Translations under genes and position numbers: made by a program
Shown: in pieces, positions 1 through 64,000 of the stretch
How positions within the stretch are numbered: the first letter of the stretch is position 1
Layout of the letters: each line of letters opens with the position of its first letter
Source: Nocardioides eburneiflavus
GTDB taxonomy: Bacteria > Actinomycetota > Actinomycetes > Propionibacteriales > Nocardioidaceae
Length of the DNA stretch: 64,000 nucleotides
NCBI RefSeq assembly: GCF_004785795.1
Contig: NZ_SRRO01000001.1
Location: 3,782,001-3,846,000, forward strand
Direction of reading: 5' to 3'
Notes under the pieces: generated by a model
Seen by the model: only the letters and a program-made list of their open reading frames with translations
Told to the model about the DNA's origin: nothing
The model's database searches: none

Positions 1-1
1 C

Positions 2-1486
2 CTCGGGTTCCTTCTCAGGAAGCTCGGCGTGTTCGTTGCGGTCCTCGTCTCCCTGTTCCTCGGTCTCGTGCTGATGTCCTCGCTCGTCCCGGAGCTCCAG
101 CGGGCGGAGGCGGAGCGTGATCGGCTGCGCGAGGTGTCGCAGGAGCGCAGGGCTCTGGAGAACGAGGTCGGGCAGCTTCGGAGCGCCTCTGAGGAGGCCC
201 TCGTCGAGGAGGTCGCGTCGCTTGCAGCGGAGGCCGCCGAAGAGGCCGTCGAAGCACGCCAGCAGGTGTCCGAGGCGTCCAGGGAGGCGGAGCGGCGCCT
301 GGACGAGCGGGACGAGGCCTGTGGAACCGTCGACAAGGTGATCGCGTGGGTCCTTCCGGGCAACGCGTGCAAGGCCGCAGAGGAGGCGTTGGAGAAGGCA
401 GAAGAGCTGAAGGACACGGTCGACCGAGGTCTCGCCCGGGCGGAGGAGAGGGTCGTGGTGCTCTCGGACCCCGACCTGACCGCCGACGAGAAGCTCGATC
501 GGCTCGGGGAGGACGACCTTCAGTCTGCAGCCACGAGGGACCTCGAGGTTGCGAAGGCGGAGCTTGCGCAGAAGCAGGCCGAGGAGAGGAGCCTGGAGGA
601 GGCGCAGGGGTCGTGGGCAGGGCGCGTCGTCAACCTGTGGGCGCGGTCCTGGAAGTGGCTGGCCGGCATCGCGGTGCTGGTCGTCGTCATGCCGGGTGTC
701 ATGCGGGTCGTCAGCTACTTCGTGCTGATGCCGCTCGTGAGCCGCTCGCAGAAACGGATTCGTCTGGCCGATGGCGTCGACGATACCGACGCCACGCTCA
801 CGACCGGCCTCGCCGAACGTACGCTGACGGTCGAGCTCGGCCACGGCGAGGTGCTCTCGGCGCGCTCGGAGCACGTACGACCGGTCGAGGGGAAGAAGGC
901 CCACGGCCGGCTGATCTACGACCCGTCCGCTCCGTTCGTGAGCTTCTCCGCCGGTCTCTACGGCCTGAGCCGGATCGCTGGTGACGAGAACGGCACCGTG
1001 GCGGTGCTGGCAACGCCCGAGGACCCCGACTCGTACCTGATGCGCATCGACATCACGGACCACCCCGGACTGGTGATGCACCCGCGGCACGTCGTGGGCG
1101 TCATCGGCGCGCCCGGCCTGCGGACCCGGTGGCGGTGGGGCATCCTGGCCCTGGCCAGGTGGCAGGTGCGCTACATCATGTTCGCCGGCACGGGCAGCCT
1201 GATCGTGCAGGGCAGTGGCGAGGTGAAGGCCGACAGCCCCCGATGCGGATCCCTGCGGATCGAGCAGCACCTGGTGATGGGCTTCGACTCGCGCCTCGTC
1301 CTGGGGGTCAACCGGACCGAGGTGTTCTGGCCTTACCTGTGGGGCCGCACACCGCTGGTCGACGACGAGTTCACCGGGGTCCACCCGTTCTTTTGGCAGA
1401 AGGCGAGCAACCAGGGGCCCAGCAACCCGGTCGCACGAGCGTTCAGCACCTTCTTCTCGGCGTTCGGCAAGCTGCTGGGCTTCTGA
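2..1486 (+). CDS. Membrane protein with long coiled coil (5' end probably outside the window)
   Basis: Function not recognised. The frame is open to the left edge; the first usable start inside the window is a GTG at 29, but the residues before it (ending LLRKLG) are basic and would be a natural cytoplasmic lead-in to the first membrane segment ([16 protein letters not shown]). After it comes about 170 residues of Glu/Ala/Arg-rich heptad-like sequence, probably coiled coil, containing a Cys pair (DEACGTV, GNACKAA). A second hydrophobic segment ([19 protein letters not shown]) follows, then a soluble domain of about 250 residues rich in beta-type sequence ([13 protein letters not shown]). The C-terminal domain faintly recalls the AIM24 family, which I cannot confirm. 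No obvious operon partner. Confidence 0.6.
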
Positions 1487-1504
1487 GTCTGGCAGGGTGG
1501 CCCC

Positions 1505-1861
1505 ATGGCCAGCTACGCGGTCAACCCGGCTGCCGTCGCCCACGCTCGGCGGCTCATCGACGGCCGTCAGTACGTGCTCGACAGCGACTGGGGTGAGGTC
1601 CAGCCACGGGCCGACGCCGAGAACGCCTACCTCGAGCGGCACTCGTGGGAGGACTACGCCGCCTGGCACCTCGGCCTCACCGAAGGCGCCAACGAGGGCA
1701 CCAAGGCCCGCTACGCGTTCGTGTACGGCGACCTGCGGCGGGTGCACCGCAGCGGGCTCATCGCGTGCGTCTACCGGGCCGCGGAATGGCGGCACAAGGC
1801 GGTGGAGCTCGCCGCCCACGACCTGTTGCAGCGCCTCGACCAGATGGCCGGCATCGAGTAG
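1505..1861 (+). CDS. Conserved actinobacterial hypothetical protein
   Basis: A 118-residue soluble, acidic protein. I recall close relatives as uncharacterised proteins in Streptomyces and other actinobacteria, all starting with a similar Tyr-Val-Leu-(D/E)-S-(D/E)-W block (here [12 protein letters not shown] near residue 23) and sharing a [12 protein letters not shown] motif near residue 75. The composition (conserved Trp, Tyr and Arg, no signal peptide, no membrane segment) suggests a small cytoplasmic helical protein. The ATG at 1505 is the first start in frame with this conserved N-terminus. Its stop is directly next to the stop of the convergent kinase-like gene. No function is assigned. 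Confidence 0.8.
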
Positions 1862-1862
1862 G

Positions 1863-2189
1863 TCATACGAGAGCGGCCAGCGCAGCGAGCGCGGACTCCT
1901 GCTCGCTCGCGTCGACCACCGCCCACCCGTGGCCCGTGGCCAGGTCGAGCAGCTGCCGACGTCCCTCGAGCACCAGCTCGTCGCCGCCGCGCTCCTCGAT
2001 GATCCGCGAGACGACGGCCGTCAGGGGCGTGACCGCGCGGGCGTGGAGGCGCTCGAGCAGCACGGAGACCCACGACCGCAGCTCGTCGATGTCGCAGAGC
2101 AGCGTCCCGGGGTGCGCGGCGGCGTGGGCGCTGGCCAGTGTGGACTTCCCGACGCCGGAGGGACCGTTGAGGTGGAGGAGGGTCGGCAC
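1863..2189 (-). CDS. Shortened P-loop kinase-like protein
   Basis: The N-terminus carries a textbook Walker A ([11 protein letters not shown], residues 7-17) followed by a conserved CDIDELRSW block, as in small AAA/chloramphenicol-phosphotransferase-like kinases of actinobacteria. Those proteins are usually about 170 residues; this one is 108. After residue 41 the sequence jumps to a segment ([12 protein letters not shown] ... [25 protein letters not shown]) that looks like the normal C-terminal third, so the central part with the substrate/lid region seems to have been removed by an in-frame deletion. The product may be inactive. It ends almost at the stop of the gene converging on it. Confidence 0.6.
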
Positions 2190-2224
2190 GCGGGGAGGCT
2201 ATCCGGGCGAGCCCGGCCGTGTGA

Positions 2225-2242
2225 TATCTTGACGTCAAGATA
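2225..2242. promoter_or_regulatory. 18-bp perfect palindrome upstream of aconitase (putative operator)
   Basis: TATCTTGACGTCAAGATA reads identically on both strands. It lies about 98 bp before the aconitase start, and its TTGACG core could serve as a -35 box. The TTGA...TCAA symmetry is of the kind bound by MarR-type and other helix-turn-helix dimers. Which regulator binds is not visible; no regulator gene is adjacent. Confidence 0.5.
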
Positions 2243-2339
2243 CTGCGATGCCAGAACTAAGGGTCGCCTGCCTTCCCGTCCTCTCCCGTACGACGGCAAG
2301 ATGGGTGCGAACCCGCGAACTCCCGAGGAGATGTGGCTG

Positions 2340-5174
<2,835 letters not shown>

Positions 5175-5176
5175 CC

Positions 5177-5779
5177 TTGCGCGAGTTCCTCACGCAGGCG
5201 CAGGCGGCCGCCGACTCCACCACCGGTGGGGACGGCGGCCGCCTGCCGCTCGGCGGCATGGTCGACTGGGAGGTCTTCCCCTTCGAGCGCGAGGGCCTGC
5301 GGTCGCGCCCGCTCGTCGACTACGCCGTCCCCGAGCCCGACCGCCGCAAGGCGCCGGAGGACTGCAAGACCTGCACCGCCCTCGGTCGCGACGACCTCGT
5401 GCTGCACACGGGGGAGCGGCTCGCAGTCATCCGCCCGGGTGGCACGTCGTTGCCCTTCGTCGCCAACGTCGTCTCCCGCACCCACGAGGTCCTCGACGAC
5501 CTCGGCGACGACGGGCACGTCGAGCTGGGCCGCCTCATCGGGCGCACGTACGCCGCCCTCCGCGCGCTCGACGGTGTCGGCAACGTGCACGTCAACAAGT
5601 GGGAGAACGGCACCGGTCACCTCTCGGTGACGCTCCTCGCCCGCCCACTCGGCGTGCTCCAGCTCCGCGGGTCCAACCTGCCGGTCTGGGCCGACATGCT
5701 CCCGGCGACCCCGCCCGAGGAGCTCGCCGCCCGGGCCGACGTCGTCCGGGCCGCCCTCGCTCGCTCGGTGGTCGAGTAG
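5177..5779 (+). CDS. Hypothetical protein, possibly HIT-like
   Basis: 200 residues beginning with a TTG two bases after the aconitase stop, preceded by an AAGGG ribosome site, so probably co-transcribed with acnA. The CKTC pair near residue 60 and the block NVHVNKWENGTGHLSVTLLA around residues 135-154 (His-x-Asn-Lys...Gly-His-Leu) resemble the zinc/histidine layout of GalT/HIT-like proteins, but the canonical HxHxH triad is absent, so the assignment is tentative. No signal peptide. The last residues (ARSVVE, stop) lie inside a repeated palindromic element that doubles as the probable terminator. Confidence 0.65.
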   Translation: MREFLTQAQAAADSTTGGDGGRLPLGGMVDWEVFPFEREGLRSRPLVDYAVPEPDRRKAPEDCKTCTALGRDDLVLHTGERLAVIRPGGTSLPFVANVVSRTHEVLDDLGDDGHVELGRLIGRTYAALRALDGVGNVHVNKWENGTGHLSVTLLARPLGVLQLRGSNLPVWADMLPATPPEELAARADVVRAALARSVVE

Positions 5780-5813
5780 TCCGCGCGCGCCAGCGAGCGG
5801 ACTACTCGAGACC
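5767..5813. repeat. REP-like palindromic element, copy 1
   Basis: On the minus strand it begins GGTCTCGAG and ends CGACCACC, enclosing CGCTCGCTGGCGCG. It shares this layout with the elements at 34194-34234 and 61891-61946. It overlaps the last codons of the upstream gene. Confidence 0.55.
5772..5809 (+). terminator. Stem-loop terminator after the acnA operon
   Basis: Perfect 13-bp inverted repeat (TCGAGTAGTCCGC and its complement) around a 12-nt loop, starting at the stop codon of the gene downstream of acnA. No U-tract follows, as is usual in high-GC actinobacteria. Confidence 0.6.
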
Positions 5814-5844
5814 CGGACCCCTCCGAATCGGCATCTCGTGGCGT

Positions 5845-5866
5845 GTGGACGTGTGAGGCTGTCCAC
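5845..5866. promoter_or_regulatory. Inverted repeat GTGGAC-N10-GTCCAC before the sigma-factor operon
   Basis: Six-base arms separated by ten bases, lying 18 nt before the ATG of the first gene of the sigma-factor operon and just before its GAGGAG ribosome site. It could be an operator or part of an autoregulated promoter; no firm evidence. Confidence 0.3.
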
Positions 5867-5883
5867 CCATCCGAGGAGCTCCC

Positions 5884-7242
5884 ATGTCCGCACCGCCCGC
5901 CGACGTCGTCGACCGGCTCGAGCGCCTGGCCGCGCACGCGCCCGGTGGGGCCATCGACCCGGACGCGGTCTGGACGCACGGCCGGCGTCGCAGGCGCGTA
6001 CGCCTCGGCGCGGCGCTCGCGGCCGTCGCCGCCGTCGGGCTGCTGGGCGCGACGACCACGCCGCTGCTCGTCGAGCGTGCCCAGCGGGTGCAGCCGGCGG
6101 ACGTGGGGGAGCGGATGGTGCTCCCGGACGTGATCCGGCAGCCGGGTGGGTGGGAGCCTGCGTTCCCGTCCACCCCCGGGCGGCTGTCGGCGGTCGGAGT
6201 CGGCACCAGGTCGGGCCTGTGGTCCGACCGCAACGCCTTCTGGGGGGTCTCCGCTGCGACGGGGGAGTCGCGGTTCCTCGACCTGCCCGGATCGATCGAG
6301 CTCGGCCAGCCCGCCCTGTCGCACGACGGCTCGCGCGTGGCGTACTGGATCGCGACCACCGCCGACGTCGATGCGCTCGGTCAGGCAGGGGAGAGCGCGA
6401 TGCTCGCCGACGGGGTCGCCGTGCTCGACCTCGAGACCGGGAAGCGCGACGCCTGGACCGTCGAGTCCGACCACGGCCTGTGGGTCGGTGGCCTGGCCTG
6501 GGCGGGGGACGTGCTGTGGTGGTCTGCCGGGCCGGCGCAGGCGCAGGGGGACGGTGCGCTGGCCGCACGCACCCGGCCCCGGACGTGGGACCTCGACACC
6601 GGCGAGCGCGACGACACCCCCAGCTCGGTGCAACGCCGCGTCAGCCCCAACGGCGTCGGCCACGCACCGGGTGGCTTCGTCCAGCAGCCCAGCTCGCGGC
6701 GCCTCACGCTCGTGTCGGGGCACGAGCCGACCACGCTGCGACTCATGCTGCCGGACGACGCGCCCTCGGCGGCCGGTACGACCGATGCGACCGTGAGCAC
6801 CGACGGCTCGCTCGTCGCGACCCTGCTGATGCCCGACGCGAGCACCTACGACGAGTCACCCAAGGCGGTCCTCGTCGGCGACCTCGAGGGCCGGGACGTC
6901 GCCCTACGCCGAATCGGCGACGTGTCCGCGCAGTCCGTACTCGGGTGGCGGTCCGCAACCGAGCTGGTCGTCGCATCGGTCGACGACGTCGAAGCGGGTC
7001 GTCCGCAGCGGGCGAGTCGCGCCCGGATCCTTGACGTCACGTCCGGTGCGCAAGACCCGTTGCTCGCGTTCTCCGGCAACACGCCCCACGTGGCTGCCGA
7101 CGCGTGGACGGCAGAGGTCGTCCCCGCCCCTGACGCCCCCTTCGCCCCCGACCCGCGCCTGGTCGGGCTCGGGCTCCTGGCTGCGGCGTTCGTGGGCTGG
7201 CGGATCACCGTACGGGTCAGGAGCCGCCGTGGCCACGCCTGA
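5884..7242 (+). CDS. Membrane-anchored beta-propeller-like protein of a SigE-type operon
   Basis: 452 residues. The first 35 residues are cytosolic and resemble the start of anti-sigma-like proteins (VVDRLERLAAHAPGGAIDPD), followed by RRRRR and a membrane segment (LGAALAAVAAVGLLGA, about 39-55). The long exported part has repeating beta-propeller/TolB-like elements (ALSHDGSRVAYW, GGLAWAGDVLWW, VLDLETGKR). A second membrane helix (LVGLGLLAAAFVGWRITV) and a basic tail end the protein. The start has a strong GAGGAG site. The last 14 bases overlap the sigma-factor gene, so the two are translationally coupled. Inference: it modulates or senses for that sigma factor. No known substrate. Confidence 0.7.
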   Translation: MSAPPADVVDRLERLAAHAPGGAIDPDAVWTHGRRRRRVRLGAALAAVAAVGLLGATTTPLLVERAQRVQPADVGERMVLPDVIRQPGGWEPAFPSTPGRLSAVGVGTRSGLWSDRNAFWGVSAATGESRFLDLPGSIELGQPALSHDGSRVAYWIATTADVDALGQAGESAMLADGVAVLDLETGKRDAWTVESDHGLWVGGLAWAGDVLWWSAGPAQAQGDGALAARTRPRTWDLDTGERDDTPSSVQRRVSPNGVGHAPGGFVQQPSSRRLTLVSGHEPTTLRLMLPDDAPSAAGTTDATVSTDGSLVATLLMPDASTYDESPKAVLVGDLEGRDVALRRIGDVSAQSVLGWRSATELVVASVDDVEAGRPQRASRARILDVTSGAQDPLLAFSGNTPHVAADAWTAEVVPAPDAPFAPDPRLVGLGLLAAAFVGWRITVRVRSRRGHA

Positions 7243-7735
7243 CGGCTTCGCCGAGTTCGTGCTCGCCCGGCAGGCTGCGCTGCTGCGCACGGCGTACCTC
7301 CTCACCGGGCACGCGCAGGACGCCGAGGACCTCGTGCAGACCACGCTGGTCAAGGTGGTCCCGCAGTGGCGGCGGATCCGCGACAACCCCGAGCCGTACG
7401 TCAGGCGGGTCCTCGTCAACGAGAACGTCTCGCGTTGGCGTCGTCGCCGGTGGCGCGAGGAGAGCACCGACGCGCTGCCCGAGCAGCTCGCCGACGCCCC
7501 GGACCACGACGAGCTGCTCGCCGTACGCTCCGCGCTGGCCGCCCTCGCGCCCCGGCAGCGGGCGGTCCTCGTGCTGCGCTACTACGAGGGCCGCTCCGAG
7601 GCAGAGATCGCCGCGGCGCTCGGGATCGCGCCGGGCACGGTGAAGTCGCTGGCCCGCGACGGGCTCGCCAGGCTGAGGCAGGCCCTCCCCGCCGAGGACG
7701 ACGCCGTGGAGGGCGCCGGTAGCCTGACGCGGTGA
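7229..7735 (+). CDS. SigE-family RNA polymerase sigma factor (ECF type)
   Basis: 168 residues, normal for the TIGR02983 actinobacterial SigE family. Region 2 starts at FVLARQAALLRTAYLLTGH with the typical DAEDLVQTTLVKV; region 4 is LAPRQRAVLVLRYYEGRSEAEIAAALGIAPGTVKS, divided by the usual Asp/Glu-rich linker. The GTG at 7229 is preceded by CAGGAG and overlaps the end of the upstream gene; its TGA overlaps the next GTG. The usual order in this family is sigma factor first and propeller-like partner second; here the partner comes first. Target promoters cannot be told from the sequence. Confidence 0.9.
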   Translation: MATPDGFAEFVLARQAALLRTAYLLTGHAQDAEDLVQTTLVKVVPQWRRIRDNPEPYVRRVLVNENVSRWRRRRWREESTDALPEQLADAPDHDELLAVRSALAALAPRQRAVLVLRYYEGRSEAEIAAALGIAPGTVKSLARDGLARLRQALPAEDDAVEGAGSLTR

Positions 7736-8382
7736 TCGACGCCGACGGCCAGCCCGCTCCACCGCGCCCGGAGCCGGCACCCGTGGTCCAGGAGTTGGGG
7801 CCCCGTCGGCTGCCCCTCGTCCTGGCGAGCGTCGCCGCCGCGCTCGTGCTCGCCGCCGCTCTCGTCGCGCCGCTGGTGGACCGGCTGGTCCGCGGTGACG
7901 AGCTGGAGCAACGCGCGCTCGACCTCAGCCTCGTCGAGACCTGGGAGATCACCGACCGGGCGCACACGACCGGCGACGTCACATACCCGCAGGATCCGCC
8001 CGCCGGGGGCGCGCACGCGCCGATCTGGCTGGCGTGCGGCGTCTACGACGAGCCGGTGCGCGAGGAGAACGCCGTCCACGACCTCGAGCACGGCACCGTC
8101 TGGATCACCCACGACCCCGGCCTGTCCGCCGCGGACGTCGAGGCGCTGGCCGACCGGCTCCCGGACAACGGCATCATGTCGCCGCGCGAGGGCCTGCCCT
8201 CACCGGTGGTGGTCACCGTCTGGGGTGCCCAGCTCCGGCTCGACGGCGCAGACGACGAGCGGCTCGGGCTCTTCCTCGAGGAGTACGGCGACGGCCACAC
8301 CGCCCCGGAGCTCGGGGTCAGCTGCCAGGGCGGCACCCCCGACCCCCAGGGGGCGACCCCGGACGAGGGCACCAACACCTGA
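7732..8382 (+). CDS. DUF3105 membrane protein
   Basis: 216 residues: a proline-rich cytosolic lead, one membrane helix (LPLVLASVAAALVLAAALVA, about 24-43) and an extracytoplasmic DUF3105 domain. The diagnostic motifs are YPQDPPAGGAHAPIW, CGVYDEPVREENAVHDLEHG and VWITHDP, with conserved Cys and His that could bind a metal. Molecular function of the family is unknown. Its GTG overlaps the sigma-factor stop (GTGA), so it belongs to that operon and may be under the same control. Confidence 0.88.
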   Translation: MIDADGQPAPPRPEPAPVVQELGPRRLPLVLASVAAALVLAAALVAPLVDRLVRGDELEQRALDLSLVETWEITDRAHTTGDVTYPQDPPAGGAHAPIWLACGVYDEPVREENAVHDLEHGTVWITHDPGLSAADVEALADRLPDNGIMSPREGLPSPVVVTVWGAQLRLDGADDERLGLFLEEYGDGHTAPELGVSCQGGTPDPQGATPDEGTNT

Positions 8383-8404
8383 GGGGCCCGGCTAGCGTGG
8401 TCGC

Positions 8405-8704
8405 ATGATCGTGGCCTTCTCGCTCTCGCCCATGTCCAGCGACCCGACCGGGTCCGTCACCGAGGCGGTCGCCTCTGCCGTACGGGTCGTCCGCGAGTCC
8501 GGGCTGCCGCACGAGACCAACGCGATGTTCACCAACATCGAGGGGGAGTGGGACGAGGTGATGACAGTCGTCAAGCGCGCCGTCGACGTGGTCGCCGAGG
8601 TGTCCCCGCGGGTCGGTCTCGTGCTGAAGGCCGACATCCGGCCGGGCTACGACGGGCAGCTCACTGCCAAGGTCGAGCGCATCGAGGAGGCGCTGGGCGA
8701 CTGA
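8405..8704 (+). CDS. Thiamine-binding (YkoF/MTH1187-like, DUF77) protein
   Basis: 99 residues, the full length of the single-domain PF01910 family, whose members bind thiamine or hydroxymethylpyrimidine. Start MIVAFSLSPMS and the block LPHETNAMFTNIEGEWDEVM (about 34-53) match the family. It is likely cytoplasmic and oligomeric. A TAGCGT box at 8393-8398 lies six bases before the ATG and there is no Shine-Dalgarno, so the mRNA is probably leaderless. A YjbQ-family gene (sometimes called thiamine phosphate synthase-like) follows two genes on, but no thiamine pathway genes are next to it. Confidence 0.85.
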   Translation: MIVAFSLSPMSSDPTGSVTEAVASAVRVVRESGLPHETNAMFTNIEGEWDEVMTVVKRAVDVVAEVSPRVGLVLKADIRPGYDGQLTAKVERIEEALGD

Positions 8705-8732
8705 GCCGTCCGCAAGGTGTAGACCTGCGTCC

Positions 8733-9260
8733 ATGGACCTGGCTGCGGCAACCGAGCAGGAGCGGGCTGCGGCGTTGCCCGGTGATGACCGCGTCGACGC
8801 GGACGTGGTGATGGACCGCGGCTTCGACCTCCCCGCCCCGCCGGAGAAGGTGTGGCCCTGGCTGGTTCAGCTCGGCAAGCAGCGCGCCGGGTGGTACCTG
8901 CCGCGGCGCGTCGAGTGTCTGGTGCCGCCGGCGCGGCGCGCGCTGCGCCACGTGGACCAGCACCTGCTGGACCACTCGGTCGGCGACGTCATCCCCGACT
9001 GGGGCGGAACCGACGCGACATTCACGCTTGCCGCCATCGAGTGGCCGAGCTTGCTCCTCTACACGTCTCGGCGTGGCCACACCGACCTCACGTGGTGCCT
9101 CCGGGTCACGGACGGGCACGCCGGCGGCAGCCGCGTCCACCTGCGTCTGCGGATGGGGCCCGTCCGGCACCGGCGGCTGGCCCGCACGCTGGGTGGTGTG
9201 GTGGACGCCGTGACGATCGTCGGGCTGGCGGCCGGACTGCGTGAGCGGGTGCGGCGCTAG
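8733..9260 (+). CDS. SRPBCC (START-like) family protein
   Basis: 175 residues. The motif FDLPAPPEKVWPWLVQLGKQRAGWY (residues about 31-55, quoted in part) is typical of actinobacterial SRPBCC lipid/ligand-binding proteins, which fold as a helix-grip with an internal cavity; ligand unknown. The C-terminus (VDAVTIVGLAAGLRERVRR) is amphipathic. TAGACC at 8720-8725, seven bases before the ATG and without a ribosome site, suggests a leaderless transcript. Its stop TAG forms part of the probable -10 box of the next gene. Confidence 0.75.
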   Translation: MDLAAATEQERAAALPGDDRVDADVVMDRGFDLPAPPEKVWPWLVQLGKQRAGWYLPRRVECLVPPARRALRHVDQHLLDHSVGDVIPDWGGTDATFTLAAIEWPSLLLYTSRRGHTDLTWCLRVTDGHAGGSRVHLRLRMGPVRHRRLARTLGGVVDAVTIVGLAAGLRERVRR

Positions 9261-9269
9261 CGTGGCGCC

Positions 9270-9674
9270 ATGGAGAGTGAGACCAGGACCTACCGCACCG
9301 GCGGCGACGAGGTCGTGCTCGACCTGACCCGCGACGCCGCGGACGTCGTGGCCGGTCGCGGCGACGGGCTCCTGCACGTGTTCGTGCCGCACGCGACCGC
9401 CGGCATCGCGATCATCGAGACCGGAGCGGGATCCGACGACGACCTGCTGGCCGCCCTCGGCGACCTGCTCCCGGCAGACGACCGGTGGCGACACCGCCAC
9501 GGCTCGCCGGGGCACGGACGGTCGCACGTCATGCCGGCGATCGTGCCGCCGTACGCCACGGTCCCCGTGCTGGGCGGCCGGCTCGCCCTGGGCACCTGGC
9601 AGAGCATCTGCCTCGTGGACCTCAACGTCGACAACGCCGAGCGCGAGGTGCGCTGGTCCTTCCTGGAGGGCTGA
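9270..9674 (+). CDS. YjbQ/UPF0047 family protein
   Basis: 134 residues, the standard length of UPF0047 (TIGR00149), a compact enzyme-like fold; E. coli YjbQ can weakly replace thiamine phosphate synthase, but its real role is uncertain. Visible signature residues are HATAGIAIIE, a D-D pair, HGSPGHGRSHVMPAI with its conserved histidines, and the terminal LGTWQSICLVDL. TAGCGT at 9258-9263 precedes the ATG by six bases (leaderless type). The final TGA overlaps the ATG of the acetyltransferase (TGATG). Confidence 0.9.
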   Translation: MESETRTYRTGGDEVVLDLTRDAADVVAGRGDGLLHVFVPHATAGIAIIETGAGSDDDLLAALGDLLPADDRWRHRHGSPGHGRSHVMPAIVPPYATVPVLGGRLALGTWQSICLVDLNVDNAEREVRWSFLEG

Positions 9675-10273
9675 TGGTGGCGGACGGGACGGACATCGAG
9701 GTCCGCGAGGCCGGGGACGCCGACACCCCGGCGATGGAGGTCGTGGTCGAGGCAGCCTTCGACGAGCAGGGCGCCGCGATCAACGACGTGATGGCCCGTC
9801 TGCGCGGCGTCGAGGACATGGCCGTCGAGCTGGTGGCGGTCTCGGGTGACGAGGTGGTCGGGCTGGTGGCACTCTCGCGGGCCTGGCTCGACGCCCGGGA
9901 GCGCCTGGTCGACGTCCTTGTGTTGAGCCCCCTGGCCGTCGTGCCGGACCAACAGGGTCGGGGCATCGGCACCCGCCTGCTCGATGCGGTGCCCGAGGCG
10001 GCCGAGGGACTGGGCGCGCCTCTGGTGTTCCTCGAGGGCGATCCCGGCTTCTACGCCGCCCGCGGGTGGCAGACCGCCTCGGGCCACGGTCTCGAGCGCC
10101 CCTCGCGACGCATCCCCGAGTCTGCCTGCCAGGCGCGGCTGCTCGCGGGCCACGAGCCGTGGATGACGGGGCGCCTCGTCTATCCCGACGTGTGGTGGCG
10201 CCTCGACCTCGTCGGCCTGCGCGACCCCCTCCTCGCCGAGATCGAGGAGGCAGACCTGGGATCCCGCCAGTGA
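9674..10273 (+). CDS. GNAT family N-acetyltransferase
   Basis: 199 residues. The acetyl-CoA loop is seen in VVPDQQGRGIGTRLL (about 91-106), followed by VFLEGDPGFYAARGW, the usual beta-5/alpha-4 end of small-molecule or N-terminal acetyltransferases (predicted YhbS-like). The conserved C-terminal part (HEPWMTGRLVYPDVWW) suggests a defined but unknown substrate. ATG start chosen because it overlaps the YjbQ stop; the upstream open frame is not coding. Co-transcribed with YjbQ. Confidence 0.85.
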   Translation: MVADGTDIEVREAGDADTPAMEVVVEAAFDEQGAAINDVMARLRGVEDMAVELVAVSGDEVVGLVALSRAWLDARERLVDVLVLSPLAVVPDQQGRGIGTRLLDAVPEAAEGLGAPLVFLEGDPGFYAARGWQTASGHGLERPSRRIPESACQARLLAGHEPWMTGRLVYPDVWWRLDLVGLRDPLLAEIEEADLGSRQ

Positions 10274-10277
10274 CGGA

Positions 10278-10293
10278 TCGAACAGGCGTTCGA
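10278..10293. promoter_or_regulatory. SOS box (LexA operator)
   Basis: TCGAACAGGCGTTCGA is an exact match to the actinobacterial LexA consensus TCGAAC-N4-GTTCGA. It directly abuts the TAGACT -10 box (10294-10299) of the following gene, an ideal place for repression. The upstream acetyltransferase stop is only a few bases away. Confidence 0.85.
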
Positions 10294-10299
10294 TAGACT
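10294..10299 (+). promoter_or_regulatory. -10 box of the SOS-controlled leaderless gene
   Basis: TAGACT, six bases before a GTG start with no Shine-Dalgarno, so transcription should begin at the start codon. It is the first bases after the LexA operator. Confidence 0.55.
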
Positions 10300-10305
10300 T
10301 GCGCG

Positions 10306-10722
10306 GTGTTCCCCGCGCCGCAGCCACGCAAGCGCCCCACCCCGCCCGAGGGCCATCGCGGCGTGGCGCCCCCCGGCTGGCCGCGACAGGTGCGCCCGCC
10401 CGACGCGCCCGACTGGGAGGCCACCGCAGCCAGCTGGCTCCTGGACCTGTGCCCGCCGGACTACCGCCGGTTCCCCGGTCTGCGGCGCCACGTCGTGGTG
10501 CTCGCCCGGTTCGCGGTCCTGCACGTCGAGGCACAGCAGCTGGCCACGCGGCGCGGCCTGAGCGAGATCCGCGGCGACCTCAGGGACGTCGCCTCGGAGG
10601 CGGTCGTGCTGGCGGCCGTGCAGACCTTCCAGCTCGAGGACGCCCGCCTGCAGGGCGTACGCCGCGAGGTCGGCCTGGTCGAGGACGCGCTGCGCGGGCG
10701 TCGCTACCGGGTCCGGATGTGA
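10306..10722 (+). CDS. Conserved hypothetical protein under a LexA box
   Basis: 138 residues. The Pro-rich basic lead (residues 1-35) precedes a helical domain: [37 protein letters not shown], then a C-terminal [18 protein letters not shown] recall homologues as hypothetical proteins in many actinobacteria; no function is known to me. No signal peptide or membrane helix. The GTG start is fixed by the promoter geometry. The perfect SOS box implies induction by DNA damage, so a role in damage response or its restraint is an inference worth testing. Confidence 0.75.
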
Positions 10723-10745
10723 GGTCTGTCCATCAGGGTCGCCGG

Positions 10746-10997
10746 GTGCACGCAAGCGCACCGGACCCCGGCCCCGACCCGCGCCGCTCCGCCGGGGTGG
10801 TCCTGGTCGACCGGCGAGGCTGGATCCTGCTCCAGGAGCGGGACGAGCACCCCCGCATCGACCCCGAGAAGTGGGGCCTCGCAGGCGGGCACGTCGACCC
10901 GGGGGAGGACTTCGCCGCCGCCACCGACCTCACCGACGCCGACGAGGGGGAGCCTCCACGAGCCGTCGGTGGCCGTCCACGACCTGGCATGAAATAG
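10746..10997 (+). pseudogene. Truncated Nudix hydrolase
   Basis: The N-terminal half is a good Nudix start ([19 protein letters not shown], then [19 protein letters not shown]). The Nudix box should continue GX5EX7REUXEEXGU, but the REUXEE helix is missing: the sequence changes to [19 protein letters not shown] and stops after 83 residues instead of about 140-170. The catalytic glutamates are therefore lost. Another frame at the 3' end ([10 protein letters not shown]) looks like the genuine C-terminus, which suggests an internal deletion that also shifted the frame. Its stop codon TAG lies in the presumed -10 box of dxs. Confidence 0.65.
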
Positions 10998-11008
10998 ACT
11001 CAGGCCCC

Positions 11009-12913
11009 ATGGCACTCCTCGACTCGATCGCCTCCCCGCGCGACCTCCGTGACCTCTCTGCGGAGCAGCTGGACGAGCTGGCCGCCGAGATCCGGGACGT
11101 GATGATCCGCACGGTGGCCACCAACTCCGGCCACCTCGGTCCCAACCTCGGCGTCGTCGAGCTGACGCTGGCCATCCACCGGGTCTTCGACTCCCCGCGC
11201 GACCGGGTCGTGTTCGACACCGGCCACCAGTCCTACGTGCACAAGCTCGTCACGGGCCGCCATGCCGACTTCGGCACGCTCCGCAAGGAGGGTGGCGTCA
11301 GCGGCTACCCCAGCCAGGCGGAGTCCGAGCACGACATCGTCGAGAACTCGCACGCGTCCACCTCCCTGTCCTACGCCGACGGCCTCGCCAAGGCGTACGC
11401 CATCCGCGGCGAGGACCGCCACGTCGTGGCGGTCATCGGCGACGGGGCGCTGACCGGCGGGATGGCCTGGGAGGCGCTCAACAACATCGCGATCGCCCGC
11501 AACAGCCGCCTGGTGATCGTCGTCAACGACAACGAGCGCTCCTACACCCCGACCATCGGCGGCCTCGCCACGGCGCTCACGTCGCTGCGCACCAACCCGC
11601 GCTACGAGCAGGTCCTCGACCTGGTCAAGAAGCGGCTCAACCAGGTGCCCGGCGTCGGGCACGCCGCCTACGACGCGCTCCACGCGGTCAAGAAGGGCAT
11701 GAAGGACGCCCTCGCCCCGCAGGGCCTGTTCGAGGACCTCGGCCTCAAGTACGTCGGTCCCGTCGACGGTCACGACCGCGCCGCGATGGAGCAGGCGCTG
11801 GCCAACGCCAAGCGGTTCAACGGCCCCGTGATCGTCCACGCGATCACCCGCAAGGGCCAGGGCTACGACCCGGCGCTGCGCCACGAGGCCGACCAGTTCC
11901 ACGCGCCCGGCCCGTTCGACGTCCAGACCGGCGCGGAGAAGCCCAAGGGCAGGATCTGGACCGACCACTTCTCCGAGGCGATCGTGGACCTCGGCGAGCG
12001 TCGCGACGACGTCGTCGCCATCACGGCCGCGATGATGCACCCGGTCGGCCTCGACGTGTTCGCGCAGCGGTTCCCCGAGCGCACCTTCGACGTCGGCATC
12101 GCCGAGCAGCACGCCGTCACCTCGGCCGCCGGCCTCGCCATGGGCGGGCTGCACCCCGTGTTCGCGGTCTACGCGACCTTCCTCAACCGCGCCTTCGACC
12201 AGGTGCTGATGGACGTCGCGCTCCACCGCTGCGGCGTGACCTTCGTGCTCGACCGGTCCGGCGTGACCGGCGACGACGGCGCCAGCCACAACGGCATGTG
12301 GGACATGTCGATCCTCCAGGTCGTCCCGGGCCTGCGCCTCGCCGCGCCGCGTGACGTCACCCGGCTCCACGAGCTGCTCGACGAGGCAGTCCTGGTCGAC
12401 GACGCGCCCACGGTCGTCCGCTTCCCCAAGGGCCCGCCGCCCGAGGACGTGCCCGCGATCGACCGCGTCGGCGGCGCCGACGTACTGGCACGCACCGGCG
12501 ACAAGGACGTCCTGGTCGTGGCCGTCGGGTCGATGGCGACCACGGCCGTCGAGGTCGCCGCGCGCCTCACCGACCAGGGCATCGGGGTGACCGTGGTCGA
12601 CCCGCGCTGGGTCAAGCCGGTCGACCCCGCGATCGTCGACCTCGCCCGCGAGCACCGTCTCGTGGTCAGCGTGGAGGACAACGGACGCGTCGGCGGCTGC
12701 GGTGCCGCGCTGCTCCAGACGCTCAACGACGCGGGCGTGCGTACGCCCTTCCGCCTGCACGGCATCCCGCAGGAGTTCCTCGACCACGCCAAGCGCGACG
12801 TGATCCTCGCCCGCATCGGCCTCGACGCCCAGACGATCGCGCGCACCATCGTCGAGGACGTCACCGCCCTCGACCGGGGGCTCACCCTCGTGGAGGTCGA
12901 GCACCCGGCCTGA
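11009..12913 (+). CDS. dxs: 1-deoxy-D-xylulose-5-phosphate synthase
   Basis: First enzyme of the MEP isoprenoid pathway: condenses pyruvate and glyceraldehyde 3-phosphate with thiamine diphosphate. 634 residues, the normal length. The TPP/Mg site is at about 144-172 (GDGALTGG ... NDNERSYTP), the N-terminal [11 protein letters not shown] and the transketolase domain [10 protein letters not shown] with [15 protein letters not shown] are intact. The ATG at 11009 has no ribosome site; TAGACT at 10995-11000 ends eight bases before it, consistent with a nearly leaderless mRNA. It converges on the MetS gene with a 9-bp gap. Confidence 0.97.
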
Positions 12914-12922
12914 GCAGGTGCG

Positions 12923-13051
12923 TCAGAGGTCCCGCTGGACCGACCCGGGCTCCTCGCCGCGGTAGCGGTTGATGTTCCAGATCGCGACGGCCAGGCCACC
13001 CCAGAGGACGGTCATGGCGATCAGCATCATGACCACGGCTGCTGCGGACAT
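12923..13051 (-). CDS. metS: Small subunit of an NSS amino-acid importer (MetS-like)
   Basis: 42 residues: a single membrane helix (VVMMLIAMTVLWGGLAVAIW) and a charged tail NINRYRGEE, the pattern of the MetS/methionine-alanine importer small-subunit family. In Corynebacterium glutamicum MetS is required with the NSS transporter MetP for methionine/alanine uptake. The ATG overlaps the transporter stop (TGATG), so the two are translated together. Assignment by size, sequence pattern and position. Confidence 0.8.
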   Translation of the reverse strand: MSAAAVVMMLIAMTVLWGGLAVAIWNINRYRGEEPGSVQRDL

Positions 13052-14598
13052 CAGGAGCTCCTCTCGTCCTGCGCGGCGACGACCTCGGGGTCGTCGAGGG
13101 GGGTGCTCGCGCGCCACGGCAGGCGTGCCGCGACGAAGCCGAGCACGAGGACGGCTGCGGCCAGGCCCCAGCCGAGCGTGTTGAGCATCCAGGTCGGGTA
13201 GTCCCCGTAGGGGACCTGGATGTTGTCGATCAGCTCGTTGACGAGGATGAAGACCAGCGCGGCCGGGGCCACGAAACCGATGAGCACCTCCCACGTACGC
13301 CCGAGCTGCACCGACCCGTCCCGGTTGAGGTGGTCGCGCAGCAGGCCCGTCCTCCGGAACACCCACGCGAGGGCGAGCATGCTCGCCACGGCCACCAGGA
13401 GGATCCCGAACCGGTTGATGAAGTGGTCGACGATGTCGAGGACGTAGACGCCGGTGGTGGTGCCGAGCAGGGTGATGCTGATGACCGCCGCTGGCACGCC
13501 CACCGAGAGCGAGGCGCCGGTGCGGGTCATCTCGAACTTGTCGCGGACCGCTGAGATGACGACCTCGATGACGCTCACGAGCGAGGTCACCCCGGCCACG
13601 ACGAGGGACCCGAAGAACAGGATGCCGATCAGCGCCCCGGCGGGGGCCTCGTTGATGATCGCCGGGAAGGCGATGAAGGCGAGGCCGAGGCCCTCGGTCG
13701 CCACCTCGTCGACGCCCACGCCGGCCGCGGTCGCCATGAAGCCGAGGGCGGCGAACACGCCGATACCGGCCAGCAGCTCGAAGCCCGAGTTGGCGAAGCC
13801 GACCACGAGGCCCGAGCCGGTCATGTCGCTGCGACGGCCCACGTAGGAGGCGTACGTGATCATGATGCCGAACCCGACCGAGAGGGAGAAGAAGATCTGG
13901 CCGTAGGCCGCGATCCACACGCTGGTCTCGGTGAGAGCGCTCCAGTCGGGCGAGAACAGGGCGTCCAGGCCGGTGGCGGCGCCGTCGAGGGTCAGCGCCA
14001 CGACGACGAGCGCGATGAACGCCATGAACAGGATCGGGATGAAGATCGCCGACGCGATCCCGATGCCCTTCTGCACGCCCAGCACCATCATCGTCAGGAC
14101 CGCCACCCAGACCAACACCAGCGGAACGGTGACGCCGCTGACGAAGTCGAGGCCGATGGTCTGCTCGCCCGCCTGGAGGTAGGACCCGAACAGGAAGCCC
14201 TCGGGATCGTCGCCCCAGGCCTTGTCGAAGGAGAAGAGCGCGTAGCGGGCGGCCCACGCGATCACGGCCGCGTAGTAGACGGCGATGACGAAGCAGATGC
14301 CCACCTGCCACCACCCCAGCCCCTCTGCCGCCCGGTGCGCGCGCCGGAACGACAGCGGCGCGGACCCGCGGTAGCGGTGGCCGAGGCCGTAGTCGAGCAG
14401 CAGGAACGGCAGTCCCGCGGTGAGCAGGGCGATCAGGTAGGGGAGGATGAACGCCCCGCCGCCGTTCTCGTAGGCGACGTAGGGGAAGCGCCAGATGTTG
14501 CCCAGGCCGACGGCGGAGCCGATCGCGGCGAGGATGAATACCTTGCGCGAGCTGAAGCCGCCGCGTTGCTGCTCTGCGTGGTCGAGGTCCTGGCTCAT
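13051..14598 (-). CDS. metP: Sodium-dependent amino-acid transporter (SNF/NSS family, MetP-like)
   Basis: 515 residues with about 12 membrane helices. TM1 shows the sodium site signature AAIGSAVGLGNIWRFPYVAYENGGGAF (about 22-48, the NSS fingerprint). Other blocks: FFSLSVGFGIMITYASYVG and the LVSVIEVVISAVRDKF loop. The ATG at 14598 is preceded by AGGAGG; the open frame continuing upstream is not part of the gene. The linked MetS-like small subunit argues for methionine/alanine uptake, by analogy with C. glutamicum MetPS; the substrate is an inference. Confidence 0.9.
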   Translation of the reverse strand: MSQDLDHAEQQRGGFSSRKVFILAAIGSAVGLGNIWRFPYVAYENGGGAFILPYLIALLTAGLPFLLLDYGLGHRYRGSAPLSFRRAHRAAEGLGWWQVGICFVIAVYYAAVIAWAARYALFSFDKAWGDDPEGFLFGSYLQAGEQTIGLDFVSGVTVPLVLVWVAVLTMMVLGVQKGIGIASAIFIPILFMAFIALVVVALTLDGAATGLDALFSPDWSALTETSVWIAAYGQIFFSLSVGFGIMITYASYVGRRSDMTGSGLVVGFANSGFELLAGIGVFAALGFMATAAGVGVDEVATEGLGLAFIAFPAIINEAPAGALIGILFFGSLVVAGVTSLVSVIEVVISAVRDKFEMTRTGASLSVGVPAAVISITLLGTTTGVYVLDIVDHFINRFGILLVAVASMLALAWVFRRTGLLRDHLNRDGSVQLGRTWEVLIGFVAPAALVFILVNELIDNIQVPYGDYPTWMLNTLGWGLAAAVLVLGFVAARLPWRASTPLDDPEVVAAQDERSS

Positions 14599-14763
14599 GG
14601 TGCCTCCTGGTTGACGACGACGGACGGCGTCCAGCATGGCAGAGATCGCCGACGCCGGGCGCTGGCGGGTCCGTCGGTCCGCAGGCGCGAAGGGGCGGTG
14701 CCCCACCCACCTCCCGCGCGTACGGAATGTGGCTGGGACACCGCCCCGACGATCAGCGGTGGA

Positions 14764-16851
14764 TCAGTGGAAGCGCTTGCCGGTCGCCTTCTCGGAGATC
14801 CCCTTCACGTCGAGCATGAAGGTCAGCCCGCCGTTCCAGAACGAGAACCCGGCGCCGGTGATCATGGCCAGGTCGATGTCCTGCGGTGCCGCGACGACGC
14901 CCTCGTCGAGCATCAGGCGGGCCTCCTCGGCGAGGCCTGACAGCGTCTTCTCCCGGACCTCCTCGGCGGTGAGGACCACGGGCGAGGCCGGCTTCTCCAG
15001 CATGGCCTCGACCTCGGGGTCGAGGTTGCCGTCGGGGCCGTAGTAGGCCGGCTTCCGCGCCGCCACGATCCGCTCGAGGGCGGGGGAGACGTAGAAGCGG
15101 TCGGGGAACGCACCCTTCAGCGTCTCGTTGTTGTGCAGCGCGATGGCCGGACCGACCAGCGACAGCAGCACGAACGGCGGCATCGGCGCGATGCCCGCGA
15201 ACGCGTTGTCGGCCACCGAGACCGGCGTGCCCTCGTCGACGATGCGGCCGACCTCGCTCATGAACCGGCCGAGCAGGCGGTTCACGATGAAGGACGGGCT
15301 GTCCTTGACCAGGATCGGGGTCTTCTTCAGCGCCTTGCCGGTGGCGAACGCGGTGGCGAGCGTCGCGTCGTCGGTGGCGTCACCCTTGACGATCTCCAGC
15401 AGCGGCATCACCGCGACCGGGTTGAAGAAGTGGAAGCCGACGACCCGCTCGGGGTGCTCGAGGTCGGCGGCCATCTCGGTGATCGACAGCGACGAGGTGT
15501 TGGTCGCCAGCACGCACTCGGCGCTGACGACCTTCTCGACGTCGGCGAAGACCGTCTTCTTGACCGACATCTCCTCGAAGACGGCCTCGATGACGAAGTC
15601 GGCGTCACCGAAGGCGACCTGCTTGTCGGTCTCGCCGGAGACCAGTGCCTTGTGCCGGTTGGCCTTGTCCTGGTTGATCCGGCCCTTGGCGAGCAGCTTG
15701 TCGATCTCGGCGTGCACGTAGGCCACGCCCTTGTCCGCGCGCTCCTGGTCGAGGTCGGTCAGGACCACCGGGACCTCGAGGCGGCGTACGAAGAGCAGCG
15801 CGAGCTGGCTGGCCATCAGACCGGCGCCCACGATGCCGACCTTGGTCACCGGCCGGGCCAGCGACTTGTCGGGCGCACCCGCGGGCCGCTTGGCGCGCTT
15901 CTGCACCAGGTCGAACGAGTAGAGCGACGCGAGCAGCTCGGCGGTCTGCGACATCGCCTCGAGGGCATCGTCCTCGGCCGCGAATCCCGCGTCACGGTCG
16001 GTGTCACGGGCCGCGGCGATCAGCTCGACCGCCTTGGCGGCGGCCGGGGAGGCGCCACCCGTCTTGGTGGCCACGATGCTCTCGGCACGGGCGATCGCCG
16101 CGTCCCAGGCCTCGCCACGGTCGATCTCGGGGCGCTCGACGACGGTCTCGCCGCGCAGCACCGACGCCGCCCAGAGCAGCGACTGCTCGAGGAAGTCGGC
16201 ACCGTTGAAGACCGCGTCGGCCAGGCCGAAGTCGTACGCCGCCTGCCCGCCGAGGGTCTTGCCCTGGTTGAGCGGGTTCTCGAGGATCAGGGTGACGGCC
16301 TTGTCGGCGCCGACGAGGTTGGGCACGAGCCACGCGCCGCCCCACCCGGGCACGAGGCCGAGCATGACCTCGGGCAGGCCCAGCGCGGCGGCGGAGTCCA
16401 TGACGGTGCGGTAGGTGCAGTGCAGGGCGACCTCGAGGCCGCCACCGAGGGCGAGCCCGTTGATCAGGCCGAACGACGGCTTGCCGCCCTCGCCCAGCTT
16501 GCGGAACACCGCGTGGCCGAGCTCGGCCACGATCCGGACGGCGTCGGGACCGCCACCCTGGATCGAGGTGAGGTCGGCGCCCGCGGCGAGGATGAACGGC
16601 TTGCCGGTCACCGCGATGGCGTCGATCGAGTCGTCGGCGAGAGCCGCGTCGATCGCCACGTCGAGCGCGAGCAGCGAGCCCGGACCGAACGTGTTGGGCT
16701 TCGTGTGGTCCTCGCCGTTGTCGAGGGTGATCAGGCCGAAGGTCGCGCCCGGCAGCGCGACCGTGCGCAGGTGGGCCTGCGTGACGCGCTCGGCGTCGGA
16801 CACGATCGCCCGCGCGCGCTCGAAGATGGTCGAGTCGGGGGTGGTGCTCAC
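14764..16851 (-). CDS. fadB: Multifunctional fatty-acid oxidation protein (enoyl-CoA hydratase / 3-hydroxyacyl-CoA dehydrogenase)
   Basis: 695 residues, usual for FadB/FadJ-type fusions. Residues about 20-240 are the crotonase domain (GKPFILAAGADLTSI, LINGLALGGGLEVALHC); about 355-540 the NAD-binding domain (VGIVGAGLMASQLALLF, ATNTSSLSI, VGFHFFNPVAVMPLLEIV); the rest is the C-terminal dehydrogenase domain (VKDSPSFIVNRLLG). Hydrates enoyl-CoA and oxidises 3-hydroxyacyl-CoA in beta-oxidation. GTG start overlaps the thiolase stop by four bases (GTGA), giving a fadA-fadB operon. Confidence 0.95.
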   Translation of the reverse strand: MSTTPDSTIFERARAIVSDAERVTQAHLRTVALPGATFGLITLDNGEDHTKPNTFGPGSLLALDVAIDAALADDSIDAIAVTGKPFILAAGADLTSIQGGGPDAVRIVAELGHAVFRKLGEGGKPSFGLINGLALGGGLEVALHCTYRTVMDSAAALGLPEVMLGLVPGWGGAWLVPNLVGADKAVTLILENPLNQGKTLGGQAAYDFGLADAVFNGADFLEQSLLWAASVLRGETVVERPEIDRGEAWDAAIARAESIVATKTGGASPAAAKAVELIAAARDTDRDAGFAAEDDALEAMSQTAELLASLYSFDLVQKRAKRPAGAPDKSLARPVTKVGIVGAGLMASQLALLFVRRLEVPVVLTDLDQERADKGVAYVHAEIDKLLAKGRINQDKANRHKALVSGETDKQVAFGDADFVIEAVFEEMSVKKTVFADVEKVVSAECVLATNTSSLSITEMAADLEHPERVVGFHFFNPVAVMPLLEIVKGDATDDATLATAFATGKALKKTPILVKDSPSFIVNRLLGRFMSEVGRIVDEGTPVSVADNAFAGIAPMPPFVLLSLVGPAIALHNNETLKGAFPDRFYVSPALERIVAARKPAYYGPDGNLDPEVEAMLEKPASPVVLTAEEVREKTLSGLAEEARLMLDEGVVAAPQDIDLAMITGAGFSFWNGGLTFMLDVKGISEKATGKRFH

Positions 16852-18089
16852 TTGTCGTCTCCCGTCGAGTCGGTGGTGCCGGCGCCGTCCTGAGCCTGTC
16901 GAAGGGTCCAGTGGGGGTTCTCCCAGATCACGGTGCCGCCCATGCCGATGCCGATGCACATGGTGGTGAGGCCGTAGCGGACCTCCGGACGCTCCTCGAA
17001 GGCGCGCGCCAGCTGGTTCATGAGGCGTACGCCGGACGAGGCCAACGGGTGTCCCATGGCGATGGCGCCGCCGTAGGGGTTGACCCGCGGGTCGTCGTCG
17101 GCGATGCCGTAGTGCTCGAGGAAGGCCAGCACCTGCACGGCGAAGGCCTCGTTGACCTCGAAGGCCCCGATGTCGTCGATGGTGAGACCGGCGAGCCTGA
17201 GGGCCTTCTCGGTGGCCGGGATCGGGCCGGCGCCCATCACCTCGGGCTCGACGCCGACGAAGGCGTAGGTCACCAGGCGCATCTTGACGGGCAGGCCGAG
17301 CTCACGCGCGGTCTCCTCGTCGGCGAGAAGGGCGGCGGTGGCGCCGTCGTTGATGCCGGCTGCGTTGCCCGCGGTCACGTTGCCGTGGGAGCGGAACGGC
17401 GTCTTGAGGGCGGCGAGCGACTCGAGGGTCGTCTCGGGGCGCATCGGCTCGTCGATCGTGGCCAGGCCCCAGCCGGCGTCGGTGGAGCGGGTCGCGACGG
17501 GGACGAGATCCGGCTGGATTTTGCCGTCGTCGTAGGCGGCCTTGGTCTTCTGCTGGCTGCGCACGGCGTACGCGTCGACGCGCTGCTTCGTGATCGTCGG
17601 GTAGCGGTCGTGCAGGTTCTCCGCGGTCTTGCCCATCACCAGGGCGTCCGGGTTGACGATCCGCTCCGACAGGATGCGCGGGTTGGGGTCGACGCCCTCG
17701 CCCATGGGGTGGCGCCCCATGTGCTCGACGCCGCCGGCGATGGCGACGTCGTAGGCGCCGAAGGCGATGCCGGACGCGGTGCTGGTCACCGCGGTCATCG
17801 CGCCCGCGCACATGCGGTCGATGGAGTAGCCGGGCACGCTCTGCGGCAGGCCGGCGAGCAGCGCCGCCGTACGCCCGAGGGTCAGGCCCTGGTCGCCGAT
17901 CTGGGTCGTGGCGGCGATGGCGACCTCGTCCACCCGCTCGGGCGGCAGGGACGGGTTGCGACGCATCAGCTCGCGGATGCTCTTGATGACGAGGTCGTCG
18001 GCGCGCGTCTCGGCGTACTGGCCCTTGGCCTTGCCGAACGGGGTGCGCACGCCGTCGACGAAGACGACCTCACGCTGGGGACGGGACAC
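16848..18089 (-). CDS. fadA: Acetyl-CoA C-acyltransferase (thiolase) of the fadAB operon
   Basis: 413 residues. The nucleophile Cys is in DRMCAGAMTAV (about residue 93); the other catalytic motifs are EVNEAFAVQV, GGAIAMGHPLASSGVRL and the Cys of CIGIGMGGTVIWE. Cleaves 3-ketoacyl-CoA, the last step of beta-oxidation, next to FadB. The normal end is close to VIWENPHW; the extra tail TLRQAQDGAGTTDSTGDDK arises because a short palindromic repeat (16885-16905) has been read into the frame. GTG start with GGGAG upstream and a TAGTGT box at 18104-18109. Confidence 0.95.
   Translation of the reverse strand: MSRPQREVVFVDGVRTPFGKAKGQYAETRADDLVIKSIRELMRRNPSLPPERVDEVAIAATTQIGDQGLTLGRTAALLAGLPQSVPGYSIDRMCAGAMTAVTSTASGIAFGAYDVAIAGGVEHMGRHPMGEGVDPNPRILSERIVNPDALVMGKTAENLHDRYPTITKQRVDAYAVRSQQKTKAAYDDGKIQPDLVPVATRSTDAGWGLATIDEPMRPETTLESLAALKTPFRSHGNVTAGNAAGINDGATAALLADEETARELGLPVKMRLVTYAFVGVEPEVMGAGPIPATEKALRLAGLTIDDIGAFEVNEAFAVQVLAFLEHYGIADDDPRVNPYGGAIAMGHPLASSGVRLMNQLARAFEERPEVRYGLTTMCIGIGMGGTVIWENPHWTLRQAQDGAGTTDSTGDDK
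16885..16905. repeat. Short interspersed repeat inside the thiolase 3' end
   Basis: On the minus strand CCCTTCGACAGGCTCAGGAC, a motif I know as a very common dispersed repeat in many bacterial genomes (variants TTCGACAAGCTCAGG). Here it is translated as TLRQAQDG in the C-terminal extension of FadA. Confidence 0.55.
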
Positions 18090-18141
18090 TGGCTACTCCC
18101 ATGACACTAGAGGATGGAACGCGGGGGACAGGCGAGATCAC

Positions 18142-18157
18142 GTTACCCCTGAGTAAC
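18142..18157. promoter_or_regulatory. GTTAC-N6-GTAAC inverted repeat, putative fadAB operator
   Basis: Located between the divergent fadA and PAC2 genes, about 33 bp upstream of the fadA -10-like TAGTGT. The TTAC....GTAA layout is typical of TetR-family operators controlling fatty-acid genes in actinobacteria; the regulator is not in this window. Confidence 0.4.
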
Positions 18158-18220
18158 AACGCCTGCCCACGGGGGCGGGTGTGTGTCGGGTCACCTCCAC
18201 GTACGCCCTAGTCTTGGCGC

Positions 18221-19168
18221 ATGGCCGACCGACTCGTGCACATCGTCGACGATGCCGAGGTGCTGGCCGACGCCGGTGACCTCACGCTGGTCGTCGTCCT
18301 CACCGGGTTCCTCGACGCGGGCAAGGCGGCGGAGCTCGCCGCGGCGCACCTCGCGGAGCTCTCCGAGGGCAAGGTCGTGGCGACCTTCGACGTCGACGCG
18401 CTGCACGACTACCGCGCCCGGCGCCCGCCGATCACCTTCATCCGCGACCGCTACGCCGACTACGAGGCGCCCCGCCTCGTCGTCCGCGCCCTGCGTGACA
18501 CCGGTGGCACGCCGTTCCTCCTGCTCGCCGGTCCAGAGCCCGACACCCGGTGGGAGGGCTTCGCCCGCGCCGTGCGCGAGGTCGTCGAGCACTTCGGGGT
18601 CTCCCGCACGGTGAGCCTGGGCGCCGTGCCGATGGCCGTCCCGCACACGCGCCCGATCGCGATCACCCCGCACGCCAACCGTCCCGAGCTGGTCCCCGGG
18701 GAGAGCCCGTGGCAGGGCGAGCTGCGGGTCCCCGCGAGCGCGCAGGCGCTGCTCGAGGTGCGGCTGGGGGAGTGGGGCCTCGACGCGCTCGGCTTCGTGG
18801 CGCACATCCCCCACTACCTCGCCCAGATGGAGTATCCGCAGGCCGCGCTCGTCCTGCTCGAGCACCTCGAGATCGGTGGCCGCCTGACGATCGACCTCGG
18901 CGAGCTGCGCGAGGCCGCCGAGATCACCGAGACCGAGGTCGACCGCTACCTCTCGACCCACGACGAGGTCGGCGAGGTCGTGCGGGGCCTGGAGCAGCAG
19001 TACGACTCCTTCCGCGAGGCCGAGTCCAGCGGGTCCTCGCTGCTCGCGGGGGACGAGCCGCTGCCCACCGGCGAGGAGATCGGCAGCGCCTTCGAGGCCT
19101 TCCTCGCCGACCTCGACGACCGGCCCAAGGACAGCGACGACGACACCCCCGGCTGGGACGGCCGCTGA
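18221..19168 (+). CDS. PAC2 family protein (first of two)
   Basis: 315 residues of the PAC2 family (proteasome assembly chaperone-2 fold; Pfam PF09754). Recognised from LTLVVVLTGFLDAGKAAELAAAHL, RPPITFIRDRY, FLLLAGPEPDTRWEGF and GLDALGFVAHIPHYLA. Actinobacterial members are of unknown function; they are related to eukaryotic proteasome assembly chaperones. The acidic C-terminal tail (KDSDDDTPGWDGR) is not part of the fold. TAGTCT at 18209-18214, six bases before the ATG with no ribosome site. TGATG overlap with tesB means coupling to lipid metabolism genes. Confidence 0.9.
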   Translation: MADRLVHIVDDAEVLADAGDLTLVVVLTGFLDAGKAAELAAAHLAELSEGKVVATFDVDALHDYRARRPPITFIRDRYADYEAPRLVVRALRDTGGTPFLLLAGPEPDTRWEGFARAVREVVEHFGVSRTVSLGAVPMAVPHTRPIAITPHANRPELVPGESPWQGELRVPASAQALLEVRLGEWGLDALGFVAHIPHYLAQMEYPQAALVLLEHLEIGGRLTIDLGELREAAEITETEVDRYLSTHDEVGEVVRGLEQQYDSFREAESSGSSLLAGDEPLPTGEEIGSAFEAFLADLDDRPKDSDDDTPGWDGR

Positions 19169-20031
19169 TGGCGGGCACGTCCGCGGACCTCGCGACCCTG
19201 CTCGACCTCGAGCGTCTCGAGGTCGACCTGTTCCGGGGCGCCCAGGCCCGCACCGAGCGCCAGCGCGTCTTTGGCGGCCAGGTCGCCGCCCAGGCCGTCG
19301 TGGCGGCCACCCGCAGCGTGGACGGCGACTTCGTCCTGCACTCGCTGCACTCCTACTTCCTGCGCCCGGGTGACACGACCGTGCCGATCGTCTACGACGT
19401 CGAGCGCATCCGCGACGGGCGATCGTTCGTCACGCGCCGCGTCTCCGCGCGGCAGCACGGCCGCCCGATCTACTACATGACCGCCAACTTCCAGGTTCCC
19501 GAGCCGGGACTCGAGCACCAGGACCGGATGCCCGAGGTGCCGGGCCCGGACCAGGGGATGCCGCTCGTCGACCTCGCCCGTGAGCGCGGCCCCGAGGTGG
19601 CCGAGCACTGGGAGCGCGAGTGGGCGGCGCTCGACATCCGCCACGTCGGCATCACCGGCCAGGGCCTTCCCGAGGACGCGGAGCACGCGGCACGCGCCCG
19701 CCTGTGGATCAAGGTCGACGGCACCCTCGCCGACGACGCCACCGTGCAGCAGGCGGCGTTCACCTATGCCAGCGACCTCACGCTGCTCGGCGCGGCCCTG
19801 GTGCCCCACGGCATCCACATCGCCTCACCGCGGCTCCAACCGGCGTCCCTGGACCACACCATCTGGTTCCACCGGCCCTTCCGCGCCGACGAGTGGTGGC
19901 TCTACGACCAGTTCTCACCGTTCGCCGGCGGAGCGCGCGGCCTGGCCCTGGCGCGGGTGTTCACCCAGTCCGGCGAGCTGGTGGCCACCGTCGCCCAGGA
20001 GGGCCTGATCCGGCTCCGAGACGGCCGCTGA
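19168..20031 (+). CDS. tesB: Acyl-CoA thioesterase II
   Basis: 287 residues, the usual double hot-dog TesB. Marker sequences: QRVFGGQVAAQAVVAA (about 31-46), LHSLHSYFLRPGD, DGRSFVTRRVSARQ and, in the second half, ASLDHTIWFHRPFRADEWWLYDQFSP, GGARGLALARVFTQSG (with the conserved Asp, Thr/Ser and Gln). Hydrolyses medium and long acyl-CoAs to free acids and CoA. ATG overlaps the PAC2 stop; converges on the MaoC-type gene. Confidence 0.95.
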   Translation: MAGTSADLATLLDLERLEVDLFRGAQARTERQRVFGGQVAAQAVVAATRSVDGDFVLHSLHSYFLRPGDTTVPIVYDVERIRDGRSFVTRRVSARQHGRPIYYMTANFQVPEPGLEHQDRMPEVPGPDQGMPLVDLARERGPEVAEHWEREWAALDIRHVGITGQGLPEDAEHAARARLWIKVDGTLADDATVQQAAFTYASDLTLLGAALVPHGIHIASPRLQPASLDHTIWFHRPFRADEWWLYDQFSPFAGGARGLALARVFTQSGELVATVAQEGLIRLRDGR

Positions 20032-20048
20032 CGGGGCACCGCCCGGCC

Positions 20049-20942
20049 TCAGGGTGAGGTCGTACGCCCCAGCAGGTGGGGCGACCCGTCCTTCGGGCTG
20101 GTGAGGGCGAAGGTCCAGCCGGTGTCGTCCGAGCGGGCGGCGAAGGCGACCGTGCCCGGCAGGAACACCGGCTTCCTGAACGCGACCGCCACGGTGACCG
20201 CGTCGGGCAACCGGTTCTCGATGGCCGCGACGGAACGCGCCTTGGTCCACATGCCGTGCGCGATCTGGCGCGGGAAGCCGAGTGCCTTCGCCGTCAGCGG
20301 GTAGAGGTGGATCGGGTTCGCGTCGCCCGACGCCGAGGCGTACGTGCGCCCGAGATCGGCGGGCAGGCGCCACTCGATGCCACCGGTCGGCGGGTCGGGG
20401 ACCTCGAGGCCGGGCGTGACCTCTCCCTCGATCGACCGGCCGCGACGCAGGTAGGTCGAGGTGGACTCCCAGGTCGTCTCGCCGTCCGCGCTCACGGTGG
20501 TGACGAAGTCGAGGAGCACCCCGCGGGCGTGCGGTCGCGGTGCGCCGACGGCCGTGGTCACGTCGAGCGCCTCGCCGACACCGATCGCACAGTGGGCGGT
20601 GATGGTGTTCTCGACGTGCACCATCCCGATCGCGGGATACGGGAACGACGGGTCGCCCATGATCGCCATGTGCAGGGGGAAGGCGAGCATGTGCGGATAG
20701 GTCAGCGGCACCGTGTCGCGGCGCGGGAAGCCGCACACGGCGGCGTACGCATCCACGCCGGCCCGCTCCGCCTCGACCTGCTCCCGACGGTAGGACAGGC
20801 CGGCGAAGTCGCGAGCGGAGCCCTTGCGGACGCCGGGCAGCTGGTTGATCCCGGGAACGACCGGCAGCGCCGCGCGGACCAGGGTGCCGAGCCGACCGGG
20901 CTCGCCGTCCAGGACCTTGGCGTCCAGGGGCGCGGTCGGCAT
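20049..20942 (-). CDS. htdX: MaoC-like 3-hydroxyacyl-thioester dehydratase (HtdX-like)
   Basis: 297 residues: an N-terminal hot-dog domain (about 75-150) and a MaoC domain whose hydratase-2 signature is visible as YASASGDANPIHLYPLTAKALGFP (Asp and His, about 205-228) and IAHGMWTKA. Predicted to dehydrate 3-hydroxyacyl-CoA/ACP. ATG overlaps the stop of the FabG4-like gene. The order MaoC-FabG4 divergent from a thiolase matches M. tuberculosis Rv0241c (htdX)-Rv0242c-Rv0243, which is why I use the name. Confidence 0.88.
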   Translation of the reverse strand: MPTAPLDAKVLDGEPGRLGTLVRAALPVVPGINQLPGVRKGSARDFAGLSYRREQVEAERAGVDAYAAVCGFPRRDTVPLTYPHMLAFPLHMAIMGDPSFPYPAIGMVHVENTITAHCAIGVGEALDVTTAVGAPRPHARGVLLDFVTTVSADGETTWESTSTYLRRGRSIEGEVTPGLEVPDPPTGGIEWRLPADLGRTYASASGDANPIHLYPLTAKALGFPRQIAHGMWTKARSVAAIENRLPDAVTVAVAFRKPVFLPGTVAFAARSDDTGWTFALTSPKDGSPHLLGRTTSP

Positions 20943-22276
20943 CAGGCCCCCAGCATCATCTGGCCGCACACACGGACCACGTTGCCGTTGACCGCGCCCG
21001 AGCCGGCGCTGGCGAACCACGCGATCGTCTCGGCGACGTCGACCGGCAGACCGCCCTGGGACATCGCGTTGAGCCGCTGGCCGACCTCGCGCGTCGCGAA
21101 GGGGACCGCCGCGGTCATCTGCGTGATGATGAAGCCCGGCGCGACGGCGTTGACGGTGATGCCGTCGTCGAGCTCGTCGCGCAGGCTCTCCACGAGGCCG
21201 ATGACGCCGGCCTTGGAGGTCGCGTAGTTGGTCTGCCCGACGTTGCCCGCGATGCCGGCGATCGAGGCGACGCCGATGATCCGCCCGCCCGCGTTGAGCA
21301 CGCCCGCGTCGAGGAGCTCGCGGGTGATCAGCTCGGGTGCGGTGAGGTTGACAGCGATCACGCTGCTCCAGCGGTCCTCGGCCATGTTGGCGAGCTTCTT
21401 GTCCCGGGTGATGCCGGCGTTGTGCACGACGACGTCGACGCCGCCGTGGTGCTCCCTGAGGTGGTGGGCGATGCGCTGCGGCGCGTCCTTGGCGGTGATG
21501 TCGAGGACGAGGTGGACGCCGTCGAGCTCGGCCATGAGCGTCTGCAGCTCGCTGGCCGCCTGCGGCACGTCGACGCCCACGACCGTGGCGCCGTCGCGGT
21601 GCAGCACCCGCGCGATCTCCTCGCCGATGCCGCGGCTGGCACCGGTGACGAGCGCGACCTTGCCGGCCAGGGGGCGCATCCAGTCGGCGACCTCGTCGGT
21701 GGTGGTCCCCCCGTGGGCGCCGATCCGCACGACCTGGCCGGAGACGTACGCCGACTTGGGGGAGAGGAGGAACGCGAGCGTGGAGGCGATGGCGCCGTCG
21801 GCGGCGGGCGCGACGTAGACGAGCTGGACGGTGCCGCCGCGCCCGATCTCCTTGCCGAGGCTGCGCGTGAACCCCTCGAGGGCGCGCTGGGCGATCCGCT
21901 CGGACCCGGTGCGCTGCTCCGGGGGCGTGCCGATGACGACGACGCGCGGACACGTCTCCAGGCGGCGCATGAGCGGCGTGAAGAACTCCTGGAGGGCGAC
22001 GAGACCAGCGGTGTCGGTGATGCCGGTCGCGTCGAAGACCAACGCCTTGGCGCGGGCGCCTTCCTCGAGGGTGGCCGCCGAGGCGATGCCGAGCCCGTCG
22101 AGGGTGCGGGGGAGGGCCTCGGCGAGCCGGCCCTCTCCGCCGAGCACGACGAGCCCGTCGACCAGGCTGTCGCCGCCTGACCACCGCTCGAGCGCGGTCG
22201 GGTTGGGCAGGCCGAGGTTCTTCACGAACAGCTGGCCGATCGAGGTGGACGCGAAGCCCTGGTAACGGTCGCTCAT
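20942..22276 (-). CDS. fabG4: High-molecular-weight 3-oxoacyl-ACP reductase (FabG4-like)
   Basis: 444 residues, nearly twice a normal FabG. Residues 1-195 form a degenerate Rossmann-like domain without a nucleotide loop; residues about 200-444 are a complete short-chain dehydrogenase (VALVTGASRGIGEEIARVL, HNAGITRDKKLANM, catalytic Ser in GVASIAGIAGN, YATSKAG). This architecture is that of M. tuberculosis FabG4, an NADH-dependent ketoacyl-CoA reductase. The ATG at 22276 is used because MSDRYQGFA matches the family start; an upstream ATG at 22318 is in frame. First gene of the operon with the MaoC protein. Confidence 0.92.
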   Translation of the reverse strand: MSDRYQGFASTSIGQLFVKNLGLPNPTALERWSGGDSLVDGLVVLGGEGRLAEALPRTLDGLGIASAATLEEGARAKALVFDATGITDTAGLVALQEFFTPLMRRLETCPRVVVIGTPPEQRTGSERIAQRALEGFTRSLGKEIGRGGTVQLVYVAPAADGAIASTLAFLLSPKSAYVSGQVVRIGAHGGTTTDEVADWMRPLAGKVALVTGASRGIGEEIARVLHRDGATVVGVDVPQAASELQTLMAELDGVHLVLDITAKDAPQRIAHHLREHHGGVDVVVHNAGITRDKKLANMAEDRWSSVIAVNLTAPELITRELLDAGVLNAGGRIIGVASIAGIAGNVGQTNYATSKAGVIGLVESLRDELDDGITVNAVAPGFIITQMTAAVPFATREVGQRLNAMSQGGLPVDVAETIAWFASAGSGAVNGNVVRVCGQMMLGA

Positions 22277-22400
22277 GGGTGGAGGGAAGCCTTCCGGTTG
22301 TGCGGGGGACGAGCACATGTAACTGCTTGTGACACTCAGAGTCCATATTTCGTGACGTGCCCCTCATGCGGTTGGCGCGAGGAACCTCACCAGACAGGAT
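22277..22400. promoter_or_regulatory. Divergent promoter region fabG4 / fadA2
   Basis: 124 bp between the divergent genes. It is locally AT-richer (22315-22352) than its surroundings, as expected of a two-way promoter, but I find no clear inverted repeat or strong -35/-10 pair. Confidence 0.35.
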
Positions 22401-23687
22401 ATGGACATGCAGCCCACCACTCGCCCGGTCGCCGTACTCGGCGGCAACCGCGTCCCGTTCGCCCGGAGCAACACCGTCTACGCCGGTGTCTCCAACCAGG
22501 AGATGCTCACCGCCGCCATCGACGGGCTGGTGGACCGCTTCGAGCTGCGCGGCGAGCGCCTCGGCGAGGTCGTCGCCGGTGCGGTGCTCAAGCACTCGCG
22601 CGACTTCAACCTCACTCGCGAGTCGGTCCTGGGGTCGCGGCTGGCTCCCGAGACCCCGGCCACCGACATCCAGCAGGCCTGCGGCACCGGGCTCCAGGCC
22701 GCGATCCAGGTCGCCAACAAGATCGCGCTCGGCGTGATCGACGCCGGCGTCGCGGGCGGGACGGACACCACCTCGGACGCGCCGGTCGCGATCAGCGACA
22801 AGCTGCGCAAGAAGCTGATGAAGGTCAACTCCGCCAAGGACACCGCGTCGCGCCTCAAGGCGCTCGGCGCCATCCGCCCCGGCGACATCGGCCTCGACAT
22901 CCCGCAGAACGGCGAGCCGCGGACCAGGCTGTCGATGGGCGAGCACGCCGCGCTCACCGCGCTCGAGTGGCGCATCACCCGCGAGGCGCAGGACGAGCTC
23001 GCCGCACGTTCGCACCACAACCTCGCCCGGTCGTACGAGGAGGGCTTCCACGACGACCTGATCACGCCGTTCCGTGGCGTCGAGCGCGACAACAACCTGC
23101 GGCCCGACTCGTCCGTGGAGAAGCTCGCCACGCTCAAGCCGGTCTTCGGCAAGGGCGCCGCGGCCACGATGACCGCCGGCAACTCCACTCCGCTGTCGGA
23201 CGGCGCGTCCGCGGTGCTGCTGTCCAGCGACGAGTGGGCGGCGGAGCACGGCCTCCCCGTGCTGGCGCACCTCGTCGACGCGGAGACCGCTGCGGTCGAC
23301 TACGTCAACGGCCACGAGGGACTGTTGATGGCGCCGGCGTACGCCGTGCCGCGGATGCTGGCGCGCAACGGCCTGACCCTCCAGGACTTCGACTTCTACG
23401 AGATCCACGAGGCGTTCGCCTCGCAGGTGCTGGCGACGCTGGCGGCGTGGGAGGACCCGGTGTTCTGCAAGGAGCGGCTCGGCCTCGACGCCCCGCTGGG
23501 CGCCATCGACCGCGACAAGCTCAACGTCAACGGCTCCTCGCTCGCGGCCGCACACCCGTTCGCCGCGACCGGTGGGCGGATCGTCCCGGTGGCGGCGAAG
23601 CTGCTCGCCCAGAAGGGGTCGGGCCGTGCGCTGATCTCCATCTGCGCCGCGGGCGGCCAGGGCGTCGTCGCGATCCTGGAGCGCTGA
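22401..23687 (+). CDS. fadA2: Acetyl-CoA C-acetyltransferase (FadA2/FadI-like thiolase)
   Basis: 428 residues. Active-site Cys in DIQQACGTGLQAAIQ (about residue 94), HEAFASQV, the His in NGSSLAAAHPFAATGGR and the second Cys in SICAAGGQGVVA. Thiolytic cleavage (or formation) of ketoacyl-CoA. Divergent from FabG4-MaoC as in M. tuberculosis Rv0243. ATG at 22401 with another ATG two codons on; the preceding ribosome site (CAGGAT) is weak. Together with the two divergent genes it could form a short reductive or degradative acyl-CoA cycle. Confidence 0.95.
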   Translation: MDMQPTTRPVAVLGGNRVPFARSNTVYAGVSNQEMLTAAIDGLVDRFELRGERLGEVVAGAVLKHSRDFNLTRESVLGSRLAPETPATDIQQACGTGLQAAIQVANKIALGVIDAGVAGGTDTTSDAPVAISDKLRKKLMKVNSAKDTASRLKALGAIRPGDIGLDIPQNGEPRTRLSMGEHAALTALEWRITREAQDELAARSHHNLARSYEEGFHDDLITPFRGVERDNNLRPDSSVEKLATLKPVFGKGAAATMTAGNSTPLSDGASAVLLSSDEWAAEHGLPVLAHLVDAETAAVDYVNGHEGLLMAPAYAVPRMLARNGLTLQDFDFYEIHEAFASQVLATLAAWEDPVFCKERLGLDAPLGAIDRDKLNVNGSSLAAAHPFAATGGRIVPVAAKLLAQKGSGRALISICAAGGQGVVAILER

Positions 23688-23702
23688 GGCGGCTCGGTCC
23701 GG

Positions 23703-24302
23703 TCAGTCCACTGGGTCGCGGGTCAGGCGGTACCACGCGCCGTCGCGCTGGGCGCCGCCCTCGGGCAGGGCGACGACCTGCCCGGTGATGGACCAGCCGG
23801 TGAACGCACGCTCGACGTCCGCGCGGGTGGCCCCGCGTCCGCCGCGGAGCCACGACCGTGGCCCGGCGGTGTGCAGCAGCAGCGTCGCGTCCGTCTGGGC
23901 GAGCGTGGTGATCCCGTCCGCCATGAGCGCCCGGTCCGGGGCGTCGAGGCCCTGGAAACACCCGACGTCGAGGAACAGGTCGAAGCCGGTGCCGACCCCG
24001 GAGTGCGGAAGGTGGCGTACGTCGCCGATGACGAAGCGGGCGTCGTCGAGTCCGTTGCGGCGCACGGCCACGTCGACTGCCTGGCGCACGTCGTCGACGC
24101 CGATGGCGTCCCAGCCACGGTCGACGAGCAGCTTGGTGTGGGCGCCGCGACCGCAGCCGAGGTCGATGGCGCGCCGTCGGCCTTCGGGCCGGGCGAGCTC
24201 CTCGGAGTCGAGGAGGCGTTCGAGGACGGGGAGGCCGGTGCGACCCGCCCTCTCCCAGGGGATGATCCCGGTGCGGTATGCGGTGGCGTAGCCGATGCCC
24301 AT
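23703..24302 (-). CDS. Class I SAM-dependent methyltransferase
   Basis: 199 residues. SAM motif I is AIDLGCGRGAHTKLLVDRGW (about 45-64), the acidic residue in GVDDVRQAV, motif with D in VIGDVRHLP and FDLFLDVGCFQGL. The fold is of the tellurite-resistance/thiopurine-like methyltransferase type; substrate unknown. ATG with AGGAG upstream. Convergent with fadA2, divergent from pyrR. Confidence 0.85.
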   Translation of the reverse strand: MGIGYATAYRTGIIPWERAGRTGLPVLERLLDSEELARPEGRRRAIDLGCGRGAHTKLLVDRGWDAIGVDDVRQAVDVAVRRNGLDDARFVIGDVRHLPHSGVGTGFDLFLDVGCFQGLDAPDRALMADGITTLAQTDATLLLHTAGPRSWLRGGRGATRADVERAFTGWSITGQVVALPEGGAQRDGAWYRLTRDPVD

Positions 24303-24363
24303 GGCGAGCTCCTGACCTGTGCGGTCGGCGGGTTCCGGCCACTGTCGACACTACGCCGCTGAC

Positions 24364-24386
24364 CCTGACCGACTGCTAGGGTCAGG
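24364..24386. promoter_or_regulatory. pyrR promoter region with inverted repeat CCTGACC / GGTCAGG
   Basis: Seven-base arms around a 9-nt centre, overlapping a TAGGGT box at 24377-24382 that could be the -10 of pyrR. Located 9 bp before the PyrR-binding leader. Either an operator or coincidental dyad. Confidence 0.35.
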
Positions 24387-24394
24387 CGCGATCG

Positions 24395-24435
24395 ACATCC
24401 TTTAACGAGCCGTCCCGTGAGGCGGAGAAGGAGGT
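24395..24435 (+). promoter_or_regulatory. PyrR-binding leader hairpin of pyrRBC
   Basis: The loop TCCCGTGAGG (24413-24422) closed by CCG/CGG fits the PyrR-binding consensus (UCCNGNGAGGY). Outside it UCCUU (24398-24402) pairs with AAGGA (24428-24432), which is the Shine-Dalgarno of pyrR. PyrR with UMP should stabilise the hairpin and hide the ribosome site, the translational repression known from Mycobacterium PyrR. Confidence 0.85.
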
Positions 24436-24440
24436 CCGGC

Positions 24441-25016
24441 GTGCAGATGCCTGCCCCAGACGAAGCCAGCCCAGGTCCCACGACGGAGCGGGCGGACCGC
24501 ACCGTCCTCGACGCCCGTGACATCTCCCGGGCCCTGACCCGCATCTCGCACGAGCTGTTGGAGCGCAACAAGGGCGCCACCGACCTGGTGCTGCTCGGCC
24601 TGCACACCCGCGGCGTACCCCTCGCGAGGCGGATCGCCGAGAAGATCGCGACCGTCGAGGGCGCACCCGTCGCGGTCGGCGAGCTCGACGTGACGATGTA
24701 CCGCGACGACCTCCGCTCGCAGCCCACCCGACGCGCCCACCGCACGGCGCTGCCCACCGCCGGGATCGACGGCAAGGTCGTCGTGCTGGTCGACGACGTG
24801 CTGTTCTCCGGACGCACGATCCGTGCCGCGCTCGACGCGCTCGCCGACCTCGGCCGCCCGTCGGCCGTACGCCTCGCGGTCCTGGTCGACCGCGGTCACC
24901 GCCAGCTGCCGATCCGCGCCGACCACGTCGGCAAGAACCTGCCCTCCGCCCTTGCCGAGCGCGTCAGCGTACGGCTCGCGGAGATCGACGGCACCGACGA
25001 GGTGACGATCTCGTGA
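24441..25016 (+). CDS. pyrR: Bifunctional pyr operon regulator / uracil phosphoribosyltransferase
   Basis: 191 residues. The PRPP-binding loop is [20 protein letters not shown] (about 114-133); [19 protein letters not shown] and [11 protein letters not shown] are typical of PyrR. It binds pyr mRNA hairpins in response to UMP and has weak uracil phosphoribosyltransferase activity. GTG at 24441 is best placed after the AAGGAGGT site; an ATG at 24447 is possible. GTGA overlap with pyrB. Confidence 0.95.
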
Positions 25017-25951
25017 AGCACCTCCTGTCCATCGACGACCTCTCGACCGACGACATCCACCAGCTCTTCGAGACCGCGGCCGACATGCACGACGTGCAGC
25101 GCCGCGAGGTCAAGAAGCTGCCGGCGCTGCGCGGCCGCACGGTCGTCAACATGTTCTTCGAGGACTCCACCCGGACCCGGTCGTCGTTCGAGATCGCCGG
25201 CAAGTGGCTCTCGGCCGACGTGATCAACGTCAGCGCCAAGGGCTCCAGCGCGTCCAAGGGCGAGAGCCTGCGCGACACCGTGCTGACGGTGTGCGCGATG
25301 GGCGTCGACGGCCTCGTGATCCGACACCCCGCCAGCGGTGCCGCCGTGCAGGTGAGCGAGTGGGTCGACGCGGCGGTGGTCAACGCCGGCGACGGGATGC
25401 ACGAGCACCCCACCCAGGCGCTGCTCGACGCCTACACCCTCCAGCGGCACCTCGGCTCCCTCGAGGGCCGGCACGTCGCGATCATCGGCGACCTCACCCA
25501 CAGCCGGGTCTTCCGCTCCAACGTCCAGTGCCTCACCCGGCTCGGCGCCCGCGTCACCGTGGTGGCACCGCCGACGCTGATGCCGAGCGGCATCGTCGCC
25601 TGGTCGGCCGCGGCGGGCTTCGAGACGTCGTACGACGTGGACGCCGTGCTGCCCGACGCGGACGCCGTGATGATGCTGCGCGTCCAGCGCGAGCGGATGT
25701 CGGGCGCGTTCTTCCCGAGCGCTCGGGAGTACACCGTGGGCTACGGGCTGACCCGCAACCGGCTCGCGCTGCTGAAGCCCGACGTGCCGATCTGCCACCC
25801 CGGACCGATGAACCGTGGCCTCGAGATCGCTGCTGACGCCGCCGACGCGGCGCAGTCGGTCGTGCTGGAGCAGGTCTCCAGCGGGCTCGCGATCCGGATG
25901 GCCGTCCTCTACCACCTGCTCGCCGGATCGCCCGAAGGGGGAATCGCCTGA
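25013..25951 (+). CDS. pyrB: Aspartate carbamoyltransferase catalytic subunit
   Basis: 312 residues. The carbamoyl phosphate loop STRTR is at about 51-55, HPTQ at 132-135, and HPGPMNRG near the end closes the active site. Forms carbamoyl-aspartate in UMP synthesis; no PyrI regulatory gene is adjacent, as is normal in actinobacteria. Overlaps pyrR (GTGA) and pyrC (TGATG), giving a tightly coupled operon under the PyrR leader. Confidence 0.98.
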
Positions 25952-27255
25952 TGTCGCTGGTGATCAAGGGAGCCTCGCTGCTCGGCGAGGGACCCGCTGA
26001 CCTGTTCATCGACGACACCGGCACGTTCGTCGACATCGCGCCGAGCGGGGCCGAGACCATCGACGCCGCCGGCCTCGTGGCGCTGCCCGGCCTCGTCGAC
26101 CTGCACACCCACCTCCGCGAGCCCGGCCGCGAGGACGCCGAGACGATCCTCACCGGGTCCCAGGCCGCAGCCCTGGGCGGCTACACCGCTGTCCTCGCGA
26201 TGGCCAACACCTCGCCGGTGACCGACACGGCCGAGGCCGCGACCCGGGTGTGGGAGCTCGGTCGCGAGGCCGGCCTCGTGCACGTCCAGCCGGTCGGGGC
26301 GGTGACCCGTGGCCTCGCCGGCGAGGAGCTCGCCGAGCTCGGCCTCATGCACCGCTCGCGTGCCGGCGTCACCGTCTTCTCCGACGACGGGAAGTGCGTC
26401 CACGACGCCCGCGTGATGCGCCGGGCGCTGGAGTACGTCAAGGCGTTCGGCGGCGTGGTGTCGCAGCACGCGCAGGACCCGTCGCTGGCGGGGCCCTCGG
26501 CCTGCTGCCACGAGGGCGAGCTGTCCGGCCGGCTCGGGCTCCCGGGCTGGCCCGGCATCGCCGAGGAGGTGATCGTGGCCCGCGACGTGATGCTGGCGCG
26601 GCACACCGGGTCGCGGCTGCACGTCGCCCACGTCTCGACCGCGGGGTCGGTCGAGGTGCTCCGCTGGGCCAAGGCCCAGGCCGGAAGAGATGGGCACTGG
26701 GACGTGACGGCGGAGGTGACGCCCCACCACCTGCTGCTGACCTCCGACCTGCTCGCGGGCTACGACCCGACCTTCAAGGTCAACCCCCCGCTGCGCCCGC
26801 AGGAGGACGTCGAGGCACTGCGCGCCGCGCTCGCCGACGGCACGATCGACGCCGTCGCCACCGACCATGCGCCGCACGCACGCCACGACAAGGAGCACGC
26901 CTTCGTCGACGCGGCGTTCGGGATGCTCGGGCTCGAGACGGCGCTCGGCGTCGTGCGCACTGCCCTCCCGGACCTGTCCTGGGCCGACGTCGCCCGGGTC
27001 ATGTCGGTGACCCCTGCCCGGATCGCCGGGCTGGCCGACCAGGGCCGGCCGCTGGCGCCGGGCTCGCCGGCGAACGTCGTGCTCGTCGATCCGGACGCCT
27101 CGGTGACGGTCGACCGCGACGCCTCGGCGTCGCTCTCGCGCAACAACCCCTGGCACGGCCGCAGCCTCAGCTCCCGGGTGGTGCACACGGTGTACGCCGG
27201 GCGGCTGACGGTCCGCGACGGCGCGCTGGCGCAGGCAGGCGCCCACTCGTCGTGA
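25951..27255 (+). CDS. pyrC: Dihydroorotase
   Basis: 434 residues, class I dihydroorotase. Metal ligands His52/His54 in DLHTHLREPG, further His in SQHAQD and HVAHVSTAGSVE, and the Asp of ATDHAPHARHDKE. Cyclises carbamoyl-aspartate to dihydroorotate. Last pyr gene of this block; overlaps the isochorismatase-like gene by GTGA. Confidence 0.97.
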   Translation: MSLVIKGASLLGEGPADLFIDDTGTFVDIAPSGAETIDAAGLVALPGLVDLHTHLREPGREDAETILTGSQAAALGGYTAVLAMANTSPVTDTAEAATRVWELGREAGLVHVQPVGAVTRGLAGEELAELGLMHRSRAGVTVFSDDGKCVHDARVMRRALEYVKAFGGVVSQHAQDPSLAGPSACCHEGELSGRLGLPGWPGIAEEVIVARDVMLARHTGSRLHVAHVSTAGSVEVLRWAKAQAGRDGHWDVTAEVTPHHLLLTSDLLAGYDPTFKVNPPLRPQEDVEALRAALADGTIDAVATDHAPHARHDKEHAFVDAAFGMLGLETALGVVRTALPDLSWADVARVMSVTPARIAGLADQGRPLAPGSPANVVLVDPDASVTVDRDASASLSRNNPWHGRSLSSRVVHTVYAGRLTVRDGALAQAGAHSS

Positions 27256-27794
27256 GGACGGCCGTGTTGGTGGTCGACGTCCAGCGCGGCCTCGTGGAGG
27301 GTGAGGCCGCCGTCCCTGACGCGGACACCTTTGTCGCCGGGCTGGCCGCGTTCCTCGAGCGCGCCAGGTTGGACGGTGTGCCGATCGTGCACCTGCAGGA
27401 CGAGGGCACTGCACCCGATTCGCCCATCCGGCGAGGAACGGAGGGCTGGGAGCTGGCGCTCGCCGTTGGGAGCGGCGAAGTGGTCCTGTCCAAGTCGGAC
27501 GACGACGGCTTCCGCGGCACCGGCCTCCACGACACCTTGCAGGCCCGCGGAGCCGACCGGTTGATCGTGGTCGGCATCCAGTCGGAGATGTGCGTCGCGG
27601 CAACGGCTCGCGGCGCACTCGACCGGGGGTACACCGTGGTGATGCCGCGCGAGGGGCACACCACGTACGACGTCCCGGACGACGACGCAGGCGGCCCCGC
27701 CGTACCTGCCGCCCTCGTGGCGCGGGTGGCCGAGTGGTCGCTGGGGGACGCGGTCGAGGTCCCGCAGACGCTCGACGACGTCGCCTGGAGCTGA
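27252..27794 (+). CDS. Isochorismatase-family (cysteine hydrolase) protein
   Basis: 180 residues. Catalytic triad candidates: Asp9 (VVDVQRGLV), a Lys in VLSKSDDDGF and Cys114 in GIQSEMCVAATARGALDRGY. This superfamily includes nicotinamidases, N-carbamoyl-amide hydrolases and pyrimidine-degradation enzymes. Translationally coupled to pyrC by a GTGA overlap, so it is transcribed with pyrimidine synthesis; a link such as ureido/carbamoyl cleavage is possible but unproven. Confidence 0.85.
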   Translation: MRTAVLVVDVQRGLVEGEAAVPDADTFVAGLAAFLERARLDGVPIVHLQDEGTAPDSPIRRGTEGWELALAVGSGEVVLSKSDDDGFRGTGLHDTLQARGADRLIVVGIQSEMCVAATARGALDRGYTVVMPREGHTTYDVPDDDAGGPAVPAALVARVAEWSLGDAVEVPQTLDDVAWS

Positions 27795-27810
27795 GACGAC
27801 CCGAAGTTGG

Positions 27811-27901
27811 ACTTCCACTCACACGGGTGGAAGTTCAGGCTTGCACGGGCCGCCCCACGCTCACGTGCGGATGAAGAACCACGCGCACGGGTGGAAGTTC
27901 A
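27811..27901. terminator. Convergent terminator region with direct repeats
   Basis: CACGGGTGGAAGTTCA occurs at 27822-27837 and again at 27886-27901. The first copy forms an 8-bp stem (ACTTCCAC/GTGGAAGT, 8-nt loop); the second pairs imperfectly with GAACCAC just before it. It separates the convergent isochorismatase-like and DUF3060 genes. Confidence 0.45.
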
Positions 27902-27911
27902 TCGGCGGCCG

Positions 27912-28544
27912 TCAGCGGCGCGGCCGCAGGTCCAGGACGTTGCCCTCCCCGCGGTCGCGGACGGTCGTACGACCGCGCTCGACCGTGACGCCGTTGCGGT
28001 CGCCGGTGAGGACGAGCCGGTCGCCGCGACGGAGTCGCACCGCGTTGTCCGACCCGGTGATGCGGGTGCGGTAGGCCTTGCGCGCGGCCACGCTGTCGGC
28101 ACCGCGGAGGCGGAGCACGTTGACGGTGTCGGCGGTCAGCGACGACCCGGTGCTGGTCAGCTCCGCGCGCTCGACCAGCCCCGCCACCGCGACGTCCGAC
28201 CCTGCACCCGTGACGGCGAGGGTGGTGATCGACGGGGTGGTGACGGCGTTGGACGCACCGGTGACCAGCACGTCGTACACCGACTTCGCCGTGATCGTGT
28301 TGTCGGCCCCCTCGACGACGAGCCGGGTGGCGGCGGGCATGGTGACGGTCGCGGCGTCGGCCGTCACCCGGACGACGCCGCAGGTCCCGCGCAGGTCGTA
28401 GGCCACGTCGTCCCAGGCCAGCACCGTCTCGGAGCCGACCTCGCACTGCACCGGGACCGTCAGCCCGGCGGCGGTCGCGGGCGCCGCCGGCAGGAGGAGT
28501 GAGGCGGCGAGGAGGGCGTACGGGACGTGTCGGCGTGAAGTCAC
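27912..28544 (-). CDS. Exported DUF3060-like protein
   Basis: 210 residues: signal peptide (YALLAASLLLPAAPATAAG, cleavage about residue 26), then a repetitive beta-rich domain with about 20-residue units (VVEGADNTITAKSVYDVLV, TGASNAVTT, TGAGSDVAVAG, RGADSVAARKA, TGDRNGVTVERG), the pattern of DUF3060 right-handed beta-helix-like proteins. Two Cys (QCEV, GTCG) may form a disulfide. Function unknown; secreted or surface-attached. Confidence 0.75.
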   Translation of the reverse strand: MTSRRHVPYALLAASLLLPAAPATAAGLTVPVQCEVGSETVLAWDDVAYDLRGTCGVVRVTADAATVTMPAATRLVVEGADNTITAKSVYDVLVTGASNAVTTPSITTLAVTGAGSDVAVAGLVERAELTSTGSSLTADTVNVLRLRGADSVAARKAYRTRITGSDNAVRLRRGDRLVLTGDRNGVTVERGRTTVRDRGEGNVLDLRPRR

Positions 28545-28590
28545 ATACCGACAGTACGCACAGCGGGCCGCGAGCGCGCCGTGGGGTCGG

Positions 28591-29322
28591 TCACACCGAG
28601 CGGGCCCGGCCGGTCACCGGGTCGCGGTCGGTGAGGCAGTAGACCTGTCCGCCCGGAGCCTCCAGGACCGTCCAGTGGTCGTGCTCGGCGCGGAGCGTCG
28701 CGCCCAGCCCCACGTGGCGGGCGGTGTCACCCCGCCGGTCGGCCGTGGCGAGGTCGGGGTGGGCCCGGACCGGTCCGTCCTGCTCGTCGAGACGCTGGAG
28801 GAGCATCCGCACCCGTCCCTCCTCGACGAGGCGGACGAACTCGGGCAGTGCGCCGACCTCGGGCTCGCGACCGGTGAGTGCCGCCCAGTACGCGACCTCG
28901 GTCTCCCAGTGCGCGGAGGGGATGTCGAGACACACCTGGTCGAGGATCGTCGTTCCGTCACGGGCGAGGGTCGGCTCGCCGTCGACGAGGGTGTGGCAGA
29001 AGGGGAGGCCGCCGGGGGAGTGCGCCACCTCGACGTCGTGGTAGGTCCACGCGTGCGTCGCCCCCAGCGTCAGAGCCCGATCGACCAGGGCCGGTCGGTC
29101 CGCGGAGTCGAGGTCGAGGTGGACGCCCCCCGGACCAGCCACTGCCTGCATCTTGACGTGCGCCGCTCCCTCCCGCGGCAGGAGCGTGAGGAACTGGCCG
29201 TCCTCGCCGCGACGCTCGGACGGCTGCCAGCCCGTCACCGCCGACCAGAAGGCGAGCGCCTCCTCGAACCGGTCGGACGGGACGTCGAGGAAGACCTGGA
29301 TCCAGGCGGGTCGTGCGGCCAT
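28591..29322 (-). CDS. Tandem VOC (glyoxalase/bleomycin-resistance) protein
   Basis: 243 residues made of two VOC halves (about 5-115 and 130-240). The first has WIQVFLDVPSDRFEEALAFWSAVTGW and HLDLDSAD; the second LDQVCLDIPSAHWETEVAYWAALTG, AEHDHWTVLEAPGGQVYCL. Metal-dependent VOC enzymes use paired His/Glu at the domain interface; function here unknown. Divergent from a single-domain VOC gene 32 bp away. Confidence 0.85.
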   Translation of the reverse strand: MAARPAWIQVFLDVPSDRFEEALAFWSAVTGWQPSERRGEDGQFLTLLPREGAAHVKMQAVAGPGGVHLDLDSADRPALVDRALTLGATHAWTYHDVEVAHSPGGLPFCHTLVDGEPTLARDGTTILDQVCLDIPSAHWETEVAYWAALTGREPEVGALPEFVRLVEEGRVRMLLQRLDEQDGPVRAHPDLATADRRGDTARHVGLGATLRAEHDHWTVLEAPGGQVYCLTDRDPVTGRARSV

Positions 29323-29354
29323 TCCTCGATCCTGACACGTCGTAGGGTCGGAGG

Positions 29355-29777
29355 GTGAGCGACTTCCCGCCCGTGGTCCCGCAGCTGCTGCACACCGTGC
29401 TCGACGCCGTCGACGTGCGCGGCGAGGCGGAGTTCTGGCGCGACCTGCTGGGCCTGGCCTACCGTCCCGGCGACGAGGTCCCGGCCGCAGGTGTCGACGA
29501 GGCCGACTGGCTCGTCCTCACCCATCCCGACGGTCGCCGGTGCCTCGCGATCCAGCAGGTCGAGGAGCTGACCGCGAGTCGCTGGCCCGAGCCCGGCCAT
29601 CCGTCGGTCTCGCACCTCGACACCACGGTGCCGTCGCGCACGGCGCTCGACGCCGCCCACGAGCGGGTGCTGGCGCTCGGGGGCGAGCTGCGGCTCGACC
29701 GCACCGACGACCCCGACGAGCCGCTGCGGGCGTACGCCAGCCCGGCCGGCCACGTGTTCTGCGTCTTCGTCGCCTGA
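29355..29777 (+). CDS. Single-domain VOC family protein
   Basis: 140 residues: LLHTVLDAVDVRGEAEFWRDLLGL, CLAIQQVEELTAS, VSHLDTTV, ASPAGHVFCVFV, the standard VOC fold elements. Its GTG lies six bases after a TAGGGT box (29343-29348), so leaderless. Paired with the divergent tandem VOC protein; converges on a CoA-transferase gene. Substrate unknown. Confidence 0.85.
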   Translation: MSDFPPVVPQLLHTVLDAVDVRGEAEFWRDLLGLAYRPGDEVPAAGVDEADWLVLTHPDGRRCLAIQQVEELTASRWPEPGHPSVSHLDTTVPSRTALDAAHERVLALGGELRLDRTDDPDEPLRAYASPAGHVFCVFVA

Positions 29778-29801
29778 GCCGGGGCCGGGCTGAGCAGCCG
29801 G

Positions 29802-31040
29802 TCACGCGAGGCCCAGGGCCCGTGCCTCCTCCCAGAGGTCGTCGCGGACGCTCGGGTGGGCGGCGTGCTCGATCAGGTTGCGGGCCTGCGTGCGCTCGTC
29901 GCGGCCCCACATCCAGGCGATGCCCTGGTCGGTGACGACCGCGCCGTGCTGGAAGGACGTCACGGGCTCGTCGACGAGCGGCACGATGGTGGACACGTCG
30001 GCCTTGGGGTGCCAGCTCCGCAGCGCCATGAACGCCCGCCCGCCCGGCGAGTGGCTCGCCCCGACCGTGAAGTCGGTCTGGCCACCGAAGCCGCTGTGGA
30101 TCCGGGCGTCGATCCGCGACGCGTTGGCCTGGTCGAACAGGTCGACCTGGAGCGCGGTGTTGATGGAGGTCATCGCGGGCTGCTGGGCGATGGCTGCGGG
30201 GGAGTTGGTCGTCTCGGTGCGCAGCATCCGCACCCGCGGGTTGTCGTCGACCCAGTCGTAGAGCTCCTGGCTGCCGAACACGAAGGACGTACGCACCGGG
30301 GTGCCGCGGTCGAGGGCTCCGGCCTTCTCCAGCGTGAGGACGCCGTCACTGAACATCTCCGTCCAGATCTTCAGGCCCCGCCGCTCGAGTACGCCGGCGA
30401 TGGTGGCGTCGGGCACCTCGCCGATGCCTGCCTGGAGGGTGGCGCCGTCGCCGATCTCTGCGGCCACGCGGGCTCCGATCATCCGGGCGTCCTCGCCGGG
30501 CGGACGGGCGACGTGCGTGGTGAGCGGCACGTCGACCTCGACGCCGAGGTCGAGGTCCTCGACCGGCAGCACCGCGTCCCCGAAGGTCCACGGCATCCGC
30601 GGGTTGAGCTGGGCCACGACGAGGGCGCCCCGCTCCCGTGCGGCCTCGATGGCGGCGGGGAGGACGTTGACCTCGAGGCCGAGCGACACCTGCCCGTCGC
30701 GCGGTGTGGTGGTGTGGACGACCACCACGTCGGGCGCGAGGGGGCCGTGGAAGAGCCGCGGCACCATCGACAGGCGGCACGGCACGTAGGAGAGGCGGGG
30801 GTGCCGACGGAAGCCGGGACCGACGAACGTCGTCTCGGGGACCACGCCGTCGTGGACCGGCAGGTCGGACTGCGCGTTGAGGGCGTGCAGCCGGGCCTCG
30901 GGCAGCTCGGCGACCAGCGCCGCGAGCAGCACGGTCGGGGTGGCGAAGTTGCCGCTCGTCACCACCCGGGGCGGCGCCTGGAGGGGGCCACAGTGCTCGC
31001 GCACCACTCGGACGGCGTGCTCGATGTCGACGACCTGCAT
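29802..31040 (-). CDS. Acetyl-CoA hydrolase / CoA-transferase family protein
   Basis: 412 residues of the Cat1/Ach1-type CoA-transferase family. Motifs: RVVTSGNFATPTVLL, a long first domain (VVVVHTTTPRDGQVSLGLEVN), ATLQAGIGEVPDATI, the catalytic region KIWTEMFSDGVL with Glu, and GFGGQTDFTVGASHSPGGR. Moves or hydrolyses CoA from small acyl-CoAs; exact acyl group unknown. The ATG at 31040 gives MQVVDIEHAV; the longer open frame upstream is basic and unlikely. Confidence 0.88.
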   Translation of the reverse strand: MQVVDIEHAVRVVREHCGPLQAPPRVVTSGNFATPTVLLAALVAELPEARLHALNAQSDLPVHDGVVPETTFVGPGFRRHPRLSYVPCRLSMVPRLFHGPLAPDVVVVHTTTPRDGQVSLGLEVNVLPAAIEAARERGALVVAQLNPRMPWTFGDAVLPVEDLDLGVEVDVPLTTHVARPPGEDARMIGARVAAEIGDGATLQAGIGEVPDATIAGVLERRGLKIWTEMFSDGVLTLEKAGALDRGTPVRTSFVFGSQELYDWVDDNPRVRMLRTETTNSPAAIAQQPAMTSINTALQVDLFDQANASRIDARIHSGFGGQTDFTVGASHSPGGRAFMALRSWHPKADVSTIVPLVDEPVTSFQHGAVVTDQGIAWMWGRDERTQARNLIEHAAHPSVRDDLWEEARALGLA

Positions 31041-31097
31041 GCGCCCAGCGTGCCAGCGCCCCCGGGAAAACCGCTGGGCCTTCCGGCCCGCCGCTCC

Positions 31098-31103
31098 TAG
31101 GCT
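31098..31103 (+). promoter_or_regulatory. -10 box of the ABC-F leader transcript
   Basis: TAGGCT, ten bases before the ATG of the short leader ORF; same hexamer type as the other leaderless promoters of the window. Confidence 0.4.
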
Positions 31104-31113
31104 GTTGGTCATC

Positions 31114-31131
31114 ATGTGGATCCAGGACTGA
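31114..31131 (+). CDS. Leader peptide MWIQD of the ABC-F gene
   Basis: Five codons (ATG TGG ATC CAG GAC) and TGA. The stop and last codons form the left arm of a long hairpin, the arrangement of ribosome-mediated attenuators found in front of antibiotic-resistance genes. Too short to judge by coding statistics; support is positional. Confidence 0.4.
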   Translation: MWIQD

Positions 31132-31191
31132 CCCGACTCGCGCCCGCGGCGGCGCACCAGTGCGCCCGAGGCCCGGCGAGTCCCTCAGTCC
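31125..31191 (+). promoter_or_regulatory. Nested hairpin attenuator before the ABC-F gene
   Basis: Outer stem GGACTGA (31125-31131) with TCAGTCC (31185-31191); continuing stem GACTCGC (31135-31141) with GCGAGTC (31176-31182); inside it a separate hairpin GGCGCA/TGCGCC (31151-31166). A ribosome stalled on the leader ORF would cover the left arm and free the right arm, changing the structure before the ABC-F start. Confidence 0.55.
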
Positions 31192-31212
31192 CGCCAGTCG
31201 AAGGACCTCCGC

Positions 31213-32862
<1,650 letters not shown>

Positions 32863-32874
32863 GATCGGTCGACC

Positions 32875-32914
32875 ATGTGCTCGACATGGACGCTCGACGC
32901 ACGGCATGCCGGGC
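32875..32914. repeat. Dispersed palindromic element related to the 93-bp repeat
   Basis: CATGGACGCTCGACGC, a short centre ACGGCATGCC, then GCGTCGAGCG: the same plan as the unit at 63312-63359 (CATGTGGACGCCTGACGC, ACGCCATGGT, GCGTCGGGCGGCCACATG). Confidence 0.45.
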
Positions 32915-32940
32915 GTCGAGCGGACATCGGTCCGCTCGAC
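32915..32940 (+). terminator. Terminator after the ABC-F gene
   Basis: GTCGAGCGGAC and its exact complement GTCCGCTCGAC around a four-base loop ATCG, an 11-bp perfect stem 53 bp after the ABC-F stop. Confidence 0.65.
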
Positions 32941-33002
32941 CCACCGCGTGGACGCGATGCCGCCCAGGGGTCGCTGCGCTGGTAGGGTCGGCGACGGCTC
33001 GA

Positions 33003-33043
33003 ACATCCTTTAACGATCCGTCCCGTGAGGCGGAGAAGGAGGT
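33003..33043 (+). promoter_or_regulatory. PyrR-binding leader hairpin of carAB-pyrD operon
   Basis: Same 41-nt element as before pyrR, differing at one base (T for G at 33017). Loop TCCCGTGAGG at 33021-33030; UCCUU at 33006-33010 pairs with the AAGGA of the carA ribosome site (33036-33040). A TAGGGT box at 32983-32988 may be the promoter. Confidence 0.85.
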
Positions 33044-33048
33044 ACGGC

Positions 33049-34263
33049 ATGGCTCTGCCTGCCCCTGCCCAGACTCGTCTGGCGCCCCGATCGGCACTTC
33101 TGGTCCTCGAGGACGGGCGCACCTTTCGCGGTGAGTCCTTCGGAGCCGAGGGTGAGACCTTCGGCGAGGCCGTCTTCTCGACCGGCATGTCCGGCTACCA
33201 GGAGACGCTGACCGACCCCAGCTACCACCGCCAGGTCGTCGTCATGACGGCCCCGCACGTCGGCAACACCGGGATGAACGACGAAGACGTCGAGTCCTCG
33301 CGCATCTGGGTCGCCGGCTACGTCGTCCGCGACCCTGCCCGGGTGCCGTCCAGCTGGCGCAGCATGCGCAGCCTGACCGACGACCTGCGCGACCAGGGCG
33401 TCGTCGGCATCAGCGGCATCGACACGCGTGCCCTGACCCGCCACCTGCGCGAGCGGGGCGCCATGCGGGTCGGCATCTCGACGACGGAGACCGACCCCCA
33501 GCGCCTGCTGGAGCGGGTCCTGGTCTCCGGCGAGATGGCCGGCGCCAACCTCAGCGAGGCCGTGAGCACCAGCGAGGCGTACGTCGTGCCGGCGCAGGGG
33601 ACCAGGCGCTTCACCGTCGCCGCGGTCGACCTCGGCATCAAGACCAACACCCCGCGGATGATGAGCGAGCGCGGCATCGAGGTGCACGTGCTTCCCGCCA
33701 CCGCGACGCTCGACGACGTGCGGGCGGTCGAGCCGGACGGGCTCTTCTTCTCCAACGGCCCCGGCGACCCGGCGGCGACCACCGGGCAGGTCGAGCTGCT
33801 GCAGGGCGCCCTGCGAGCGGGAATACCCTACTTCGGGATCTGCTTCGGCAACCAGCTCTTCGGCCGCGCGCTCGGCTTCGGCACCTACAAGCTCAAGTAC
33901 GGCCACCGCGGCATCAACCAGCCGGTGATGGACCGCACCACGGGCAAGGTCGAGGTCACCGCCCACAACCACGGCTTCGCGGTCGACGCCCCGCTCGAGG
34001 GCACTACGAGCACGGAGTTCGGCGAGGTCTCGGTCAGCCACGTCTGCCTCAACGACGACGTCGTCGAGGGCCTCGAGCTGCGCGACGCCGACGGACGCCT
34101 CACGTCCTTCTCCGTGCAGTACCACCCGGAGGCGGCCGCCGGCCCGCACGACGCGGCGTACCTCTTCGACCGCTTCTGCGAGCTGATGTCCTCGGTTTCG
34201 ACACGCTCGCTGGCGCTCGCTGCTCAACCAGCGGACGACGACACCCAGAACGGGGGCAACTGA
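33049..34263 (+). CDS. carA: Carbamoyl-phosphate synthase small (glutaminase) subunit
   Basis: 404 residues. Class I glutaminase triad: Cys265 in [14 protein letters not shown], His359 and Glu361 in QYHPEAA. The Asn after Gly (usual His) is normal for actinobacterial CarA as I recall. Supplies ammonia to CarB for pyrimidines and arginine. The C-terminal residues after RFCELMS ([17 protein letters not shown]) come from a dispersed repeat read in frame. ATG preceded by AAGGAGGT, which is sequestered in the PyrR hairpin. Confidence 0.97.
34194..34234. repeat. REP-like element, copy 2, inside carA 3' end
   Basis: Begins GGTTTCGACACGCTCGCTGG and ends TGCTCAACCAGCGG. Translated as [15 protein letters not shown] at the carA C-terminus. 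Confidence 0.6.
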
Positions 34264-34264
34264 C

Positions 34265-37597
<3,333 letters not shown>

Positions 37598-37598
37598 C

Positions 37599-38642
37599 GT
37601 GCGGCCCTACGACGTCGTCTTCGAGCAGGCCCTGACCCGGGTCGACCCCGAGCGCATCCACCACGCCGCGTTCGCGGCGATCCGGGCGGCGGCGCCCCTG
37701 ACGGGTCGGCTCGTCCGGGTCCCGTCGGCGCCGGTCCACGCGCTGGGCCTGACCTTCCCGCACCCGCTCGGGCTGGCGGCCGGCTTCGACAAGAACGCTG
37801 TCGGCATCGACGGGCTCGCCGCGCTCGGCTTCGGCCACGTCGAGATCGGCACGGTCACCGGGGAGGCGCAGCCGGGGAACCCGCAGCCGCGGCTGTTCCG
37901 GCTCACCGGCGACCGCGCGATCGTCAACCGGATGGGCTTCAACAACGACGGCGCCGAGGTGGTGGCACGCCGGCTCGCCGCGTGGCGCTCGGGCGGTGGC
38001 TCGACGATCCTCGGTGTCAACATCGGCAAGTCCAAGGTCGTGCCGGAGGAGGAGGCCGCCGGCGACTACGAGAAGTCCTCCGGCCTGCTCGCGCCCTACG
38101 CCGACTACCTCGTCGTCAACGTGTCGTCGCCCAACACCCCGGGGCTGCGCGACCTGCAGGCGGTGGAGAAGCTCGCACCGATCCTCGCCGCCGTACGTCG
38201 TCGCGCCGACGAGGTGCGCCCCGACCACCGGGTGCCGCTGCTGGTCAAGATCGCACCCGACCTCAGCGACGACGACGTCCTGGCGGTGGCCGACCTCGCC
38301 CTGGCCAGCGGCCTCGACGGCATCATCGCCACCAACACCACGATCAGTCGCGACGGGCTCACGACGCCAGCGTCGACCGTCGCGGGCATCGGCGCCGGCG
38401 GGCTCAGCGGACGCCCGCTCGCCCAGCGCTCGGAGGACGTCGTACGGACGCTGCGCCGGCGCGTCGGACCGGACCTGGCGCTCATCGGCGTCGGTGGCAT
38501 CACGACCGTCGACGACGCCCGGCGGCGACTCGCGGCCGGGGCCGACCTGATCCAGGGCTACACCGCCTTCGTCTACGAGGGCCCGCTGTGGCCACGGAGA
38601 ATGGTCAAGGGCATCGTCCGGGGGCTCGCCACGGATGCCTGA
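37599..38642 (+). CDS. pyrD: Dihydroorotate dehydrogenase (quinone), class 2
   Basis: 347 residues. Class 2 features: membrane-associating N-terminus ([18 protein letters not shown]), [28 protein letters not shown], catalytic Ser in [27 protein letters not shown] and the FMN phosphate loop [16 protein letters not shown]. Oxidises dihydroorotate and passes electrons to quinone. GTG start two bases after carB. It looks fully functional, which bears on the neighbouring PyrD-like protein. Confidence 0.97.
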
Positions 38643-39456
38643 GGAGCGGGGCACGCCGGCCGGGCCGGTCCACGTGGAGGGGGAGGTCGTCGCCACCAAG
38701 CGGGTGGGCGCCTACCGCCACCTCACGCTGGCCGCGCCGGGCATCCCGGAGCGCTTCCGGGCCGGCAGCTTCGTCGCGGTCACCGTCGCGGGCCACGTCG
38801 CCCGCCGGGCGCTGTGGGTGCATCGCGTACGCGGCTCCAGCGCCTTCGGGCCCACCCTCGACGTGGTGGTCCAGGTGCAGGGGAGCGGCACCGCCTGGCT
38901 GGCCGCACAGCCCGTGGGGACCAGGATCGCGATCACCGGTCCGCTCGGTCGCGCCTTCGCGCTGCCCAAGGAAGCGGTGTCCTGCCTGCTCGTCGGCGAG
39001 GGCTACGCCGCCGCGCCGCTCTTCCCGCTCGCAGAGCGCCTGCGCGAGCGCGGCTGTGCCGTCTCGCTCGTCGTCTCCGCGCCCGACGAGGCCCACCTGC
39101 TGTCCGCGCTCGAGGCCCGGCGCTCCGCCCGTTCGGTCACCGTCCTCACTGCCGACGGCTCCGTCGGCCAGCGCGGGGGCGTGCCCGACCACGTCGACGA
39201 GCTCCTCCGCCGCAGCGACGCCGACGTCGTCTACGCCGCCGGACCGGCGGTGGTCCTGCGGAGCGCCGCCGCCGCAGCCGAGCGCGCGGGCGCCTGGAGC
39301 CAGGTCGCCGTGGAGGTCCCGACGCCCTGCGGCACCGGGCTCTGCCACGGCTGCCCGCTGCCCGTGGTCGGCGAGGACGGCGTCGACCGCGTCGTACGCG
39401 CCTGCACCGAGGGCCCCGTCGTCCGCGGCGACCGAGTCCGCTGGGACCACCTGTGA
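38635..39456 (+). CDS. pyrK: PyrK-like electron-transfer subunit (FAD, 2Fe-2S)
   Basis: 273 residues: ferredoxin-reductase-like FAD domain ([21 protein letters not shown]), NAD-binding part ([20 protein letters not shown]) and four cluster cysteines, Cys232, 237, 240 and 257 ([14 protein letters not shown] ... RACTEG), the CX4CX2CXnC pattern of PyrK. In class 1B enzymes it takes electrons from PyrD to NAD+. ATG overlaps pyrD by 8 bp. Here it accompanies a PyrD-like protein with a changed active site. Confidence 0.9.
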
Positions 39457-40313
39457 GCGCCGCGCGGCTGGGCTCGGTGCCCGGGCCGGTGATGGTCGCC
39501 GCCGGGTGTGGCGGCACCGGCCGTGAGCTCCTGCCCTACGCCGACCAGTCCGGACTCGACGGACTCGACCTCGTCACCCGTTCGATCACCTTGGACGCCC
39601 GCAGCGGCGGGCCGGGGCCGCGGGTCGTGGAGGTCCCCGGCGGTCTCGTCAACGCCGTCGGCCTGCCCAACCCCGGGCTGGAGCACTTCCTCGCGACCGA
39701 GCTCCCGTGGCTGGTGCGCGCGGGGGCGCGGGTCTTCGTCTCCGTCGCCGGCGCGACGATGGGGGAGTACGCCGACCTGGCCCGCCGGCTCAGCCGCGCA
39801 CCCGGCGTGGCCGGGCTCGAGGTCAACGTGGGCGCCCCGGACGAGGCGGGCGCAGGGCTCTTCGAGGTCCGCGAGCCCTACCACGCGGCCAGCGTCATCG
39901 CAGCCGTGCGACGTGAGTTCCCCACCGACCGGCCCGTCCTCGCCAAGCTGCGCCCCGACGTGTCCCGCATCGTCGAGGGTGCTCGCGCGTGCCACGAGGC
40001 GGGCGCCACTGCCGTGGTCGTCGGCAACGCGGTCCCGGCAGCCTTCGCGGACGGGCGCCCGGCTGGGCTCAGCGGCCCGGCGATCTCCCCGATCGCGCTG
40101 CGGTGCGTCGCAGAGGTGCACCGCGCGCTGCCGGACGTCCCGACCATCGGGTGTGGCGGCGTGCACGACCTCGCGTCGGCCCGCGCCTTCCTCGACGCCG
40201 GCGCGCGCGGCGTACAGGTCGGCACCGCGCTCCTGAACGACCCGACGACCGTGGCGCGCCTCCGTGCCGTGCTCCTGCCCGACCACCTGACCACACCCGA
40301 GGAGACCCCATGA
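39453..40313 (+). CDS. Class 1B dihydroorotate dehydrogenase-like protein with altered active site
   Basis: 286 residues, a TIM-barrel of the PyrD 1B family (NAVGLPNPGLEHFL, VFVSVAGATMGEYADLARRL, GLSGPAISPIALR, GCGGVHDLASARAFLDAGARGVQVGTALLNDP). The catalytic loop, normally NxSCPN with Cys as base, reads Asn125-Val-Gly-Ala128-Pro-Asp130, so the base is Ala and the substrate-binding Asn is Asp. It probably cannot act as a standard dihydroorotate dehydrogenase. GTGA overlap with pyrK implies a stable PyrK partner. A different oxidoreductase reaction, or decay, are both possible. Confidence 0.85.
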   Translation: MSAARLGSVPGPVMVAAGCGGTGRELLPYADQSGLDGLDLVTRSITLDARSGGPGPRVVEVPGGLVNAVGLPNPGLEHFLATELPWLVRAGARVFVSVAGATMGEYADLARRLSRAPGVAGLEVNVGAPDEAGAGLFEVREPYHAASVIAAVRREFPTDRPVLAKLRPDVSRIVEGARACHEAGATAVVVGNAVPAAFADGRPAGLSGPAISPIALRCVAEVHRALPDVPTIGCGGVHDLASARAFLDAGARGVQVGTALLNDPTTVARLRAVLLPDHLTTPEETP

Positions 40314-41134
40314 CCCCGTTCGGCACCCGCCTCGCCGCCGCCATCGAGGACCGTGGCCGGTTCTGCGTCGGCATCGACCCCCACGCCGCACTGCTGCACG
40401 AGTGGGGGCTCGACGACGACGTCGCGTCCCTCGAGCGCTTCGCCCTCACGGTCGTGGAGGCCGTCGCACCCGTGGTCGGCGCGGTGAAGCCGCAGAGCGC
40501 CTTCTACGAGCGGTTCGGCAGCAGGGGGATCGCCGTCCTCGAGCGCGTGGTGGCCGAGTCGCGCGCCGCCGGCGCGCTGGTGCTGATGGACGCCAAGCGC
40601 GGCGACATCGGTTCCACGAGCCAGGCCTACGCCGACGCCTACCTCGACCCGTCGTCGCCCCTCGGCTCCGACGCCGTCACGGTCAGCCCCTATCTCGGCT
40701 TCGGCTCGCTCGAGCCGATGGTCGAGGCCGCCCGCCGGCACGGCGGTGGCCTGTTCGTGCTCGCGCTCACCTCCAACAAGGAGGGTCCCGAGGTCCAGCA
40801 CGCCCGCAACGGCGAGGCCACGGTCGCCGGCACGATGCTGGCGCACCTGCGCGCCGCCAACGCCGGGGCCGAGCCCGTCGGCTCCTTCGGCGCGGTGGTG
40901 GGCGCGACCATCGGCAGCACCGACGAGGACCTCGACATCAACGGGCCGCTGCTCGTGCCGGGCTACGGCGCCCAGGGGGGCACCGCCGCGGACCTCGAGC
41001 GCATCTTCGGAGCCGCCGCCCGGTGGGCGCTGCCGAGCTCCTCGCGCGACGTGCTGCGCGCCGGGCCGGACAGGACGGCGCTGCGCGACGCTGCGCGCCG
41101 AGGCAACGACGCCGTCCGGGGCCTGGGCGCGTGA
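40310..41134 (+). CDS. pyrF: Orotidine 5'-phosphate decarboxylase
   Basis: 274 residues, the longer type 2 family. Catalytic LMDAKRGDIGSTSQAYADAY (about 93-112), VKPQSAFYERFG, VTVSPYLGFGSLEPM, VVGATIGSTD and VPGYGAQGGT phosphate site. Final step to UMP. ATGA overlap with the PyrD-like gene; orotate phosphoribosyltransferase (pyrE) is not in this window. Confidence 0.97.
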   Translation: MTPFGTRLAAAIEDRGRFCVGIDPHAALLHEWGLDDDVASLERFALTVVEAVAPVVGAVKPQSAFYERFGSRGIAVLERVVAESRAAGALVLMDAKRGDIGSTSQAYADAYLDPSSPLGSDAVTVSPYLGFGSLEPMVEAARRHGGGLFVLALTSNKEGPEVQHARNGEATVAGTMLAHLRAANAGAEPVGSFGAVVGATIGSTDEDLDINGPLLVPGYGAQGGTAADLERIFGAAARWALPSSSRDVLRAGPDRTALRDAARRGNDAVRGLGA

Positions 41135-41568
41135 GGCACCTCGTCCCGGCGGCGCTGGTCGCCGGCCTGGCCCTCGGCGGCTGCTCGGGCGACCCGCAGG
41201 AGCGCTACTGCGAGACGGTCGTGGAGCACCAGGCCGAGCTCAGCGAGGTCGCCGCCACCGACGACCCCGGGGCCGTGTTCGACGCGCTCGACGCCTACGA
41301 CGACCTCGCCGAGCGGGCGCCGCGCGACATCGCCGACGACTGGTCCGCCGTCGTCGACCCGCTCCGGGCCCTCGAGCGGGTGCTGGCCGAGCACGACGTC
41401 GACCCCTCCGACTACGACGCCGAGGCGCCCCCGGCCGGCCTCGGCGAGGAGGTGCGCGCCGAGATCGAGTCGGCGGCCCGGGAGGTCGGCTCGGAGCAGA
41501 CCGTACGAGCCATGGCCGCCGTCGAGCAGCACGCGCTCGACGTGTGCGGCACCCCGCTGTCGCGCTGA
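41131..41568 (+). CDS. Small lipoprotein of unknown function
   Basis: 145 residues. Signal peptide with lipobox LALGGC, lipidated Cys about residue 17. The mature part is acidic and helical, with two further Cys (ERYCETVVEHQ and LDVCGTPL), probably one disulfide. Coupled to pyrF by GTGA and so co-transcribed with the pyrimidine genes, perhaps only through position. Confidence 0.75.
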   Translation: MRHLVPAALVAGLALGGCSGDPQERYCETVVEHQAELSEVAATDDPGAVFDALDAYDDLAERAPRDIADDWSAVVDPLRALERVLAEHDVDPSDYDAEAPPAGLGEEVRAEIESAAREVGSEQTVRAMAAVEQHALDVCGTPLSR

Positions 41569-41633
41569 TCGGTCCTCCCGGCCGGTCCACCCATGGCGAA
41601 CATCACGCGGCACGGGCGACGGCGCCGGCTCGA

Positions 41634-41663
41634 TTGCCTGTGCCGTCGGTCGATGACTAGATT
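41634..41663 (+). promoter_or_regulatory. Promoter of mihF
   Basis: TTGCCT and TAGATT separated by 18 bp, about 60 bp before the mihF start, a separate promoter within the pyr-to-housekeeping run. Confidence 0.5.
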
Positions 41664-41724
41664 GACCCGCACCTGCCGGGCCCTCCTCCCACCCGGTCCG
41701 AACCGATCCAGAAGGACAGCTTTC

Positions 41725-42048
41725 GTGGCCTTGCCCCCACTGACGCCCGAGCAGCGCCAGGCAGCCCTCGACAAGGCCGCGGCCTCCCGACGCGAGCGGG
41801 CCGAGGTGAAGAACCGCCTCAAGAACTCCGGCGGCTCGATCGTCGACGTGCTGCACGAGGGCCAGACCAACGAGGTCATCGGCAAGATGCGCGTCGTCGA
41901 GCTCCTCCAGTCGGTGCCCGGCCTCGGTCGCGTCCGTGCCCGGCAGGTCATGGAGCGGCTCGGCATCGCCGAGAGCCGGCGTGTCCGCGGGCTCGGCGTC
42001 AAGCAGGTCGCCGCGCTCGAGCGTGAGTTCGGCCCCGACGCCTCGTGA
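41725..42048 (+). CDS. mihF: Mycobacterial integration host factor-type DNA-binding protein
   Basis: 107 residues. [49 protein letters not shown] and [19 protein letters not shown] are the hallmarks of actinobacterial mIHF, a small nucleoid protein with a helix-two-turn-helix. The GTG at 41725 follows GAAGGA; the open frame reaches further upstream but that part is not conserved. Placement between pyrF and gmk is the conserved actinobacterial order. GTGA overlap with gmk. Confidence 0.96.
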
Positions 42049-42671
42049 CCGGCTCCGAACCGACTCCCGACATCGCCCCGCAGTCGGGCAACGCCACCAC
42101 GCGCTCGCGGCTGATCGTCCTGGCGGGCCCGACCGCCGTCGGCAAGGGGACCGTCGCCGCCGCCGTTCGAGAGACGCACCCCGAGGTGTGGATCTCCGTG
42201 TCCGCGACGACCCGCGCCCCACGCCCCGGTGAGGAGAACGGCGTCCACTACTGGTTCGTCTCCGACGAGGAGTTCGACGCGATGGTCGCCAAGGGAGACC
42301 TCCTCGAGTGGGCCGTGGTCCACAAGGCCGCCCGCTACGGCACGCCCCGCGGTCCGGTCGACCTCGCTCTCGCCTCCGGTCATCCCGCGATGCTCGAGAT
42401 CGACCTCCAGGGCGCGCGACAGGTCCGCGAGACGATGCCGGAGGCGCTGTTCGTCTTCCTCAAGCCGCCGTCGTGGGACGAGCTCGTACGCCGCCTCGTC
42501 GGCCGCGGCACCGAGACCGAGACGGAGCGCGAGCGCCGGCTCGAGACCGCGCGCGCCGAGCTGGCGGCCGAGAGCGAGTTCGACGTGACCATCGTCAACC
42601 ACGAAGTTCACGCTGCAGCCGACGAGTTGGTAGCCTTGATGGTTGGACCTGTTTCCACCCGATCTGACTAG
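42045..42671 (+). CDS. gmk: Guanylate kinase
   Basis: 208 residues. Walker [11 protein letters not shown] (about 27-36), GMP-binding [21 protein letters not shown] and YGTPRGPVD. Phosphorylates GMP to GDP. The N-terminal 20 residues are a variable extension; a GTG start overlaps the mihF stop. Confidence 0.97.
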
Positions 42672-42686
42672 CGAGGCACCATCACC

Positions 42687-42998
42687 GTGGCTTCTCCCAC
42701 CATCGCCGCCGAGGGCGTCACCAACCCCTCGATCGACGACCTGCTCAGCAAGACCGACAGCAAGTACAAGCTCGTGCTCTACAGCGCACAGCGTGCCCGC
42801 CAGATCAACGCCTACTACTCGCAGCTCGGCGAGGGCCTCCTGGAGTACGTCGGCCCGCTGGTCGACACCCACGTCCAGGAGAAGCCGCTCTCGATCGCCC
42901 TGCGCGAGATCAACGACGACCTCCTGACCTGCGAGGACATCGACCCCGCCGCCGAGGCCGCCGCCGCCGAGGCTGCTGCCGGCGACGCCACGGAGTGA
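42687..42998 (+). CDS. rpoZ: RNA polymerase omega subunit
   Basis: 103 residues. [29 protein letters not shown] (about 14-42) is the conserved core; [10 protein letters not shown] follows. Ala/Glu-rich C-terminal tail. GTG start. Binds beta-prime and helps RNA polymerase assembly; in the usual gmk-rpoZ-coaBC order. Confidence 0.96.
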
Positions 42999-43011
42999 CG
43001 CGAGCCTCGCG

Positions 43012-44226
43012 ATGACCGGAAGGGTCGTCCTGGGCGTCTCCGGTGGGATCGCGGCCTACAAGGCCTGCGAGCTGCTGCGCCGGTTCACCGAGTCGGGGCA
43101 CGACGTCACCGTCGTGCCCACGGCTGCGGCCCTGGAGTTCGTGGGAGCGCCGACATGGGCGGCCCTGTCCGGCAAGCCGGTCTCGTCCGAGGTCTGGTCA
43201 GCCGTCCACGAGGTGCCGCACGTGCGGATCGGCCAGTCCGCCGACGTGGTCGTGGTGGCCCCGGCGACCGCCGACCTGCTCGCGAAGGCCGCCCACGGGC
43301 TCGCCGACGACCTCCTGACCAACACGCTCCTCACCGCGCGCTGCCCGGTCGTGCTCGCCCCGGCGATGCACACCGAGATGTGGGAGCACCCCGCCACCCA
43401 GGCCAACGTGGAGACGCTGCGGCGCCGCGGGGTCGTGGTCATCGAGCCCGCCGAGGGCAGGCTCACTGGGGCAGACACCGGCAAGGGCCGGCTCCCCGAG
43501 CCGGCCGAGATCTTCGACCTCGTCCGCGCGGTGCTCGACCGCGGACCGGACGTCCGCCCCGACCTCGCCGGCCGCAAGGTCGTGGTGTCCGCGGGCGGCA
43601 CCCGGGAGTACCTCGACCCGGTGCGCTTCCTCGGCAACCGCTCGTCGGGCCTCCAGGGCTACGCACTGGCCCGTACGGCCGCCGCTCGCGGCGCCCACGT
43701 CACCCTCGTCAGTGCCAACGTCTCCCTCGCCGACCCGGCCGGGGTGAGCGTCGTACGCGTCGAGACGACCGACCAGCTGCGCGAGGCCGTGGTCGCGGCG
43801 ACGGCCACCGCCGACGCGGTCGTGATGGCCGCGGCGCCGGCCGACTTCCGGCCCGTCTCCATGAGCGACGCCAAGATCAAGAAGGCCGACGACGGCTCGG
43901 CGCCGCCCATCGAGCTGGTGCAGAACCCCGACATCCTCGCCGAGATCTCCCACGACCGCGCTCGCGAGGGAGCGGTGGTGGTCGGCTTCGCCGCCGAGAC
44001 CGGCGACGCCTCCGGCTCGGTCCTCGACCTCGGTCGGGCCAAGCTGGCCCGCAAGGGCTGCGACCTGCTCGTCGTCAACGACGTCAGCGGGGGAGCGGTC
44101 TTCGGCAGCACGGACAACGAGGCCGTCATCCTCGGGGCCGACGGGGCGGTCGTCGAGGTCCCGCACGGCACCAAGACCGCGCTGGCACACGTCGTCTGGG
44201 ACGAGGTCGGACGGAGATTCCCCTGA
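43012..44226 (+). CDS. coaBC: Bifunctional phosphopantothenoylcysteine decarboxylase / phosphopantothenate-cysteine ligase
   Basis: 404 residues. CoaC half (1-190): [17 protein letters not shown] flavin site, [29 protein letters not shown]. CoaB half (190-404): [34 protein letters not shown] and the Lys-rich AKIKK that contacts CTP/phosphopantothenate, [10 protein letters not shown]. Two steps of CoA synthesis. Confidence 0.97.
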
Positions 44227-44296
44227 GATGGGGATCCCAGATCCTGAGCAACCGGTACGTTTGCATCACCCGTTCCACACAAGAATTGAGGGCAAC

Positions 44297-45499
44297 GTGG
44301 CTGGACGCCTCTTCACCTCCGAGTCGGTGACCGAGGGTCACCCGGACAAGATCGCCGACCGGATCAGCGACTCCGTCCTCGACCACCTCATGGCTGAGGA
44401 CCCCGACCGCGCCAACCTGCGCGTGGCCGTCGAGACGCTGCTCACCACCGGGCTGGTCGTCGTGGCCGGCGAGGTCCGCACCACGGCGTACGCCCCGGTC
44501 GCCGACATCGTGCGCAAGGCGATCCTCGAGATCGGCTACGACTCCTCGGAGAAGGGCTTCGACGGCACGACCTGCGGCGTGCAGGTCGCCATCGGCGCCC
44601 AGTCCAGCGACATCGCCGCCGGCGTCGACGCCGGCCACGAGTCCCGCGTGGGCTCCTCGGAGGACGAGCTCGACAAGCGAGGCGCCGGGGACCAGGGGCT
44701 GATGTTCGGCTACGCCTGCGACGACACCCCCGAGCTGATGCCGCTCCCGATCACCATCGCCCAGCGGCTCGCCCAGAGGCTGACCGAGGTCCGCAAGGAC
44801 GGCACGCTCGACTACCTCCGTCCCGACGGCAAGACCCAGGTCACCATCGAGTACGACCAGGACGACCGTCCGGTGCGAATCGACACCGTGGTGCTCTCCA
44901 CCCAGCACGACCCCGGGATCGAGCACGCCGCGCTCGAGGCCGACATCAAGCAGCACGTCATCGACCCCGTCCTCGCGGCCTTCGACATCCCGTCCGAGGG
45001 CTACCGGATGCTGGTCAACCCGACCGGCACCTTCGTCATCGGCGGCCCCATGGGCGACGCCGGCCTCACCGGTCGCAAGATCATCGTCGACACCTACGGC
45101 GGCATGGCCCGCCACGGCGGCGGCGCCTTCTCCGGCAAGGACCCCTCCAAGGTCGACCGCTCGGCCGCCTACGCCATGCGGTGGGTCGCCAAGAACGTCG
45201 TCGCGGCAGGCCTCGCCCGGCGCTGCGAGGCCCAGGTCGCCTACGCCATCGGCAAGGCCGCCCCGGTCGGTGTGTTCATCGAGACCTTCGGGACGGGCGT
45301 GGTCCCGGACGAGAAGATCCAGGACGCGGTGCTCGAGGTCTTCGACCTGCGCCCCGCCGCGATCATCCGCGACCTCGACCTGCTGCGCCCGATCTACGCC
45401 AAGACGTCGGCCTACGGCCACTTCGGTCGCGAGCTCGCCGAGTTCACGTGGGAGACCACCGACCGCGCCGACAAGCTGAAGGCCGCCGCCGGCATCTGA
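44297..45499 (+). CDS. metK: S-adenosylmethionine synthetase
   Basis: 400 residues. [21 protein letters not shown] at the start, [36 protein letters not shown] and [21 protein letters not shown] are signature motifs. GTG at 44297 with GAGGG before it, beginning [10 protein letters not shown], is preferred to the upstream ATG at 44228 because the conserved N-terminus starts there. No SAM riboswitch is seen in the 70-bp gap. Ends at a strong terminator. Confidence 0.97.
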
Positions 45500-45514
45500 G
45501 GCCATGCCCTCCGG

Positions 45515-45540
45515 GGACTCCCCGCTCGAGCGGGGAGTCC
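45515..45540 (+). terminator. Terminator after metK
   Basis: A 26-bp perfect palindrome (arms GGACTCCCCGCTC and its complement), starting 16 bp after the metK stop. Confidence 0.7.
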
Positions 45541-45627
45541 GCCACCTCGGGGGGCGTACAACCCCCTCCAGGTGTCGGAGTTCCCCACCAGATCGGCCTG
45601 TCGGCGCCCGCTGACACAATCACCCGC

Positions 45628-47637
45628 ATGACGCAGCGCGAGGCCCCGGAAGCAGACATGCTCCCGGGGCTTCGCGCCGCCGTCGACGACGCCCGCGCCA
45701 AGGCCGCCGCCACCCGACGTCGCAAAGCTGCCGCGTGGGAGCCGGCAGCGACGGACCCGGTGGCGCGCGTGCTCGTCGACATCGCGCTGGCCCATCTCGA
45801 CCGCCCCTTCGACTACGCCGTCCCGGCGTCGATGGCCGACGCTGCGGTCCCGGGTGCTCGCGTCAAGGTCCGGTTCGCAGGCCAGGACGTAGACGGCTTC
45901 GTGGTCGAGCGGGCGAGCACGTCCGACCACACCGGCTCCCTGCGGCCCCTGCGCCGCGTGGTGAGCCCCGAGCCGGTGCTCGCGCCCGAGATCGCCCGGT
46001 TGAGCCAGACCCTCGCCCGCCGGTACGCCGGAGCCCGGTCCGACGTGCTCCGGCTCGCGGTGCCACCGCGGCACGCCACCACTGAGAAGGTGCCCTCCCC
46101 GGCTCGCACCCCGGCCCCCCTCCTGGCGAGCCCCACGACCTGGTCGGAGGTCGAGCACGCCGGGGCCTTCCTGCGCCACCTCACCACCGGCGGCGCACCG
46201 CGGGCCGTCTGGTCCGCGGCCCCGGCGGACGACTGGCCCGCCATGGTGGCGGAGGCCGTCGCAGCCACGTACGCCGGCGGTCGAGGGGCACTCGTCTGCG
46301 TCCCGGACCGACGTGACGTCGCCCGCGTCGACGCGGCTCTGACGTCGGTGCTGCCGGGCCACCATCATGTTTGCCTCACCGCCGACGGCGGTCCCGCGGC
46401 TCGCTACCGCGACTTCCTGGCCATCTCCCGCGGGGCGCGCCGCATCGTCGTAGGCACCCGCTCGGCGGGGTTCGCGCCCGTGCACGACCTGGGGCTGGTC
46501 GTGCTCTGGGACGACGGCGACGACCTGCACGCCGAGCCGCGTGCTCCCTACCCCCACACCCGCGAGGTGCTGCTGGCCCGCGCCGAGCAGCAGGGCACGG
46601 CTGCGCTCCTCGGCGGGGTGGCGCGCACCCCCGAGGCCCAGCAGCTGGTGACGACCGGCTGGGCCCACGAGCTGACGGTGCCGCGGGCCGTTCTGCGCCA
46701 CCGGGCGCGGGTCGAGGCCGTGCCCGCCGAGGACCGTTCGGTCGGCACCCGCATCCCGCGGGCGGCCTACGACGCGGTCCGGCGTGGCCTCACGACGGGC
46801 CCGGTCCTCGTCCAGACCCCCCGGGCCGGCTACGCCGCGTCGCTGGCCTGCGACACCTGTCGGGCGCCGGCTCGCTGCTCGGCGTGCACGGGCCCGCTCG
46901 CGCAGGCCGGCCCCGCCCAGCCGCCACGGTGCCGCTGGTGCGGCCACGACGAGGCGGCCTGGGCGTGCGCGACCTGCGGGGCCCGGGGCCTCCGGGCCCC
47001 GGTGCGCGGCGAGGCGCGTACAGCTGAGGAGCTGGGCCGGATGTTCGCCGGCACCACCGTGCGCAGCTCCAGCGGCGATCGCGTGCTGGACCGCGTCGGG
47101 CCGGCCGCCGACATCGTCGTGGCCACGGTCGGCGCGGAGCCTGTCGCCGACGAGGGCTACGCCGCCGTCGTCCTGCTCGACACCTGGCTCACCCTGGCGC
47201 GCGACGACCTGCGCGTCGCCGAGGAGGCGCTGCGACGCTGGCTCAACGCGGCGGCGCTCGTCCGGACCGGCGGCCACGTCGTCGCGGTCGGCGACCCCGC
47301 CCACCCGGCGCTCCAGGCTCTCGTGCGCTGGGACCCGGCCGGGTTCGCCCGACGTGAGGTGGACGAGCGCGCCCAGGCCCACCTGCCGCCGGCGGCGCGG
47401 ATGGCGACCGTGACCGGCGACCTCGGTGCCCTCGACGACGTCCTCCACCTCCTCGACCTGCCCCAGGGCGCGGAGGTCCTGGGCCCGGTGCCGGTGGACG
47501 AGGAGCACCGGGTGCTCCTCCGCGTGCCGGCTCCGGCGGGTGAGGCCCTGTCCCACTCGCTCGGTGACCTCCAGCGGCTGCGCTCGGCCCGCAAGCTCGA
47601 CCCAGTCCGCATCCAGGTCGACCCGCTCAGCATCTAG
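45628..47637 (+). CDS. priA: PriA-like primosomal protein without helicase motifs
   Basis: 669 residues. The 3'-DNA binding domain (VLVDIALAHLDRPFDYAVPASM, about 49-68) and a zinc-binding block with eight Cys (408, 411, 417, 420, 435, 438, 447, 450) are present. The Walker A (GxxGxGKT) and DEEH box of true PriA are absent; their places read SAAPADDWPAMVAEAV and LWDDGDDL. This is the state of many actinobacterial PriA proteins, which likely only recognise forks or act as scaffolds. The ATG follows a CACAAT box by seven bases (leaderless). Confidence 0.9.
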   Translation: MTQREAPEADMLPGLRAAVDDARAKAAATRRRKAAAWEPAATDPVARVLVDIALAHLDRPFDYAVPASMADAAVPGARVKVRFAGQDVDGFVVERASTSDHTGSLRPLRRVVSPEPVLAPEIARLSQTLARRYAGARSDVLRLAVPPRHATTEKVPSPARTPAPLLASPTTWSEVEHAGAFLRHLTTGGAPRAVWSAAPADDWPAMVAEAVAATYAGGRGALVCVPDRRDVARVDAALTSVLPGHHHVCLTADGGPAARYRDFLAISRGARRIVVGTRSAGFAPVHDLGLVVLWDDGDDLHAEPRAPYPHTREVLLARAEQQGTAALLGGVARTPEAQQLVTTGWAHELTVPRAVLRHRARVEAVPAEDRSVGTRIPRAAYDAVRRGLTTGPVLVQTPRAGYAASLACDTCRAPARCSACTGPLAQAGPAQPPRCRWCGHDEAAWACATCGARGLRAPVRGEARTAEELGRMFAGTTVRSSSGDRVLDRVGPAADIVVATVGAEPVADEGYAAVVLLDTWLTLARDDLRVAEEALRRWLNAAALVRTGGHVVAVGDPAHPALQALVRWDPAGFARREVDERAQAHLPPAARMATVTGDLGALDDVLHLLDLPQGAEVLGPVPVDEEHRVLLRVPAPAGEALSHSLGDLQRLRSARKLDPVRIQVDPLSI

Positions 47638-47738
47638 GCAGCGCCTGCGCCCCGCGGTCGCCGTCCCCACCGGGGCGCCGGCGACGGCGGCCGGAGTCCC
47701 TAGACTTGGCCCTCCCGAACCCCACTCCAAGGAGCTCC

Positions 47739-48284
47739 GTGGCCGTCCAGCCCATCCGCCTCTTCGGCGACCCGGTCCTGCGCCAGCGCGCGGTGGAGGT
47801 CGACGACTTCGACAAGGAGGTCCGTCAGCTCGTCACGGACCTCACCGACACGATGCTGGCCGCGCCGGGAGCAGGCCTCGCTGCACCCCAGATCGGGGTC
47901 GGCCTGCGGGTGTTCACCTGGAACGTGGAGGGCCAGGTCGGCCACCTCGTCAACCCGACGCTCGAGCTCTCCGACGACACCCAGGACGGCGCCGAGGGCT
48001 GCCTGTCCCTGCCCGAGCTCACCTACGACTGCCTGCGGGCCCTGTCGGTCGTCGCGACCGGGTTCGACATGCACGGCGAGCCCCTGCGGATCGAGGCCTC
48101 CGAGCTGCTCGCCCGCGCCATGCAGCACGAGACCGACCACCTCGACGGCATCCTCTTCATCGACCGGCTCGACACCGCCGCCCGCAAGGCCGCGATGAAG
48201 GAGATCCGCGAGTCCGAGTGGTTCGGCCTGGAGAAGCCCACCGTCAGGGTCAGCCCCCACGCCACCCATGGCTTCGCCCGATGA
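47739..48284 (+). CDS. def: Peptide deformylase
   Basis: 181 residues. Motif 1 [15 protein letters not shown], motif 2 EGCLSLPE with metal Cys88, motif 3 QHETDHLDG with His130, Glu131 and His134. Removes formyl from nascent N-termini. GTG start after AAGGAG (47728-47733), with a TAGACT -10 box at 47701-47706, giving a 30-nt leader. Upstream of fmt in the common order. Confidence 0.96.
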
Positions 48285-48297
48285 GGCGGCACCGCTG

Positions 48298-49236
48298 ATG
48301 CGCGTCGTCTTCGCCGGCACGCCCGACGTCGCCCTGCCTGCTCTCGACGCCGTCGCGGCGAGCCGTCACGAGCTCGTGGGCGTCGTCACCCGACCCGACG
48401 CGCCGAGCGGCCGCGGTCGCCGGCTCGTCGCCAGCCCGGTGGCCCAGCGGGCCGAGGAGCTCGGCGTACCCGTGCTCAAGCCCGAGCACCCGCGCGACCC
48501 CGCGTTCCAGGCCGCGCTCGCCGAGCTCCGGCCGGACGCCTGCCCGGTGGTGGCCTACGGCGCCCTCCTGCCGCAGTCGGCGCTCAACCTCGTCCCGTAC
48601 GGCTGGATCAACCTGCACTTCTCCGTGCTGCCCGCGTGGCGCGGGGCCGCGCCGGTCCAGCACTCGCTCTGGGCCGGCGACGAGGTCACCGGCGCGACGA
48701 CCTTCCGGATCGTGAAGGCGCTCGACGCCGGTCCGGTCTTCGGCGTCATGACCGAGCGGATCAGGCCCGACGACACGGCCGGCGACCTCCTCGCCCGGCT
48801 GGCCGAGGGCGGCGCGGGGCTGCTCGTGCAGACCCTCGACGGCATCGAGGACGGCACGCTCGAGGCTCGCGAGCAGCCCGAGGACGGCCTCTCGTTCGCC
48901 CCGAAGATCCTCGTCGACGACGCGCGGATCGACTGGAGCCACCCCGCGGTGGCCATCGACCGGCAGGTGCGGGCGTGCGACCCGGCACCGGGGGCGTGGA
49001 GCACCTTCGAGGGCGAGCGGATCAAGATCGGCCCGGTCACGGCGGTCGAGGGCGACCGCCTCCCACCCGGCGTCCTCGAGGTCTCCAAGAATGCCGTCCT
49101 CGTCGGCACCGGCACCAGCCCGGTGCGGCTCGGAGAGGTCAAGGCCTTCGGCAAGAAGCAGATGCAGGCCGCCGACTGGGCCCGCGGCGTACGTCTCTCG
49201 TCCGGTGTCCGGCTCGGCGTGGACGAGACGCCGTGA
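48298..49236 (+). CDS. fmt: Methionyl-tRNA formyltransferase
   Basis: 312 residues from the ATG giving [16 protein letters not shown]; an ATG at 48268 in the same frame overlaps def and adds ten non-conserved residues. Formyl-folate site [25 protein letters not shown] (catalytic Asn, His and Asp), C-terminal tRNA-binding domain. Formylates initiator Met-tRNA. Confidence 0.96.
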
Positions 49237-49646
49237 GCACCCCCGCCCGCCCCGAGGACGTCGACGAGATCTGCGCCGGCCTGCCCGAGACCGAGCTCGG
49301 CACGTCGTGGGGCGACGTCCCGACGTGGAAGGTGCCGCGCGGGGAGAAGGGGAGGGGCTTCGTCCTCTACCGCCCGCCGGGGAAGACGGCCGTCGACCCC
49401 GCGACAGGGGAGCCCTACGAGGACCTCGTGGTGATCATCACGCCGACCGAGGTCGAGAAGGACGCGCTCGTGGCCGATGAGTCCACGCCGTTCTTCACGA
49501 TCGACCACTTCACGGGCTTCGCCGCGGTGCTGGTGCAGCAGTCCCGGCTCGGCGAGATCAGCCGAGAGGAGCTGGCCGAGATCATCACCGACGCGTGGGC
49601 CACGCGGGCCCCGAAGAAGCTCGTCCGGGAGCACCTCGGTGACTGA
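49233..49646 (+). CDS. MmcQ/YjbR family protein, copy 1
   Basis: 137 residues of the DNA-binding-like YjbR/CyaY-fold family: [65 protein letters not shown]. Function uncertain. GTGA overlap with fmt and 8-bp overlap with rsmB, so part of the translation-gene operon. A paralogue of the same length sits after rpe. Confidence 0.85.
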
Positions 49647-50952
49647 CCGCCGTCGGCCCGTGGACCGCCCGCGTCGCGCCGCGCTCGACGTCCTGACCGC
49701 CGTCCGGGTCGACGAGGCGTACGCCAACCTGGTCCTGCCGCAGGTGCTGCGCAAGCACGGACTGGCCGGCCGTGACGCAGCCCTCGCGACGGAGCTGGCC
49801 TCCGGCGCGATCCGCATGCGGGGCCTCTACGACCCGGTCATCGACGCGTGCCTGACCAGGCCGCGGCTCCAGCCCGAGGTGCGTGACGTGCTGCGGCTCG
49901 GCACCCACCAGCTGCTGTCGATGCGGGTGCCGGACCACGCGGCCATCTCGACGAGTGTCGACCTGGTCCGCGCCGCCGTCGGCCGCGGCCCGTCCGGCCT
50001 CGTCAACGCGGTGCTGCGGACCATCAGCCGGCGCAGCCTCGACGACTGGATCGCCGAGGTCGCCCCCGACCCCGCGCACGACCCGTACGGCCACCTCGCC
50101 GTCGCGCGGTCCCACCCCCGCTGGGTGGTCGACCTCCTCGGACAGGCGCTGGGTGCGGACGCCGAGCTCGACGACCTCCTGGCCGCCGACAACGCCGCGC
50201 CTCGCGTCACCCTCGTCGCCCGTCCCGGACTGGCGACGGTCGAGGAGCTGGAGGCGGCCGGCGGCACCCGCACCGCCCGGTCGCCCTACGGCGTGGTGCT
50301 CGACGGCGGTGACCCCGCCGCGGTCGCGGCCGTCTCCGAGGGGCGTGCCGGCGTGCAGGACGAGGGCTCGCAGCTCGTCGCCCTGGCGATGTCGGAGGCG
50401 TCCCTGGAGGGTCGCGACGAGAGGTGGCTGGACCTGTGCGCCGGCCCAGGGGGCAAGGCGGCACTGCTCGCCGCGCTGGCCGCCCGGCGCGGGGCGACCC
50501 TGGTCGCGCACGAGCGACAGCCGCACCGAGCGGCACTCGTGGCCGCCGCGGTGCGGGCCGCCCCGGCCGGGTCGGTGAGCGTCGTGGCCGGTGACGGGAT
50601 GCGACCGGCGTGGGTGTCCGGCACCTTCGACCGCGTGCTCGTCGACGCGCCGTGCTCGGGCCTCGGCGCTCTGCGCCGCCGGCCGGAGTCGCGCTGGCGG
50701 CGTACGCCCGAGGACGTCGACGTGCTGGTCGGCCTGCAGCAGGTGCTGCTCGACGGCGCGCTCGACGCGGTACGCCCCGGCGGGATCGTGGTCTACGCGA
50801 CCTGCTCGCCCGTCGTGGCCGAGACGAGCGAGGTGGTCGACGCGGTGGTCGGCAGGCGCGGCGACACCGACGAGGTCGCCCGCTTCCAGCTGTGGCCCCA
50901 CCGGGACGGCACCGACGCGATGTTCGCCGCGACCCTGCGGCGCCGCGCCTGA
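49639..50952 (+). CDS. rsmB: 16S rRNA m5C967 methyltransferase
   Basis: 437 residues. NusB-like N-terminal domain (RRAALDVLTAVRVDEAYANLVLP), SAM site WLDLCAGPGGKAALLAALA, DAPCSGLGALRRRPESRWRR with Cys339, and the nucleophile Cys389 in YATCSPVVAETSEVV. Methylates C967 of 16S rRNA in E. coli numbering. GTG start overlapping the YjbR gene. Confidence 0.96.
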   Translation: MTDRRRPVDRPRRAALDVLTAVRVDEAYANLVLPQVLRKHGLAGRDAALATELASGAIRMRGLYDPVIDACLTRPRLQPEVRDVLRLGTHQLLSMRVPDHAAISTSVDLVRAAVGRGPSGLVNAVLRTISRRSLDDWIAEVAPDPAHDPYGHLAVARSHPRWVVDLLGQALGADAELDDLLAADNAAPRVTLVARPGLATVEELEAAGGTRTARSPYGVVLDGGDPAAVAAVSEGRAGVQDEGSQLVALAMSEASLEGRDERWLDLCAGPGGKAALLAALAARRGATLVAHERQPHRAALVAAAVRAAPAGSVSVVAGDGMRPAWVSGTFDRVLVDAPCSGLGALRRRPESRWRRTPEDVDVLVGLQQVLLDGALDAVRPGGIVVYATCSPVVAETSEVVDAVVGRRGDTDEVARFQLWPHRDGTDAMFAATLRRRA

Positions 50953-51104
50953 GCGACCGCCGATCCACGGGCCGTACGCCGAGCGGTGCATGAGCCACCT
51001 GCTGCGGCCCCGGGATGTGGGTGGGCCACCGCTTCCGCGAGCGGCCTCGTCACCAGGACAGGTGAATTCGACGCGTCGGGCCCACGGCACCTGCGCGTCG
51101 CCTG

Positions 51105-51133
51105 TTCACAACGCTCGCCCGCACGAGCATGAT
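51105..51133 (+). promoter_or_regulatory. Possible promoter in the 238-bp gap before the secreted protein
   Basis: TTCACA and CATGAT with 17 bp between them, about 58 bp upstream of the ATG. The rest of the 50953-51190 gap shows no other structure I can name. Confidence 0.3.
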
Positions 51134-51190
51134 GGGGGCAGCGCGGTCCACCGGAGGGGTGGGCGGCGCCACGGGGAGCAGGAACCACAC

Positions 51191-52225
51191 ATGCAGGTAC
51201 GCAGCCTCCTGGCGGCGATGGCCGTCACGGCACTGACGACGACCCTGGGCACGTCCCTGGGCGCCAGCCCTGCTGCGGCTGCCGACACCCGTACGCTGTC
51301 CGGCCCGACCACGGGCGACCCCGACGCCTACCTCACGTTCGTGGGATGTGACGACCTCTTCGGCTCCCCGGCCGCCACGGCTCCCCGTTCGCGCATCAAC
51401 CTCGGCCCCTACTCCGCCCCGCTCGGGCGACGCTCGCTCGGTCTCGTCCCGACGTCACCGGGCACCGCCACCGGGCCCTACACGTCCTTCGGCGCCCTCA
51501 CCGAGCTCGACGCCTCGCTCTCGGTGGCGGCCACCGGCGGCAGCCAGGGCGTCTCCTGGGTCATCACCGTCACCCCGACGAGTCCGCGCGGCACCGCCTG
51601 GACCGGCCGCGCCGCGGTGTCCGCGCCGGCCGGGACCTGGAGCCAGGTGGCGAGCAGCAGCCAGACCTACGTGTGGACACTGGTCGACCTCCTGTCCGGC
51701 GCGGTCCTCGGCCGGGCGGCCGACGGCACTCCCGCCGCTTTCGCCGCCGAGCACGGGGACGGTCCCGGCTTCGCCGTGACCGGGTTCGGCTGCGACGGCC
51801 GTCCCTTCAACCTCGACGCGGTGCGCGGAGCAGGGACGACCTTCGACTTCGAGGGCGTCCAGCTCTCCACCTCGATCGACGTGGACGCGCCCCAGGTCCG
51901 TGCGGGCGAGAAGGTCACCGTCACCGGAGCGGTCACCGACGGCGCCCAGCGGGTGACCGGCGACCCGCTCGTCCTGCAGACCCGCGTGCCCGGCGGTGCC
52001 TGGACGTCCGCCGACGCGCCGGTCCTCGCCGACCGCGACGGGGTGACCCGGACCGCTGTGGAGCTCCAGGAGACCACCGAGATCCGCTGGCACCGACCGG
52101 AGAGCCAGTACGCCGACGAGGGGTGGTCCGAGGCGGTCACGGTCACGGTCACGGCTCCCGCGGACGGTGCCGACGGCGGGCCCACGCCGTCCGAGGCTCC
52201 GACCGAGGCTCCGACCGAGCAGTAG
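51191..52225 (+). CDS. Secreted protein of unknown function
   Basis: 344 residues. Signal peptide MQVRSLLAAMAVTALTTTLG ending ASPAAAA (cleavage about residue 31). The mature part is Gly/Thr/Ser-rich and beta-type; residues about 230-315 resemble an Ig-like module (VRAGEKVTVTGAVTDGAQ, VLQTRVPGGAWTSAD). Two Cys (FVGCDDLF, GFGCDGRP) could form a disulfide. Ends with a Pro/Thr/Glu-rich tail (SEAPTEAPTEQ). Long lead region upstream; GGGGAGCAGG before the ATG is a weak ribosome site. Confidence 0.7.
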   Translation: MQVRSLLAAMAVTALTTTLGTSLGASPAAAADTRTLSGPTTGDPDAYLTFVGCDDLFGSPAATAPRSRINLGPYSAPLGRRSLGLVPTSPGTATGPYTSFGALTELDASLSVAATGGSQGVSWVITVTPTSPRGTAWTGRAAVSAPAGTWSQVASSSQTYVWTLVDLLSGAVLGRAADGTPAAFAAEHGDGPGFAVTGFGCDGRPFNLDAVRGAGTTFDFEGVQLSTSIDVDAPQVRAGEKVTVTGAVTDGAQRVTGDPLVLQTRVPGGAWTSADAPVLADRDGVTRTAVELQETTEIRWHRPESQYADEGWSEAVTVTVTAPADGADGGPTPSEAPTEAPTEQ

Positions 52226-52247
52226 CCCGCACCGCTAGGCTCGGGAC

Positions 52248-53222
52248 GTGGCGTCGCCGTTCATCGAGATCGAGGTCGACGACCGCGTCGTCAAGGTCAC
52301 CAACCCCGACCGGGTCTACTTCCCTCCCTCGGACGCGTCACCGGACGGCGCGACCAAGCTCGACCTCGTCGAGTACTACCTGGCCGTCGGCGACGGCATC
52401 GTCAACGCGCTCTACGAGCGGCCCTGCATGCTGCACCGCTTCCCGAAGGGCCTGGCCGGCGACAAGGTGCACCAGAAGCGCCTGCCCGCCGGCGCCCCCG
52501 ACTGGGTCGAGACCGTGCAGCTCTTCTTCCCGCGGTGGAAGCGCACCGCCGACGAGCTCTGCGTGACCGAGCTGGGCAGCGTCATCTGGGCGGTGCAGAT
52601 GTCGACGGTGGAGTTCCACCCGTGGAACAGCCGCCGCGCGGACACCGAGAAGCCCGACGAGTGGCGCATCGACCTCGACCCCGGTCCGGAGTGCGACTGG
52701 GCGACCGTCCAGCGAGTTGCACATGTCACCCACGAGGTGCTCGACGAGCTCGGCGCCGTCGGGTTCCCGAAGACCAGCGGTGGCTCGGGCATGCACGTCT
52801 ACGTACGGATCCCGCCCGACCACGGCTTCCAGGACGTACGCCGTGCCGCGCTGGCCTTCGCCCGCGAGGTCGAGCGCCGGGCCGGGGGAGAGGTCACCAC
52901 GGCGTGGTGGCGCAAGGACCGCGACCCCGCGCAGCTGTTCGTCGACTACAACCAGAACGCCCGCGACCACACCATCGCCGCAGCCTACTCGGTGCGCGGC
53001 GTGCCCGAGGCGCGCGTCTCCGCGCCCGTGCGGTGGGAGGAGGTCGACGACTGCGTGCCCGACGACTTCACGATGTTCACGATGCCCGAGCGGTTCGCCG
53101 AGATCGGCGACCTGCACGCCGACATCGACGACCACCCGTTCGACATCGCGCCGCTGCTGGAGTGGGCCGAGCGGGACGAGGCGGAGGGAGCGGACGCGCC
53201 GCCCGAGCCCGACGAGCAGTAG
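52248..53222 (+). CDS. Stand-alone LigD-type polymerase/primase domain (Prim-Pol)
   Basis: 324 residues of the archaeo-eukaryotic primase-like NHEJ polymerase domain. Metal ligands Asp142 and Asp144 (RIDLDPGPE), the GGSGMHVYV motif and a later Asp in FVDYNQNARDHTIAAAYSVR. There is no ligase or nuclease domain and no Ku gene next to it. Similar free-standing proteins occur in mycobacteria (Rv3730c/PrimPolC type). GTG start six bases after TAGGCT (52236-52241), leaderless. Confidence 0.9.
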   Translation: MASPFIEIEVDDRVVKVTNPDRVYFPPSDASPDGATKLDLVEYYLAVGDGIVNALYERPCMLHRFPKGLAGDKVHQKRLPAGAPDWVETVQLFFPRWKRTADELCVTELGSVIWAVQMSTVEFHPWNSRRADTEKPDEWRIDLDPGPECDWATVQRVAHVTHEVLDELGAVGFPKTSGGSGMHVYVRIPPDHGFQDVRRAALAFAREVERRAGGEVTTAWWRKDRDPAQLFVDYNQNARDHTIAAAYSVRGVPEARVSAPVRWEEVDDCVPDDFTMFTMPERFAEIGDLHADIDDHPFDIAPLLEWAERDEAEGADAPPEPDEQ

Positions 53223-53225
53223 GCA

Positions 53226-53243
53226 CGGCCCGCGCACGGGCCG
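53226..53243 (+). terminator. GC-rich hairpin after the Prim-Pol gene
   Basis: CGGCCCG / CGGGCCG, 7-bp stem with a CGCA loop, directly after the stop codon. Confidence 0.5.
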
Positions 53244-53345
53244 ACTGCGACGTTCGAGGGCGACCGCGACGCCCTGCACGTCCTCGTCCCGACCAGGAGA
53301 GGTGCCGCGCGACTGGACGGCGGGCGCAGTCACTAGGCTCGCCCC

Positions 53346-54008
53346 GTGGGCATCCAGATCACGCCGAGCATCCTCAACGCCGACCTGTCGCGCCTCGCCG
53401 ACGAGGTCGCCCGGATTCCCAGCGCCGACTGGGTGCACGTCGACGTGATGGACAACCACTTCGTCCCCAACCTGACCCTCGGGCTGCCGGTGGTCGAGGC
53501 GCTCAGCAAGCACGCCAGCCAGCCCCTCGACGCCCACCTCATGATCGAGGACGCCGACCGGTGGGCACCGGCGTACGCCGAGGCGGGGTGCGGGTCCGTC
53601 ACCTTCCACGCCGAGGCCGCGAAGGCACCCGTACGCCTCGCCCGGGAGATCCGGGCGCAGGGGGCGCGCGCGTCGATGGCGCTCAAGCCCGCGACGCCGA
53701 TCGAGCCCTACGAGGCGCTGCTGGCCGAGCTCGACATGGTGCTGATCATGACCGTGGAGCCCGGCTTCGGCGGCCAGAAGTTCCTCGACCTGTGCCTGCC
53801 CAAGCTCCGCACCGCGCGCGAGCTGGTGCGCAAGCACGGGCTGGAGACGTGGCTGCAGGTCGACGGCGGCGTCTCGCTGGAGACGATCGAGCGGTGTGCC
53901 GAGGCAGGCGCCGACGTCTTCGTGGCCGGCTCGGCGGTGTACTCCGCCGAGGACCCGGACGCCATGGTGCAGGCGCTGAAGGCGACAGCGGAGGCCGCAG
54001 CCACGTGA
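53346..54008 (+). CDS. rpe: Ribulose-phosphate 3-epimerase
   Basis: 220 residues, TIM barrel. [15 protein letters not shown], the metal-binding [34 protein letters not shown] and [10 protein letters not shown]. Interconverts ribulose-5-P and xylulose-5-P. GTG six bases after TAGGCT (53334-53339), no ribosome site. GTGA overlap with the second YjbR gene. Confidence 0.97.
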
Positions 54009-54418
54009 GTCGTCGGGCGACGGTCGACGACATCCACGCGACGGCGCGGGCGATGCCGCACGTGACCGTCGAGCGCCCGGAGAAGAACCCCGTCTACCAG
54101 GTCGGCGGGAAGTCGTTCGTCTTCTTCCGTACTCCGCGCCCCGACGCGGTCGACCCGGACACCGGGGAGCGCTACGACGACGTCGTCGTGATCTGGGTGG
54201 CCTCCGAGGGCGACAAGCAAGCGCTCCTGCAGGACGACCGGCTCCCGTTCTTCACCACCTCCCACTTCGACGGTCACCCGTCGGTGTTGCTGCGGGCCTC
54301 GCGCGTGGGCGAGATGGAGCGGGACGAGCTCGTGGAGGTCGTCGAGGAGGCGTGGCTCGCCCGCGCGTCGGAGCGCCGCGGTCGGACCTGGCTCGCCTCG
54401 CGAGGGCTCGAGCCGTAG
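54005..54418 (+). CDS. MmcQ/YjbR family protein, copy 2
   Basis: 137 residues, a paralogue of the gene after fmt: [70 protein letters not shown]. Function unknown. Its GTG overlaps the rpe stop. Confidence 0.85.
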
Positions 54419-54442
54419 GGACCGGTCCGTAGGTTGGGCGAC

Positions 54443-54907
54443 ATGACCGAGTCCGTGTGGGACTACCCCCGACCGCCGCGGGTCGATCCGAGCACCGAGC
54501 ACGTCGTCGTGACCCACCGGGGCGTGGTGCTCGCCGACACCACGTCCAGCCTGCGGGTGCTGGAGACCAGCCACCCGCCGACCTACTACCTCCCGCGTGC
54601 GGCGTTCCCCGACGGCGTGCTGCGCCCGGCGGAGGGTGCGTCGTGGTGCGAGTGGAAGGGACGGGCGGCCTACTTCGACGTCGTGGTGGGCGGCGACGTG
54701 CTGCCGGCGGTGGCGTGGACCTACCCGACGCCGTCCAGGGGCTTCGAGCAGCTGGTGGACCACGTCGCGCTCTACCCGGGGCGCGTCGAGCGGTGCACGG
54801 TGGACGGCGAGGTCGTCGAGCCGCAGCCGGGCAACTTCTACGGCGGCTGGATCACCTCGCGGGTGACCGGACCGTTCAAGGGCGGCCCCGGCTCGTCCGG
54901 CTGGTAG
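54443..54907 (+). CDS. DUF427 domain protein
   Basis: 154 residues: ESVWDYPRPPRVDPSTEHV, VVLADTTSSLRVLETSHPPTYYLP, CEWKGRAAYFDV, AWTYPTPSRGFEQLVDHVALYPG, the DUF427 (PF04248) fold with a conserved Trp/Tyr pocket. Function unknown. ATG seven bases after TAGGTT (54430-54435). Confidence 0.88.
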   Translation: MTESVWDYPRPPRVDPSTEHVVVTHRGVVLADTTSSLRVLETSHPPTYYLPRAAFPDGVLRPAEGASWCEWKGRAAYFDVVVGGDVLPAVAWTYPTPSRGFEQLVDHVALYPGRVERCTVDGEVVEPQPGNFYGGWITSRVTGPFKGGPGSSGW

Positions 54908-54932
54908 GCCGTCGCTCGACCGGGCTCGCCGC

Positions 54933-55304
54933 TCAGTGCAGGCCGCGGTCGTCGACCTGCTGGCTGCGCAGGTGCGAGCCGTGGCGACCCTGCTCGGCGA
55001 GGCGGCGCTCGTCGGCCATCCACGTCTCGCCCTCGAGCTCGTGCGCCCGAGCCTGCACCCGCTCGAGGCGTGCCGTCCACTGATCCACCTCGCGGGCCAC
55101 GTCGTCGAGGCGCGCGTGAGGGAGCACGATCGCGTCGCCCTCGCTCCGCAGACCGGGCTCGCTGACGGCCAGGCCGTCGACCTCGTACGGGGTCAGCGGC
55201 CGGGTCAGCCGCATCCGTACGGGATAGGTCTCGCGGTCGACGTCGGACGGATCGACGGCCAGCTCCACGATCCCCAGGGCCGGTCGGTGCCTGCGTGCGT
55301 TCAT
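54933..55304 (-). CDS. Hypothetical protein
   Basis: 123 residues from an ATG with GAGGGG upstream. The central part (VDRETYPVRMRLTRPLTPYEVDGLAVSEPGLRSE, about 18-51) looks globular; residues 60-110 are charged and helical (REVDQWTARLERVQARAHELEGE). I do not recognise the family. Convergent with the DUF427 gene. Confidence 0.55.
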   Translation of the reverse strand: MNARRHRPALGIVELAVDPSDVDRETYPVRMRLTRPLTPYEVDGLAVSEPGLRSEGDAIVLPHARLDDVAREVDQWTARLERVQARAHELEGETWMADERRLAEQGRHGSHLRSQQVDDRGLH

Positions 55305-55399
55305 GTGCGTCGTCCCCTCACCGGGGCCGAGGTGGCCCCTCCTCATGAGTCGAGCACGCTCACGCGCGGAAGTCCATGGGATCCGCCCCCTACGCTCCC

Positions 55400-55627
55400 T
55401 CAGCCGGCGAAGAGGGTGAGCCGCTGGCGGATGATCTTGCGCCGCAGCACCACGCGCCGCTTGCCGTCGTTGCCGATGCGCAACCGGTCGAGCTCCCAGC
55501 CACCGTGCTCGGCGCGCTCGACGAGCACCCGGGTGACGACGTTGCGGGAGAACTCCTTCGGGAGCACGAGCGTCTCGAACTCCCACTCCACCCCGCGGGC
55601 CGGTGGGCGTCGCTGGATCCTGGCCAA
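55400..55627 (-). CDS. DUF5703-like small protein
   Basis: 75 residues with a TTG start after GGGAGA. The segment VEWEFETLVLPKEFSRNVVTRVLVERAE, then GGWELDRLRIGNDGKRRVVLRRKIIR, is a small alpha/beta protein common in actinobacteria (DUF5703 in memory). Basic C-terminus. Function unknown. Located 43 bp after the aldo/keto reductase, possibly its operon partner. Confidence 0.75.
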   Translation of the reverse strand: MARIQRRPPARGVEWEFETLVLPKEFSRNVVTRVLVERAEHGGWELDRLRIGNDGKRRVVLRRKIIRQRLTLFAG

Positions 55628-55670
55628 GGGTTGTCTCCCGTCTCGCAGTAGGGGCGTCGTCGGTCTGGCG

Positions 55671-56618
55671 TCAGTCGGCGGACACGTCGTCGAGGGCCGC
55701 GACGATCTCCGGGGGCAGGGTGAGGTCCTCGATCCCGAGCGCCCCGTCGAGCTGCGCGGCCGTACGGGCTCCGACGATCGGCGCGCTGACCCCGAGCCGG
55801 TCGCGCACCCACACCAGCGAGACCTCCAGCGGCGACCACCCGAGCCCGTCGGCGGCGCGCGCCACGGCCTCGACGATCCCACGGCCGCGCTCGTCGAGGT
55901 AGGCCCCCACGAACCGCGCGAAGTGCTCGGTGGCGGCACGGGAGTCCGACGGCGTGCCGGTGCGGTACTTGCCCGTGAGGACGCCGCGGCCCAGTGGCGA
56001 CCAGGGCAGGACACCGAGACCGAGCGCCTGGGCGGCCGGCACCACCTCGTGCTCGACCTGGCGGTTGAGCAGCGAGTACTCGACCTGGGTCGAGGCCAGC
56101 GGCACGCGGCCGGGGACCGCGCGCTGCCAGGTGGCCGCCTGGGCGGTCTGCCAGCCGGTGTAGTTGGAGATACCGACGTAGGACGCGCGTCCGGAGGTCA
56201 CGGCGAGGTCGAGGGCGCTGAGCGTCTCCTCGACCGGCGCCTCGTCGGTCCACACGTGGACCTGCCACAGGTCGACGTGGTCGACGCGGAGCCGCTTCAG
56301 CGAGGCGTCGAGGGTGGTCAGGAGGTTGCCGCGCGAGGTGTTGGTGACCCGCTCGCCCGTACGCCGCGAGATGCCGGCCTTGGTCGCGAGGACGATCTCG
56401 TCGCGGGCGACGACGTCGCCGACGAGCGTCCCGATCAGCTCCTCGCTGGCGCCGTCCCCGTAGCCGGCGGCCGTGTCGACCAGCGTGCCGCCAGACTCGG
56501 CGAAGGCGATCAGCTGGTCGCGTGCCTCGTGCTCGTCGGTGTCGCGACCCCAGGTCATGGTGCCGAGACCGAGCCGGGACACCTTGAGGCCGGTCGCGCC
56601 GAGCGAACGCTGCTGCAT
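55671..56618 (-). CDS. Aldo/keto reductase
   Basis: 315 residues. Start MQQRSLGATGLKVSRLGLGTMTWG; tetrad Asp and Tyr in LVDTAAGYGDGASEE, Lys in VLATKAG and His in LWQVHVW; NADP-binding ISNYTGWQ and VGARTAAQLDGAL. Reduces aldehydes/ketones; substrate unknown. The ATG lies seven bases after a minus-strand TACTCT box (56631-56626), leaderless; the longer open frame upstream would cover that promoter and uppP. Confidence 0.9.
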   Translation of the reverse strand: MQQRSLGATGLKVSRLGLGTMTWGRDTDEHEARDQLIAFAESGGTLVDTAAGYGDGASEELIGTLVGDVVARDEIVLATKAGISRRTGERVTNTSRGNLLTTLDASLKRLRVDHVDLWQVHVWTDEAPVEETLSALDLAVTSGRASYVGISNYTGWQTAQAATWQRAVPGRVPLASTQVEYSLLNRQVEHEVVPAAQALGLGVLPWSPLGRGVLTGKYRTGTPSDSRAATEHFARFVGAYLDERGRGIVEAVARAADGLGWSPLEVSLVWVRDRLGVSAPIVGARTAAQLDGALGIEDLTLPPEIVAALDDVSAD

Positions 56619-56682
56619 GGGGGTGAGAGTAGCCACGGGTCGTGCGCCGGTGGCACGGGACGCGCCCGTAGGCTCACCCGCT
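56619..56682. promoter_or_regulatory. Back-to-back promoters of aldo/keto reductase and uppP
   Basis: Only 64 bp separate the two divergent starts. Each has a hexamer of the TAnnnT kind near its own start codon (56626-56631 minus; TAGGCT 56669-56674 plus), so both mRNAs are probably leaderless. Confidence 0.5.
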
Positions 56683-57507
56683 GTGATCGATCTCCTCAAA
56701 GCCGTGGTCCTCGGAGTGATCCAGGGGCTGACCGAGTTCCTGCCGATCTCGAGCAGCGCGCACCTGCGGATCTTCCCCGAGCTCGTCGGCTGGGGCGACC
56801 CGGGCGCGGCGTTCACCGCCGTCATCCAGATCGGCACCGAGCTCGCCGTGCTGATCTACTTCCGCAAGGACATCTGGCGCATCGGCAGCGCCTGGGTGCG
56901 CTCGCTGTTCCAGGCGGAGTACCGCGGCACGCTCGACTCGCGGATGGGCTGGTTCATCATCGTCGGCTCGCTGCCGATCGTGGTGCTCGGCGTGCTGCTC
57001 AAGGACATCATCGAGGAGGACTTCCGCAACCTCTGGATCATCGGCACCACGCTCATCGTCCTGGGCGTCGTGCTCGGCATCGCCGACCGCGTCGGGCGTA
57101 CGGACCGCCCGCTGGACAAGATCACGTTGAAGGATGCCCTGCTGATGGGCGCCGCGCAGGCCCTCGCGCTCATCCCCGGCGTCTCCCGCTCGGGTGCGAC
57201 GATCTCGATGGGCCGCTTCCTCGGCTTCGAGCGCGAGGCGGCCACCCGGTTCGCCTTCCTGCTCGCGATCCCCGCGGTCGTCGGGGCGGGCCTGTTCGAG
57301 CTGAAGGAGATCCCCCACGGCCACAACGACTTCGGATGGGGCCCGACGATCATCGCGACCGTGGTCTCGTTCGTCGTCGGGTACGCCGCGATCGCGTGGC
57401 TGCTGCGCTACGTCAGCACCCGGTCCTACACGCCGTTCGTCGTCTACCGGATCCTGCTCGGCGCGGGCACGCTCATCCTGCTCGGCGCAGGCGTGCTGAC
57501 CGCCTGA
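56683..57507 (+). CDS. uppP: Undecaprenyl-diphosphatase (bacitracin resistance)
   Basis: 274 residues, about eight membrane helices. Motifs GVIQGLTEFLPISSSAHL (catalytic Glu) and ALIPGVSRSGATISMGRFLG with the phosphate Arg/Ser. Recycles the lipid carrier for peptidoglycan and wall polymers. GTG start eight bases after TAGGCT. The last 35 bases overlap the convergent MFS gene. Confidence 0.97.
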   Translation: MIDLLKAVVLGVIQGLTEFLPISSSAHLRIFPELVGWGDPGAAFTAVIQIGTELAVLIYFRKDIWRIGSAWVRSLFQAEYRGTLDSRMGWFIIVGSLPIVVLGVLLKDIIEEDFRNLWIIGTTLIVLGVVLGIADRVGRTDRPLDKITLKDALLMGAAQALALIPGVSRSGATISMGRFLGFEREAATRFAFLLAIPAVVGAGLFELKEIPHGHNDFGWGPTIIATVVSFVVGYAAIAWLLRYVSTRSYTPFVVYRILLGAGTLILLGAGVLTA

Positions 57508-58729
57508 CGGTGCCGTTTCGAAGCGTGCCGGCCAACAGCACCAGGGCCGCCACCTGGGCGAGCGCGACGACCACCACGAGGGCCGGCAACGACCGCTCGT
57601 AGAGCCAGCCGGCGGTGACCCCGCCGACGATCGCGAACAGGCCCTGGACGCCGGCGAACACGCCGTACGCGGTGGCGCGCCGGGGTGCCTCGACGAGGTC
57701 GGCGACCACTGCCTTGACCGTGGAGTCCTGCACGCCCTGGGCGATGCCCCACGCGCCGACCCCCGCCAGCACCGCCACGAGCGCGGGGCCCAGGGCCAGG
57801 GCGGGGACGAGCGCGACGAGCACCGGGACCACGAGCAGCACCCGGGTGCCGGTGCGGTCGTAGACAGCACCCACGACCAGCGCGGCGACCGCCTCGACGG
57901 CCATCGCCGCGGCGTACACCACCGGGACCGCCGCCACCGGGAGCAACCCCTCGACGGTCAGGTGGTAGCCGATGATCCCGAAGGTCACCAGCGCGCCGGT
58001 GGTGAGCGAGGCAGCCACCGCGTAGCGGAAGAAGTCGCCCGACAGGCCGGCACCGACGGCCTCGGCCCACCAGCCGCCGCGCGGCACCGACGGATCGGCA
58101 GGCGCGGGGCGCGCCCCGTCGTACGCGGCCGGGTCGGGCACCCGACGACGCAGGGTCACCAGCAGCACCATGGCGACGGCCCCGGGGACGGCGAGCACGG
58201 CCATGCCGGCCCACATCGACGCGACCGCGACGACGCCCGCCACCAGCAGCGGTCCGGCGAAGGCGCCGACCTGGTCGAGCGCCTTGTGCACGCCGAACCC
58301 GCGGCCACGACCCACCGCCGAGGCGACGTGCGCCAGGAGTGCCGACTTCGACGGCGAGCGGATCGCCTTGCCGAGCCGCTCGAGGAGGATCAGCGTCACG
58401 GCGAAGGCCAGGCCGGCCCCGCCCAGCCGCGGGGCCAGTGCCAGCAGCGGCACGCACAGGGCGGTGAGGCCGTAGCCGAGGATCGTGAGCGACCAGTAGC
58501 GCCCGGTGCGGTCGGCGAGCGGGCCGAACGCGAGCCGCGCCACCAGCGCGACGGCCTCGCCCGCGCCGGTGACGAGGCCGACGACGACCGCGGAGGCACC
58601 CAGCGCCGCGAGAAGCGGCCCGTGGACCGAGCGGGCGCCCTCGTAGACCATGTCGGCGGCCAGGCTGACGAAGCCGAACCACCACACCACCCGCCACGCG
58701 GACGGGGAGGCGGCCACGGGTCGGGTCAC
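57473..58729 (-). CDS. MFS transporter
   Basis: 418 residues with about 11-12 membrane helices. Start WRVVWWFGFVSLAADMVYEGAR and loop FGPLADRTGRYWSL (MFS motif A) as in a drug-efflux-like family of actinobacteria; LLAHVASAVGRGRGFGVHKALDQVG in the middle. Substrate unknown. GTG overlaps the CorA stop (GTGA). The C-terminal tail runs 35 bp into uppP on the other strand. Confidence 0.88.
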   Translation of the reverse strand: MTRPVAASPSAWRVVWWFGFVSLAADMVYEGARSVHGPLLAALGASAVVVGLVTGAGEAVALVARLAFGPLADRTGRYWSLTILGYGLTALCVPLLALAPRLGGAGLAFAVTLILLERLGKAIRSPSKSALLAHVASAVGRGRGFGVHKALDQVGAFAGPLLVAGVVAVASMWAGMAVLAVPGAVAMVLLVTLRRRVPDPAAYDGARPAPADPSVPRGGWWAEAVGAGLSGDFFRYAVAASLTTGALVTFGIIGYHLTVEGLLPVAAVPVVYAAAMAVEAVAALVVGAVYDRTGTRVLLVVPVLVALVPALALGPALVAVLAGVGAWGIAQGVQDSTVKAVVADLVEAPRRATAYGVFAGVQGLFAIVGGVTAGWLYERSLPALVVVVALAQVAALVLLAGTLRNGTVRRSARLRRAG

Positions 58730-59706
58730 AACCACCCGGACTTCTTGAACCAGGCGAACAGCCCGGCCGAGACCCCGACCATGAGCAGCAGCGCGAACGG
58801 GTAGCCGAAGGCCCAGTGCAGCTCGGGCATGTGGTCGAAGTTCATGCCGTAGATCCCGGCGATGAGGGTCGGCACGACCACCAGCGCCGCACCGGCGGAG
58901 ATCTTGCGCATGTCCTCGTTCTGCTGCACCGAGATCCGGGCCAGGTGCGCGTCGAAGGCGGTGGACAGGAGGACGTCGAGGTTGTCGATGACCTCCGAGA
59001 CCCGCTGGAGGTGGTCGGCGACGTCGCGGAAGTAGGTGGCGGTCTCGGGCGTGATGCGCTCGTCGACGCCCATCGCGAACTTCCGCATCGGCTCGCGCAG
59101 CGGCATCACCGCCCGTCGCACCTCCGCGATCTCGCGCTTGAGGACGTAGATCCGCGACGAGTCGTCGGTGCGGGCGGGGGAGAAGACCGACTCCTCGACC
59201 TCGTCGACGTCCTCCTCGAGCGCCTCGCCGACCCGCTCGTACTCGTCGACGACGCGGTCGCAGATGGCGTAGAGCACCGCCATCGGGCCGTGCTCGAGGA
59301 CCTTGGCGCGGTGCTCGAGGTCGCGCCGCGAGGCGCCGAGGTCGATGCCCTGGCCGTGCCGCACCGTCACCACGAAGTCGTGGCCGACGAACATGTTGAT
59401 CTCGCCGGTCTCGACGGCGTCCTCCTCGTCGACGTACCAGAGCGTCTTGAGGACGAGGAAGAGCGTGTCCCCGTAGCGCTCGAGCTTGGGCCGCTGGTGG
59501 GAGTCGCCGGCGTCCTCGACCGCCAGGGGGTGCAGGTCGAACGTGCGCGCGATCCGGTCGAGCTCGTCGGGGCTCGGGTCGTGGATCCCGATCCACTGGA
59601 AGTCACCGGGGTCGCACGGCACCCGCGCCGACCCCAGGCTCTGGTCGTCGCCGTCACCGAGGGGGACACGCTTGCCGCGGTGGTAGAGCGCGTTGTCGAC
59701 GATCAC
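58726..59706 (-). CDS. corA: CorA family magnesium/cobalt transporter
   Basis: 326 residues. Cytosolic N-terminal domain with FQWIGIHDPSPDELDRIA and HPLAVEDA, long helix, then two C-terminal membrane helices with the essential GMN motif (AGIYGMNFDHMPEL). Imports Mg2+. Starts at a GTG seven bases after TAGCCT on the minus strand; operon with the MFS gene. Confidence 0.95.
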   Translation of the reverse strand: MIVDNALYHRGKRVPLGDGDDQSLGSARVPCDPGDFQWIGIHDPSPDELDRIARTFDLHPLAVEDAGDSHQRPKLERYGDTLFLVLKTLWYVDEEDAVETGEINMFVGHDFVVTVRHGQGIDLGASRRDLEHRAKVLEHGPMAVLYAICDRVVDEYERVGEALEEDVDEVEESVFSPARTDDSSRIYVLKREIAEVRRAVMPLREPMRKFAMGVDERITPETATYFRDVADHLQRVSEVIDNLDVLLSTAFDAHLARISVQQNEDMRKISAGAALVVVPTLIAGIYGMNFDHMPELHWAFGYPFALLLMVGVSAGLFAWFKKSGWL

Positions 59707-59766
59707 GTTGCCGAGGCTAGTCCCAGCGGCGCCCGGTCCCACGGACGTCTGGCTAACCTCTGGACC
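59707..59766. promoter_or_regulatory. Divergent promoters of corA and the histidine phosphatase
   Basis: 60 bp gap with TAGCCT (59719-59714, minus) and TAACCT (59754-59759, plus), each seven bases before its start codon. Confidence 0.5.
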
Positions 59767-60483
59767 ATGCCCACCGTGATCCTCGTCCGCCACGGCCGCT
59801 CGTCGGCGAACGCCACCGGGGTCCTCGCCGGGCGACTGCCGGGCGTGCACCTCGACGACGCCGGCGTGCAGCAGGCCGTGGCCGTCGGCGAGCGGCTCGC
59901 CGGCGTACGCCTCGCGGCGGCGGTCTCGAGCCCGCTCGAGCGGTGCCGGGAGACGGCCCGCGAGATCACCTCCCGACAGGCCGGGACCCTGCGGGCGGGC
60001 ACCGACAAGCAGCTCTCCGAGTGCGACTACGGCGAGTGGCAGGGCCGCGCGCTCAAGGAGCTCGCCCGCGAGAAGCTCTGGAAGACGGTGCAGGCGCAGC
60101 CGTCCGCGGCCACGTTCCCCGGCGGGGAGTCGATGCGCGCGATGCAGGATCGCGCGGTCGCCGCCGTACGCCGCCACGACGCCCGCGTCGCCGCCGAGCA
60201 CGGCCCCGACGGGGTGTGGCTGGCCGTCAGCCACGGTGACGTCATCAAGTCGATCCTTGCCGACGCGCTCGGCACGCACCTCGACCTCTTCCAGCGCATC
60301 CACGTCGACCCGGCATCGGTGTCGATCGTGCGCTACACCGAGTCGCGGCCCTTCGTGATCGGCACCAACACCCACGCCGGCGACCTGTCCTGGCTGACCC
60401 CGCCGCGCAGGAAGGCACGCGGTCGGCGGCGTACGGACGCCGAGGTGGGTGGAGGCGCCGGTCCCCAGACAGGCACGCCCTAG
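59767..60483 (+). CDS. Histidine phosphatase (MSMEG_4193 family)
   Basis: 238 residues. VILVRHGRSSANATG (catalytic His9), SSPLERCRETAREI, CDYGEWQGRALKELA and the second His in AVSHGDVIKSILADAL. Belongs to a phosphomutase-like family that in actinobacteria stands next to mshC; substrate unknown. The stop TAG is part of the -10 box of the next gene. Confidence 0.92.
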   Translation: MPTVILVRHGRSSANATGVLAGRLPGVHLDDAGVQQAVAVGERLAGVRLAAAVSSPLERCRETAREITSRQAGTLRAGTDKQLSECDYGEWQGRALKELAREKLWKTVQAQPSAATFPGGESMRAMQDRAVAAVRRHDARVAAEHGPDGVWLAVSHGDVIKSILADALGTHLDLFQRIHVDPASVSIVRYTESRPFVIGTNTHAGDLSWLTPPRRKARGRRRTDAEVGGGAGPQTGTP

Positions 60484-60493
60484 GGTGAGTGAC

Positions 60494-61078
60494 ATGCCAG
60501 TCGTGCACCGCTTCGACCCACCCGAGCGCTTCGTCGCCGGCACCGTTGGCGAGCCCGGCCAGCGCACGTTCTTCCTCCAGGCCCGCGAGGGCACCCGCCT
60601 CGTCAGCGTCTCCCTGGAGAAGCAACAGGTCCAGGCGCTGGCCGAGCGGATCGACGAGCTCCTCGACGAGCTGATGCGCGCCGCCGGCGACGAGGTGCTG
60701 ATCCCGGCCATCGCCCCGCGCGACCTCGCCGACGCCCAGCCGCTCGAGCAGCCCATCGAGGAGGAGTTCCGCGCCGGCACCATGACCCTGTCGTGGGACG
60801 GCGCCGACGAGCGGGTGGTGATCGAGGTCTTCCCGTTCACCGAGGCCGCCGTGGTCTCGCCCGAGCAGCTGCAGGAGGACCTCGAGGACCTCCTCGAGCC
60901 GGAGCCCGAGGAGATCTTCCTCGTCCGCATCACCGCGGCCTCGGCCCGCTCGTTCGTGGAGCGGGCGATGTCGGTCATCGGTGCGGGTCGTCCCGACTGC
61001 CCGTTCTGCGGTGAGCCGGTCGATCCCGACGGGCACCTGTGCGTCCGCGCCAACGGCTTCCGGCGCCGTGACCCCTGA
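60494..61078 (+). CDS. DUF3090 protein
   Basis: 194 residues: HRFDPPERFVAGTVGEPGQR, TFFLQAREG, DELMRAAGDEVLIPAI, EEEFRAGTMTLSWDGADERVVIEVFPFTE, and a C-terminal zinc-knuckle-like CPFCGEPVDPDGHLC. Actinobacterial family of unknown function, found between the phosphatase and SCO1664-like genes. TAGGGT (60481-60486) seven bases before the ATG. The zinc motif could serve protein or nucleic acid binding. Confidence 0.9.
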   Translation: MPVVHRFDPPERFVAGTVGEPGQRTFFLQAREGTRLVSVSLEKQQVQALAERIDELLDELMRAAGDEVLIPAIAPRDLADAQPLEQPIEEEFRAGTMTLSWDGADERVVIEVFPFTEAAVVSPEQLQEDLEDLLEPEPEEIFLVRITAASARSFVERAMSVIGAGRPDCPFCGEPVDPDGHLCVRANGFRRRDP

Positions 61079-61868
61079 TCCTGCCGCCCGGCCCACCACC
61101 CCGTTCCCTGCGGACTTCCCGGTCGGGGAGCTGACCCTCCACGGGCGCGTCCTCCCCGCCTCCAACGCGACCTTCGTCGGTGAGCTCGCCGGCGTGCGGG
61201 TGGTCTACAAGCCGGTCGCAGGGGAGCGGCCGCTGTGGGACTTCCCTGACGGCACGCTGGCCGCACGCGAGGTGGGCGCGTACGCCGTCTCCGAGGCGCT
61301 CGGCTGGGACATCGTCCCGCCGACGGTCCTCGGCGACGGGCCCCACGGCCCCGGGATGGTGCAGCTGTGGCGGGACGAGGTCGAGGACGCCGCGCCCGTC
61401 GACATCGTCGCCGAGGGGCAGGTGCCGGACGGCTTCCGGCACGTCTTCGACGGCCTCGACGCCCACGATCGGGAGGTCTCGCTCGTCCACGAGGACAGTG
61501 CGGCGCTGCGACGGATGGCCCTGTTCGACGTGGTGGTCAACAACGCCGACCGCAAGGGCGGCCACGTCCTGCCGATGCCCGACGGGCACCGGCACGGGGT
61601 GGACCACGGCCTGACCTTCCACGTCGAGCACAAGCTGCGCACCGTGCTGTGGGGCTTCGTCGGCGAGCCGATCTCGCCCGAGGAGCTCGCCGGGTTGCGC
61701 CGGCTGGCGACGGCGCTCGACGGAGAGCTGGGCGCGACGCTGCCCACGCTGCTGACCGGGGCAGAGGTGGCCGCCACCGAGCGACGGCTCACGCGGCTGC
61801 TCGCCCGCGGGGAGTTCCCCGCGCCCGCCACGTCCTCGTACCCCGTGATCCCGTGGCCCCCCTTCTGA
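61068..61868 (+). CDS. SCO1664-like protein (PI3/4-kinase-like fold)
   Basis: 266 residues with GTG start inside the end of the DUF3090 gene. Sequence blocks ATFVGELAGVRVVYKPVAGERPLWDFP, VGAYAVSEALGWDIVPPT, ALFDVVVNNADRKGGHVL (catalytic-loop-like Asp/Asn) and HGVDHGLTFH match the SCO1664/TIGR03843 family, distantly related to HipA and phosphatidylinositol kinases. Kinase activity is plausible but unproven. Confidence 0.9.
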   Translation: MTPDPAARPTTPFPADFPVGELTLHGRVLPASNATFVGELAGVRVVYKPVAGERPLWDFPDGTLAAREVGAYAVSEALGWDIVPPTVLGDGPHGPGMVQLWRDEVEDAAPVDIVAEGQVPDGFRHVFDGLDAHDREVSLVHEDSAALRRMALFDVVVNNADRKGGHVLPMPDGHRHGVDHGLTFHVEHKLRTVLWGFVGEPISPEELAGLRRLATALDGELGATLPTLLTGAEVAATERRLTRLLARGEFPAPATSSYPVIPWPPF

Positions 61869-61890
61869 TCTGCCTCCCCGGGAAGGCGAG

Positions 61891-61946
61891 GGTTTCGACG
61901 CGCGGTCGCGAGCTCGCAGGCTCACTCGCGCGCTTGCTCAACCTCC
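61891..61946. repeat. REP-like element, copy 3
   Basis: Begins GGTTTCGACGCG and ends GCTTGCTCAACCTCC, with CTCACTCGCGCG between. Lies between the SCO1664-like gene and mshC. Confidence 0.45.
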
Positions 61947-61993
61947 CGACCCACGCGGTGCGCTCGTTCCTCGCGCCCCGCTAGGGTCATGAC

Positions 61994-63232
61994 ATGCGTT
62001 CCTGGTCGTCGCCCGACGTTCCCCGGCTGCCCGTGAGGGGCCCTGTCGTGCGGGTGCACGACACCGCGAGCAACAGCCTCGTCGAGACCCGGCCCGAGGG
62101 TCCGGCCCGGCTCTACGTCTGCGGCATCACCCCGTACGACGCCACCCACATGGGCCATGCGGCGACGTACGTCGGGTTCGACCTGCTCCACCGGGCCTGG
62201 CGCAACGCCGGCCACGAGGTGACCTACGTCCAGAACGTCACCGACGTCGACGACCCGCTGCTCGAGCGGGCCGACAAGGTGAAGGTCGACTGGACCGAGC
62301 TCGCCGAGCGCGAGACCCAGCTGTTCCGCGACGACATGGAGGCGCTGCGCGTCCTGCCGCCCGCGCACTACGTCGGCGCCGTCGAGTCGATCCCTCAGGT
62401 CGTCGAGCTGATCCGGGTCCTCGAGGAGGCCGGCGCGGTCTACCGCGTCCAGGACGACCTCTACTTCTCCGTCACCGCCGACGACGCCTTCGGCTCGGTG
62501 TCCGGCCTCGATCGCGCGCAGATGCTCGAGATCTTCCCCGAGCGTGGCGGCGACCCGGACCGCGAGGGCAAGAAGGACCCGCTCGACTGCCTGCTCTGGC
62601 GTGCCGAGCGGCCCGGCGAACCCGCGTGGGACAGCCCGTGGGGCCCCGGCCGGCCCGGCTGGCACATCGAGTGCACCGCGATCGCGCTCGACCACCTCGG
62701 CACCGCCTTCGACGTGCAGGGCGGCGGCAGCGACCTGGTCTTCCCTCACCACGAGATGTCGGCCGGCGAGGCGCAGGTCGCGCACCCGGGCCATCGGTTC
62801 GCCCGGGCCTACGCGCACGCCGGCATGGTCGCCTACGACGGTGAGAAGATGTCGAAGTCCAGGGGCAACCTGGTCTTCGTCTCCGCGCTGCGGATGAGCG
62901 AGGTCGACCCGATGGCGATCCGTCTCGTGCTGCTGCGTCACCACTACCGCAGCGACTGGGAGTGGACCGACGACCAGCTCTGGGACGCGGTCGACACCCT
63001 GGCCGACTGGCGCCGCGCCCTGGCGCTGGGCTACGGCGCAGCCTCGGCGCCTGTCGTGGAGCGGGTGCTGGCCGCGCTGGCCGACGACCTCGACGCCCCG
63101 ACCGCGGTCCTGGCCGTGCAGGAGTGGGTCGAGGCCACCCTCGGCACCACCGGCCTGGCCGACACCTCGGACCACGAGGCGGCGGCGACGATCCACCGGC
63201 TGCTCGACGCCGCCCTCGGCCTGTCGCTCTGA
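61994..63232 (+). CDS. mshC: L-cysteine:1D-myo-inosityl 2-amino-2-deoxy-alpha-D-glucopyranoside ligase
   Basis: 412 residues, a paralogue of cysteinyl-tRNA synthetase. Signatures: [18 protein letters not shown] (HIGH-like, His52), [31 protein letters not shown] and KMSKS at 285-289; it lacks the anticodon-binding part. Third committed step of mycothiol synthesis, joining Cys to GlcN-Ins. ATG six bases after TAGGGT (61982-61987), leaderless. Mycothiol is specific to actinobacteria. Confidence 0.97.
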
Positions 63233-63256
63233 CGTACGCCCAGACGGGCCGTCGAG

Positions 63257-63473
63257 CGGCCACATGTCCGCTCGAGTCGGGCTGTGGTCGGTAGAGCGGC
63301 ACTGGTTGATGCATGTGGACGCCTGACGCACGCCATGGTGCGCGTCGGGCGGCCACATGTCCGCTCGAGTCGGGCTGTGGTCGGTAGAGCGGCACTGGTT
63401 GATGCATGTGGACGCCTGACGCACGCCGTGGTGCGCGTCGGGCGGCCACATGTCCGCTCGAGTCGGGATGTGG
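63257..63473. repeat. 93-bp tandem repeat (about 2.3 copies) between mshC and PAC2
   Basis: The block CGGCCACATGTCCGCTCGAG recurs at 63257, 63350 and 63443, exactly 93 bp apart, and the sequence in between is nearly identical. Each unit contains an 18-bp near-palindrome (CATGTGGACGCCTGACGC / its near-complement, 63312-63359). Related in sequence to 32875-32940. Confidence 0.8.
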
Positions 63474-64000
63474 TCAGTCGGTGTCGCGCCGCTTGAGGTA
63501 GCGCTCGAACTCCCGCGCGATGGCCTCGCCGCTGGCCTCGGGGAGGTCGGCGGTGTCGCGCGTCTCCTCGAGCGCACGGACGTAGTCGGCGACGTCCTCG
63601 TCCTCGGCGGCGAGCTCGTCGACGCCCCGCTCCCAGGCCTTGGCGTCCTCGGCGAGCTCGCCGATCGGCATCGGTGCCTGCAGCAGCTCCTCGAGGTGTC
63701 CGAGGAGCGCGAGGGTGGCCTTGGGGCACGGCGGCTGCGCGACGTAGTGGGGGACGGCCGCCCAGTAGGAGACCGCCGGGATGTCGAGCTGCGTGCACGC
63801 GTCGTTGAAGACGCCCACGATCCCCGTCGGTCCCTCGTAGGTCGACTGCTCGAGATCGAGCCGGTCGACCAGCTCGGGCTCGCTGGCGGTGCCGGTGACG
63901 GGGATCGGCCGGGTGTGCGGGGTGTCGGCGAGCAGGGCGCCCAGGGTGACGACGAGCTCGGCGCCGAGGTCGTCGCACGCAGCGAGGAGCTCGGCGCAGA
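63474..64000 (-). CDS. PAC2 family protein (second copy, cut by the window edge)
   Basis: The C-terminal 175 residues are visible; the N-terminus lies beyond 64000. Blocks LGAELVVTLGALLADTPHTRP, GIVGVFNDACTQLDIPAVSYWAAVPHYVA, LGHLEELLQAPMPIGELAEDA and the acidic GEAIAREFERYLKRRDTD are PAC2-like, comparable with Rv2125, which lies near mshC in M. tuberculosis. It corresponds to the residues after LAGPEPDTRW of the other copy at 18221. Convergent with mshC across the tandem repeat. Confidence 0.88.
   Translation of the reverse strand, partial: CAELLAACDDLGAELVVTLGALLADTPHTRPIPVTGTASEPELVDRLDLEQSTYEGPTGIVGVFNDACTQLDIPAVSYWAAVPHYVAQPPCPKATLALLGHLEELLQAPMPIGELAEDAKAWERGVDELAAEDEDVADYVRALEETRDTADLPEASGEAIAREFERYLKRRDTD

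Follow-up and report, generated by a model that had tools for sequence, protein, structure and literature searches.

The ABC-F gene and its leader

The window analysed here is a stretch of 64,000 nucleotides from Nocardioides eburneiflavus, whose assembled genome comprises 5.0 Mb in 2 contigs. It carries a gene for an ABC-F ATPase, preceded by a leader (31098-31215) made up of a -10 box, a short upstream open reading frame (uORF), a bulged hairpin and the Shine-Dalgarno sequence (SD) and start codon of the ABC-F gene (Table 1). Among the NCBIfam models NF000171 (TlrC/CarA/OleB/SrmB) fitted the protein best, with 353 bits, below the curated cut-off of 800, and the nearest solved structures are EttA-type proteins. 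A Ser/Pro-rich stretch of low complexity lies at the N-terminus, ahead of the first ATPase domain (31213-31270). The 5' neighbour, on the opposite strand, is a CoA-transferase-like gene with a model score below the cut-off. Further ORFs around the gene were recognised by eye as what we take to be dihydroorotase (25951-27255) and the carbamoyl-phosphate synthase subunits (33025-37597), so that the ABC-F gene presumably lies inside a pyrimidine gene cluster (25951-38642, gene names again by eye). The sequence directly upstream in a relative (L036) likewise looks to us like the end of a dihydroorotase gene.

Table 1: Features of the ABC-F leader and gene, in window coordinates.
Feature	Position	Strand	Basis or remark
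WblC/WhiB7-like promoter	31066-31103	+	11/12 consensus positions
GAAAAC box of the promoter	31066-31071	+	
Weak -35 GGGCCT	31076-31081	+	
-10 box TAGGCT	31098-31103	+	sequence
Expected transcript start, 7-8 nt past the -10	31110-31111	+	inferred from WblC promoter spacing
Segment 1, CAUGUGGAUCC, partner of the ABC-F SD/start	31113-31123	+	folds, coevolution test
uORF ATG TGG ATC CAG GAC TGA (MWIQD)	31114-31131	+	kept in 69/69 leaders
Bulged hairpin, conserved	31135-31182	+	covariation, geometry
Hairpin outer 7 bp, GACTCGC/GCGAGTC	31135-31141 with 31176-31182	+	
Hairpin GNC bulge	31142-31144	+	
Hairpin CG pairs	31145-31146 with 31174-31175	+	
Hairpin GGC pairs	31148-31150 with 31171-31173	+	
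Hairpin variable loop	31151-31170	+	
Small inner hairpin GGCGCAC/GTGCGCC, inside the variable loop	31151-31166	+	
TCAGTCC, partner of uORF GGACTGA (31125-31131) in the outer helix of the initial annotation	31185-31191	+	not conserved (2/69)
Shine-Dalgarno GAAGGA of the ABC-F gene	31200-31205	+	sequence
Segment 2, SD GGA (31203-31205) and UCCGCAUG (31208-31215, with the ABC-F start codon), partner of segment 1	31203-31215	+	folds, coevolution
ABC-F ATPase gene, 549 aa, nearest NCBIfam model TlrC/CarA/OleB/SrmB, start ATG at 31213	31213-32862	+	

The initial annotation of this DNA had described a five-codon ORF, MWIQD, behind a TAGGCT box, and a two-part stem of 14 bp around another hairpin, followed by the SD and the ABC-F start. 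The ORF, the stem and, 3' of it, the SD and the start were found where it had placed them. The folding energy in the window was moderately unusual (z -2.0, with 8 of 200 shuffles as good; in a second run z -2.3, 5 of 200). As this value alone is only moderate, it is the conservation of the leader in relatives that sets it above chance. Rfam 15 gave no match in the window at the gathering score and, at a permissive threshold, a single match of 9 bits (E 4.3) on the opposite strand.

Promoter and expected transcript start

The consensus of WblC promoters, as given in the part of PMC7157823 available to us, is a GAAAWY box 3 nt before TKGMNN, a spacer of 16-19 nt and TANNNT, with transcription starting 7-8 nt after the -10 box. 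The promoter in the window fits it at all but one position, with a gap of 4 nt where the consensus gives 3. When gaps of 2-4 nt were allowed, 65 of the 69 leaders compared in the genus matched at least 9 of the 12 consensus positions, compared with 6.1% of shuffles; a scan with an E. coli-type consensus found no promoter. The upstream match suggests control of the WhiB7 type. When the spacing of WblC promoters (PMC7157823, same part) is applied to the -10 box, the uORF is expected to be near-leaderless, preceded by about 3-4 nt of transcript in the window and about 2-4 nt in most of the leaders.

Conservation of the uORF in the genus

The ABC-F gene was found at E 1e-100 or better in 70 of 196 genomes of the genus, and 69 leaders were compared, L079 being left out since a contig end cuts its copy. 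In the aligned upstream regions of these orthologues, which the initial annotation had proposed to inspect, the short ORF was present in every leader. It starts 6-10 nt past the TANNNT box (9-10 nt in 62 of the 69), with ATG in 64 leaders and GTG in 5, always stops at TGA, and is five codons long in 63 leaders and three in the other 6. Only 1.9% of shuffled 40-mers satisfied the same start and stop criterion, even when the TANNNT box was not asked for. The automatic pattern found the uORF in 67 of the 69; the starts in L053 (wrong codon), L060 and L073 (both missed) were set by hand. The loss of ORF or stem in close relatives, which the initial annotation had named as evidence against itself, was not seen.

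The peptide varies. The 69 leaders encode 22 different peptides (MWIQD in 22 leaders, MLILA in 7, MKISR in 6, others in fewer). The uORF start and the hairpin lie 20-23 nt apart in all 68 leaders measured (L077 excluded; mean 21.4, sd 0.66), and the distance from the hairpin to the ABC-F start ranges from 21 to 54 nt.

A bulged hairpin with covarying outer pairs

The hairpin consists of 7 bp, a bulge of 3 nt (mostly GNC), CG, one nucleotide, GGC/GCC and a loop of 3-34 nt. All 12 pairs can form in 59 leaders, 11 of them in 9 leaders and 10 in 1. Alignment A3 holds 68 leaders, 65 of them distinct (L077 was left out for its poor fit); A1, A2 and A5 were set aside, as three-codon or short-loop rows were misaligned in them. 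Of the cells in A3, 98.8% pair, compared with 24.8-43.8% when the partner was slid, and changes on both sides occur in 6 of the 7 outer pairs. A set of 37 leaders that includes other families gave 95.9% of cells paired and 48 cells changed on both sides, a value that none of 500 shuffles reached; the two-sided changes fall in 6 pairs, and 6 of 500 shuffles had as many. In alignments A3 and A6 the outer pairs covary, but the core of the hairpin, made up of the bulge, CG and GGC/GCC, is near-invariant.

The covariation that the initial annotation had suggested looking for in the two stem arms was seen for the hairpin (31135-31141 with 31176-31182). Only this inner half of the 14-bp stem is conserved, since an equivalent of the outer helix GGACTGA/TCAGTCC occurs in just 2 of the 69 leaders, and we rejected that helix as a conserved element. 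The small hairpin in the variable loop has similar counterparts in many close relatives and is missing from leaders with short loops.

The uORF coevolves with the ABC-F Shine-Dalgarno region

Across the leaders of the genus, the uORF and the ABC-F SD/start region are complementary and have changed in step with each other. In a re-pairing test, the uORF region (-5 to +24) was duplexed with its own SD region (-22 to +6) or with those of other types. Over 26 uORF types the mean energy was -17.9 kcal/mol for own duplexes and -14.6 kcal/mol for re-paired ones (z -6.4, with 0 of 20,000 as good) and, when the ABC-F start codon was left out, the value was still z -5.7 (0 of 20,000); leaders and types are related, so that these and the later re-pairing numbers are not strict probabilities. 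Six controls gave z-values between -1.7 and +1.9, none of them significant (coding sequence -0.1 and -0.9, promoter 0.0, reversed SD -1.7). The hairpin arms showed no coevolution with the SD region (left arm z +1.9, right arm z -0.1) and were rejected as its partners.

The pairing can be followed through single types. In the MLILA leaders CUGAUCC pairs with GGAUCAG, in the MKISR leaders GCGCUGACCU pairs with AGGCCAGCGC with one mismatch, and among the VEL leaders GGAGCUC pairs with GAGCUCC in L076. The window's UCCGCAUG stands at the ABC-F start in 14 of the 22 MWIQD leaders. For MLIDA, MLIHG of L046, MWIAR and MTW of L078, the own SD region was no better than many others. The minimum-energy folds of the window and of four divergent leaders close the hairpin with a uORF:SD helix (z -1.8 to -4.0). 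Coevolution and folds together point to an RNA structure that involves the uORF and could block expression of the ABC-F gene.

The hairpin might instead be a premature terminator, with a stalled ribosome favouring an antiterminator, as proposed for lmrC, tiaA and are5sc of Streptomyces. Such transcription attenuation is the reported mode of the nearest studied actinomycete ABC-F leaders (PMC8546547, PMC12421871, each available in part), and the hairpin is GC-rich and conserved. Against it, a scan of positions 31000-31300 for intrinsic terminators found no terminator-like site with a T run, as an attenuator of the lmrC/tiaA/are5sc type would have, and it is the uORF, not the hairpin arms, that coevolves with the SD region. 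We consider this explanation improbable.

Leaders outside the genus and searches with RNA models

A search of the class gave ABC-F matches at E 1e-85 or better in 73 of 394 genomes. For 64 of the 73 matches outside the genus the upstream region was read (60 fetched, 4 from model hits), and 21 of the 64, from families f1, f4, f19, f21 and f34, had the same layout, annotated by hand. The remainder had other or related leader types and were not forced into the uORF:SD layout. The uORFs outside the genus are mostly shorter (MKI, MKN, MKS, MWI, MEL, MKL, MRI, MRN). With five near-duplicates dropped, the 16 representatives of these 21 leaders, from other genera and families, repeated the result of the re-pairing test: -18.7 compared with -15.3 kcal/mol (z -4.6, 0 of 20,000), z -3.1 (33 of 20,000) without the start codon, and z -3.1 (41 of 20,000) for nine more distinct representatives, with controls at z -0.6 and -1.6. 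In L086, for instance, GACACCGAU pairs with AUCGGUGUC, and in L148 GACAUGUGAC pairs with GUCACAUGUC.

Model R2 describes the uORF and the hairpin only and is blind to the SD. It matched in 58 of 198 genomes of the family at E 0.01 or better. Of 30 family hits from outside the model, all 20 with an E-value of 6.8e-7 or lower were followed by an ABC-F gene, as were 3 of the 10 weaker ones; L296, with a partial ABC match of 27%, was not counted as ABC-F. A blind set was drawn from 21 of these 23 plus L250 of another class, 22 in all, of which 5 were dropped, L250 among them, because no start codon was recognised automatically. The other 17 leaders gave -16.4 compared with -13.9 kcal/mol in the re-pairing test (z -3.5, 9 of 20,000), and the 15 from other genera z -2.7 (83 of 20,000). 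The effect weakened when the ABC-F start codon was removed (z -2.2, 310 of 20,000); the controls were at 0.04, 0.00 and -0.4. Some of the automatic starts in this set look wrong (L279, L282), which adds noise.

Model R1 had 55 matches at E 0.1 or better over the 394 genomes of the class, where about 39 would be expected by chance, a rough figure since E-values are per genome; an ABC-F gene followed in 11 of 30 loci examined. R2 over 396 genomes of the phylum gave 20 matches besides the window, of which 12 were examined and 1, L250 from another class, precedes an ABC-F gene; over 18 of 80 loci from a genome-contig scan it gave one match (E 0.76). Among the R1 and R2 loci examined we saw no association of the leader with other genes, since the strong matches examined precede ABC-F genes (20 of 20 in the family).

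Chance complementarity in related, GC-rich sequences, with no function, would agree with the moderate folding z-values in the window, and CAUG is self-complementary, so that any uORF start pairs slightly with any ABC-F start. It would leave unexplained the covariation of the hairpin, the coevolution that persists without the ABC-F start codon, if more weakly in the blind set, and the ABC-F genes behind every strong R2 match that was fetched. This explanation is already contradicted by the covariation, the coevolution and the model hits, and we give it hardly any credence.

Other leader types were met in these searches. In 8 of 13 leaders examined in family f18 (L110-L112, L115, L117, L118, L120, L126) the uORF reads MRN, MRM or MRI and its tail has an exact complement of 12-14 nt about 100-135 nt downstream; in several, the strands CATCGAG (6 leaders) and GGGTGG (5 leaders) could form 2:3 and 3:4 pairings, an arrangement that looks like an erm-type four-segment switch. 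In three f20 loci (L121, L130, L135) two tandem ABC-F genes are separated by a hairpin that shares the core of the one described here (GTCCGNGGC ... CGGGCC), and no distinct uORF is evident there. In f21 leaders L143, L148, L151, L152 and L156 the uORF reads ATG TGA (start-stop) or overlapping GTG ATC TGA. A different ABC-F leader, in L145, L153, L155, L158, L162 and L163, has a conserved stretch like TTAATGCA...GTTGTCGCA(C/T)TA(A/G)TG upstream.

Proposed mechanism

We put at roughly 0.7 the probability that the leader is a translational attenuator in which the uORF itself serves as the anti-Shine-Dalgarno and a ribosome stalled early frees the ABC-F start. The comparison of sequences supports such a leader through the conserved uORF and hairpin, the uORF:SD coevolution, the promoter match and the association with ABC-F genes; we infer, beyond that, where transcription starts, that the uORF is translated, what the OFF and ON states are and that drugs are the signal, drug induction of the ABC-F gene being suggested by related ABC-F leaders. 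In the absence of stress, the RNA around the near-leaderless uORF would pair with the ABC-F gene's SD and start codon, while the hairpin would fold independently and bring the two together. A ribosome held on the first uORF codons, for example by drugs that act on the peptidyl-transferase centre, would cover the anti-SD strand; it would have room in the constant 20-23 nt that separate the uORF start from the hairpin, and would leave the ABC-F start free. The WblC/WhiB7-type promoter probably adds a second, transcriptional input. Routine translation of the uORF would be expected to open the lock as well, so that the OFF state would need rapid clearance of ribosomes or rare initiation.

In a partition-function model of the window, a ribosome at the uORF start codon raised the accessibility of the SD/start from 0.32 to 0.46. 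Over the 69 leaders a block at the uORF start raised the predicted mean from 0.32 to 0.45, with a rise above 0.1 in 39 leaders and not in the other 30; a block of similar size in the hairpin gave such a rise in 5 of 69. The predicted rise is modest. Folds and accessibility model together favour an early stall as the event that would uncover the SD.

The initial annotation had proposed an attenuator ahead of the ABC-F gene in which a stall on MWIQD would disrupt the stem and turn the gene on. The conserved leader ORF and RNA structure stand, but the stem as the switch element is not supported, and the uORF:SD pairing is the more probable one. The 14-bp stem does exist in the window, and a ribosome that has arrived at the stop codon would extend into the left arm of the hairpin. 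The outer half of the stem is rare in the genus, as described above; the hairpin starts past the stop codon and does not hide the SD in the folds, and neither of its arms coevolves with the SD region as the uORF does (z -6.4). A ribosome at codon 5 left the accessibility in the window without a rise (0.32 to 0.31), though the mean over the 69 leaders went up to 0.41. Melting of the long stem by a stall on the last uORF codons is therefore very unlikely as the switch in our judgement.

The same uORF:SD lock could instead respond to anything that slows translation overall, for example a lack of amino acids, or to translational coupling or reinitiation from the uORF, and not to drugs. As the uORF peptide is not conserved, no specific arrest peptide is implied, and WblC itself is described in PMC12421871 as responsive to drugs and to amino-acid starvation. 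The strong matches, on the other hand, precede ABC-F genes, whose characterised relatives protect ribosomes from drugs, and some 80 nt, with the hairpin among them, separate the uORF stop from the ABC-F start in the window, which would be far for reinitiation. We regard a signal other than drugs as unlikely.

The near-invariant inner part of the hairpin is not explained by a lock of uORF and SD. A tentative idea, which we hold to be doubtful, is that the bulged hairpin is recognised sequence-specifically, for example by the ABC-F protein or by a ribosome starting on the near-leaderless mRNA. The leader would then be an RNA device that joins WhiB7-type activation, ribosome stalling and protein feedback, kept with changing peptides across actinomycete families and possibly classes, and rebuilt as an erm-like four-segment switch in one family.

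Comparison with known leaders

A translational attenuator of the ermC type has four segments, and a ribosome stalled on the leader ORF exposes a hidden SD. A stalled ribosome would do the same here, with two segments and not four. The 1:2, 3:4 and 2:3 pairings of ermC were not found in the window, where the uORF pairs directly with the SD region in the folds and neither hairpin arm coevolves with that region.

The following comparisons rest on those parts of the cited papers that were available. Firmicutes and Streptomyces are known to control ABC-F genes by ribosome-mediated attenuation (PMC8546547, PMC12421871, PMC10201436, PMC9226507). Nearest are the ARE5 attenuators tiaA, are5sc (S. coelicolor) and lmrC (S. 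lincolnensis), which share with our leader an actinomycete ABC-F gene, a short uORF (MVGDDDISG, MLV) and an RNA switch; in tiaA and are5sc, drugs of the peptidyl-transferase centre stall ribosomes at the uORF start codon (PMC12421871, PMC8546547). These three are reported to use transcription attenuation with terminator and antiterminator, and the 5' regions of tiaA and are5sc are 194 and 232 nt long, whereas the leader described here has about 100 nt, no terminator found at 31000-31300, and a near-leaderless uORF that pairs with the SD of a gene nearest to the TlrC/CarA/OleB/SrmB model. cplR of C. difficile and vmlR of B. subtilis also have short variable uORFs (MRI, MIN), SD sequestration and translation attenuation, but they have an intrinsic terminator as well and hide the SD in a hairpin separate from the uORF (PMC10201436, PMC9226507). 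The poly-cysteine uORFs of mycobacteria are likewise short, leaderless and actinobacterial, and a paper that cites them speaks of translation attenuation (PMC13236596), but they sense cysteine and precede other genes. The wblC/whiB7 leader shares antibiotic-responsive uORF attenuation in actinobacteria (PMC7157823, PMC13236596), but it is described as controlling a regulator gene by transcription attenuation; the gene here is an ABC-F gene that may belong to its regulon.

We did not find this leader described in the titles, abstract openings and available text of the open-licence literature searched, nor in Rfam. In the available part of a survey of new bacterial RNA motifs (PMC11109978), none is shown before an ABC-F gene. 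The combination of a near-leaderless uORF that acts as anti-SD and a conserved bulged hairpin, in several actinomycete families and before one group of ABC-F genes, is thus apparently new.

Because start, stop, spacing and complementarity persist while the peptide changes, the proposed mechanism predicts that ribosomes at the first codons sense the drug, without the need for one particular arrest peptide. If the proposed mechanism is true, attenuation would be reduced to two segments and the regulatory ORF would double as the lock. Actinomycetes are known as makers of ribosome-targeting antibiotics, and in this group the leaders would form a compact RNA family by which inducible ABC-F genes for ribosome protection can be recognised. 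A search with the model of uORF and hairpin also points out candidate ABC-F genes and, with them, how they are likely to be controlled.
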